The notes beneath the pieces were generated by a model. It worked only from the letters and a program-made list of their open reading frames with translations, did not search any database and was not told the DNA's origin. From the IMG/VR virus record IMGVR_UViG_3300048834_000273, positions 1 to 35,564 of that record: a DNA stretch of 35,564 nt; one strand, written 5' to 3'. This DNA comes from a virus. Position 1 is the stretch's first letter. Every line of letters begins with the position of its first letter. Made by a program: the position numbers and the translations under genes. Positions 1 through 35,564 of the stretch are shown here, in pieces.

Positions 1-599
1 GTTGATCTTGCCGTTGTCGCCCGAGGCGAGCGTGTCGCTGGCACCCGTCACCGTGACGGGGACGTTGAACAGCGGCACATACGTGGCAGACAGGTCGACC
101 CACTCGGTGTCGTAGTCGGTGCTCGAGCCCTTCGCCAGCACCTCCCCCGCCGCGCCACCGGCCGCCACGCCGGGGCCGGTCGCACCGGTCGCACCCGGGT
201 CTCCCTGCGGACCCTGCGGCCCGGTCGGACCCGGATCGCCCTGCGGACCCGTCGCCCCGGTCGCGCCAGGATCACCCTGCGGCCCGGTGGCGCCGGTCTC
301 GCCCTGGATCCCCTGCGGCCCCTGTGGACCCTCGGGGCCGGTCGCTCCGGTGGCGCCGGTCTCACCCTGCGGGCCGGTCTCGCCCTGCGCTCCTTGTGGT
401 CCCTGAGGACCCTCGGGCCCGGGCTCCCCCTGGATGCCCTGCGGCCCGGTCTCACCCTGTGCACCTTGCGCGCCCTGCGCGCCTTGCGGGCCCTGCGGGC
501 CGACGAGCGGGGTTGGTGAGCCCCACGCCCCGGCGGTCTTCGGGCCGTAGATCGTGTCCGCGGTCGTGTCGATGTAGAAGTCGCCGTTCGAGCCGAGGC
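1..599. repeat. Terminal overlap, left copy, with divergent middle
   Basis: Bases 1-127 are identical to 34984-35110, and 518-599 are identical to the last 82 bases of the window. Between them both copies encode Gly-X-Y repeats but differ by many substitutions and by 18 bp in length (37 versus 35 triplets). This is what overlapping ends of a circular assembly would give if they came from two population variants. A pair of tandem paralogues, each cut by the window edges, is less likely but cannot be excluded. Confidence 0.85.
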
Positions 600-741
600 C
601 CGACGACGGGGCACCGGCGCCGTTCAGGATCGTGTTCCCACCCCCACCGGTGCCGCCGGTGCCCGCGGGGCCGGGGGGTCCGGTCTCGATGATGTCGATC
701 GTCTGGTCGCCGGTGACGATGTCGATCTGGTACGTGCTCAC
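1..741 (-). CDS. Collagen-like tail fibre, N-terminal part (cut by window edge)
   Basis: The frame starts at GTG (741), overlaps the upstream stop as GTGA, and is open to base 1 (247 codons, no stop). Residues 1-35 form a short N-terminal region rich in Gly and Pro. A small domain follows with the motif [19 protein letters not shown], then about 37 uninterrupted Gly-X-Y triplets ([15 protein letters not shown]), then the start of a C-terminal beta-rich domain. Collagen-like triple-helical stalks are common in phage fibres and trimerise receptor-binding tips. The rest of the gene lies at 34983-34750 if the genome is circular; joining there keeps the frame and gives a protein of 324 residues. 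It sits between tail-tip genes and other adhesins, so a host-contact role is likely. Confidence 0.85.
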
Positions 742-1076
742 TCGGTCACCACCTCACGGATCACGCAGGACCGCCACGGCACCAGCGTCGTGGTGACGCC
801 ACCGATCACCTGCTTCACGTCGAACACAGCGCGGCCCACGGTCAGATCGGCCGAGGCGGTCTCGTCGAGCACCAGGCGCACCTCGCCGTCAGCGGCGTCG
901 GTCGCGTCGACGGTGAACGTGGCGAGGAGGGCGCCGCCGGGTTCGTCACGGATCTCCGAGGCGAACGTGCGGGTCGACACGTCGACCTCGGTGTCCTTAA
1001 TGCTGTCGGTCCAGAAGCGGAGCACGATCGTGGTCTGCCGTCCGATCTCGACCGTCACCGGTGTCCGGGTGCTCAT
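738..1076 (-). CDS. Baseplate/tail-tip associated protein (beta-rich, BppU-like N-terminal type)
   Basis: This is a 112-residue protein with alternating beta-strand pattern, starting at ATG 1076 behind an AAGGGGG ribosome site. It reads like the small domain of phage baseplate or fibre-anchoring proteins that describe 'tRtf.seIrd..gg' strands and terminate in 'tLvpwr..viREVvt'. I place it as a structural protein at the tail tip, mainly from that fold pattern and from its place between minor tail genes and the collagen-like fibre, to which it is translationally coupled (GTGA). No catalytic motif is seen. Exact family not proven. Confidence 0.6.
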
Positions 1077-1090
1077 CGGGTCCCCCTTGT

Positions 1091-1816
1091 TCAGTCGGCC
1101 GGGCCGACGTCGTAGACGGCGATCCAGGCCAGGTCAGACGCCGACGCGAGCACGTCGACCGACGTCGATGCTCCGGCTTGCACCTGCAGCTTCAACGTGA
1201 CCGAGCCGGGGGTGAACTCGCGAGGCGAGATCGAGCCGTCCCACACGTCGATCACGAAGTCGCCGCCGCCCTCGATCTGCGCGCCACCGGCACCGAACGT
1301 GCCGATGTCGACGCCTTGGGCGAGGATGTTGCCGTAGCCGACGCAGCGGCCGGCGGTGTCGTACTGCACCTTGCAGTGGGCTCGGATCTCGTAGAGCCGG
1401 TCGGCTTCGGCGGTGAACACGAGGGTGACGATGTCGGCCGGGTCGGTGATGTTCAGCGTGTTCGTGTTCGCTGTCGCCTGCCCGATCAGCCCCTTCGGGT
1501 AGGCGGACAGATCGGGGACGAGGGTCTCCCAGCCTTCCCCGGTGTGCCCGTACCAGCCCTCCTCGGCGCCGGCGGTCACCCGTGCCAGGTCACCGTCAGC
1601 GGCGCCGGTCAGCGCGGCGAGGGTGGAGGCGGTGCGTGCCCGCGGGAACCGCCACACCACGTCGGATGCGGTCGAATCGTCGGACATCAGGATCTGCTGA
1701 TCGGAGGCGGTGAGCAGACCGTCGATCCATTCGGCGAGCGCCTGGATCTGCGCCGGGCCGTTCGGCGGGTCCGAGCCCTCCGGGTACGGTGCGCCCTTCG
1801 CGGTGGTGGTTGCCAT
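1091..1816 (-). CDS. Minor tail protein
   Basis: The product has 241 residues and starts at ATG 1816 behind GGAGG. Its N-terminus (ATTTAKGAPYPEGSDPPNGP then AQIQALAEWID) is a familiar opening for actinophage minor tail and fibre proteins. A middle segment, about residues 45-110, has the look of a small 'trimming' domain (GWYGHTGEGWETLV). The C-terminal 120 residues are beta-rich and resemble a jelly-roll or carbohydrate-contact domain. The gene lies directly downstream of the 895-residue tail protein and upstream of the baseplate-like gene. Probably part of the distal tail; the precise role is unknown. Confidence 0.65.
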   Translation of the reverse strand: MATTTAKGAPYPEGSDPPNGPAQIQALAEWIDGLLTASDQQILMSDDSTASDVVWRFPRARTASTLAALTGAADGDLARVTAGAEEGWYGHTGEGWETLVPDLSAYPKGLIGQATANTNTLNITDPADIVTLVFTAEADRLYEIRAHCKVQYDTAGRCVGYGNILAQGVDIGTFGAGGAQIEGGGDFVIDVWDGSISPREFTPGSVTLKLQVQAGASTSVDVLASASDLAWIAVYDVGPAD

Positions 1817-1828
1817 TCGGTCCTCCGG

Positions 1829-4516
1829 TCAGACGGTCGGCGGGTTCGGGGCGCCGGCCTCGAGCAGCGCCCACCACGTCGCGTTGTCGCCGAGCAGCTC
1901 GTCCCAGTCGGCCCAGGTGTCGACGACCTCGTCCCAGTCGAGGAACTGGGTGACCCGATCGAGGCCGTAGACGAGGTCCCACCGCTTGTTGACGTAGTCG
2001 ATGAAGTGGGTGACCCGTTCGATGCGGGCGATCTGGATCAGGTCAGGGCGGCCGGGCGGGTGGGCGACGACGCCGACGTGGTCGCCCGGGCGCAGGAGAC
2101 ACGACGCCCAGGGGACTCGGGCGTCGCGGGCCTGGATGCGCAGCTCGGGGATGAGGGTGCGCGGGATGCGACGATCGAGCAGGAGGGCGTCGGCGCGGGC
2201 TCGGGCGTCGGCCGGGTCGCCGAGCGTGGTGTCGAGCTCGAGGACGGTCGACGTTCGGTACTTCGTGGTCGCGTCGACGGCGGTGTGGATCTCGCCGGTG
2301 CCGCGCTTCACCTTCACGGTGGTGGCGAGACGGTCGATGCCGTAGGCGACGGAGGCGTCGACGACCGGGGCGCCGATCTGGCCGCGGGTGTCGAACCAGG
2401 CGACCACCGTCTCGGGGTCGGTCTGCCGGTAGAGCGGGATCCCGTCGGCGGTGAGGTCGACGGTGACCGTCGCGCCGTCGCCGTTGGCGCCCTTCACGAT
2501 GTGATCGAGGGCGGTGTCGGTGCCGGTGTCCGCCGGCGAGCACTCCGGCCAACCGGTACCGGACACGACGGAGTCGAGGCCGGCGTTCGTGCAGATCCGG
2601 GTGAACCGTTCGGCGGTGTCGTCGGTCGCCCACGGTTCCAGGCCGAGGGCGTAGATCTCGGCAGCGGTCGGCAGGCCGGTGGTCGACGTGTTCGACGCGA
2701 GGATCATCGACTGGATCAGGGCCGCTTCGTACATGTCGAGGGTGCGGTCCTGGGCGACGATGATCTCATCGAGGACGAGGGCGTCGGCGGTGGTGAACGT
2801 CTCGGTCCCGGCGGCGTTGGCGTCCATCGTCACCGTGTACGTCGTCGTGCCGGTGCGGGCGATCGTGATCAGGTGCGGCTGCCCGTCACCGACGTTCGAC
2901 ACGCCAGGCACCGTCCCGAGGTCGGTCTGCGCGCTGGACTCGACGCAGCGCCCGTAGATCTGTGCGAACTGGCCCGGGGTGGCGAGCACCTCGATCGCGT
3001 CGCCGCCGGCACCGGCGATCGACACCAGCACCGGGGCGCCGGAGACGCTGCCGGAGGTGTCGGAACGCCACGAGTCGATCGACACCCAGGCGTGCAACAC
3101 CCAGCGGGCCGCGTCGACGGTCACCGGGATGCTGGCCGTGACGTCCTCGCCGCCGAACCGGGTGCACTCCCGCGGTTCGAACGGGAGCATCGACTGCTGG
3201 GTTCGGACCGGCAACGACCAGGCACCGTCGGCGTCACCGACGATGTCCTCGATGATCGACCCGGGCGCCGAGAACGGCCAGACGTGCTTCACCGTCGTGT
3301 TCGCGCGCATCGTCTCGACGAGCGCCGACTCGAGCGGGGTCTGCGCCAGATCAGCCAGAGCGTCGACGAGCTCGATCTCCATCTCAGCCATGCCGAGGTT
3401 CCACGACGGCGTCATCCGATCCACCGACCCGACGAACAGCACGGATCCGGTGACGTCGTCGGCGTCCTCGAACACGGTGACCCTGATGCGGGTGTCCTTG
3501 TCGACGCCCGGCCCGTTGTCCCACCACGGCGACGTCGTGTTCGACGGGTCAAGCGCACCGCTGCGGTTGTCGAAGATGATCGTGCAGATCCCCGGCTCGA
3601 CCTCCTCGACCCGGGCGCGGGTGCCTTCCTCGACCGCGACCGACCGGACACAGCACACGCCATCGATGCGGGTCCACACCAGCTCATCCACGGGCGTCGA
3701 CCACGCCTGCGACAGTGCCGCCTCGACCGTCATCAACGGGGTGTCGCGGGCGGTGACCGGCGGGGTGAAGATCGGGCCCACCCGGGTCGTCCCGGCGGTG
3801 GCCGATTCGCCGGTGACGTCGAGGTTGACCTCGGCCTCGAGCACGGCGGCACCGATGCTGGTGGAGGTGCCGGTCGGGTCGATGTCGGTCGGCGGTGGCG
3901 GCGCTGAGATCGTGACGGCGTCGAGGCGGAACCCGTCATCGAACGAGGTGATCTCGTTCGATGCCTCGTTCTCGACGCTGATCTGGATCTCGACCGTGGC
4001 GTACAGGCCGTTGAAGGTGTCAGGGGTGACCAGCCCAGCCAACGTGTTCCACCCCGGCGACAGCACCGCGGCCAGGTCGGGGGCCTCCGGGATGATGAAC
4101 ACCCGATCCCCTGAGACGACGTCGCCGTACAGCAGGGCCGCGTAGAAGTTCGCGGTCGTGACCGACGGACCGAGCAGGTTGTCGAACAGTTCCTCGGGCA
4201 CCCAGAAGGCGAACGACACCACGACCGGGTCGGCGCTGTCGAGCAAGACCGGCCGGGACTGGAAGGCGGCGAGGATCTGATAGCCGTCGCCCGGGAAGCC
4301 CGGGTTCTTGAGTGACTGCGTGCCGTTGAACGCCTGGTCGTTGACGACGGTCAGGACGTTCCCGCCGCCAGGCAGCGATGTCGTCCAGTCGACCCAGCCG
4401 GCGGTGTCGAGCGACAGGTCGAAGCTCGAGGCCTGCCCGACGAGTGACGCCTCGATGTGCCTGGCGTCGCCGTCTTCAGTGATCCGGCGGTCCCCGCCCT
4501 CGGTGGTGCGAGTCAT
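1829..4516 (-). CDS. Large minor tail protein (tail tip / distal tail)
   Basis: This 895-residue protein is the largest in the window. Residues 20-215 form an N-terminal beta-sandwich like a carbohydrate-binding module. Around residues 290-345 is the actinophage tail-tip signature of an E-x-G-x-x-x-I-x-x-x-N-R-x-G-x-x-D-P-x-N type (EPGICTIIFDNRSGALDPSN). Residues 460-600 resemble a laminin G/concanavalin-like fold with 'YGRCVESSAQTDLG'. The C-terminal 250 residues match the general look of a tail-associated hub protein (Dit/Tal type, ending 'ERVTHFIDYVNKRWDLVYGLDRVTQFLDW', given here in part only as a pattern). It follows the tape measure and its small partners, the usual place for such hub proteins. 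Fold boundaries are estimates. Confidence 0.75.
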   Translation of the reverse strand: MTRTTEGGDRRITEDGDARHIEASLVGQASSFDLSLDTAGWVDWTTSLPGGGNVLTVVNDQAFNGTQSLKNPGFPGDGYQILAAFQSRPVLLDSADPVVVSFAFWVPEELFDNLLGPSVTTANFYAALLYGDVVSGDRVFIIPEAPDLAAVLSPGWNTLAGLVTPDTFNGLYATVEIQISVENEASNEITSFDDGFRLDAVTISAPPPPTDIDPTGTSTSIGAAVLEAEVNLDVTGESATAGTTRVGPIFTPPVTARDTPLMTVEAALSQAWSTPVDELVWTRIDGVCCVRSVAVEEGTRARVEEVEPGICTIIFDNRSGALDPSNTTSPWWDNGPGVDKDTRIRVTVFEDADDVTGSVLFVGSVDRMTPSWNLGMAEMEIELVDALADLAQTPLESALVETMRANTTVKHVWPFSAPGSIIEDIVGDADGAWSLPVRTQQSMLPFEPRECTRFGGEDVTASIPVTVDAARWVLHAWVSIDSWRSDTSGSVSGAPVLVSIAGAGGDAIEVLATPGQFAQIYGRCVESSAQTDLGTVPGVSNVGDGQPHLITIARTGTTTYTVTMDANAAGTETFTTADALVLDEIIVAQDRTLDMYEAALIQSMILASNTSTTGLPTAAEIYALGLEPWATDDTAERFTRICTNAGLDSVVSGTGWPECSPADTGTDTALDHIVKGANGDGATVTVDLTADGIPLYRQTDPETVVAWFDTRGQIGAPVVDASVAYGIDRLATTVKVKRGTGEIHTAVDATTKYRTSTVLELDTTLGDPADARARADALLLDRRIPRTLIPELRIQARDARVPWASCLLRPGDHVGVVAHPPGRPDLIQIARIERVTHFIDYVNKRWDLVYGLDRVTQFLDWDEVVDTWADWDELLGDNATWWALLEAGAPNPPTV

Positions 4517-4538
4517 TGCCTACCCCCCGGCTGCCCGG

Positions 4539-5147
4539 TCACGAGTTGCGGACGAGGTACCCGAAGGCGAGGCCGTAGCTGCCGGACAGCGTGTCCGGAG
4601 TTACCGAGCCGTAGCGCGAGACCCGCAGGATGAACCAGCCGGACGACGGTCGGTTCATCGAGCCGATGTCGATGTCGTGCCTGACCCCCGACCCGCGCGC
4701 AGTGACCGCCCCTGTCTGGGACAGGTTGTAATTGATGTTCTGTGTGCCGATCAGCGCGCTGTTGTCCGCGCCGATCGTTCTCGTTTCCGCCCCGATCGCC
4801 ACGTCGCCGGTAGCGCTTGACGTGTTGCGCCACACGAGCACCACGTCGAAGTTCCCCCACCCCGCAGGGACGTACACGTAACCGGCGATTGACTGCTCCG
4901 AGCCATCGGTGAACACCCACTGGCCGTCCGAGAAGATGCCGCCACGCGTCGGACTGCTGATGTACGGGTTGAAGCCGGTCAGGTCGATGGGGTGGATGGT
5001 TTCGCCGCCACCGAGCGCCGCCCCAAGGTCAGCGACGGTGATCGCCTTCGTTGTCGGCGTCCCCGCCAGGTCCGTGGTGACGGCAACGAGATCAGTCGGG
5101 TCGAGCGTCGACGTGGTCGGCAGCTCGGAGTCCTTCACGTCAGGCAT
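4539..5147 (-). CDS. Tail appendage protein, function unknown
   Basis: The product has 202 residues from ATG 5147. The first 50 residues (PDVKDSELPTTSTLDPTDLV, then AVTTDLAGTPTTKAITVADL) are the common leader of phage fibre proteins that anchors to the baseplate. The rest is a beta-rich domain of about 145 residues with many Ser, Thr and Gly and no cysteine, consistent with a host-contact domain. The stretch is somewhat less GC-rich than its neighbours by eye, as often seen for exchanged receptor-binding domains. No enzyme motif is visible. Likely a short fibre or an auxiliary tip protein. Confidence 0.6.
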   Translation of the reverse strand: MPDVKDSELPTTSTLDPTDLVAVTTDLAGTPTTKAITVADLGAALGGGETIHPIDLTGFNPYISSPTRGGIFSDGQWVFTDGSEQSIAGYVYVPAGWGNFDVVLVWRNTSSATGDVAIGAETRTIGADNSALIGTQNINYNLSQTGAVTARGSGVRHDIDIGSMNRPSSGWFILRVSRYGSVTPDTLSGSYGLAFGYLVRNS

Positions 5148-5151
5148 CGGG

Positions 5152-5511
5152 TCACGCCTCCGCAGTCACGGTGATCGACAGGGTGCGCAGGATCACCGTC
5201 GCACCGAGCGCCACCGGGACCGGTGACGCCGGGCGGGCGGTCGCCTTGAACGTCCCACCCGACGACGCCGTCCACAGGGTCACCGCTTCGATGGTGAACC
5301 CGGCCGATGCCTCCCACTCCGGGTTCGTCGTCGCCGCCACCACACCACCCGACCCGGCGCCGAGGGTCACCGCCTGACGGGTCGCGTCGACGGCGGTGAT
5401 CACGTTCGCCGTGCCCGACCCGCCGGGCTCACCGGAATGCAGCTGGACATGGGTGACACCGGCGAGCGCCGCGTCGACCGCCAGCGTTGCAGCGCTGCTG
5501 CTGAGTGCCAT
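5152..5511 (-). CDS. Small tail protein (HTADP-like family)
   Basis: A 119-residue protein from ATG 5511 behind a strong GAGGAGG site. It carries the 'VQLHSGEPGGSGTANV' segment near residues 22-37, equivalent to the 'vsLHtadPG..G.nev' motif of small phage tail proteins found next to the tape measure or fibre genes. The remainder alternates beta strands and ends in ILRTLSITVTAE. The position immediately after the tape measure gene (10 bp apart) supports a tail-tip or tail-tube structural role. The exact partner is not known. Confidence 0.6.
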   Translation of the reverse strand: MALSSSAATLAVDAALAGVTHVQLHSGEPGGSGTANVITAVDATRQAVTLGAGSGGVVAATTNPEWEASAGFTIEAVTLWTASSGGTFKATARPASPVPVALGATVILRTLSITVTAEA

Positions 5512-5521
5512 CAGATCCTCC

Positions 5522-7369
5522 TCACGCAGCCCGACGACGGAACGCCGGGCGACCAGTCACACGCTCACGGTCGACCATCTCGTCGACCACCACCCGGGCG
5601 ATCTCCCGCCCGTTCAACTGCACCGGCACCACGATCGTCCGGGAGTCCCGACCGGAGCCGACCGACACCCGCTCGAGGGGCGACACGCGCGCCCCGGCGT
5701 TCAGGTCGACGATCTCGGGCCCGGCTTCGCCGACGATCGCGAGGCCGCCACGGCGCACATCGCCGCCGTCGGCGAGCATCGGCAACTGCGGCAACCCGAC
5801 CCGGGTGCCGGCGATCCCGATCGCCATCGTCACCGGGTTGTTCGGCACGGTGAACGACAGCTTGTTCCAGGCGCCGATCACGAAGTTCAGCACCGACTTG
5901 AACGCCCCGATCAACATGTCCATCGCCGCCTTGTGGCCTTCCACCAGCCAGTCCCAGAACCCGGAGAACCAACGCTTGATCGTGTCCCAGTTCCGCACGA
6001 TCACGTACGTCGCCGCCAGCGCAGCGATCGCCGCCGCCGCATACGGGCCGAGCGCCGCCATCGACCCGAGCAGACCACCAGCACCACCAGCAGCTCCGAG
6101 CGCACCACCACCCTTCAGCAGGAGCAGCAGCACACCGAACTCCTTCGCCACCGGCGCGACCGCGGAGCCGAGGCCGAGCATCATGTACGCGGCATCGTCG
6201 AGGCCGGCCGGCAGCGAGTCGATCAGGGGGACGAGCTTCTCCGACATGGAGACCACCCAGTCCTCCATCCCCCGCTTGGCTTCCTCGACCCGCGTGGAGA
6301 GGTTGTCGTTGAGGACGTCGCCGAGCTGCTCGGACTTCCCGGTCACGTCGGGCAGGGTCGTGCCGGCCATCAGCTGCAGCAGCTCGTTGACCTTCGCCCC
6401 GTCCCCGGAGATGTCCTCGAACGGGGCGCCGAACAGAGCGACCGCTGCGGCGGACTGGGCGGCCGGATCAGGGATCGCGAGGAGACCGGCGACGATCTCG
6501 TTGAACGCCATCCGAGCATCCACACCACCGGCGAGGATGCGGGCCCGCATCGACTCCGCAGACATCCCCATCGCGTCGTACGCGTCAGCGGTCCCGGCCG
6601 ACATGTCGGCGGCACGGATCCGGAGCTCCTTCACGGAGTCGCCGAGCTTGTCGATCATGTACGTGCCACCGGCAGCAGCACCGGACAGCATCCCGATCGC
6701 CTCTTCGCCGGTGAACCCGAGACCGGCGAAGAACTGGCTGTACTCGTGCACGGCGTCGGACAGCTCGTCGCGCATCGCCGGACCAGCAGCCTGGGCGCCG
6801 GCGACCATCAGGTCGAAGGCGTGCGTCGCAGAGCGGGCCAGACCGGAGTCCATCAGGACGGCGACGTTGCGGGTCGCCGTCATCACGTCGGTGTCCATCG
6901 CCGTCGAGAAGTTGAGGGCCTTCTGAGTCATCGACTCAAGCGACTCCTCGGACGCCGAACGCATCCCGGGGATCGTCCCCATCACCGACTCGACGGCCCG
7001 GTTCACCTCGTCCATCGACTCGCCCCACGCCCCGGCGTACACGTCGGCAGCAGCACGACCAGCGGTGGCGGCCTGAGACTCCGACAGGCCGAGGGATGCG
7101 GCGAGCCGGTCGTTGCCAACCTCGCGCTGCATCGCCTCACCGAACCCGGCAGCGAGCGCCACACCGGCGGCCGCGCCGGCGACCTTGGCGGCGTTCGCGA
7201 TGCCGTCCCGGTTCGACTCGATCGCCTTCTCAGCGCCCTCGGTGAACGCCTCCCCGGTCTCCTTGCCCTCCTTGCGAGCGATCCCCTCAGCCTCGTTCAG
7301 CTGCTTCTTGAACCGGTTCAGACCGACGACGAGACCGAACGATGCGGACCCGATCTCATTGCTCGCCAT
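5522..7369 (-). CDS. Tape measure protein
   Basis: The product has 615 residues, and tape measure length sets tail length at roughly 0.15 nm per residue, predicting a tail of about 90 nm. It starts with a predicted coiled-coil region (residues 10-50), followed by a TP901-type helical minor-tail domain with FAGLGFTGEEAIGMLSGAAA around residues 215-235. A hydrophobic segment with many Ala, Gly and Leu lies around residues 390-445 and a conserved terminal region carries ADGGDVRRGGLAIVGEAGPE, typical of siphovirus tape measures. The start (ATG 7369) lies 14 bp inside the end of the tail-chaperone frameshift ORF, as usual. Confidence 0.93.
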   Translation of the reverse strand: MASNEIGSASFGLVVGLNRFKKQLNEAEGIARKEGKETGEAFTEGAEKAIESNRDGIANAAKVAGAAAGVALAAGFGEAMQREVGNDRLAASLGLSESQAATAGRAAADVYAGAWGESMDEVNRAVESVMGTIPGMRSASEESLESMTQKALNFSTAMDTDVMTATRNVAVLMDSGLARSATHAFDLMVAGAQAAGPAMRDELSDAVHEYSQFFAGLGFTGEEAIGMLSGAAAGGTYMIDKLGDSVKELRIRAADMSAGTADAYDAMGMSAESMRARILAGGVDARMAFNEIVAGLLAIPDPAAQSAAAVALFGAPFEDISGDGAKVNELLQLMAGTTLPDVTGKSEQLGDVLNDNLSTRVEEAKRGMEDWVVSMSEKLVPLIDSLPAGLDDAAYMMLGLGSAVAPVAKEFGVLLLLLKGGGALGAAGGAGGLLGSMAALGPYAAAAIAALAATYVIVRNWDTIKRWFSGFWDWLVEGHKAAMDMLIGAFKSVLNFVIGAWNKLSFTVPNNPVTMAIGIAGTRVGLPQLPMLADGGDVRRGGLAIVGEAGPEIVDLNAGARVSPLERVSVGSGRDSRTIVVPVQLNGREIARVVVDEMVDRERVTGRPAFRRRAA

Positions 7370-7697
7370 CAGTCACCCCTCGGGTCTGTGCGTTGAGCCG
7401 GGCCTTCATCGCTTCCACCCGCGGCTTGAGTTCCCGCAGGCGTTCCTTACCGATCGGGCCCATCTTCGGGGCGGTCGAGCGGCGCAGATAGGTCCGCAAC
7501 GGCTTCAACCGCTTCTGACGGGAGAACGCTGCGACGTGCCACGCCAACGCCACCTGATCATCGAGCGTGACCCGGCGCTGCTCTCGGGCAGCGTCGATGA
7601 TCCTGATCCCCTCGACGGGGGTCAGGGTCCAGGCGGCGGCAGGGTCGACACCGGCGACGTGGAGCTGGGCGACCCACTGCCCCCAGTCCCATTCGCT
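7356..7697 (-). CDS. Tail assembly chaperone, downstream (T) part, reached by -1 frameshift
   Basis: This frame is open from well above 7697 to its TGA at 7356 and lies -1 relative to the upstream chaperone gene. From about 7697 it reads SEWDWGQWVAQLHVAGVDP and continues to LKPRVEAMKARLNAQTRG. It has no good start with a ribosome site; an internal GTG at 7553 would give only 65 residues. Lambda-like phages make a G and a longer G-T chaperone by ribosomal slippage directly upstream of the tape measure gene, and this arrangement fits. The slip site is not certain: a G5 run at 7680-7684 is a candidate, but it is not a classical heptamer. Left boundary of the T part is therefore approximate. Confidence 0.65.
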   Translation of the reverse strand, partial: SEWDWGQWVAQLHVAGVDPAAAWTLTPVEGIRIIDAAREQRRVTLDDQVALAWHVAAFSRQKRLKPLRTYLRRSTAPKMGPIGKERLRELKPRVEAMKARLNAQTRGVTDGEQ

Positions 7698-8152
7698 GCC
7701 GCTGCCGCTGCCGCCCGGAGAGGGTCCACCGGCGACGGTTCCCCAGCCGCCCGTGCCATCTCGTCGAGCTCGTCGGTGCGCTTGCGGAACGGGGCCGACA
7801 ACTGGATCAGGCCGAGCGCCGCCCCGTACGCCTGGTCCAGGCCGAGGTCGTCCACGAGGTCGTACCCGTCGTCGATCGTGTACTCCGGCCCCGGGAGCCG
7901 CTCAAGCCGCCGGTAGTTCTCGATCCCCGCCCACAACGTGGCGGCGACGTCGCGCACCGACATCGACGGCCGGCCACCACCCTCACCCATCTGGGCGATG
8001 TCGACGACGTAGCCCTGCCAGATCTCGTCGACCTTGCGACCGGTCGCCTCCTCCACCCACACCATCGCCCGCGCCGAAAGCCGCCCGACGACATAGCCGC
8101 CGGACGACCTCGGGATCGCGAAATCCCCCTGGTGCGGGTTGACCGCCGTCAT
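7622..8152 (-). CDS. Tail assembly chaperone, upstream (G) protein
   Basis: A 176-residue protein that starts at ATG 8152, overlapping the tail tube stop (ATGA). The first 140 residues are mixed helical and include DIAQMGEGGGRPSMSVRDVA and a run of helices up to DELDEMARAA. The tail end is low-complexity: Ala-rich, then Gly/Ser/Pro-rich, ending PPPGP. It is the gene between tail tube and tape measure, where siphoviruses place the chaperone that coats the tape measure during tail assembly. The low-complexity end probably results from the dual-coding overlap with the shifted frame. Confidence 0.75.
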   Translation of the reverse strand: MTAVNPHQGDFAIPRSSGGYVVGRLSARAMVWVEEATGRKVDEIWQGYVVDIAQMGEGGGRPSMSVRDVAATLWAGIENYRRLERLPGPEYTIDDGYDLVDDLGLDQAYGAALGLIQLSAPFRKRTDELDEMARAAGEPSPVDPLRAAAAAAANGTGGSGSPSSTSPVSTLPPPGP

Positions 8153-8571
8153 CAGGCCAGCGCGCCGGAGATGGCGAGCTCGATCGACAGCGTGGTGGCG
8201 TCCTGATCGGGCGCCGACACGGTCAGACCGGTGATGGTCGCCAGCCCGGCCTCCTCCTCGGCGGCCGCCTTGTAGATCGCGACGGGGATCTGCAACCCGG
8301 TCTCGGCTGCCTTGCGGAGACCCTGCAGCGCCGTGGTCGGCGACGACACGATCTCGGGCCAGTCGTCGAGGCGGGACTCCGCCGAGATCGACCGCTCCCG
8401 GCGACCGGGGATGTTCGTCGCATCACCCGAGTCCTTGCACGACGTGTCGATCGCATCGACCGACAGCGAATACTCGAGCGACGTCTGGCAAGGCACAGCC
8501 TCCCAGTCCGGCGTCTCGGACGTCCCGACGTTCACGTACAGGAACAGCGCAGAGCCATTCATCACAGCCAT
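8152..8571 (-). CDS. Major tail tube protein
   Basis: About 139 residues using ATG 8571, which has GGAGG five bases upstream; TTG 8583 and ATG 8562 are alternatives. The sequence shows the tail-tube pattern: an N-terminal strand (SALFLYVNVG), then TSLEYSLSVDAIDTSCKDSG near residues 33-52, the 'd.tskds.....p..r.....' motif of TP901/HK97-type tail tube proteins, and a C-terminal beta segment. It is followed by the chaperone pair and tape measure and preceded by the tail terminator. Hexamers of this protein would form the tail tube. Confidence 0.88.
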   Translation of the reverse strand: MAVMNGSALFLYVNVGTSETPDWEAVPCQTSLEYSLSVDAIDTSCKDSGDATNIPGRRERSISAESRLDDWPEIVSSPTTALQGLRKAAETGLQIPVAIYKAAAEEEAGLATITGLTVSAPDQDATTLSIELAISGALA

Positions 8572-8611
8572 CACGGCCTCCAAGGGTTCAGGTGTTGCAG
8601 GGGTGGGGGAT

Positions 8612-9022
8612 CTAGAGCGACATCACCCGCACGTCGACCTCACGGCCGTACAGCGAGTCATCAGTCGGAGCGGGCGAGATCGAGCAGGTCGCCATGAACG
8701 CCGAGGTGTCGAGCCCGACCGGCTGCCGGTGGAGCAGGGTGCGGACCCGTTCGGTGATCGACTCGAGCGCCAACGTCGACCCGGTCGCCGCCGTGTAGCA
8801 GCGCACCGGCACCGTCACGTCCCGCCCGACAGCGTTCTTCGCGTCGTACGGTTCATCGACCACCACGTCGGCGACGACCGCGATGAACGGCAGACCGACG
8901 TCCTCGGGGACAGCGCCGTCACCGACGACGAGCACCGCCGGCGCCGACCGGTACGTCGACAGGAGCGCCGTCAACGTGGCATCGCCGGCGAGGCGTGCGG
9001 CGATGGTGGCCGCGACGTTCAC
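8612..9022 (-). CDS. Tail terminator / tail completion protein
   Basis: A 136-residue protein from GTG 9022, overlapping the upstream gene's stop (GTGA). The pattern is a short N-terminal helix (AATIAARLAGDATLTALLS), a 'vpedvglPFIAVVAD' strand, a central loop and a helix with LALESITERVRTLLH, typical of DUF3168/gpU-like tail terminator proteins. These cap the growing tail tube and join it to the head. Position directly before the major tail protein agrees. Confidence 0.75.
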   Translation of the reverse strand: MNVAATIAARLAGDATLTALLSTYRSAPAVLVVGDGAVPEDVGLPFIAVVADVVVDEPYDAKNAVGRDVTVPVRCYTAATGSTLALESITERVRTLLHRQPVGLDTSAFMATCSISPAPTDDSLYGREVDVRVMSL

Positions 9023-9207
9023 AGCCCACCGGACACGTCAACGACCGCCGACGCCTCGACCTCGACCACACGTCGAGACTTCTCGGGGCGCGGGTGACGG
9101 TGCGGGCGTTGCGGGGCGACCAGCCCACAGTGCGGGCAGGTGAACGCCTTCGGGTGAACCCCGGCGTGCCACGAGTCCCGATCACAGTCCGGGCACCAGT
9201 GCATCAT
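9019..9207 (-). CDS. Small zinc-ribbon protein inserted in the head-tail module
   Basis: Only 62 residues from ATG 9207 (a second ATG follows at 9204). Two CxxC pairs (CPDC near residue 5 and CPHC near residue 24) with nearby His residues make a compact zinc ribbon; the rest is basic then hydrophobic. It overlaps the tail terminator gene by four bases and lies 6 bp from the next gene. A zinc ribbon is not a usual component of a connector cluster. The role is unknown: it may be structural, or may bind nucleic acid. I trust the ORF because of its Cys pairs and perfect packing. Confidence 0.65.
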   Translation of the reverse strand: MMHWCPDCDRDSWHAGVHPKAFTCPHCGLVAPQRPHRHPRPEKSRRVVEVEASAVVDVSGGL

Positions 9208-9213
9208 CGACGA

Positions 9214-9696
9214 TCACCCCTTCTTCGCCTTCGGCATCCACGACGACGCCGTCGTCTGCACGATCTGCGCCAACCGGTCCTTCTCCCGGCGCAACACCGG
9301 ATCGACGAACGGGCGACCGCGCTGGCTGTACCGGCGACCGAGACGATCGGTGCCGACGTACCCGCGGGCGAGACGCAACGCCTGAGCGTGCATCCGACCC
9401 GGGAACGCCTTCCCCTTCGCCTTGGAATCCCACGGCGACTTCATCAACACCCCGACGTCGACCGCCACGTACCGGCCGGCACGAGACTTGATCCGGTAGC
9501 TGACGGCCTTGCGGAGCGTCCCGGTGTCCACCCCGGGCGGGCCGCCCTCCGGCGAGTTCTTCGCCCCGCCGAGCTCGGCCTTGATCTCCTTGCGCCCGTG
9601 CTTCCCGGCCTCGCCGAGCGCCGCCCGGAACGCCTGCTGCGTCGACTTCATCAGCGCCTTGTTGTCCCATCGGACCTCGACGCTCGACGTGCTCAT
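9214..9696 (-). CDS. HK97 gp10-like head-tail joining protein
   Basis: The product has 160 residues from ATG 9696, overlapping the upstream stop. It has a basic helical N-terminus (NKALMKSTQQAFRAALGEAG), a 'PPGVDTGTLRKAVSY' segment near residues 53-67, characteristic of the HK97-gp10 family, and 'GRPFVDPVLRREKDRLAQ' near the C-terminus, also typical. These proteins act in joining tails to heads. The neighbouring genes (closure upstream, tail terminator downstream) support the assignment. Confidence 0.82.
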   Translation of the reverse strand: MSTSSVEVRWDNKALMKSTQQAFRAALGEAGKHGRKEIKAELGGAKNSPEGGPPGVDTGTLRKAVSYRIKSRAGRYVAVDVGVLMKSPWDSKAKGKAFPGRMHAQALRLARGYVGTDRLGRRYSQRGRPFVDPVLRREKDRLAQIVQTTASSWMPKAKKG

Positions 9697-10067
9697 GTCC
9701 CGACCTGCACCTCGATCAGATCGACCCGGCGATGATCCAGCGGCGACCCCGCCCACCAGTCCACCGCCCCGGTCACGTCGAACACAGCGACCGCACCGGT
9801 CACCGGGCACCACTCACCGGCGAACCGATGCGACAAGGTCAACCGGTCATCGCGACGAATGTCGGCGTCGGTGTCGACGTACAAGATCCAGCGGGCGTCG
9901 ACCTGGCGTTGATCCGCCGGCACGACCTCGGTCATCGACTGCGGTTGCAGCGACCCCTCCACCGTGCCAACCGTCGCCCACGCCTCGGTCCACCCGTTCG
10001 AACCATCCGAGGTGCGGGTGCGGCGGGCCTGCGTGAACCGGTGCGTACGGAACGTGTCGTGCAGCAT
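9693..10067 (-). CDS. Head closure (head-tail joining) protein
   Basis: A 124-residue beta-rich protein. ATG 10067 is preferred; a GTG just upstream at 10070 is an alternative. It has the head-closure pattern 'Rtrtsdgsngwte.w..v.tv.gslqp' near residues 18-45, then a 'DDRLTLSHRFAGEWCPVTG' segment near residues 72-90, as in SPP1 gp16/Phage_H_T_join-type proteins that seal the portal after DNA packaging. It overlaps both neighbours by a few bases (TGATG and ATGA), which suggests translational coupling within the connector cluster. Confidence 0.75.
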   Translation of the reverse strand: MLHDTFRTHRFTQARRTRTSDGSNGWTEAWATVGTVEGSLQPQSMTEVVPADQRQVDARWILYVDTDADIRRDDRLTLSHRFAGEWCPVTGAVAVFDVTGAVDWWAGSPLDHRRVDLIEVQVGT

Positions 10068-10615
10068 CACGCCACCATCGGCGGGCCGATCGCCCGCAAC
10101 CGCGCCGCCTCGTCACGGGTCAACCACAGGTTCACCCCGGCCGCCGAGGATGCGTAGCTCACCGACTGCGACCCGGTCGTCTGCTGCTGGATGCCGAGCG
10201 CGGAGGTTGGGCGGAGCGCACGCTGCACCGTCGAGCACACCATCGACACGATCCACGCCGGGATCTCGGCGTACCCGTGGTCGTAGGTGACCTCGATCTC
10301 ACACCGCGGCCAGACGCCGTGACCGAGACGGCGCACCAGCAACCCGCCGTCGAGCCGGTACGTCGATGTGTCGGCCACAGCGTCGTCGACCTCGACCGAG
10401 GACACGGCGACCACCGGCCACTGCGGCAGCGTGAGCGACCGCGAGCACTGCCCCTCGAGCACGACGATGTCGTCCTCGACCAGGCTGATCGTCTGCCCTG
10501 CCTCCTGGCGGATGAACGACGAGGCGTCCTCGAGGAGCTGCGGCAGGCGATCGAGGTCCCCCGACCCGTGGCGGGCGACGTAGTCGTCGATCGTTGCCAG
10601 AGTCGGGAGAGTCAT
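10067..10615 (-). CDS. Head-tail connector (adaptor) protein
   Basis: The product has 182 residues from ATG 10615. Its N-terminal helices include LATIDDYVARHG and LPQLLEDASSFIRQEAG, the usual start of gp6/gp15-type adaptor proteins. A beta segment with 'LTLPQWPVVAVSSVEVDD' follows at about residues 61-78 and a conserved 'YDHGYAEIPAWIVSMVCSTV' at 111-130, a classic adaptor feature ('y.hGy..iP..i..avc...'). It would bind the portal ring. It is followed by head closure with a 3-base overlap. Confidence 0.88.
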   Translation of the reverse strand: MTLPTLATIDDYVARHGSGDLDRLPQLLEDASSFIRQEAGQTISLVEDDIVVLEGQCSRSLTLPQWPVVAVSSVEVDDAVADTSTYRLDGGLLVRRLGHGVWPRCEIEVTYDHGYAEIPAWIVSMVCSTVQRALRPTSALGIQQQTTGSQSVSYASSAAGVNLWLTRDEAARLRAIGPPMVA

Positions 10616-10620
10616 CGCGA

Positions 10621-10899
10621 TCAGTCCTCGGTGGTCTTGCGGCCACGACCTCGTGGCTTCGGCGTGTGCTCCGCTGCCGGCGGCTCGGCCTCGTCGGCGG
10701 GCTCCTCTGCCTCGTCGGGATCGGCGGGCACGGCCTCGTCGGCGGGCTCGGCGGTGCCCTCGAGGAAGGCCTCCACTGCCTTCTGGTGCTCGGCTGGCAC
10801 TTCGCACCCGGCGCCGGCGACGAGGAACGCGGCGGTCGGGTCGCCGTCCTCGACGATGTCGCCGGTGGTGGTGGCCCAGAGTCGGCGGGCGGCGATCAC
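10621..10899 (-). CDS. Small acidic head-region protein, function unknown
   Basis: A 92-residue protein from GTG 10899 (GTGA overlap with the gene upstream). Residues 1-45 are a compact domain (VIAARRLWATTTGDIVEDGD). The remaining half is Ala, Glu and Pro rich and ends in a basic tail (KPRGRGRK). Similar short genes lie between capsid and connector in many actinophages, but I cannot name the family with certainty. The bipolar tail suggests a flexible extension, perhaps contact with capsid or DNA. Confidence 0.55.
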   Translation of the reverse strand: MIAARRLWATTTGDIVEDGDPTAAFLVAGAGCEVPAEHQKAVEAFLEGTAEPADEAVPADPDEAEEPADEAEPPAAEHTPKPRGRGRKTTED

Positions 10900-11105
10900 G
10901 TCTGCGTCCCGACGACGGTCCAGGTGGAGGTGGTCGTGCCGTTGGTCGCCGTGCAGATGTACAGCTTGGCGTTGGTGGTGTCGATGCACAGTCCGCCGAG
11001 CGCCACTCGGCCGGCGAAGGCGTTGGCGCCGGGTGCACCGGCGTTGAGGATCGGCGTGTACAGCCCGTTGTTCGGCTGCACGACACCGCCGGAGATGATG
11101 CCCAT
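10896..11105 (-). CDS. Small head decoration/fibre-like protein
   Basis: A 69-residue Gly/Thr-rich protein from ATG 11105 behind an excellent GAAGGAGG site. The C-terminal half contains GGLCIDTTNAKLYICTATNG, followed by a 'T-S-T-W' motif, which looks like the short beta module seen in head fibre and collagen-like fibre proteins. It lies just after the capsid gene and its hairpin, where decoration genes often sit, and its strong ribosome site suggests high expression. Decoration or head-fibre protein is an inference. Confidence 0.55.
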   Translation of the reverse strand: MGIISGGVVQPNNGLYTPILNAGAPGANAFAGRVALGGLCIDTTNAKLYICTATNGTTTSTWTVVGTQT

Positions 11106-11145
11106 TCGGGCCTCCTTCGTGAATCGTTGGTCGTTGCGGTGGTGC

Positions 11146-11191
11146 CCGGGGTGGGACGCCGATACCGATCAGGGTCGACGTCCCACCCCGG
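11146..11191 (-). terminator. Perfect 13-bp hairpin downstream of the capsid gene
   Basis: Bases 11146-11158 and 11179-11191 are perfect inverted repeats (13 bp) with a 20-base loop, about 7 bp past the capsid stop. No T tract follows. It probably acts as a partial terminator or a 3' mRNA stabiliser that lifts capsid expression above the downstream connector genes. Confidence 0.75.
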
Positions 11192-11197
11192 AACGTC

Positions 11198-12409
11198 TCA
11201 GATGCCGGTGACCGTGGCGAACGCGGCGGGGCGGAGCCAGACCGGGACGGCCCGGATACCGGCGCGCACGGCCTGCTTGCCGTGCGTGAAGAAGTCCGAG
11301 TGCGAGTCGGAGACCTTCACCTCGACGCCCCGACGCACGACGAGCATCGAGAAGTTCTCGAAGTCGCCGACGATCGCGGTGTTCTCGGTCTGAGCGTCGG
11401 ACTCGGTGACCTGCAGACCCCAGATGCGGGCCGGGCCGGGCTCCGACGGCGACCCCCAGATGTAGATCCCGTCCGTGGTGCGCAGGAGACGCACGTCCTG
11501 CCAGTCGTTCGGGTGGAAGATCGCTGCGTTGGGCATCGCCCGGCCGGTCACCTTCACCTTCGTCATCGCCTTGTACACGGCGTCCGGGGTCGGGTCGGCG
11601 CCCTTGGCCTGGGTCTGGATGCCGACCACGTTGTTGACGCCGCGCACGTTCGGTGCCGTGCCGTTGCCGGTGAGGATCTGACCGTCGAGGCGCTGGCGGA
11701 CCATGAACGGCAGGCGCCGGTTCAGGTAGGCCTCGGCCTCTGCCTCGTCCTCGAGCTGCTCATCGGTGGCGGGGATGTACACGCCGATCGTCTCGACCGA
11801 CACGGTGCGCTCGGTGAGCGCCAGCGCAGCCTCGCCGTAGGCGCCGCCCTCGGACCGCTCCGCTGCGTTGTTCGTGAAGGTGGTCTCCTCCATGTAGGAG
11901 TAGGCCTTCTGGCTCCACGGGACCGGCTCGCCGAGCAGGTCGGTGACCTGGATCGGGCGCTCGGCCTTGTCGACGACACGGCCGGAGCGGATCACCTCGG
12001 GGTCCCAGCCGGCGCCGCGCTCGAACAGGGTCTTGATGTCGACGTCGATCTCGGCGACGGTGCCCTTCACCGACAGCGCGGACGACTTGAGCAGCTGCTT
12101 CGCGAACGAGGCCCGCTGCTTCGTCGCCCCGGTCGGCGAGTCGGGCTCCGCACCGGACTCGCGGCCCGTCAGGTGCCCGGCGGCCTTGGCGACTGCCTGG
12201 AGCTCGTCGCGCTTCGCGCCGAGCTCGGTGAGCTCGTCGTTCAGCGCCTTGATCTCGGCGGCGGGGTTGTCGAGGCCCTTGACCTTCGTCAGGTCGATGG
12301 TGCCCTCGTCGCCGGCCTGGGCCTGGGCGAAGATGTCAGCGAGCTTGGTCTGGCGGTCCTCGATCTTGCCGAGAACCTCCTTGAGCTCAGGGAACTTGAG
12401 GGTGCTCAT
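11198..12409 (-). CDS. Major capsid protein, HK97 fold
   Basis: The product has 403 residues from ATG 12409. Residues 1-105 form a charged, coiled-coil delta domain (LKEVLGKIEDRQTKLADIFA). This domain usually acts as internal scaffold and is removed by the protease encoded just upstream. The mature part contains SYMEETTFTNNAAERSEGGA, ATDEQLEDEAEAEAYLNRRL and MVRQRLDGQILTGNG, all typical of HK97-fold capsids. The gene is coupled to the protease gene by an ATGA overlap and followed by a strong hairpin. Confidence 0.95.
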   Translation of the reverse strand: MSTLKFPELKEVLGKIEDRQTKLADIFAQAQAGDEGTIDLTKVKGLDNPAAEIKALNDELTELGAKRDELQAVAKAAGHLTGRESGAEPDSPTGATKQRASFAKQLLKSSALSVKGTVAEIDVDIKTLFERGAGWDPEVIRSGRVVDKAERPIQVTDLLGEPVPWSQKAYSYMEETTFTNNAAERSEGGAYGEAALALTERTVSVETIGVYIPATDEQLEDEAEAEAYLNRRLPFMVRQRLDGQILTGNGTAPNVRGVNNVVGIQTQAKGADPTPDAVYKAMTKVKVTGRAMPNAAIFHPNDWQDVRLLRTTDGIYIWGSPSEPGPARIWGLQVTESDAQTENTAIVGDFENFSMLVVRRGVEVKVSDSHSDFFTHGKQAVRAGIRAVPVWLRPAAFATVTGI

Positions 12410-13374
12410 GGCTTCACTCCTTGTGAGAAGGCGACGAACCGCAGGTACTCACCTGTGATGTCGGTGTCGTCGATGTCGTTGGGTTCGGGCAGTAGCCGCT
12501 TGAGACGGTCGAGCTGGTCGCCGATGCCGGCGAGCCGTTCGACGGTGTCGTCGCTGAGCGACTTGCCCTTGGCAGCGCGGAGAGCCATGACTTCCTCTGC
12601 CCTTGCGGTGAGCGCCTCGACGTCGGCCAGGACCGACTTGAGGTGCTCGGCGAACTTGCGGCCGCTCTTCGGGGCGTAGACGACGCGCCGCTCGACGTCG
12701 ACCTCGTCGTCGGCCAGGGTGATCACGTCGTCGTCACGGTCGAAGGAGACCTGGACGAGGCGCATCGACTCGGGGTCGTCGATCTCGAAGATCGCGAACC
12801 CGGCGTCGAGGTCGAAGTCGGCGACCCACACGTACACGTCGTCGCCCCACCGCTCACGGCCGAGCGCGCGCAGCTGCTGCGACACCTCGCTGTTCAGCTG
12901 CTTGGCGCCCTTCACCGCGAGCGTGCGGGTGTTCACCCCGGCGCCGAGCAGCACCGGGGACACCTCAGCGGTCAGCCCGACCTTCGAGATCAGGTTCGCC
13001 TTCTGCCCCTTCCAGGTGCCGCGCTGGGCCTCGACGTCCTGCAGCGACCACGACCACTCGCCGAGCCCGTGCTCGGCGAGCCCCTTCACCGCACCGAACG
13101 TGTTGCGGCCCTGGTCGGTGTCGAGGAAGAACTTGACCCGAGCGATCAGCTCGTCGCCCACCTCGTGGATCGTTCCCGCGCCGGTCGGCAGTTCACCGGA
13201 CCACGTCTTGTGCCCGTACGCGGACACCGTCACCGCGGCACCGTCGGTGATCGCTCCGGGGAGGATCACGTCGCCGTCCTTGTCGATCACGTTCAGCGTG
13301 GCGAACACGGCCTCGACCTCGCCGAGGTCGGCGTTCTTCACCCGGACGCGTGCGGGTGCGACCTTCTTCATCAT
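12406..13374 (-). CDS. Prohead protease fused to a scaffold-like C-terminus
   Basis: The product has 322 residues from ATG 13374, with GGAGG five bases upstream. The first half shows the HK97 U35-protease pattern: FATLNVIDKDGDVILPGAIT near residues 24-43, YGHKTWSGELPTG near 53-65 with the likely catalytic His, and GLGEWSWSL near 103-111 with the likely catalytic Ser. The second half (about 240-310) is coiled-coil, as expected for a scaffolding extension. It would cleave itself and the capsid delta domain. Length exceeds a plain protease of about 200 residues, consistent with the fusion. Confidence 0.88.
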   Translation of the reverse strand: MMKKVAPARVRVKNADLGEVEAVFATLNVIDKDGDVILPGAITDGAAVTVSAYGHKTWSGELPTGAGTIHEVGDELIARVKFFLDTDQGRNTFGAVKGLAEHGLGEWSWSLQDVEAQRGTWKGQKANLISKVGLTAEVSPVLLGAGVNTRTLAVKGAKQLNSEVSQQLRALGRERWGDDVYVWVADFDLDAGFAIFEIDDPESMRLVQVSFDRDDDVITLADDEVDVERRVVYAPKSGRKFAEHLKSVLADVEALTARAEEVMALRAAKGKSLSDDTVERLAGIGDQLDRLKRLLPEPNDIDDTDITGEYLRFVAFSQGVKP

Positions 13375-13403
13375 GGGTTCCTCCGCTCAGGACGGTGGTC
13401 GGG

Positions 13404-14780
13404 TCAGTCGCCCGCGGGCGCCGGGGTGGGCTGCTGCTGCACCGACGGCAGCCCGTTGTGCTTGCCGAGCAGCGGGTCGAAATCGAGTGCTTCAACGGCA
13501 CGGATCGAGGCGTCAGCATCGAACCCGTTCGTGGTCAACGCGGTGAGCGATCGCGCTCGCTCGGCGAAGATCCGGGCGGCGTCGAGCGCGTCCTCCTGCA
13601 GGAACGGGATGTCGTCGTCGTACCAGAGCCGGCTCCCGGCAGGTACCTCGGCGAACTTCGCCAGCGACGCCACCGCGGTCCGCCAGTTCGGCCGCAGCAG
13701 CATGTCGGCCATCCGACGCTTCGCGGATCCGTAGTTCCCGGCGTTGAGCGAGGACCCGGACATGCCCTCGGAGAACTGGGCCATGATCGCCCCGACCCCC
13801 GACGCTGCAGCGATCCTCGACTCGCCGGCGCCCTGCGTCGCCTTGAAGTCGAGCTGCTTCAGGTCAGCACCGACCACCATCGCGTCCGCGCCGCCACCGA
13901 GGTGCAGCGCCTTGTACGCGTTCTTCAGGCCCTGGTGCCCGTCCTGGAACGCCTTCACCGCCGCCTTGAACGCCTCCGGCGTCGTCGACTTGTCGTACTT
14001 GATCACGATCTGCGGCGTCGCCCCGTTCTCGAAGAACCGCCGCTTGTGCTCCGTCGCCGCCGAGTCAGCGTCGATCTCGCGCAGCACCGGCGTGAGCCAC
14101 GACATCCCGCGCCACTGAGCCACAGGGTCCGGGATCGGCGACCAGTGCGCCACCCGCTCCGGAGTCAGGAGCACCGGCTCGTACGTGCGGCCCGGAACCT
14201 TCGGCTGGTACAGGTACCCGATCACCTCGGCCTCGAGGGCGAAGGCATCCGGGTCCTCGAACACGTCATCGATGTCGACGTCGGAATCAGCCGGGATCCC
14301 CGACAGGATCGTCACCCAGTCCGGCCGCAACCGCCGCAACCGCCGCTCACCGCGGCGCACGACCGGCGTCGCGTAGAAGTTCCCGGCGAGCGACCCGTCC
14401 TGCTCCATCCGAGACAGCAGCTCGCCCGTGGTGCCATTCGGCCACGGCTCATCGAGCAGCGACAGGTCACCACCCGATGCGTGGAGACGGCCGGCGCGCC
14501 CGTCGACCAGCTCCTGGAACAGGATCCGTGCCTCGGAGAACGGCAACATCCGCGCCGCCATGCACGCGAACACCACACCGTTCGCCTTGTAGGCGTGTCG
14601 CACGTAGCTCTCGAAGCTGTGCTCCACCCGCTCCTTCGACGACACAGGCGACGTCCCGCCCCACAGCGCGTCATCGCCAACCGACCAGAACGGCGGCCGG
14701 ACGAACCCGCCGCCGCCGAACGACAACGACCGCTTCAGCCCAGCGGGCCGAGCCCGCCGCAACGCCTCGACGGGACGCAT
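13404..14780 (-). CDS. Portal protein
   Basis: A 458-residue protein from ATG 14780, of the length usual for HK97-type portals. It includes the N-terminal 'ANGVVFACMAARMLPFSEAR' helix near residues 65-85, 'LAGNFYATPVV' near 131-141, and a 'GMSWLTPVLREIDADSAATE' segment followed by 'RRFFENGATPQIVIKYDKS', all standard for Phage_portal proteins. The end is Pro/Gln rich. It would form the dodecameric ring for DNA entry and exit. It overlaps a small membrane protein gene (ATGA) rather than directly following the terminase. Confidence 0.94.
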   Translation of the reverse strand: MRPVEALRRARPAGLKRSLSFGGGGFVRPPFWSVGDDALWGGTSPVSSKERVEHSFESYVRHAYKANGVVFACMAARMLPFSEARILFQELVDGRAGRLHASGGDLSLLDEPWPNGTTGELLSRMEQDGSLAGNFYATPVVRRGERRLRRLRPDWVTILSGIPADSDVDIDDVFEDPDAFALEAEVIGYLYQPKVPGRTYEPVLLTPERVAHWSPIPDPVAQWRGMSWLTPVLREIDADSAATEHKRRFFENGATPQIVIKYDKSTTPEAFKAAVKAFQDGHQGLKNAYKALHLGGGADAMVVGADLKQLDFKATQGAGESRIAAASGVGAIMAQFSEGMSGSSLNAGNYGSAKRRMADMLLRPNWRTAVASLAKFAEVPAGSRLWYDDDIPFLQEDALDAARIFAERARSLTALTTNGFDADASIRAVEALDFDPLLGKHNGLPSVQQQPTPAPAGD

Positions 14781-15001
14781 CAGCCGTCCACCGCCAGCGT
14801 CTCGGCCTCACCGTCGGTCGTCTCGACCGGTTCGGCAGGGCCGAGCTCGCCGAGGATCAGCCACGACCAACCGGCCAACAGCACGCCACCGGCCACGAGG
14901 CCGGCGCCCCGGTGAACATCACCGACACCGAGAGCGATCAGGGTCGCCGACAGGGCGAGCATCACGGCGAACATCACGTTGCGCATCTCGCCGCCTTCCA
15001 T
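14780..15001 (-). CDS. Small membrane protein between terminase and portal
   Basis: The product has 73 residues from ATG 15001, which overlaps the terminase stop; an in-frame ATG at 14986 (MRNVMF) is an alternative. Two hydrophobic segments are seen (about residues 8-27 and 32-52), then an acidic C-terminal tail. No family is recognised. Its tight overlaps on both sides show it is a real gene. Membrane genes between terminase and portal occur in some actinophages; whether this one helps packaging, lysis or envelope contact is unknown. Confidence 0.6.
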   Translation of the reverse strand: MEGGEMRNVMFAVMLALSATLIALGVGDVHRGAGLVAGGVLLAGWSWLILGELGPAEPVETTDGEAETLAVDG

Positions 15002-16590
15002 CAGGTGAACGCGAACATCGGCTCAGCAGGGGGCTCTTCCTCGGCGCCAGTGAGACCACGAGCGACGGCGTCGCCGAGGGCGTGCACCGCTGACACCACC
15101 GCCGACAGAGCGTCGATCGGATGACCCTCGACCCGGCGGGCCGGCCGCCACCACGTCGACCCCTCACGCCCCAACATCACCTTGCGGGCATTCGCCATGT
15201 GCCGCACCAGCACCGGATCACCGGTGTGCCCGAGCACACCCTCACGAGCCATCGTCGAGAACCGCTCACACGCCGGACCGATACGAGAGTCGGAGCGGTG
15301 CGGGAACCGCATCAGCGCCTCACCGAACTCGGCGGCGATCTCGTCGAGCTCGGACTGCCAGCCCGCATCGTCCGCATACCCGCGCACCACCCGGTACCGC
15401 TGGCAGGTCTCCCGGATCTTCTCCACCACCTCACGGCGCGGGACACGCCAGCCCTTCGACGTGTGCCCGTGCTCGTCGACCGGTGGCTCCCACACACCGA
15501 TCGGCACGATCAGCCAATCCGGCCACCGCACCGCGTACAGCGCCGTCGCATCACCGGACTCCGACCCGTCGAACCCGAGAGCGATCGTGTCGCCCTCGGC
15601 CAGCGCCGCGCCTTCCCGCTCAAGGTCGGCCCAGGCGACGAGGTCGACCGGCGCTTCCTCGGGAGCGACGATCTGGTTCAGGTAGAACCGCCGGTACTCG
15701 GACGGTTCGGTGTCGGCCGCCTCCTCGACCAGGCGGTCGAGGTCGACCCAGCCGCCACGATCACGAGCAGCCTGCCCGTACACGTAGGCCAGGGCCCGGC
15801 GCAGCCCGTCACGGTCGTCGAGCTCCACGGTCGGCGCTTCCCGCACCACGAGCAGCGAGCCGGGGACGGCGCCCTTGCGGATCGACTCCTCGGTGCGCTC
15901 TGCGACCGACCCGGCGCCCGGCGCGTAGGCGTTCGTCAGCTGCAGCGTGCGGGCGCCCATCTTCGCCGCGTTGCGGTTCAGCACCGCGGCGAGCGCCCGG
16001 CCGCCGTTGCTGTTCTTCCACAGGTGGGTCTCCTCGAGCAGCGCCGCCGAGATCGGCTGCCCCTCACGGGATCCTGCTGCGGAGGTGACCGGCTCGATCC
16101 GGCCCGGCCGGTCCTTCAGCATCGTGCGGGTGATGCCGAGGTCGAGGCCGAGGTCGTCGACGGCGTCGCTGTCGCGCAGCATGTCGAACAGCTGCCCGTA
16201 CAGGTTGTCGGTCTGATCCTCCGAGGTCGCGGCGATCTGCACCCACGGCGCCGGATGCGGCCGACCCACCGGCAACCCGTCAGCGTCGAGGCCGTCAGGA
16301 ACACACTCGCCGACCAGCTCGTTGAACGCGATCACCGCACCGATCGGCGACTTCGCCCACCCCTTCGACATCCGCAACATCCCGCGCCGGTAGGCGAACC
16401 GGCGACCCGACGGATCGACCGAGTACCACAGGATCAGGAACTCGACCTGCTCCCCGGTGAGCACGAGTCGACCACCAGCGCCCGACCCGGTCGGCACCGT
16501 CAGGTACTCCTCGGCGAGCTGGATCGCCGGGTCGGCGAGCGACAGCGGCGGGTCTTCCGGGTCGATCAACCCGAGCGGTCCGAGCGCCAT
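15001..16590 (-). CDS. terL: Terminase large subunit
   Basis: A 529-residue packaging motor. The ATPase half has a Walker A-like SKGWAKSP at residues 75-82 and a Walker B region ending in EE (ALLEETHLW, about 183-191). The nuclease half shows the expected acidic residues: D341 in LGFDGSESGDA, D407/D408 in GYADDAGW and D493 in HPIDALSA. Order and length match the HK97-like terminases of actinophages. It overlaps the small subunit gene by one base (TGA/ATG). It would pump DNA into proheads and cut it. Confidence 0.95.
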   Translation of the reverse strand: MALGPLGLIDPEDPPLSLADPAIQLAEEYLTVPTGSGAGGRLVLTGEQVEFLILWYSVDPSGRRFAYRRGMLRMSKGWAKSPIGAVIAFNELVGECVPDGLDADGLPVGRPHPAPWVQIAATSEDQTDNLYGQLFDMLRDSDAVDDLGLDLGITRTMLKDRPGRIEPVTSAAGSREGQPISAALLEETHLWKNSNGGRALAAVLNRNAAKMGARTLQLTNAYAPGAGSVAERTEESIRKGAVPGSLLVVREAPTVELDDRDGLRRALAYVYGQAARDRGGWVDLDRLVEEAADTEPSEYRRFYLNQIVAPEEAPVDLVAWADLEREGAALAEGDTIALGFDGSESGDATALYAVRWPDWLIVPIGVWEPPVDEHGHTSKGWRVPRREVVEKIRETCQRYRVVRGYADDAGWQSELDEIAAEFGEALMRFPHRSDSRIGPACERFSTMAREGVLGHTGDPVLVRHMANARKVMLGREGSTWWRPARRVEGHPIDALSAVVSAVHALGDAVARGLTGAEEEPPAEPMFAFT

Positions 16591-17195
16591 CAGCTCCTCA
16601 ACCGGTCAGACGGCCGGGCCTGCTTCGCCTTCGCCTTCTCGGGCTTCGGCTTCGGCGGGCCGAACCTGGCGATCAGCGCCGCCTTCGACGACCCGTTCGC
16701 ATCCGACCGGTCCATCCCCAACGCCACCGCGTGCTCCACCCAATCGGCCTTCGGAGCCGACGCCTTCGGCGCCGGCGGAGCGGCCAGCCGTGACACCGAC
16801 GCGAGACGGCGCGGCTCCCGCTGGCTCTCGACCACGGCCGGGGTGATCGTCCACCGGCGCTGCTGCAGCCCGGCCGGCGACAGGCCGTGGTCGCGCCACA
16901 GCGGCATGATCGAGTTGATCACCGTGTGCGTCGGCGTCTCGCCGCGCGCCAGCTGCTCGAGGAGCTCGGCCAGCGGCCACAGCGTCACCCCGGACGGCTG
17001 CCACTGCAACGCCTGCGGTGTCGACCACACCTCGGCCCACCACACCCGCACCAGCTCCGACCAGTCCCGGTAGCTCGGGAGCTCGGGCGGTTCACCGGCT
17101 CGGCCATCGGCCGGCAGCTGCACCCAGTCGAACGTCGGCTTGTTCCGACGGCGGCGCTGATCATCGGGCTTCGGGGGCGGTCCCATTCCGGCCAT
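16590..17195 (-). CDS. terS: Terminase small subunit
   Basis: The product has 201 residues from ATG 17195 behind GGAGG. The N-terminus (GPPPKPDDQRRRRNKPTFDW, then LPADG) is the classic opening of actinophage small terminase-type proteins. The middle (about residues 40-115) is helical and contains Trp-rich segments; the C-terminus is Ala/Pro/Lys rich. The position directly upstream of terL and downstream of an HNH gene is the usual one. It would recognise the packaging site and recruit the large subunit. Confidence 0.82.
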   Translation of the reverse strand: MAGMGPPPKPDDQRRRRNKPTFDWVQLPADGRAGEPPELPSYRDWSELVRVWWAEVWSTPQALQWQPSGVTLWPLAELLEQLARGETPTHTVINSIMPLWRDHGLSPAGLQQRRWTITPAVVESQREPRRLASVSRLAAPPAPKASAPKADWVEHAVALGMDRSDANGSSKAALIARFGPPKPKPEKAKAKQARPSDRLRS

Positions 17196-17306
17196 GGTCG
17201 TTACCTCCGGAATCGGTTTACGTGCCCATCTACCAGGGGCGATGCGCTCTCAGCCCCGGATACCCCAGATCCGTACAGATTTTTCGCCTGTGGGCAAGGG
17301 GTACGC
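17196..17306. other. Intergenic region, candidate cos/packaging site
   Basis: These 111 bases between the HNH gene and the small terminase hold no ORF. They include an AT-rich patch (agatttttcg, 17276-17285) that stands out in this GC-rich genome, and the small terminase ribosome site. In HK97-like phages the cos site lies just before terS, near the HNH gene. This is inference from gene order; no cohesive end can be read from the sequence. Confidence 0.35.
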
Positions 17307-17630
17307 CTAGGCCCTGCCCCGAGCCCGTGCGGAGGCCACCCCCCCGGCCTGACCGCCTGCCCGCACGTTGCAGGTGACGTGCTCGGGATGCGAAGGGAGC
17401 CCTGCCCGGTGCCCGAGATGCCACACGGCGCCAGGGGGGATGAGGTCCCCGCAGCGCCAGCAGTCAACGGTGCCAGCCGCCACGAGTGGGGCCCAGGCCT
17501 CCCGCTCGGCCCGGTGCTGCGAACCGTAGAGGTCGCCGCGCCGTGCGTTGCGTGCCCGGTCCCTCTCCTGTCGGCAGGTCGGGCAGGGTGAGCGGTGGAC
17601 AGCTGCACCGCAGCCGATGCAGGGGATCAC
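17307..17630 (-). CDS. HNH endonuclease (terminase-associated)
   Basis: The product has 107 residues from GTG 17630 (GGGAGG eight bases upstream). A Cys pair near the start (CIGC, CPTC) is followed by YGSQHRAEREAWAPLV. The HNH core covers residues 57-90: CWRCGDLIPPGAVWHLGH, then HPEHVTCNVRAGG, with His71/74, His84 and Asn88 as likely metal-site residues. HNH proteins beside terminase genes are needed for cos cleavage and packaging in HK97-type phages. The likely partner is the terminase encoded immediately downstream. Confidence 0.88.
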   Translation of the reverse strand: MIPCIGCGAAVHRSPCPTCRQERDRARNARRGDLYGSQHRAEREAWAPLVAAGTVDCWRCGDLIPPGAVWHLGHRAGLPSHPEHVTCNVRAGGQAGGVASARARGRA

Positions 17631-17722
17631 CTGGGGGACCTCCCTGGGTGGGGGTGGTGCTGCTCGAGGATGTCGAGCGGGCTTGCCGGGGTGGCCCTCC
17701 GGGGTGAGCTTGGAACGTGAAA

Positions 17723-17751
17723 CGCCCGGGTGTCTTCCGACACGCCGGGCG
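17723..17751 (-). terminator. Strong hairpin between early and late regions
   Basis: An inverted repeat pairs cgcccgggtgtc (17723-17734) with 17739-17751 across a 4-base loop, with one bulged G. On the minus strand a short TTT follows. It lies about 20 bases downstream of the promoter at 17771-17799, so it may terminate early transcripts or act as a 5' leader element of the late transcript. Confidence 0.65.
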
Positions 17752-17770
17752 ACTCAACCAACTGGACGTG

Positions 17771-17799
17771 ATCGTGCCACGTTTGCGCTGGTAGGTCAA
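17771..17799 (-). promoter_or_regulatory. Candidate late promoter
   Basis: On the minus strand TTGACC (17799-17794) and CACGAT (17776-17771) are separated by 17 bases, a good match to a housekeeping-sigma promoter and the same -10 hexamer proposed for the repressor gene. It lies in the 196-base gap (17631-17826) between the early operon and the HNH/terminase genes. No other gene is seen in that gap. Confidence 0.5.
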
Positions 17800-17826
17800 G
17801 GATCGAACTACACCGGTGTGATTCGG

Positions 17827-18597
17827 TCATCGGCGGCGCCGCTTCGCCTTCTTCGCTGGGCGGGCCCGGGCGACCATCTCGGCGGTGATCCGCTTCCCCG
17901 AGTGGCGTGCGTCGAGCAGCTCGAGCGCAGGCATCACGGCTTCGGTGGCGTGGAAGTCGCCGCACCACCGGCACACACCGAGCACCGGGTACCGATCCGA
18001 CCGGGGTTCACGGGCACCGACCCGGAGGCAGGACCGGCACCACATCTCGGTCGTGTCCGCGGCCAGGCCGACATCACGCTGCACGTTCGGGGTCGACGGT
18101 GCGCTCCCCCACTGCTCGATGATCTGGCCGAGCTCGACCACGACCTGGTGCAGGGCTTCGGCGTCGCGCCACTGCACCGACCGGCCGAGGCCGTGGTCGA
18201 TCATCACCCGCACTTCGAGGTGGCAGCGGATCAGCAGACGACGACCCGACAGGGTCGGGGCCAGGTGACGGCCGCCGGCCGCCGTCACGCACCGGGTCAC
18301 CGCGGTGTGGACCCGGGCGGGCAGGGCGTCGAGCCGGTCGAGGATCTGCTGCTCCCGTGGCACCCCGGTCTCGATCACCCGCTCCACCACTGACGCCGAG
18401 GCGTGCGGGCCGGAGTGCACGAACCCGCCACCACCAGACGGCACACCCGTCCCGGACGCAGCACCCGACATCCCGGGGAGTGCGTCGAGCAGGATGGCGC
18501 GGACATCGTCCCAGCGGGCGATCGCATCGAGGAGGACGTGCTCAACCTCGACCAGGACAGCGGACGGGGTGGTCGGCAGACGACGGGTGATGGTCAT
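17827..18597 (-). CDS. Zinc-binding protein of unknown function, last gene of early operon
   Basis: A 256-residue protein from ATG 18597, overlapping the upstream stop. Residues 1-150 are largely helical, with a Gly-rich loop at about 43-60. A CRSC / CRWC pair of CxxC motifs (near residues 187-213) forms a likely zinc knuckle, and the C-terminus is a very basic tail (ARPAKKAKRRRR). Basic tail plus zinc site suggest nucleic-acid binding. Its place beside the HNH/replication-like gene suggests a partner in replication or late switching. No family recognised. Confidence 0.6.
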   Translation of the reverse strand: MTITRRLPTTPSAVLVEVEHVLLDAIARWDDVRAILLDALPGMSGAASGTGVPSGGGGFVHSGPHASASVVERVIETGVPREQQILDRLDALPARVHTAVTRCVTAAGGRHLAPTLSGRRLLIRCHLEVRVMIDHGLGRSVQWRDAEALHQVVVELGQIIEQWGSAPSTPNVQRDVGLAADTTEMWCRSCLRVGAREPRSDRYPVLGVCRWCGDFHATEAVMPALELLDARHSGKRITAEMVARARPAKKAKRRRR

Positions 18598-19643
18598 GCG
18601 ATGTGCCCCCCTGGGAAGTGATGGTCGTCGTGCGGAGGGACTGTCTGCGGCAGCAGGTGCTCACCTTGGCGAGACTCGACCTGACCAGAGACCTGACCAG
18701 AGACCTGACCAGAGACCTGACCAGAGACCTGACCAGGACCACCACCAGGACCACCACCAGACCAGGACCTGTCCCTGGTCCGTCCCGAGTCGTGCGCGTC
18801 GCGGGCGCGTGTCGCGCTCGCGCGTGAGGGAGCGCTGGTCGGTGGTGTGGTCGGTGGTACCACCGCAGGACCAGCGGTGGTACCACGCGTGGTACCACCG
18901 TGGTCGGTGCTGGTGTGGTCCTGGTCGGTGGTCGCGGCCTGGTCTTCGGTCGCCCATGACTCGTCGCCAGAGGTGTCCGCTGCGCCGAGGCGGCGGATGC
19001 GCGGCTCAGGGAGCAGGCTCATCCCTGCTTCCTCTGGGGTGCGCTTGTTCTTGAACTGGTTGCACTCCTGGCAGCAGATGACGAGGTTCTCGAGTGTGTT
19101 CGGTCCGTTGGGGTCGAGGTGGTCGATGGTGAGCTTGTCGGGTGAGCGGGTGTCCTTCTCCTTCTTGCGGGACACTCTGCGGCCGCCACAGCGGTCGTAG
19201 CGGCATCGGTGGCCGTCGCGGCGGATCAGCTGAGCGACGAGGAAGTCGTCGCCGAGCAGGTCCTTCTTCCGGGTGTTCTTGGCGCGTCGCTCCTTGACGA
19301 CGTCGGCCTTCTCCCCGTAGCCGTCCCAGAAGTCGTGCTGGCGGTAGCAGCCTGCGGGAACCCCGCCGGTGGTGACCGGGCACTTCTCCGAGGTGCATGT
19401 GTCGCCGGGCTGGTGCCACTCGCCCGCTGCGATGAGGGCGTTGACGGCCTTCTTCGTCGCTGCCGGTGACCGGTGGAACGAGAACGCTGCGAGCGCGGGG
19501 AGCATGTGCTGCTCGACGAGGCCGTCGCTGAGCTGTCGGTTGGCGTGCATGATGCCGTTCAGGCGGAGCAGGTAGGCGTCGGCGCCGAGCGCGAGCAGGC
19601 GAGGGTTGCCGAACTCTTCGTCGCGGAGTTGGGTGATCGTCAT
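18594..19643 (-). CDS. HNH-domain protein, probable replication initiator with embedded origin
   Basis: The product has 349 residues from ATG 19643. Residues 10-80 are a helical region resembling the N-terminal winged-helix-like domain of actinophage replication proteins (LLRLNGIMHANRQLSDGLVE). Residues 100-210 form an HNH/McrA-like nuclease domain with Cys147/Cys152, LTIDHLDPNGPNTLENLVIC (His175) and CQECN (Cys191/194, Asn195). From about 235 on it is low-complexity and includes five SGQV repeats, plus Thr/Pro-rich stretches. That DNA also holds iteron-like repeats and a palindrome, as lambda's origin lies inside its O gene. A replication role is inferred; a plain HNH homing-type nuclease is the alternative. 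Confidence 0.65.
   Translation of the reverse strand: MTITQLRDEEFGNPRLLALGADAYLLRLNGIMHANRQLSDGLVEQHMLPALAAFSFHRSPAATKKAVNALIAAGEWHQPGDTCTSEKCPVTTGGVPAGCYRQHDFWDGYGEKADVVKERRAKNTRKKDLLGDDFLVAQLIRRDGHRCRYDRCGGRRVSRKKEKDTRSPDKLTIDHLDPNGPNTLENLVICCQECNQFKNKRTPEEAGMSLLPEPRIRRLGAADTSGDESWATEDQAATTDQDHTSTDHGGTTRGTTAGPAVVPPTTPPTSAPSRASATRARDAHDSGRTRDRSWSGGGPGGGPGQVSGQVSGQVSGQVSGQVESRQGEHLLPQTVPPHDDHHFPGGHIA
18678..18737. repeat. Five tandem 12-bp repeats (iteron-like)
   Basis: The unit gacctgaccaga is repeated four times exactly, with a fifth copy at 18726-18737 differing in its last base. It encodes S-G-Q-V on the minus strand. Two related accaccaccag(g/a) units follow to 18761. Tandem identical units in a replication-protein gene are a typical initiator binding array. 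Confidence 0.85.
18836..18932. repeat. Palindromes and direct repeats, candidate replication origin
   Basis: A perfect 12-bp palindrome lies at 18853-18864 (ggtggtaccacc) and a perfect 26-bp palindrome at 18875-18900 contains two more GGTACC cores. The 11-mer tggtcggtggt occurs exactly at 18836, 18848 and 18922, with a variant at 18901. Together with the 12-bp array at 18678-18737 they make a dense repeat cluster of about 255 bp with the features of an origin. Confidence 0.6.
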
Positions 19644-20398
19644 TCGTCGAGCTCCACGTATGGGGGGAACGGCAGGACGTGCACGTCTTCGGGTGGTGGG
19701 ATCTGCTCGCCGTCGTTGAGCGCCCTGAACGGTGCGTACGGGTATCGGGGGCGCGGTTCGTCGCCGGCGGCGATGCGACGGGCGTCCTCGACGTCGATCG
19801 GGAACTCGCGGGACCGTCTCGGGATCTCGCACTTCGCGTCGAGGTGGTAGGCGTACCAGCGGTCGGTGGCGCCCTCGGCGTACAGCTTGGAGAAGAACGC
19901 GTGGGCTTCTTCCCAGACGGCCGAGTAGCAAGGGCGGAGGATCGGGATACACGGGTCCTGAGCCTTCCGGTTGGCCATGTCGGCCATCGTCGGGAGCGGG
20001 CCCTCGAGGCCGCTGCAGCGCCTCATGTTGCACTTGGGGGTGCGTCGGTGGAGTTCGAAGTCGCGGAGCACGACGAAGCCGACGGCGACGTCTCGGCCGC
20101 ACTTGCGGCACGCGAACGGGCTGGATGACGGGACCGCTGCGGCGTCCGGATTGTGGGCCAGGTTGTAGCGGGGTCGCTCGGCGAGGATCACCGACCGCTC
20201 GTGACGTTCCGCCTCGACTCGGGTGACCTCGCCGAGATGCTCGACTTCCATCCGGGCGACGAACGGCCACCACGGCTTCGCGCGGCGATGCTCGGATGCT
20301 CGGACGGCGGCGTGGAGGGAGATCCCGACGTACAGGAGTGCGTCGTCGGCGTCGTAGAAGCGGTAGAGGTCCATGTTCGACATGGTCGCGTTGCTCAC
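19640..20398 (-). CDS. GIY-YIG nuclease-domain protein with zinc-binding middle
   Basis: The product has 252 residues. GTG 20398 is chosen for its GTGA overlap with the WhiB gene; ATG 20383 is an alternative. The GIY-YIG fold is visible: LYRF at 11-14, LLYVGISLHAAVRASEH at 21-37 with the usual Arg and His, and a Glu-containing helix near 65-80. A CRKCGRDVAV ... CNMRRC cysteine cluster lies near residues 102-133. The C-terminal 100 residues are Pro/Arg-rich, unknown. It may act in recombination, DNA processing or defence against rival DNA. It lies just before the HNH/replication gene. Confidence 0.75.
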   Translation of the reverse strand: MSNATMSNMDLYRFYDADDALLYVGISLHAAVRASEHRRAKPWWPFVARMEVEHLGEVTRVEAERHERSVILAERPRYNLAHNPDAAAVPSSSPFACRKCGRDVAVGFVVLRDFELHRRTPKCNMRRCSGLEGPLPTMADMANRKAQDPCIPILRPCYSAVWEEAHAFFSKLYAEGATDRWYAYHLDAKCEIPRRSREFPIDVEDARRIAAGDEPRPRYPYAPFRALNDGEQIPPPEDVHVLPFPPYVELDE

Positions 20399-20733
20399 GC
20401 AGCGGTCACCACCTTGAGTGTGCGGCGCATCCGGCGGCGCTCCGTGGCGGAGAACCCGCCTCGGACACCGTTCACGGCGTCGTTGTCGTCGAGCTCCTCG
20501 ACGGCGGCGGCGCGCAGGCAGGCGAGACGGACCGGGCAGGCGTCGCACAGCGCGGCGACGTGGCGGGACACGGTGCGGCCGGGGCCGGGGGTGTCGTCGA
20601 AGAACAGGGTGCGTGGGAGGCCTCGGCAGCGTGCGTGCTTCCGCCAGGAGGCTGTCGGGGGGTGTGGGAGGTAGCGGAGCGCCCAGGAGGCTCGTACGGC
20701 GTCCTGGCGGGCCTGGGCGAGGGTCCAGGTCAT
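20395..20733 (-). CDS. WhiB-family iron-sulfur regulator
   Basis: A 112-residue protein using ATG 20733, which overlaps the gene upstream. It has the four WhiB cysteines C36, C63, C66 and C72 (C-x26-CxxC-x5-C) that hold a [4Fe-4S] cluster, the F-F-D motif at 44-46 and a basic turn GVRGG at 89-93 followed by a basic DNA-contact tail (RRRMRRTLK). WhiB proteins regulate host promoters by binding the sigma factor; phage copies can interfere with the host's own WhiB proteins and superinfection. The usual GVWGG reads GVRGG here. Confidence 0.92.
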   Translation of the reverse strand: MTWTLAQARQDAVRASWALRYLPHPPTASWRKHARCRGLPRTLFFDDTPGPGRTVSRHVAALCDACPVRLACLRAAAVEELDDNDAVNGVRGGFSATERRRMRRTLKVVTAA

Positions 20734-20888
20734 CGGCGCACCACCCGCCAGCGAAGGCCAAGGCCTACCCACCCGACCATGTGGACGAGGAGGTCGATGC
20801 GTGAGCCGAGGGTGTCCCATTCGTGGCCCGGGTCGGCGACGGGCCAGACGCCGAACAGGCTGATCCAGAGGAGGAGTGCGTCGGTCAC
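20730..20888 (-). CDS. Small membrane protein
   Basis: A 52-residue protein from GTG 20888, overlapping both neighbours by four bases (GTGA, ATGA). Two hydrophobic stretches are present: ALLLWISLFGVWPV near residues 4-17 and LLVHMVGWVGLGL near 33-45, with Arg residues at the end. The function is unknown. The packing on both sides makes a real gene likely. Confidence 0.5.
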   Translation of the reverse strand: MTDALLLWISLFGVWPVADPGHEWDTLGSRIDLLVHMVGWVGLGLRWRVVRR

Positions 20889-21157
20889 GGCACTGCCTTC
20901 CAGATGGGTGGGAGCGTCGGTGTCGCGTAGCGGATGACCTCGGTGACGACTTCGCCCGCCTCGAGATCGATCTGCACGTTCCCGGCGCCGTCGCGGACGT
21001 CTTGTACTGCGTCGGTCCAACCTTCGCCGATAGTGATCGATGAGGTACGTGACGGGTCGATGCCGTGGGACGTCATCCAGTCCATGAGCGGTGCCAGGAG
21101 CCCCGAGGCCCGGAGCTCGGCGAGGTCCGCTACGGTGTACATGCTCTTCATCTCCAT
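20885..21157 (-). CDS. Hypothetical early protein
   Basis: A 90-residue protein from ATG 21157 (ATGA overlap with the upstream stop). It has an N-terminal helical portion (YTVADLAELRASGLLAPLMDW), then a strand-rich portion, with EVVTEVIRYATPTLPPIW at the end. No known motif. The start is fixed by the overlap. Confidence 0.55.
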   Translation of the reverse strand: MEMKSMYTVADLAELRASGLLAPLMDWMTSHGIDPSRTSSITIGEGWTDAVQDVRDGAGNVQIDLEAGEVVTEVIRYATPTLPPIWKAVP

Positions 21158-21471
21158 CAGCGGCCCCGCTCGGGCTCGTCGGTGGTGATCCACGATCGGA
21201 GGTCGTCGAGACGACGTGCCTGACCCGCAGGGTTGGCTCGGTGTCGGCGGGCGCCGACGAAGCGGCCCTGCGATCGGGCGATGACGACCTCTTCGTACGC
21301 GTACGGGTGCGCGGTCGTGAGGTCGTAGCGGCGCAGCGTCAGTTGCCACCGGTCCCAGGACCAGAGCATCCAGTCGCCGTCGCTCACGGCGGTGGCGACG
21401 ATCTCTCGGATGCTCGGGCTCATCGGGCCGAGCGAGTCGAGCCAGGCCTCCTGCTGGGCGTCGCGGCTCAT
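21157..21471 (-). CDS. Hypothetical early protein
   Basis: A 104-residue protein from ATG 21471 (ATGA overlap upstream). The N-terminal helix (RDAQQEAWLDSLGPMSPSIR) leads into a Trp/Arg-rich middle (WMLWSWDRWQLTLRRYDL) and a basic region. The composition would suit nucleic-acid or protein contact; no family recognised. Confidence 0.55.
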   Translation of the reverse strand: MSRDAQQEAWLDSLGPMSPSIREIVATAVSDGDWMLWSWDRWQLTLRRYDLTTAHPYAYEEVVIARSQGRFVGARRHRANPAGQARRLDDLRSWITTDEPERGR

Positions 21472-21641
21472 TGCGTGCTCCTCTCGGCGTAGGTGATGGC
21501 CTGCTCGAGGTTGTCGATGGTGCCCTGGTCGACGTCGGGGAACACGGCGAGGTGGTGGTCGCGGTGGGCGGTATGCCAGGCGATCGAGAAGACGCCGAGG
21601 TCGTAGCGGGCACCGAACCCGCACGAGCAGTCGATGCTCAT
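21468..21641 (-). CDS. Mini zinc-finger protein, HRDHH family (copy 1)
   Basis: Only 57 residues from ATG 21641. Cys5 and Cys7 (CSCG) are followed, 15 residues after Cys7, by H23TAHRDHH30, giving C-x-C-x15-H-x2-H-R-D-H-H. The neighbouring gene at 21638-22018 has the same motif with identical spacing. The pattern predicts one metal site and an odd His-rich end. Role unknown; perhaps a small protein binder or regulator. A duplicate relation to its neighbour is inferred from the motif. Confidence 0.7.
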   Translation of the reverse strand: MSIDCSCGFGARYDLGVFSIAWHTAHRDHHLAVFPDVDQGTIDNLEQAITYAERSTQ

Positions 21642-22018
21642 GGTGTCCGTCGCTTCCTGCTCTGTTCGGGGTGGCGGCGCACGAGCGTCCACCGGCTGAA
21701 GAGGGCCCAGGCGGCAGCTATGCGTACGAGCCCGTCGACGCCGGGGGTGACCTCGAGGGGCCATAGCCCAGAGAGCAAGAGCCAGAACACGACGAACAGG
21801 ATCACCGTGTCGACGACGCGGTCCTTCCTCATGCGGCGGGCCTCGTGTGCTGCGTCCATCCAGTCGAGGGCTTCGGCGACCTTCACGAGCTCGTCGAGGT
21901 GCCAGTTGTTCCCGATGACTCGTCGGTGATGATCGCGGTGCGACCGGTGGAATGCCGAGCTGGCGATGGACGGATCCTCGGGTGGTTCCCACCCGCACTC
22001 GCAGTACGGGTGGTTCAT
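21638..22018 (-). CDS. Mini zinc-finger fused to a membrane anchor, HRDHH family (copy 2)
   Basis: A 126-residue protein from ATG 22018 (ATGA overlap). Residues 6-31 repeat the motif of its neighbour: C6-E-C8-G, then H24RSHRDHH31 with the same 15-residue gap. Residues 32-65 are a helix with DELVKVAEALDWMD. Two transmembrane stretches follow (about 71-86, 95-110: VILFVVFWLLLSGLWP and LVRIAAAWALFSRW) before a basic end. It seems to be a membrane-anchored version of the finger. Function not known. Confidence 0.65.
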   Translation of the reverse strand: MNHPYCECGWEPPEDPSIASSAFHRSHRDHHRRVIGNNWHLDELVKVAEALDWMDAAHEARRMRKDRVVDTVILFVVFWLLLSGLWPLEVTPGVDGLVRIAAAWALFSRWTLVRRHPEQSRKRRTP

Positions 22019-22473
22019 GGCGCGGCCCGCTCCACGATCAGGACGGACCCGCCAGGGACAGCGTCGGGGAGGGTGATGGTCCTGCACTGGCGAAGGTCGG
22101 ACCAGTAGACGTCGATGTAGCCGTTCTCCATCGGGTCGGCCACAACGACCACCCTGGGTAGGTCGGTGAACGGCGCCTCGTCCTCGTGGATGACGGGCGG
22201 CACCTCGACCACCCGCACGAACCCGGCACGCCGCCAGGTGGCGGGGCAATCGCAGTGCTCGCCGTTGCAGTCGGTCGGGTCGGCCAGCGGGCACGCTTTC
22301 AGCCCAGGCTCCACCACCGGCAGCACGTCGCCGACGATGACGTCATGCAGATACTCAGCCCCGCCGCTGTCGTCGGGGACGTGCGGTAGCGCCACCATCT
22401 TCCCGACCGGCGTGTCCACGATGGCGTCCCGCAGGACGGCGGTCTGGCCGTTGTGGGCGACCAGGGCGGTCAC
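22015..22473 (-). CDS. Hypothetical Cys-rich early protein
   Basis: A 152-residue protein from GTG 22473 (GTGA overlap with the RusA gene). Beta strands dominate. A cysteine cluster CPLADPTDCNGEHCDCPATW near residues 61-80 is a possible metal site, and 'DLPRVVVVADPMENGYIDVY' lies near 104-123. I do not recognise a family. It is embedded in the run of overlapping genes. Confidence 0.55.
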   Translation of the reverse strand: MTALVAHNGQTAVLRDAIVDTPVGKMVALPHVPDDSGGAEYLHDVIVGDVLPVVEPGLKACPLADPTDCNGEHCDCPATWRRAGFVRVVEVPPVIHEDEAPFTDLPRVVVVADPMENGYIDVYWSDLRQCRTITLPDAVPGGSVLIVERAAP

Positions 22474-22937
22474 TGGAGTGCTCCGTCGGCGCGTGGGCCG
22501 CGGTCGATGGTTTCGATCCAGACGTAGGCGCCGGTCCAGCTGTCGACCTCGACCTTGGATGCCTCGATGGTCACGAACCGGGCGTCGTCGCGGATCAGTC
22601 CGCCGGCTTGGAGGCCGTCGCCGAGTGCCCGGATCAGCTTGTCGAGGTCGGGGGACGACGTCTTCCATCCTTCGCCCGCTGCGCGGAGTGCCTTGGGTCG
22701 GCTGGCGGGCATCGGGAACCGGAAGGTGACCGCGAGGTAGAGGGGCCCGTCGAGTGGTGTGCCGTCGGTGGTGCGGGCGACGTCTCGGGCGGTCTGTGCG
22801 ACGGTGGTGCGCCAGTCCTTGTGTCGTTGGCGGGCGTCGCGGGTCTTGCCGCCGTCGAGCATGGCGCCGTTGGGCATCTTGGTCTTGGAGCCCTGCGGGG
22901 TGGGAAGGCCGATGATCTCGAACGTGATGGACGGCAT
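22470..22937 (-). CDS. rusA: RusA-type Holliday junction resolvase
   Basis: A 155-residue protein from ATG 22937, of normal RusA length. It starts with the strand-turn pattern ITFEIIGLPTPQGSKTK, and contains the family core SPDLDKLIRALGDGLQAGGL with D97 and D99, and IRDDARFV with D117/D118. These match the three metal-binding Asp positions of RusA. It cuts four-way DNA junctions during recombination or replication, and would supply phage recombination functions in the early module. Confidence 0.92.
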   Translation of the reverse strand: MPSITFEIIGLPTPQGSKTKMPNGAMLDGGKTRDARQRHKDWRTTVAQTARDVARTTDGTPLDGPLYLAVTFRFPMPASRPKALRAAGEGWKTSSPDLDKLIRALGDGLQAGGLIRDDARFVTIEASKVEVDSWTGAYVWIETIDRGPRADGALQ

Positions 22938-23509
22938 CAGGCGGCGTCCTCGGGGTCGGAGCGGACCGGCGTGCGTTCGGTGGTGGTTGGCATCCGGTCG
23001 TGGGCGTCGCTGGTGTGGGCGACGAGAGCGCGCAGTGATCGGGCTTCGTGGCCGCAGGCGCAGCGCAGGACCATCGGGCCGACGAGTTGGGCGCCGGCGT
23101 CGGGGTCGGGGCGGGGCGGGCGCAGGTCGGCGGTGGTGGTCGAGTTCTTGGGGGTGACGCCGTGGTGGTGCTTGCGGTGCATGGCGAGCCCCGCGTTCGA
23201 CCCGAGCGTGTCCCCGCACTCGGGGCACGGGACCCGCTTCGATGCTGGGGACGGCCGGGTGGGTTCGGGCTTCGGGTTCTTCGGTCGCTTCGCCCGGGCG
23301 GGCGTCTTCGCGGAGCCGGTGGCGGCGGTGTCGAGCGCCTTGGACCACACCTGCGGGTCGATCGGGCCGCGTGCAGGTGTGGTGGTGAGCGCATCTCGGG
23401 CAGCCATGAGTCGAGCGTGCCGGTCATGGAGAGCTGCCATGTCGCTGCGGATCGTGTCGAGCTCGGCGTCGATCTCTTCGACGATCGGATCGGGGGCGGT
23501 GTCGTTCAC
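22937..23509 (-). CDS. Two-zinc-finger DNA-binding-like protein
   Basis: A 190-residue protein from GTG 23509 (GTGA overlap). Residues 1-55 are an acidic coiled coil (VEEIDAELDTIRSDMAALHD). Residues 105-128 form a C2H2-like finger (CPECGDTLGSNAGLAMHRKHH), and about 153-174 a second (CACGHEARSLRALVAHTSDAH). The linker between is Lys/Pro-rich. The layout fits a dimer that binds nucleic acid through fingers. Neighbouring RusA suggests a recombination helper. No closer assignment possible. Confidence 0.65.
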   Translation of the reverse strand: MNDTAPDPIVEEIDAELDTIRSDMAALHDRHARLMAARDALTTTPARGPIDPQVWSKALDTAATGSAKTPARAKRPKNPKPEPTRPSPASKRVPCPECGDTLGSNAGLAMHRKHHHGVTPKNSTTTADLRPPRPDPDAGAQLVGPMVLRCACGHEARSLRALVAHTSDAHDRMPTTTERTPVRSDPEDAA

Positions 23510-23820
23510 GACGTCCGTCCCAGCGCTGCGATGACGGCGGCCTTGGTCGTGGCAGGTGCAGCTTCCTCGGCGTCGATCGCTGCCTGGCGACGGATCTTGA
23601 GTTCCCCGAGGTACTCCTCGGCGAGCTCGGCGATGCGACGCTCCTGGTCGGTTGCCCACCCCCGGAACACGAGGCGCTCGAGGTCGGTCTCGGTCGCGCC
23701 GGCATCGAGGAGCTCTTCGAATGCTGCCTCGGCCTGGTCCTGGCGGACGCGTTCCACGCAGCCGGGGCAGGCGATCGTGAGCCGGTCGACGTCGTCGTGG
23801 GTGTGGGCGGGGCTGGTCAT
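23506..23820 (-). CDS. Hypothetical early protein with CPGC motif
   Basis: A 104-residue protein from ATG 23820. One CPGC motif near residues 18-21 follows a His/Asp-rich leader. The rest is charged and helical (AEAAFEELLDAGATETDLER, RRIAELAEEYLGELKIRRQA), likely a coiled coil. Single CxxC may form a shared metal site in a dimer. No family recognised. Confidence 0.55.
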   Translation of the reverse strand: MTSPAHTHDDVDRLTIACPGCVERVRQDQAEAAFEELLDAGATETDLERLVFRGWATDQERRIAELAEEYLGELKIRRQAAIDAEEAAPATTKAAVIAALGRTS

Positions 23821-24311
23821 GCGGTCCTCCTGTTGCGGTGTTCGTGGTGCCAGATGTCGAGGCCGGCGGGGGTGATGGCCCACACCTGGGCGCGGCGGCC
23901 GCGTGGGGTGTCGCGCTGGCGGCCGGTGTCGGTGACGAGGCCGAGTTCTTCGAGTTCCTTGCGGCGTTTCCCTGCGGAGTCGGGGCGGAGCCCGTTGATC
24001 GCTTCGTGTTCGGCGTCGATGAGGCCTTGTTCGGCGGCGTGGGCGAGGGCGTCGAGGACTTGCCATTGGGTGTGGCCGAGGGTGGGGGTGGTTGCTCGGG
24101 CTGCGTCGATGGCGGTGGGGAGGTCGTGGGTGCGGTGAGTGCGGCGGGTGGTGGGGGTGGCGGTGAGGTGGTGTTCTTGGACGGTGAGGAGTGCGCCGGA
24201 GGGGAAGCGGACGAGCACCTTGCCGTTGCGGGGTGGGTCGACGATGGCGACGATGTCGCGGCCGTTGGGTCCGAGGTCGTGGACGAGCATCCGGCGGTCC
24301 CCTCGCTTCAT
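23817..24311 (-). CDS. Winged-helix (MarR-like) regulator
   Basis: A 164-residue protein from ATG 24311. Residues 1-55 form a small beta-rich domain (DRRMLVHDLGPNGRDIVAIV). Residues 75-160 show a winged-helix pattern: TQWQVLDALAHAAEQGLIDA, then DSAGKRRKELEELGLVTDTG as likely recognition helix, and a wing with AQVWAITPAGLDIW. Such domains bind DNA as dimers; here it could regulate phage or host genes during early infection. Targets unknown. Confidence 0.65.
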   Translation of the reverse strand: MKRGDRRMLVHDLGPNGRDIVAIVDPPRNGKVLVRFPSGALLTVQEHHLTATPTTRRTHRTHDLPTAIDAARATTPTLGHTQWQVLDALAHAAEQGLIDAEHEAINGLRPDSAGKRRKELEELGLVTDTGRQRDTPRGRRAQVWAITPAGLDIWHHEHRNRRTA

Positions 24312-24616
24312 GACGGGTCCTTCTGGTCGTTGCCGTAGATGTCGCGGTGGCGGCGGCCGGCGTGGATGCGGCACGGGGTGCAGTCGGGGGAGCAGCGTGC
24401 GGGGCCGTCGCCGATGAGGGTGAGGGTGCAGCCGGTGGGGCAGGTGCAGCGGCGGCCGGCGGTGCTGGTGGGGTCGCAGAGTTCGTGGCGGCGGCGTTGC
24501 CCGCCGACCATCGGCTGGTGGCACACCTCGCACAGCGGAGCCTTGGAGGTGGGGCGGTGTTGTGACCAGCCGCCACCGCGGCGCCCGTACACCAGGTCGG
24601 TCTTCGACGTCGTCAC
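24308..24616 (-). CDS. Cysteine-rich zinc-binding protein
   Basis: A 102-residue protein from GTG 24616 (GTGA). It has about ten cysteines between residues 30 and 85: CEVC, C(x11)CTCPTGC, then CSPDCTPC, implying two or three zinc sites. The rest is basic (QRRRHEL, RRHRD). It is probably a nucleic acid or protein binding module. No family recognised. Confidence 0.6.
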   Translation of the reverse strand: MTTSKTDLVYGRRGGGWSQHRPTSKAPLCEVCHQPMVGGQRRRHELCDPTSTAGRRCTCPTGCTLTLIGDGPARCSPDCTPCRIHAGRRHRDIYGNDQKDPS

Positions 24617-25131
24617 GACGCGGCCTCGATGAACAGCGGGACGATCTCGCACGCCTCGAGGTCGACGTCTCCCATGTCGCAGGTCTCCTGGTCAGAGCTG
24701 CACTCGTCCACGACGCCGTGATGGGTCGTGCACCACATGACGCCGCCAACCTCGACCCGGAGAGGCGGTGCGGCCTGCTCGATCGCTCGGTGGAGTTCGA
24801 CGTCGGCGATGCCGTCGGAGACGACCAGCACCTTGCACGGCAACGCCCCGTTGAGGCCTTCGGCGATCTTCTCCATCGCGGCGGGCGGGAAGTCGCGGTC
24901 GAGGCGGACGACGAACACGTCGTCGGCGGTGAGGTCGTAGAGGGCGACGCCGACCGCGACCGCTTCGGTGACGGCGCCGAGGCGTGCGTAGTGCTCGTCG
25001 AGCGGGACGGCGCCGGCGGTCTGCTGGCGGAGGCGGTCGATCTCGTCGAGCGCGTCGTGGGCTTCACGGTCGGTCACCCGGTTCCCGGGGGCGAGCTGGG
25101 CGAGCTTCGGGTAGGTGGTGCGGGCGGTCAT
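24613..25131 (-). CDS. Hypothetical early protein
   Basis: A 172-residue protein from ATG 25131. Helical stretch AHDALDEIDRLRQQ near 24-37 is followed by a mixed alpha/beta domain (DDVFVVRLDRDFPPAAMEKI, KVLVVSDGIADVELHRAI) that resembles a small Rossmann-like or ferredoxin-like fold, and a C-terminal Cys/His portion (WCTTHHGVVDECSSDQETC). No clear enzyme motif; unknown function. Confidence 0.55.
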   Translation of the reverse strand: MTARTTYPKLAQLAPGNRVTDREAHDALDEIDRLRQQTAGAVPLDEHYARLGAVTEAVAVGVALYDLTADDVFVVRLDRDFPPAAMEKIAEGLNGALPCKVLVVSDGIADVELHRAIEQAAPPLRVEVGGVMWCTTHHGVVDECSSDQETCDMGDVDLEACEIVPLFIEAAS

Positions 25132-25598
25132 GCGACGGCTCCTGGGCTGTGGGCGTGTTCGGCGGCGGTGTCCTGGGCGACGACCTGGGGTGCGGATCGG
25201 ACGATGCGGTCCCACTGGTCCATGTCGAGCACGGAGAGGGGGAGGCGGAGGCCGAGGTCGTGCCAGCGGCGCTTCAGGTGGCGTTGCACCGGGGGCGGGT
25301 AGCGGCGGCAGATGCGGGCGAGGTCGTCGAAGATCTCGTCGTGCTCGGCCTGGTCCGTCCAGCCCAGCGCAGCCCAGTCCGTTCGGGCTGGTGCGATCGC
25401 GACCGGGATGGTGTCGATCGCGCGGCCGGTGTGGTGCAGGCGGTGGGCTTCGCCGAGCAGCGCGGCGACGTGGTGAGCGACCGTGTGCTGCTGGCCGATG
25501 TCGTCGAGCATCGCCAGGGTGGCGACCTCGTGGCCGTCGCGGCGGATCGCCCACACCCCGGACGGCAACTGGCGGGCGTCCCACACGGGGCCGGTCAC
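25128..25598 (-). CDS. Hypothetical early protein
   Basis: A 156-residue protein from GTG 25598 (GTGA overlap upstream). It starts with a beta hairpin (GPVWDARQLPSGVWAIRRDG), then several helices with AHHVAALLGEAHRLHHTGRA and HDEIFDDLARICRRY, and ends with a helix before AEHAHSPG. No motif recognised. A position in the operon between two other unknown genes gives no further clue. Confidence 0.55.
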   Translation of the reverse strand: MTGPVWDARQLPSGVWAIRRDGHEVATLAMLDDIGQQHTVAHHVAALLGEAHRLHHTGRAIDTIPVAIAPARTDWAALGWTDQAEHDEIFDDLARICRRYPPPVQRHLKRRWHDLGLRLPLSVLDMDQWDRIVRSAPQVVAQDTAAEHAHSPGAVA

Positions 25599-25972
25599 CG
25601 GGGTACCTGGTCCACGATGGGGCCGTCGGGCTCGTACTCGGGCAAGTCGTACGTGACGACCTCTACGAGCCGCCACCGCTTCCGGGTGATCGTCAGCGGG
25701 GCGTCGTACAGCTGGTCGGGGCACTCGGTCTCGAAGCCGTAGTCACCCCAGTCGCCGTGGCTGACGTTCTCCCAGGTGTACGCCTCCTCCCCGACCTCGG
25801 CGGTCGAGAACGACTTGATGTCGGCCGGCTCCCCGCAGTTGGCGCACAAGATCCAGCCGTTGCGGATGCCGACGTCGCGCCACTGCTCCGCTGTGAGTCC
25901 TCGCACCGTGTCGGCGATCCCCTCACGGATAGCGTCGACCTGGCTTTGAGTCAGCTTTGCCGGGAGTGCCAT
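25595..25972 (-). CDS. Hypothetical early protein with CxxC
   Basis: A 125-residue protein. ATG 25972 is chosen because it overlaps the preceding stop as TGATG; GTG 25975 is possible. An N-terminal helix (SQVDAIREGIADTV) precedes CANC near residues 43-46 and a Trp/Asp-rich, probably beta, remainder ending EYEPDGPIVDQVPR. No known family. Confidence 0.55.
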   Translation of the reverse strand: MALPAKLTQSQVDAIREGIADTVRGLTAEQWRDVGIRNGWILCANCGEPADIKSFSTAEVGEEAYTWENVSHGDWGDYGFETECPDQLYDAPLTITRKRWRLVEVVTYDLPEYEPDGPIVDQVPR

Positions 25973-26142
25973 CACTGCTCTCCTTCGTCGAGGGCCTGGC
26001 GGCGGAGCTCGAACTTGCGGCCGGCGTGCGCGACGTGGGTGAGGTGGCAGCGGTACAGCTCGTAGCCCGGGCCGGGTCGGCCGATGATGAGGTAGAAGCC
26101 GTCGGGGGCGTTCACGAGCTCCACCGAGCCGTTCACATCCAT
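25972..26142 (-). CDS. Small early protein (too short for most gene finders)
   Basis: A 56-residue product starting at ATG 26142, coupled to both neighbours (ATGA upstream, TGATG downstream). It reads MDVNGSVELVNAPDGFYLII then a basic stretch with AGRKFELRRQALDEGEQ. Shape suggests a beta hairpin plus helix. Function unknown; support is from perfect operon packing. Confidence 0.55.
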   Translation of the reverse strand: MDVNGSVELVNAPDGFYLIIGRPGPGYELYRCHLTHVAHAGRKFELRRQALDEGEQ

Positions 26143-26348
26143 CACGCCACCGTCCCGGCGGTGAACCCGATCACCTCGGTGTTCGGGGTGTGCGTGATGT
26201 CGGAGTCGAGGACGTCGAGTTCGCAGCGGTCCTCGAGGGCGATCGAGATCGTGTCGACGATCTCCTGCTCATCGACATCAGCCCACGTGGCGTCGAGCTC
26301 GACGAGCAGCGCGATCAGATAGCGCGGTCGGCCGGTCGTGGTGGTCAT
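26142..26348 (-). CDS. Hypothetical early protein
   Basis: A 68-residue protein from ATG 26348. It has the pattern strand (RYLIALLVELDAT), helix (EQEIVDTISIALEDR), strand (DVLDSDITH), resembling a small ferredoxin-like domain. It overlaps both neighbours by four bases. Function unknown. Confidence 0.55.
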   Translation of the reverse strand: MTTTTGRPRYLIALLVELDATWADVDEQEIVDTISIALEDRCELDVLDSDITHTPNTEVIGFTAGTVA

Positions 26349-26599
26349 GGGTTCCTCCTGAGAACGGGTGCCGTCTCTCCGGCTGTCACGCCTGCGTTCC
26401 CTCGACCACTCCCCGCGGGTGTTCGCGGTACTGCATCGGCGCCAGGACAGGGCGCTGTCGAGGGCTCCTCCCCCGCCGGCACGACGGGAGCGGACTGGTT
26501 CGGGGTGGGGTCGTCGAGCAGCCGGGTGCGGGCCATCGCCCGCAGCAGCACGAACACGGCGACCACGAACGCCCAGGCGGCGAGATCGGCGCGGGTCAT
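26345..26599 (-). CDS. Small membrane protein
   Basis: An 84-residue protein from ATG 26599. A single hydrophobic helix (LAAWAFVVAVFVLLRAMA, about residues 6-23) is followed by a Pro/Ala/Gly-rich, probably unstructured tail. The N-terminus is short and the tail Arg-ended. Function unknown; could interact with the host membrane. Confidence 0.5.
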   Translation of the reverse strand: MTRADLAAWAFVVAVFVLLRAMARTRLLDDPTPNQSAPVVPAGEEPSTAPCPGADAVPRTPAGSGRGNAGVTAGETAPVLRRNP

Positions 26600-26766
26600 G
26601 CGTCGCCTCGCTTCACGGTGACGGTCGCCCCGTTGGAGTACGACTGGACGTGGTGCACGTACCAGCGCCCGGCGCAGATCAGGATGTAGTCGTCGGAGAT
26701 CGTGCGCTCCTCGAACACCTCGCCCGTGTCTGGGTCTGAGATCGTCACCTTGATCGGACCGTTCAT
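26596..26766 (-). CDS. Small early protein
   Basis: A 56-residue beta-rich protein from ATG 26766, with ATGA overlaps to both neighbours. It reads like a single SH3-like barrel (KVTISDPDTGEVFEERTISD, WYVHHVQSYSNGATVTVK). No motif identifies the function. Confidence 0.55.
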   Translation of the reverse strand: MNGPIKVTISDPDTGEVFEERTISDDYILICAGRWYVHHVQSYSNGATVTVKRGDA

Positions 26767-27182
26767 GCGTCGACCTGCCGGCGGGGCTGGTTGGTGCGGT
26801 GGATCGCTGCGAGGACCGGGCCGCGGGCCTTCCCGGTGGCGCACATGTGGCACGGCTGCACCGAGCTGGCCCGGTGGGTCTCGGTGCCGTCGGGGAGTCG
26901 GCGGATGATGTCGGCGCCGGTCACCCAGCCGGTGTTGTCGCAGATCAGGCAGTCCGGGCCGCGGGTCGACGCATCGTCCAGGTGCAGGCTGTGGTACTGG
27001 TCGAGGAACCGGGCGACCGACGGTGCGTGCTGCTCGCTCTTGCGGAGCCGGACGTAGGCGGTGGTGGCGCGGCCGGGCTCGAGGTCGAGCAGGGCGTCCT
27101 CCCAGATGTGCGCCGCGACACCGCCGCGGGTCCAGGTCTGTGTGATGCGGGTCGCCAGGTCGGCGGCCTCGTTCGGGGTCAC
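26763..27182 (-). CDS. DnaJ-type zinc-motif protein
   Basis: A 139-residue protein from GTG 27182. The first half is helical (AADLATRITQTWTRGGVAAH). The second half holds CLICDNTGW near residues 77-85 and CHMCATGKARG near 110-120, the paired CxxCxxTG knuckles of DnaJ-like zinc fingers. Such motifs occur in phage replication or loader-type small proteins, though no J-domain is seen. Likely protein or nucleic acid contact; role unproven. Confidence 0.6.
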   Translation of the reverse strand: MTPNEAADLATRITQTWTRGGVAAHIWEDALLDLEPGRATTAYVRLRKSEQHAPSVARFLDQYHSLHLDDASTRGPDCLICDNTGWVTGADIIRRLPDGTETHRASSVQPCHMCATGKARGPVLAAIHRTNQPRRQVDA

Positions 27183-27421
27183 CGCAGACTCCTGAACCAG
27201 GACCGGTTCGCCGGGCGCTCCGTGACGACCGGACGCCGCTCGACGAGCGTGCCGTCCAGGTGGAGCTCGAAGTTGTAGGCGGCCGGCTGGTCGCGGCGCA
27301 CCGGTGGGAGCGGGCGGGGCTGCCAGGTGGCGACCTGGGCGTGGAGCACGGCGAACCAGGTGCGGATCCGCTCGACCGCTTCGATCGAGTCGGCGTGCAC
27401 CCTGTCGATCGGGGCGTTCAC
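27179..27421 (-). CDS. Hypothetical early protein
   Basis: An 80-residue protein from GTG 27421 (GTGA). One helix (DSIEAVERIRTWFAVLHAQV) followed by a Pro/Arg linker and a short strand region (NFELHLDGTLVERRPVV). No motif recognised. The reading frame is supported by four-base overlaps at both ends. Confidence 0.55.
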   Translation of the reverse strand: MNAPIDRVHADSIEAVERIRTWFAVLHAQVATWQPRPLPPVRRDQPAAYNFELHLDGTLVERRPVVTERPANRSWFRSLR

Positions 27422-27654
27422 AGTGCGTGCCTTCGTGGGTGGCCGGCTGGCAGGGTGCAGCCGGGTGTCTCGCACGAGCCGGGCCAGTCGCCGTGGAACG
27501 TGCGGCGGTCGTCCTCCGCCCACGACACCGTGGTGCTGGAGCCGGGGAAGGCGTAGTCGTTGAGCGTGCCCTGGTGCGTCATGTGTGGGAGTGGCTTCTC
27601 GCACGCGATCTCGATCGCGTGCGGGAACGGGCGGATCCGGGCGTCGCAGTTCAC
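27418..27654 (-). CDS. Small zinc-binding protein
   Basis: A 78-residue protein from GTG 27654. A C3/C18 pair with nearby His residues lies at the start and 'CETPGCTLPAGHPRRH' at the end. The latter type of Cx4-5C...GHx3H mini motif is common in small actinophage proteins. Metal-binding is likely; function unknown. Confidence 0.6.
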   Translation of the reverse strand: MNCDARIRPFPHAIEIACEKPLPHMTHQGTLNDYAFPGSSTTVSWAEDDRRTFHGDWPGSCETPGCTLPAGHPRRHAL

Positions 27655-27872
27655 CGGTCACCGTCCCGCACGTTCGACGGGTGGCGACGCTCGGACTTGC
27701 GACGCTGAGCGTCGAGCCAGCGGCGCTCCTCGGCGAGGTCGCGCTCCGCCTCCCGGCGGTTGGCTCGGTCCTGCAGTGCGCCGTGCGCCCAGCCGATCGC
27801 TAGCGCGGCGGCGATCAGGCCGGTGATCACGCCGAACGTGTGCCAGCCCGACAGAGCGAGGACCGGGGTCAT
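27651..27872 (-). CDS. Small membrane protein with coiled-coil tail
   Basis: A 73-residue protein from ATG 27872. One transmembrane helix (FGVITGLIAAALAIGWAHGAL, residues 13-33), then a highly charged helix (REAERDLAEERRWLDAQRRK). The look is spanin- or Rz-like in general layout, but nothing ties it to lysis. Placed within early genes. Function unknown. Confidence 0.55.
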   Translation of the reverse strand: MTPVLALSGWHTFGVITGLIAAALAIGWAHGALQDRANRREAERDLAEERRWLDAQRRKSERRHPSNVRDGDR

Positions 27873-28018
27873 CGGACGCTCCGATCACGCCACCACGCCA
27901 CGACGTGACGGGCCTCGGCGACGATCTCCGGCCACAGCGACCAGATCACGGCGGCGGTGGTGATGATCGTGACGATCCCCCACCAGCCGGCCATCGACTC
28001 GGCGCTGTGCGGGTTCAC
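27869..28018 (-). CDS. Small membrane protein starting with duplicated junction
   Basis: A 49-residue protein from GTG 28018. One transmembrane helix (GIVTIITTAAVIWSLWPEIV) and a basic tail. The first codons (V-N-P-H-S) and the overlapping stop of the previous gene are identical in sequence to the start of the gene at 28015-28278. See the repeat entry. Confidence 0.5.
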   Translation of the reverse strand: MNPHSAESMAGWWGIVTIITTAAVIWSLWPEIVAEARHVVAWWRDRSVR

Positions 28019-28280
28019 GCCGGCACCGCCTCGAGGATCGGCGGCTGCTGTCGGGGTGTGGCGTCGAGGGTGGACCAGGCGGCCCGGATCTCGATCGCTG
28101 CGAGGTCGTACCCGTTCGGGCCTTCGATGCTCCACGAGCGGAGCTCGTGGGCGTACTGGTCGAGCGCGACCGCTGCGCAGATCATCGCTTCGCACGAGAT
28201 CGGGCCGGGGCTCACCTCGAGGTGCCACCACTGGTGGGGGCTGGTGGCGGGGATCGGTTCGGTGCTGTGCGGGTTCACGC
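28004..28280. repeat. 17-bp direct repeat at two stop/start junctions
   Basis: The sequence gctgtgcgggttcacgc lies at 28004-28020 and again at 28264-28280. On the minus strand each copy contains the stop of one gene (GCG-TGA) overlapping the GTG of the next (V-N-P-H-S). The two copies are 260 bp apart and bracket exactly one gene (28015-28278). Exact flanking repeats would let recombination delete that gene without disturbing frames. Confidence 0.75.
28015..28278 (-). CDS. Hypothetical early protein bracketed by a direct repeat
   Basis: An 87-residue protein from GTG 28278. It is mostly helical (EAMICAAVALDQYAHELRSW, AAIEIRAAWSTLDAT) with a Trp-rich N-terminus. It is precisely flanked by 17-bp repeats at its start and end, so it may be a mobile cassette gene ('moron'-like insertion). 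No family recognised. Confidence 0.55.
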   Translation of the reverse strand: MNPHSTEPIPATSPHQWWHLEVSPGPISCEAMICAAVALDQYAHELRSWSIEGPNGYDLAAIEIRAAWSTLDATPRQQPPILEAVPA

Positions 28281-28571
28281 TGCACCCCGCTCGCTGCCGA
28301 CGAGCACGTCGGCCAGGTCGAGGCTGGCGGCGACCACCGCGGCCTGCGCGTCGATGTCGTCGGCGAGGCGGCGGAGCATGGCGGCGAACTCGGCCGGGGT
28401 CGGGTCACCGCTCCCCGACGCGGCGCTGACCGTGACGAGGCTGCCGAGCTCGAGCGAGGTCATGATCCCCTGCTCCGGGTTCGAGCTGAGACGGACCCGG
28501 GCGCTCACCTGGGCGGGTGAGGCGATGAAGCACCGGACGGTCGTGTACAGGTGCCGGGGTGGTGTGGTCAT
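28275..28571 (-). CDS. Hypothetical early protein
   Basis: A 98-residue protein from ATG 28571. Strand-rich first half (HLYTTVRCFIASPAQVSARV), then a loop and a helix (PAEFAAMLRRLADDIDAQAA) to an Ala-rich end. No known motif. It overlaps both neighbours by four bases. Confidence 0.55.
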   Translation of the reverse strand: MTTPPRHLYTTVRCFIASPAQVSARVRLSSNPEQGIMTSLELGSLVTVSAASGSGDPTPAEFAAMLRRLADDIDAQAAVVAASLDLADVLVGSERGAA

Positions 28572-28792
28572 GATGATCCTCCTGAGATCGGTGACGAGCT
28601 GGCGGTGGTGGCGTTGTGCGCTGCGAACGCCTGGGCGGCCTGTGCTGCCCGGGCGTACGCCTCGCTGCGAGGGCGGTCGGCGTGGCGGTGGAACCGGTAG
28701 ATGAACCGGACGTCGCCGCGCTGTTGCGGGGTGAGCGCAGGCATCCAGCGGCGCAACGCCTGGGACAGCAGGTGGTCGAGCGGGTCACGCAT
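28568..28792 (-). CDS. Hypothetical early protein
   Basis: A 74-residue protein from ATG 28792, overlapping the GIY-YIG gene end by 8 bp. It is a basic helical protein (DHLLSQALRRWMPALTPQQR, RSEAYARAAQAAQAFAAHNA) with a Ser/Gly-rich end. Nucleic acid contact is possible; no family recognised. Confidence 0.55.
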   Translation of the reverse strand: MRDPLDHLLSQALRRWMPALTPQQRGDVRFIYRFHRHADRPRSEAYARAAQAAQAFAAHNATTASSSPISGGSS

Positions 28793-29309
28793 CGCCGGGG
28801 TCCTCGGTGTAGGCGTCTCCGAACAGGGTCAGGCCCTTGGCGCGCATCTCCCGGGCGAGCCACTCGGCGCCGTCGCACGCAGCGAACCTGGCCGAGGCCT
28901 CCTGTGCCGCGTCTCGGCGTTCGTCGACCGCCCAGCGCTCGAAGTCGTCAGCGGTCGCAGCGGCGAGACACACGCGCTCGGTGCCGATCGAGAGGGGGCG
29001 ATCAGCCACGGCGCCCACCTCGTCGCGGGCCGGCCACCGTCGCGCTGCCGCGACTCGTCGCAGCAGGAGCGATGCGCTGACGTGGCCCGCGTGCTGCACG
29101 TTGGCCGGTGGCCGCAGTGCTGCGATGGTGTTTCGCTCCGCACGTAGCGCCGCCGTCCGGTCGGTGAAGCTGCCCAGCACGTCGAGCGCATCCGTGGGGG
29201 CTGCGATGCCGGTCTGACGGTGATCCGCCAAGCGTGCCGCCAGGTCGTGTGTCACCCCGATGTAGCGGATCTGGCCGCCGCGGCGGATCGCGTAGACGTG
29301 GTGCGTCAC
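28785..29309 (-). CDS. GIY-YIG nuclease-domain protein
   Basis: A 174-residue protein from GTG 29309 (GTGA overlap with the excisionase-like gene). The N-terminus has the GIY-YIG motifs HVYAIRR (4-10) and QIRYIGVTHDLAARLADHR (13-31), including the usual Arg and His. The C-terminal 100 residues are helical (DDFERWAVDERRDAAQEASA) and unknown. It is the second gene of the early operon, so it is expressed immediately; a role in degrading competing DNA or in recombination is possible. Confidence 0.78.
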   Translation of the reverse strand: MTHHVYAIRRGGQIRYIGVTHDLAARLADHRQTGIAAPTDALDVLGSFTDRTAALRAERNTIAALRPPANVQHAGHVSASLLLRRVAAARRWPARDEVGAVADRPLSIGTERVCLAAATADDFERWAVDERRDAAQEASARFAACDGAEWLAREMRAKGLTLFGDAYTEDPGDA

Positions 29310-29485
29310 GCTGCGGCCTCGCTGCGGAGGCGCTCGACGTCGGCGACGTGCCACCAGCAGGCGCCCCGCTTGCCGGGGGCCTTGATGGCGGGCTGGATGC
29401 TGTGGGCGGCGACGAGCCGGTGGAACCGTGAGACGGTGACCCCCAGCGCTTCGGCCGCTTCCCGAGTGGTAAGCGTTTTCGTCAC
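29306..29485 (-). CDS. Excisionase / Cro-like HTH protein
   Basis: A 59-residue protein from GTG 29485. The HTH_17 (MerR/Xis-type) pattern is clear: LTTREAAEALGVTVSRFHRL, then KRGACWWHVADVERLR as the wing. Proteins of this type are excisionases or Cro-like regulators. It is the first gene of the early leftward operon, divergent from the repressor, and its promoter overlaps an operator-like repeat. There is no ribosome site; the -10 box ends 7 bases before the GTG, so the mRNA is probably leaderless. Confidence 0.8.
   Translation of the reverse strand: MTKTLTTREAAEALGVTVSRFHRLVAAHSIQPAIKAPGKRGACWWHVADVERLRSEAAA
29471..29482. promoter_or_regulatory. Operator-like repeat 1
   Basis: Reads aagcgttttcgt, sharing the core aa(g/a)cgttt(c/t)cg with two other copies nearby. 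It lies within codons 2-5 of the excisionase-like gene, directly downstream of the leftward promoter. Confidence 0.55.
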
Positions 29486-29492
29486 GGAAAGC

Positions 29493-29521
29493 AGTAGACA
29501 CCACGCGGGCGACGGTGTCAA
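29493..29521 (-). promoter_or_regulatory. Leftward early promoter (leaderless)
   Basis: On the minus strand TTGACA (29521-29516) is separated by 17 bases from TCTACT (29498-29493); the GTG of the excisionase-like gene starts 7 bases after the -10. The -35 box is a perfect consensus. The second operator copy overlaps it. It should drive the whole early operon to 17827. Confidence 0.8.
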
Positions 29522-29532
29522 GCGTTTCCGAG
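29520..29532. promoter_or_regulatory. Operator-like repeat 2
   Basis: Reads aagcgtttccgag; overlaps the -35 region of the leftward promoter, where a bound repressor would block RNA polymerase. Confidence 0.6.
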
Positions 29533-29551
29533 AATCACCCGGGCATCCCTC

Positions 29552-29581
29552 TTGCTAAACGTTTCCGAGTGCGCGCACGAT
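29552..29581 (+). promoter_or_regulatory. Repressor-gene promoter (weak, leaderless)
   Basis: TTGCTA (29552-29557), an 18-base spacer and CACGAT (29576-29581) precede the repressor ATG (29588) by six bases. No ribosome site is visible. Operator copy 3 lies within the spacer, suggesting autoregulation. Confidence 0.5.
29557..29569. promoter_or_regulatory. Operator-like repeat 3
   Basis: Reads aaacgtttccgag; same orientation as copies 1 and 2, with start-to-start spacings of 49 and 37 bp. It sits inside the repressor promoter. Confidence 0.55.
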
Positions 29582-29587
29582 TCCGCA

Positions 29588-29926
29588 ATGGAAGCAGCGC
29601 ACACCGCCCTCATCCCCGTCTGGACGCTCGGCGATCGACTCCGCAAGGCCCGCGAGGTAGCCGGGATGGACGCCGAGATCATGGCCCAGCACGTCGGCGT
29701 CACCGACCGCACGATTCGCAACTACGAGACGGACACCACCCCGGTGAAGCGGTCCGTCATCCTCGGCTACTCGATGGCGACCGGCGTCCCGGTCGAGTGG
29801 ATCGAAACCGGCGTCACGCCGCCGAGCGACCCGACCCTGGTTACCCGCTGGTATGCCGTCTGCTCTGGCAGTCCGCCCGACCGGAAGACCGTCCTGAGAC
29901 TCGCTCAAGCCCCGGTCGCCGCGTGA
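29588..29926 (+). CDS. Phage immunity repressor (HTH_XRE), degron-like C-terminus
   Basis: A 112-residue protein from ATG 29588. Residues 14-50 are an XRE-type HTH (LGDRLRKAREVAGMDAEIMA, then QHVGVTDRTIRNYETD). The rest is a tail of about 50 residues ending Gln-Ala-Pro-Val-Ala-Ala, similar to ssrA-type ClpX degrons. It has no LexA-like peptidase domain. The integrase gene follows 13 bp downstream. In mycobacteriophages with integration-dependent immunity, attP lies in the repressor's 3' end, and integration removes such a tag to yield a stable, shorter repressor. That mechanism is inferred here; a standard small repressor is the alternative. Confidence 0.8.
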   Translation: MEAAHTALIPVWTLGDRLRKAREVAGMDAEIMAQHVGVTDRTIRNYETDTTPVKRSVILGYSMATGVPVEWIETGVTPPSDPTLVTRWYAVCSGSPPDRKTVLRLAQAPVAA

Positions 29927-29939
29927 CGATTGTTGCGCC

Positions 29940-30713
29940 ATGCACACGATCAATGCCTTCCTCAGCTACCAATCGTTGCGTGGGTTCTCGGCCCGCACGA
30001 TCGCCCGGCGCCGCTGGACCCTGCGGGCCGTCTGCATCGAGACCGGCCGGGATCTCGACCGGCTGCGCAGCGTCGATGTCGAGGTGTTCCTCGCCCGACG
30101 GCCGGCGGCCGAGTCCCGGCGGGCGCTGCTCGGCGATCTGCGTGCGTACTACCGGTGGGCGCTCCCCCGCGGGTTCGCCCACCACGACCCGACGGTGCTG
30201 TTCGACGCCCCGCGTGTCCCGCGTCGCGATCCGCGGCCGTTGACCGGCACCGAGATCCGCCTCCTCCTCGACGGTGCGCCACCACGCACCCGTCGCGCCG
30301 TCGCCCTGGGCGCCTATGCAGGGCTGCGGGCCGGCGAGATCGGGCGCATCACCGCCACCGACGTCCGAGGCGGCGTCGTGCACGTCCGGGGCGGCAAGGG
30401 AGGCAAGGACCGGACCGTCCCGTTGCACCCGGCGCTCGAGGTCGAGTGCCGAGGCTGCGTCGGTCTGCTCGTCGGCCTCGCCCCTGACGGCGTGTCGGCC
30501 CTGATCCGTGACCGGATGCGCGCCGTCGAGCTCGACGGCCATCGCTGCCACGACCTGCGGGCCACGTTCGCCACCGAGGCGGTCAGGGTGGCGCCGATCC
30601 CGACCGTCGCCCGCTGGCTCGGTCACGCCAACTGGTCGACGACGCAGCGCTACGTGATGGTCGACCCCGGTGACGCCGAGCAGGTCGCGGCCATGTTCCC
30701 GATGGCGGCCTGA
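29940..30713 (+). CDS. int: Tyrosine integrase
   Basis: The product has 257 residues from ATG 29940, with no clear ribosome site. The catalytic set of tyrosine recombinases is complete: R130 (YAGLRAGEI), K153 region (GGKGGKDR), H204-x-x-R207 (CHDLRATF), H229 (WLGHANW) and nucleophile Y238 (TTQRYV). An N-terminal SAM-like core-binding domain (residues 1-90) is present, with no extra arm-binding domain, so it is a compact integrase. It ends Pro-Met-Ala-Ala, a degron-like tail as in the repressor. It would join attP and attB. Confidence 0.95.
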   Translation: MHTINAFLSYQSLRGFSARTIARRRWTLRAVCIETGRDLDRLRSVDVEVFLARRPAAESRRALLGDLRAYYRWALPRGFAHHDPTVLFDAPRVPRRDPRPLTGTEIRLLLDGAPPRTRRAVALGAYAGLRAGEIGRITATDVRGGVVHVRGGKGGKDRTVPLHPALEVECRGCVGLLVGLAPDGVSALIRDRMRAVELDGHRCHDLRATFATEAVRVAPIPTVARWLGHANWSTTQRYVMVDPGDAEQVAAMFPMAA

Positions 30714-30736
30714 CCGAGACGGTTGCTCTCGTCAGC

Positions 30737-30742
30737 TACCGT
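30737..30742 (+). promoter_or_regulatory. Possible -10 box for the DUF2510 gene
   Basis: TACCGT ends six bases before the ATG at 30749, the same geometry as the repressor gene. No convincing -35 is seen. It may allow expression separate from integrase, as expected for a prophage-expressed gene. Confidence 0.35.
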
Positions 30743-30748
30743 CCCGGG

Positions 30749-31294
30749 ATGAGCAGTGCGCCGGGGTGGCATCCGGATCCGTGGGACCCGCAGAGCGTGC
30801 GCTGGTGGGACGGCCAGCAGTGGACCGGGCACACCCGGCCCGGTGTCGCTCCGCCGGTCCCCCGTTCGGGGACGCCACCGCCGGGCGTGGTGGGGCCACA
30901 GATCCGGTTCACGCCTACCGCGGCGCAGCCGATCCCCACACCGCGGCGAACGTCGCCGTGGCTCGGGCTGGTGGTCGTGCTCTTCCTCGCCGGCGGCTGC
31001 GGGGCGCTGATCGCCGCCGGGGCTGCCACCGACGACGAGCGGTCCACCGAGCCGGCTGCCGCTGACCAGTCGAGCCGTGGCAGCGGTGAGGTCGACATGG
31101 AGACGGTGGCCGTGATGGCAGCCGCGTTCGCTTGGGACGAGATGACCACCGAGGACCGGGCGCTCGCCTGCGAAGGGCTCGACACGTTCGGCCGCGACTT
31201 CGTGTACGAGCAGCTGCTCGACGGCGCAGACGGCGACGAGAACGGGCCCGTGTTCGCTGCGGCCCTGCTCGACCTGCTCGAGGCCGAGTGCTGA
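30749..31294 (+). CDS. DUF2510-type membrane protein (possible prophage-expressed gene)
   Basis: A 181-residue protein from ATG 30749. Residues 4-30 match the DUF2510 pattern (PGWHPDPWDPQSVRWWDGQQ WTGHT, split here), which is usual for actinobacterial membrane proteins. A Pro-rich linker (31-70), one transmembrane helix (about 71-93, WLGLVVVLFLAGGCGALI) and an acidic extracellular or cytoplasmic domain with DEMTTEDRALACEGLD follow. It is transcribed with repressor and integrase, away from lytic genes, so it is likely expressed from the prophage. A role such as superinfection exclusion is possible but not shown. Confidence 0.7.
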   Translation: MSSAPGWHPDPWDPQSVRWWDGQQWTGHTRPGVAPPVPRSGTPPPGVVGPQIRFTPTAAQPIPTPRRTSPWLGLVVVLFLAGGCGALIAAGAATDDERSTEPAAADQSSRGSGEVDMETVAVMAAAFAWDEMTTEDRALACEGLDTFGRDFVYEQLLDGADGDENGPVFAAALLDLLEAEC

Positions 31295-31304
31295 CTCCGA
31301 GCGC

Positions 31305-31359
31305 GACGAGGCCCCGCCCCGACCGGCTCAGGAGGGAACCGGTGGGGCGGGGCTTCGTC
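31305..31359. terminator. Strong bidirectional terminator
   Basis: A stem of 16 bp pairs 31305-31320 with 31344-31359 (one G-T pair) and its loop contains a smaller ccgg...ccgg stem. It lies between the convergent ends of the lysogeny transcript (plus strand) and the lysis genes (minus strand), where it should stop both. Confidence 0.9.
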
Positions 31360-31388
31360 TGGCACAGCAGTGGGGGGCCTGCTGCGAG

Positions 31389-31727
31389 CTAGGTAGTTCG
31401 GCTGGCTCCCGTGATGCGCAGGAGTCGCTCGAGGTCCGCACGGACGGCAGCTTCGCCGGGCGTGTACGGACGGTCATCATCAGGCGGCAGCAGTCCCCGT
31501 GCTTCGGTGAGCACGGGGGTGACTCGTCGCACCACCGCTGCCGCGGCGGTGAGCGCCCCGGCGAGCGTGAAGAGCCAGGCGGCCGTAGCGGTCGCGGTCC
31601 CGTCGGGGATCCACGGCAGCAGTTCGGCCACCCGCTCGGCGATGATCGTGACGATCACCGCTGCGGCGACGAGCCACGTCGGTGCTGCACGGAGCAGCAC
31701 GACGAGTCGTCGGATCAGGTCATGCAC
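31389..31727 (-). CDS. Holin-like membrane protein
   Basis: A 112-residue protein from GTG 31727, with AAGGAGG nine bases upstream. Two transmembrane segments (about residues 17-40, WLVAAAVIVTIIAERVAELLP, and 46-67, TATAAWLFTLAGALTAAAAV) and a charged C-terminal tail fit actinophage holins. It is the last gene of the lysis cassette, downstream of the endolysin. Holins form membrane lesions that release the endolysin. Which of the two membrane genes is the actual holin cannot be told from sequence. Confidence 0.7.
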   Translation of the reverse strand: MHDLIRRLVVLLRAAPTWLVAAAVIVTIIAERVAELLPWIPDGTATATAAWLFTLAGALTAAAAVVRRVTPVLTEARGLLPPDDDRPYTPGEAAVRADLERLLRITGASRTT

Positions 31728-31742
31728 AGGGGTGCACCTCCT

Positions 31743-32078
31743 TCATGGTTGGGGGTCGGTGGGCTTGCCGTAGCGGCGACCGACGACGTCGCGCTCGGAG
31801 TCGTGGGTGAGGAGCTGGTCGACCTTCTCGGACAGCTCGTCGACTTTCTCGCTGGTGCCGTGCACCTTGTCGAGCAGGGTCATGCCGCCGTTGCGGCGCA
31901 TCTGGTGGTCGACCCAGTCGACGGTGGTCTCGACCTTGTCCATCCACGCCTTGAACCTGCGGGCGAACGCACGCATCGGGACCACCACCTTCGTCCAGCA
32001 CACGCCGAGCGCGGTGATGACCGCCGCGACCACGACGGGCCACTGGGCGACGTCCCAGGCGGTGATCGCCACCGTCAC
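31743..32078 (-). CDS. Lysis-cassette membrane protein with coiled coil (holin or accessory)
   Basis: A 111-residue protein from GTG 32078, overlapping the endolysin stop (GTGA). It has one transmembrane helix (AQWPVVVAAVITALGVCW, residues 11-28), followed by a basic region (RAFARRFKAWMDK) and a long coiled coil (TSEKVDELSEKVDQLLTH). The layout matches the DUF2746-type proteins found beside actinophage endolysins. Holin, antiholin or spanin-like roles are possible. Confidence 0.7.
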   Translation of the reverse strand: MTVAITAWDVAQWPVVVAAVITALGVCWTKVVVPMRAFARRFKAWMDKVETTVDWVDHQMRRNGGMTLLDKVHGTSEKVDELSEKVDQLLTHDSERDVVGRRYGKPTDPQP

Positions 32079-32875
32079 GCCACGGCCCCCATCGACGCGA
32101 TGACCGAGAGCGGCGGCTGGTAGGCGGTCACCTCGCCGGCGCCCCGGACCTCGGCGCCGTTGGCGAGGTACAGCTTCGGGCCGTGGCCCTGCACCGAGCG
32201 GAGGATCATCACGTTGAGGGCATCGGTGTTCGGGACGTGCCAGCGGGTGACACCGTTCGAGGCCCACACCTTGCCGGTGGTGCTCTCGGTGGCGAGCCAG
32301 AGTCGGGGCATGTCGTCGTCCTCCGTGGGGGGTGCAGGTTCGGGGGTCGGTGCCGGGGCCGGCGGGCGGAACACGCCGGCGGCGATCTGGGCGTGCAGTC
32401 CGGTCCCAGGGCAGGCGGTCGGCCGGTAGTAGCTGTGCGGCCGGATCGCGAGCGGGGCGCCCTTGGCGGCCTCGGCCTCGGCGACGAGGCGCTGCATCGC
32501 TGCGATCGCCTTCGGGGACGCTGGGGCGTTGTCGAGGATGATGAAGAGCACGGCGAACGTGTGGTGGTTCGCACCCTTCGTCGCGGCCGACTGGAACCGG
32601 GTGCCGCGCAGCTCGATGACGTGCCCGTCGAGCGGGTGCCCGATGGCCGAGACGATGCCGACCTGGTAGGCGATCGAGTAGCCCTTGGTGCGGTAGAAGG
32701 CGTCGGTGTTCCGCAGGTGCTGGGCGATGTCGAGCGGGACCGGGAGCGGGCCGACGCCGCGGTAGTGGACGGCGATCGCATCGATCGCCTGCCAGCCGGG
32801 GAAGGCGGGCCCGGTGATCGGGTGCCGCTTGTCCTGCCACCAGTCGACGAGGTGGTCGAAGGTGATGCCGCTCAC
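32075..32875 (-). CDS. Endolysin, N-acetylmuramoyl-L-alanine amidase (Amidase_2/PGRP)
   Basis: A 266-residue protein; GTG 32875 is preferred for its GTGA overlap, with GTG 32881 as alternative. Residues 15-165 are an Amidase_2 domain with the expected zinc ligands H37 (AVHYRG), H147 (RPHSYYRP) and C155 (TACPG). After a Pro-rich linker (172-185) a C-terminal domain of about 80 residues (RLWLATESTTGKVWASNGVT) probably binds the cell wall. It cleaves the amide bond between MurNAc and L-Ala in peptidoglycan. It has no signal peptide, so release depends on the holin genes just downstream. Confidence 0.9.
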   Translation of the reverse strand: MSGITFDHLVDWWQDKRHPITGPAFPGWQAIDAIAVHYRGVGPLPVPLDIAQHLRNTDAFYRTKGYSIAYQVGIVSAIGHPLDGHVIELRGTRFQSAATKGANHHTFAVLFIILDNAPASPKAIAAMQRLVAEAEAAKGAPLAIRPHSYYRPTACPGTGLHAQIAAGVFRPPAPAPTPEPAPPTEDDDMPRLWLATESTTGKVWASNGVTRWHVPNTDALNVMILRSVQGHGPKLYLANGAEVRGAGEVTAYQPPLSVIASMGAVA

Positions 32876-33222
32876 GGGCACACCCGATCCGTGCCGCCGG
32901 CGAGCGCGTGGTCAGCGCAGAGCCAGAAGTCGCCGGACTCGCCGACCATGCAGTCAGTCGCCTGCTCGTCGCATCCGGCGACGTCACACCAGCTCGACCC
33001 GATCGGGTTGGGGCAATCGTGCGCGAGCGTGTCGAGGTGCTGACCGCAGTAGTAGCGGCCGCAGCCTGGTGCGGCGGGGTCTCTGTGGCCGTCGGGCAGT
33101 TCGCCGCACAGCCAGCCGAGTCCGCGGTCGATCTCAACGCGACATCCCGGGTGATCGCACTCGGCGTCGATGCCGTAGCCGGCCTCGCGGCCGTCTGGCA
33201 ATAGGTAGTGCCCGTACCCCAT
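32872..33222 (-). CDS. Cysteine-rich protein with repeated zinc motif
   Basis: A 116-residue protein from ATG 33222 with GGAGG upstream. Two similar halves each hold C-x-x-x-x-C then C/H clusters: CDHPGCRVEIDRGLGWLCGE with CGRYYCGQHL, and CDVAGCDEQATDCMVGESGD with CADH. The pattern predicts two zinc sites resulting from a duplication. It lies between the adhesin genes and the endolysin. Function unknown; structural or lysis-associated role possible. Confidence 0.65.
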   Translation of the reverse strand: MGYGHYLLPDGREAGYGIDAECDHPGCRVEIDRGLGWLCGELPDGHRDPAAPGCGRYYCGQHLDTLAHDCPNPIGSSWCDVAGCDEQATDCMVGESGDFWLCADHALAGGTDRVCP

Positions 33223-33266
33223 TGCGCCTCCTGATGGTCCTCTGTGTCTTGGAAGAATGCGCCGGG

Positions 33267-33959
33267 TCAGGCGAGGCGCCACAGGCTCGGCGATGCGGGC
33301 GGGGTCCACCCGGCGCCGACCCAGGCCGTGTGGTTGAGGATGCACTCGTAGACGAGCCCGTCGTAGGAGCGCTCGTTGCCGACGACATAGGAGACGCCCT
33401 CGGCCCACGGAAGGACCGCAGGCTGCTCGGGCTCGGGCTCCACGTCGAGCGGGTCGATCAGTTCCCACCAGCGATCATCCGAGCCGGGCTCGGTGGTGTT
33501 GGCCGGGATCTTCGACCGCCAGCCGACGCCGAGATGGGTGCAATCCTCACCGAGGGCGTAGGCGTCCTCCGCCGAGGTCGGCTGCACCCACTCGGGCAGG
33601 CCGACGAGCGGCACGTTGCGCCAGTTGATCGGCGGCTCCCAGACGTTCGGGATGCCGGCCGGGCACAGGTTCCGCCAGATCGACCCCTGATGGAACCGCA
33701 GCTCGCCACCCTGGGAGAGCGGCCAGTTGCCGTCCTCGTCGACCTGTGGCGGCACCCACGGCGGGGCGAACCGCTCGGGGAACGTGAGATCGCAGCCCAT
33801 GCCCGGCCCGGCGTAGGCGACGGTCTGCGGCTGGTCGGTGTACGGGTCGGCGGTCTCGACCCAGGTGCCACCGAGATGCTCGGCGCACCAGGCGGCCGAA
33901 TCGGCGACGACGGTGCGGATGACCGTCGAGTCGTTGGCGAGTTCGCAGAAGTAGCCCAT
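33267..33959 (-). CDS. Tail adhesin with CBM5/12-like sugar-binding domain
   Basis: A 230-residue protein from ATG 33959 (ATGA overlap). The N-terminal half is unknown but Trp/Pro-rich. The C-terminal 46 residues match the chitin-binding CBM5/12 pattern: WAEGVSYVVGNERSYDGLVY, then ECILNHTAWVG, GWTPPASPSLW. A preceding segment (about 133-170, AYALGEDC...DDRWWELID) may be a second, divergent copy. This domain type binds amino-sugar polymers, so it could recognise host cell wall glycans as a receptor-binding protein. Confidence 0.78.
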   Translation of the reverse strand: MGYFCELANDSTVIRTVVADSAAWCAEHLGGTWVETADPYTDQPQTVAYAGPGMGCDLTFPERFAPPWVPPQVDEDGNWPLSQGGELRFHQGSIWRNLCPAGIPNVWEPPINWRNVPLVGLPEWVQPTSAEDAYALGEDCTHLGVGWRSKIPANTTEPGSDDRWWELIDPLDVEPEPEQPAVLPWAEGVSYVVGNERSYDGLVYECILNHTAWVGAGWTPPASPSLWRLA

Positions 33960-34753
33960 CAGACCGGACACCTCACGATCACGATGCCGGAACCGCCAGC
34001 GGTGCCCGAGCCGTTCCAGAACGGGGTGCCGCCGCCGCCGCCAGTGTTCGCCGTGCCCGCCGCCGCCACGCCGCCGCCGTGACTGGCCGTGCCGTTGACG
34101 CCGCCGCCCGACGTCCCGGCACCGCCACCTGCGTAGCCGTTGCCCCACACGGTGACGCCGGCACCGCCGTTGCCGCCCAGCGACGCGGTCCCTGCGGTGC
34201 CGGCACCACCGGCACCACCGCCGCCGCCCGACGCACTGGATGTCGTAGAACCACCCGAGAAGCCAGCGCCACCAGCATTCCCCTGTCCGCTGGTCCCACT
34301 CCCTGCGATCGGCGTTCCAGGGTTCCCTCGACCACCACCACCGCCCGAGCCGCCAGTTGTCCCGTTGGCGAGGGTGTCGCCGCCATCACCTCCGCCCGTC
34401 GTGGTGACAAGTGCGCCAATGGATGACCCGCTGCCCGGGGAACCTGCTGCACCGCCCGCACCCACCGTGACCGTCTCTGTCGAGGTGATGGACATGGTGC
34501 CGGTCAGCAACCCGCCAGCCCCACCACCACCACCGGCACCACGGACGCCGCTGGCGATGCCCGACCCGGCGCCACCAGCCACGACGAGATACTCGACGTC
34601 GCCGCCCACCGTCACCGTGAGCGTGCCCGACGTGGTGAACGTGTGGTACTTGTAGCCGTCGCCCGGCGTCGTCTCCGTGCCACCCGACATGACGATCCCG
34701 CCACCAGCCGGGGCCTGCTGGCGGACAGCGGCGATCCGCATCGCCAGACTCAC
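33959..34753 (-). CDS. Glycine-rich tail adhesin
   Basis: A 264-residue protein from GTG 34753 (GTGA). The N-terminal strand ([20 protein letters not shown]) and '[11 protein letters not shown]' opening, the polyglycine core (about residues 60-245, Gly often in runs) and the ending [12 protein letters not shown] are diagnostic of the glycine-rich receptor-binding/adhesin proteins of many phages (polyglycine sandwich type). Such tips determine host range. It lies right after the collagen-like fibre. The high Gly content is not a sequencing error, since the frame is open throughout. Confidence 0.82.
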
Positions 34754-35564
34754 GACGTGCCGCCCAGCACGATCCAGGTGTTCGCCGTGGCGGTCTTGAT
34801 GACGACGAGCGCCTCACCCTCGGCGCACGACGTGAGCGCCCCACCGACGACGGTGATACCCGAGACGCCGAGCGTGATCCCGGCCGCACCCGCAGCGACC
34901 AGGGTGCAGTTGAACCCGTCCGGCAGGTCATCGCCTGCGTCGGTCGGCAGGGTGACGGTGACGAGCCCGGCCTCGGTGTACACGTTGATCTTGCCGTTGT
35001 CGCCCGAGGCGAGCGTGTCGCTGGCACCCGTCACCGTGACGGGGACGTTGAACAGCGGCACATACGTGGCAGACAGGTCGACCCACTCGGTGTCGTAGTC
35101 GGTGCTCGAGGCCTTCGCCAGCACCCTGCCGGCCGCGCCGCCGGCCGCCACACCTGGACCCGTCGCACCCGTGTCTCCCTGCGGACCCTGCGGACCCTGC
35201 GGCCCGGTCGGACCCGGGTCTCCCTGCGGACCCTGCGGGCCGGTCGCGCCGGGATCACCCTGCGGCCCGGTGGCTCCGGTCGCACCGGTCTCACCCTGGA
35301 TGCCCTGCGGTCCTTGCGGACCTTCGGGCCCGGTCTCGCCCTGGATTCCCTGTGGGCCCTGTGGTCCTTCGGGGCCCGTCGCTCCTGTCGGCCCGGTGGC
35401 GCCGGTCTCACCCTGCGGGCCCTGCGGTCCGGTCTCACCCTGCGCGCCTTGCGGACCTTGGGGGCCGACGAGCGGGGTCGGGGAGCCCCACGCCCCGGCG
35501 GTCTTCGGGCCGTAGATCGTGTCCGCGGTCGTGTCGATGTAGAAGTCGCCGTTCGAGCCGAGGC
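34750..35564 (-). CDS. Collagen-like tail fibre, C-terminal part (cut by window edge)
   Basis: The frame is open from the right window edge to TGA 34750. It begins in the same [10 protein letters not shown] region as the left-edge copy, has 35 Gly-X-Y triplets, and ends in a beta-rich C-terminal domain of about 130 residues ([38 protein letters not shown]). It is coupled to the glycine-rich gene by GTGA. It is the second view of the same gene as the feature at 1-741, or a tandem paralogue. Together the two parts give a fibre of about 324 residues. Confidence 0.85.
34984..35564. repeat. Terminal overlap, right copy
   Basis: Identical to 1-127 over its first 127 bases and to 518-599 over its last 82; the collagen-coding middle differs and is 18 bp shorter overall. 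See the left copy. Confidence 0.85.

What the first reader, a model, noticed from the sequence alone, without database searches (positions are those of the whole stretch)
29588..30713. Integration-dependent immunity cassette: repressor and integrase both end in Ala-Ala
Seen: a small HTH repressor gene is followed after 13 bp by a compact tyrosine integrase. The proteins end in PVAA and PMAA. Known: some mycobacteriophages (BPs and Brujita type) put attP inside the 3' end of the repressor gene. There, integration removes an ssrA-like tag to make a stable repressor, and the integrase is also tagged. Inference: this phage uses the same switch, outside the mycolate hosts where it is described. A weak inverted pair (TGCC/GGCA, 29854-29870) lies in the predicted attP region.
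Basis: partly seen in the sequence, partly recalled or inferred. Interest (0 to 1): 0.8.

Follow-up and report, generated by a model that had tools for sequence, protein, structure and literature searches.

The report
Integration-activated repressor switch, non-tRNA site
This bacterial virus most likely makes a self-destructing repressor that becomes stable only after the virus inserts itself into the host chromosome; insertion cuts the gene and the first host base turns a tyrosine codon into a stop, and related viruses seem to insert at a short palindrome that looks like a switch site for host fat-metabolism genes rather than at a tRNA gene.

Summary
A 112-aa HTH repressor (29588-29926, ends PVAA) is followed after 13 bp by a catalytically complete 257-aa tyrosine integrase (29940-30713, ends PMAA). 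The repressor is a homologue of the BPs-type repressors. Across relatives, viral-form repressors end in A in 21/25 cases and AA in 16/25; lysogen-form repressors in 0/42 (background AA 1.5%). The repressor tail carries no tRNA segment. Its likely attP core is TAC-CCGCTG-GTA (29842-29853), read so that TA starts a TAT (Tyr89) codon, not the TGCC/GGCA pair proposed. The same TAC-N6-GTA core, in the same frame, lies exactly at the mapped junctions of five related lysogens (one Amycolatopsis, one metagenomic provirus, three M. abscessus prophages). There the first host base changes TAT to a stop, seen directly in the two lysogens with host sequence. The predicted lysogen repressor here has 88 residues, without the 24-residue tail. 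Non-tRNA sites and host-made stop codons are already published for M. abscessus. The shared core rule looks new to me, as does the likelihood that the host site is a fatty-acid-regulon operator palindrome. No host or lysogen of this phage was found, and tag function is untested.

The parts
29588..29926 (+). viral-form immunity repressor, 112 aa, BPs gp33 family (HTH_31; PHROG_2328), C-terminus ...APVAA
29842..29853 (+). predicted attP core TAC-CCGCTG-GTA (inverted repeat TAC/GTA around 6 bp), within the only TTACYNNNNRGTAT of the window (29841-29854)
   Evidence: same core at five mapped lysogen junctions
29852..29854 (+). TAT codon (Tyr89) predicted to become TAA or TAG when a host A or G replaces its third base on integration
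29852..29923 (+). 24-residue tail YAVCSGSPPDRKTVLRLAQAPVAA predicted to be removed by integration; ends in a putative ssrA-like -VAA degradation signal
   Evidence: by analogy with BPs gp33 (PMC4557955)
29940..30713 (+). tyrosine integrase, 257 aa, no N-terminal arm-binding domain apparent, catalytic R/K/H/R/H/Y intact, C-terminus ...PMAA
29306..29485 (-). small HTH_17 (excisionase/Cro-like) gene read divergently from the repressor
29471..29569 (.). three direct repeats AARCGTTTYCG (29471, 29520, 29557), found nowhere else in the window: candidate operators of the repressor/early promoter

Best explanation
This is an integration-dependent immunity cassette of an actinobacterial temperate phage, of the non-tRNA type. 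On infection the repressor is made with a C-terminal tail ending in -VAA and is presumably degraded; the integrase carries -MAA and is presumably short-lived too. If enough integrase survives, it recombines attP (core TACCCGCTGGTA at 29842-29853, inside the repressor gene) with a short host palindrome TTAC-N6-GTAA. The phage base T after GTA is then replaced by the host base (A, or G), so the TAT codon of Tyr89 becomes a stop. The lysogen makes an 88-residue, untagged, stable repressor that binds the intergenic operators (29471-29569) and shuts off the early genes read leftward from about 29485. Excision restores the tagged form. Shown: the genes, the homology, the C-termini, the core motif and frame, and the same core with TAT-to-stop at lysogen junctions of related phages. 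Inferred: proteolysis, operator binding, the attB sequence and the host for this phage.
For: Family: the repressor matches Gordonia GRU3 and McGonagall, Mycobacterium Bipper and cluster G (BPs-type) repressors by tblastn and PHROG_2328 at 1e-19. These have the same layout of divergent HTH gene, repressor, integrase. C-termini: viral-form versus lysogen-form statistics; Fisher p about 1e-13 for ending in A. Core: among 22 cassettes without a tRNA segment, 10 tails have a perfect TAX-N6-X'TA (dinucleotide shuffles mean 0.43, maximum 4 of 2000 runs) and only at a spacer of 6; 14 have TA-N8-TA and all 14 are in the same codon frame. In the window the core is one of only two TA-N8-TA in 35.5 kb, and TTACYNNNNRGTAT occurs once, with 0.00 expected. 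Tyr is TAT in only 4 of 54 codons of the checked genes. Lysogens: in Amycolatopsis alkalitolerans the same assembly holds attP, attL and attR, sharing exactly TACCGGGCGGTA, and the attR repressor ends ...EPTGR-TAA. Metagenomic provirus G438 has TACTGGCCGGTA at both ends; its repressor ends ...EATGR-TAA and the orphaned tail at the other end reads ATGRYLANMQVRGGLVTAKVAA*. The three M. abscessus prophages MabN, MabO and MabC, checked after the motif was fixed, have cores ending TACTCACGAGTA, TACTCCAGAGTA and TACTCGAAAGTA (TATTCGAAAGTA on the repressor side), each with a TAT codon in attP in the same frame.
Against: No lysogen, host or attB of this phage was found. The closest repressor relative (L231, 51% identical; integrase 39%) ends PLAA but lacks the perfect inverted core, and 8 of 22 tRNA-less tails show no TA-N8-TA at all. 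The integrases of the mapped lysogens are only distantly related to this one (about 29% for the Amycolatopsis phage). Proteolysis of the -AA forms was not and cannot be tested here. The published MabC/MabN/MabO repressors lack ssrA-like tags (PMC8092301), so core and tag need not go together. An excisionase-like gene is present, whereas the published systems are said to lack an evident RDF (PMC9262239).
Confidence: 0.83

Rival explanations
1. Ordinary temperate cassette: the repressor and integrase happen to end in Ala-Ala, attP lies outside the repressor gene, and the full-length repressor gives immunity as in lambda-like phages. Arthrobacter phage Galaxy has such a look-alike layout with attP elsewhere.
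For: No lysogen of this phage is known. Galaxy: repressor-integrase organisation reminiscent of the system but attP five genes away and no tags (PMC5513430).
Against: The -AA ends on both proteins, the unique in-frame core in the tail, the family-wide statistics and the exact coincidence of this core with lysogen junctions.
Confidence: 0.08
2. Integration-dependent switch, but with attP at another place in the repressor tail, such as the TGCC/GGCA pair at 29854-29870 or a tRNA-like segment, giving a differently truncated repressor.
For: In many relatives the core is a tRNA 3' end at this position. The TGCC/GGCA pair exists next to the proposed core.
Against: No tRNA segment is recognisable; 396 actinobacterial genomes give only scattered noise with 29800-29945. 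The TGCC/GGCA pair has a 9-bp spacer, unlike all mapped cores, and is not shared by relatives.
Confidence: 0.07
3. The repressor is simply an unstable, tagged protein and integration does not change it; the in-frame TAC-N6-GTA is a protein motif (T-x-W/R/Q-Y) of the repressor C-terminus.
For: The motif encodes a similar T-x-x-Y peptide in several relatives.
Against: The codon ends are rare ones (TAT, NNT) in GC-rich genomes; the inverted-repeat constraint is at DNA level with a fixed 6-bp spacer; and in lysogens the recombination boundary falls exactly there.
Confidence: 0.02

Closest known systems
BPs / Brujita / Charlie-type integration-dependent immunity (mycobacteriophage clusters G, N, P)
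   Same: Homologous repressor, repressor followed by a Y-integrase, divergent HTH gene, attP inside the repressor gene, -AA-type C-termini, host base creates the stop codon (PMC4557955, PMC9262239)
   Different: BPs uses a 35-bp core in tRNA-Arg and a Cys codon turned into TGA; here the core is a 12-bp inverted repeat with no tRNA sequence and a Tyr codon turned into TAA/TAG
M. abscessus prophages MabC, MabN, MabO (attB-12, -13, -14; PMC8092301)
   Same: Integration-dependent, non-tRNA attB, short core, stop codon formed by the first bacterial base; I find the same TAC-N6-GTA|T core
   Different: Their repressors and integrases are reported without ssrA-like tags; repressors and integrases are only distantly related; different hosts and phages
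Gordonia phages GRU3, McGonagall, Jeanie, GMA5 (cluster CW)
   Same: Repressor and integrase homologues, same gene order in those opened, A/AA ends
   Different: 37-bp core in tRNA-Lys (PMC5559632)
Amycolatopsis alkalitolerans phage (L029/G006) and metagenomic provirus G438
   Same: tRNA-less repressor tail with TAC-N6-GTA core, -AA tail in viral form, TAA stop in lysogen
   Different: Unrelated at DNA level; not previously described as far as I could find

Membership tests
Integration-dependent immunity system (BPs type) | Repressor and integrase genes adjacent, same strand, with a divergent cro/xis-like gene | tested here: met
   13-bp gap; HTH_17 gene divergent at 29306-29485
Integration-dependent immunity system (BPs type) | Repressor homologous to the BPs-type repressors | tested here: met
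   tblastn 251 phage records, PHROG_2328 1e-19
Integration-dependent immunity system (BPs type) | attP located inside the repressor gene | tested here: inconclusive
   Predicted from the unique in-frame core and the same core at lysogen junctions of relatives; no lysogen of this phage
[quoted passage not shown]
   Sequence -PVAA present and enriched in viral forms; degradation not testable here
Integration-dependent immunity system (BPs type) | Integrase also carries a degradation signal | tested here: inconclusive
   -PMAA present; 8/25 viral-form integrases end AA
Integration-dependent immunity system (BPs type) | Integration shortens the repressor through a stop codon formed at the junction | tested here: inconclusive
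   Predicted here; seen in relatives
Integration-dependent immunity system (BPs type) | attB overlaps a host tRNA gene (stated for the mycobacteriophages in PMC9262239) | tested here: not met
   No tRNA segment in the tail; published exceptions exist in M. abscessus (PMC8092301), so this does not exclude membership
Integration-dependent immunity system (BPs type) | Integrase acts without arm-type sites (small attP) | not testable with these tools
   257 aa with no long N-terminal extension; no binding data
Integration-dependent immunity system (BPs type) | No recombination directionality factor | tested here: inconclusive
   A HTH_17/excisionase-like gene is present; its function is unknown

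The most novel reading that the evidence does not exclude
A class of integration-dependent phages inserts at palindromic operators of a conserved actinobacterial fatty-acid (TetR-type) regulon. Because the host palindrome is TTAC-N6-GTAA, its own symmetry supplies the A that turns the phage's GTA-T into a TAA stop. One short host operator thus serves as landing site, repressor-truncation signal and possibly a metabolic control point. This phage is predicted to use TTACCCGCTGGTAA.
Probability: 0.5. Interest if true: 0.82.

Novelty: new variant of a known kind. Interest (0 to 1): 0.62.

Why it matters
Published work could not find attP for about half of the tyrosine-integrase Gordonia phages, some with tagged repressors (PMC5559632); a 12-bp core would be missed by such similarity searches. 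The rule TAC-N6-GTA followed by T, in frame, inside a tagged repressor tail lets attP, the lysogen repressor and the expected host site be predicted from a phage or metagenome sequence alone, and makes the switch testable in a plasmid assay. If the host sites are fatty-acid operators, it also links the lysogeny decision to a host metabolic regulon and gives new, broadly conserved integration sites for actinobacterial genetics.

Tried and rejected
tRNA-end core: no T-arm in the tail, no recurrent segment in 396 genomes; rejected. TGCC/GGCA pair as core: spacer and position do not match mapped sites; rejected. Near-identical phages or lysogens of this phage: none in the phage records or in viral contigs searched with an 18-base pattern across the core. 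Repressor profile in two draws of about 400 Actinomycetota genomes: apart from the Amycolatopsis phage, no lysogen of the TAC-N6-GTA type among the hits opened. Host core as an exact 14-mer: 12 of 396 genomes, near chance overall, but one hit is 9 bp before an acyl-CoA dehydrogenase start and one beside a TetR gene. The motif does not explain Nyceirae, Doggs, Bowser and Schnabeltier, whose tails share a different segment.

Full report
Observation. The window is an IMG/VR virus record of 35,564 bp classed as linear. At 29588-29926 lies a 112-codon HTH gene ending PVAA, and 13 bp later a 257-codon tyrosine integrase ending PMAA. The integrase has all six catalytic residues. A small HTH_17 excisionase-like gene is read in the opposite direction (29306-29485). 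Between the two lie three copies of AARCGTTTYCG that occur nowhere else in the window (expected 0.19), the place where operators would be.

Family. The repressor is a homologue of the BPs-type repressors: 251 phage records by tblastn, among them cluster G mycobacteriophages (BPs relatives), Gordonia GRU3 and McGonagall, Brevibacterium AGM phages and Curtobacterium Barebow, and PHROG_2328 at 1e-19. The annotated relatives I opened mostly show the same order of divergent HTH gene, repressor, integrase.

Two forms of the repressor. I collected homologous repressors from genome and viral contigs and read their 3' ends. Where the integrase follows, the protein has a tail that ends in A in 21 of 25 non-redundant cases (AA in 16). 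Where the gene abuts a tRNA gene or the end of a provirus contig, the tail is gone and 0 of 42 end in A. The background rate of AA is 1.5%. In most lysogens the junction is a tRNA 3' end read antisense (...GLEPPTF*...DSNPEPAD*), in hosts such as Brachybacterium, Cellulomonas, Curtobacterium, Arthrobacter and Microbacterium. So the switch is widespread in Actinobacteria, not limited to mycolate hosts.

The window is of another type. Its tail (VTPPSDPTLVTRWYAVCSGSPPDRKTVLRLAQAPVAA) has no tRNA segment, and a search of 396 actinobacterial genomes gave only noise. Several other viral-form tails also lack one. Comparing them showed a common DNA pattern, an inverted TAX/X'TA around exactly 6 bp, always placed so that the last TA begins a TAT codon. 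In 22 such tails, 10 have the perfect form (shuffles: mean 0.43, maximum 4), no other spacer gives more than 2, and all 14 TA-N8-TA are in one frame. The motif was chosen after looking, so the independent tests below matter more than this count.

Independent tests. (a) Amycolatopsis alkalitolerans: one contig carries the intact viral-form cassette, and two other contigs end 78 bp inside the phage. They share with it exactly TACCGGGCGGTA. On the repressor side the next base is A, so the gene reads ...EPTGR-TAA. (b) Provirus G438 carries TACTGGCCGGTA at both ends. The repressor ends ...EATGR-TAA, and the detached piece at the other end encodes ...VTAKVAA*. (c) Three M. abscessus prophages with published non-tRNA attB sites were opened after the motif was fixed. 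Their cores end TACTCACGAGTA, TACTCCAGAGTA and TACTCGAAAGTA, and attP reads TAT next, in the same frame. For (c) the records hold the prophage only, so the host-made stop codon there rests on PMC8092301. A weaker case is contig G439, whose ends break exactly at the motif.

Prediction for the window. TTACYNNNNRGTAT occurs once in 35.5 kb, at 29841-29854 (expected 0.00), in the right gene and frame. TA-N8-TA occurs only twice in the whole window. Integration would turn TAT (Tyr89) into TAA or TAG and leave 88 residues, removing YAVCSGSPPDRKTVLRLAQAPVAA.

What the host site may be. The Amycolatopsis attB lies 18 bp before the start of a 3-hydroxyacyl-CoA dehydrogenase gene. TTACC-N4-GGTAA palindromes occur three to six times per genome in three actinobacterial genomes, with no hits for the reversed control. 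They mostly lie just before acyl-CoA dehydrogenase, thiolase, acyltransferase, electron-transfer flavoprotein and TetR genes. TTACT-N4-AGTAA in a Rhodococcus genome does the same (FabG-like, thiolase, TetR and acyl-CoA dehydrogenase genes, named from their sequences), although there the control also gave hits. M. abscessus attB-13 overlaps the start of a fatty acyl-CoA reductase gene (PMC8092301). The sequence predicted for this phage, TTACCCGCTGGTAA, occurs 9 bp before an acyl-CoA dehydrogenase gene in one genome and beside a TetR gene in another, but also in unrelated places, including 16S rRNA genes. I therefore hold the operator idea as plausible (about even odds) but unproven; no regulator-binding data were found.

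What is known. The switch itself, the tags on both proteins, the stop codon made by the host base, and the use of short non-tRNA sites in M. abscessus are published (PMC4557955, PMC9262239, PMC8092301). I found no report of the shared core rule or of the operator link, but subscription papers and supplements, including the original 2013 paper, were not readable. Gordonia phages with tagged repressors and no attP found are an acknowledged gap (PMC5559632, PMC4982277).

Limits. There is no host, no lysogen and no experiment for this phage. The mapped integrases are distant from this one. The closest repressor relative (L231) lacks the perfect core. Tag function is inferred.

Noticed in passing
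L318 (Nyceirae), L324 (Doggs), L327 (Bowser), L328 (Schnabeltier), repressor 3' ends: Four Gordonia phages with tagged repressors share a non-tRNA segment of about 45 bp (ACTCCAAWCGCARRCAAAT...GCGCAGGTCA-like) in the repressor tail; for Bowser and Schnabeltier the literature reports no attB found by BLASTn, and Nyceirae is among phages whose attP was not identified. This may be their attP core.
   Followed up: partly
L106, L107, L108, repressor 3' ends: Three diverged repressors share an identical stretch GGATCGACGTGTGCTTGTACTACGTGC and end in -VA/-AAA/-EAA; in L107 and L108 an integrase lies upstream on the other strand. Possibly another attP class.
   Followed up: no
L099 and L100, repressor tail: Perfect inverted repeat GATAACGACCGTTATC (TAA-N6-TTA) in the tail, with dif-like sequences upstream of the integrase.
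   Followed up: no
L104, L105, L098: Repressors ending -VAA/-SAA/-AAS with no tyrosine integrase found in the kilobases fetched downstream.
   Followed up: no
window 28785-29305 (-): GIY-YIG endonuclease-like ORF directly downstream of the excisionase-like gene.
   Followed up: no
window 30749-31294 (+): DUF2510 membrane-type protein gene directly after the integrase, a candidate lysogenic-conversion gene.
   Followed up: no
G006 contigs C51, C60, C22 (L308-L310): The Amycolatopsis isolate assembly holds attP, attL and attR together, which suggests the prophage is excising in culture.
   Followed up: partly
L387 and L391: TTACCCGCTGGTAA also occurs in a variable helix of some actinobacterial 16S rRNA genes, probably by chance.
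   Followed up: no
window 18594-20273 (-): Large ORF with an HNH-endonuclease match, on the strand of the structural genes and near the terminase.
   Followed up: no
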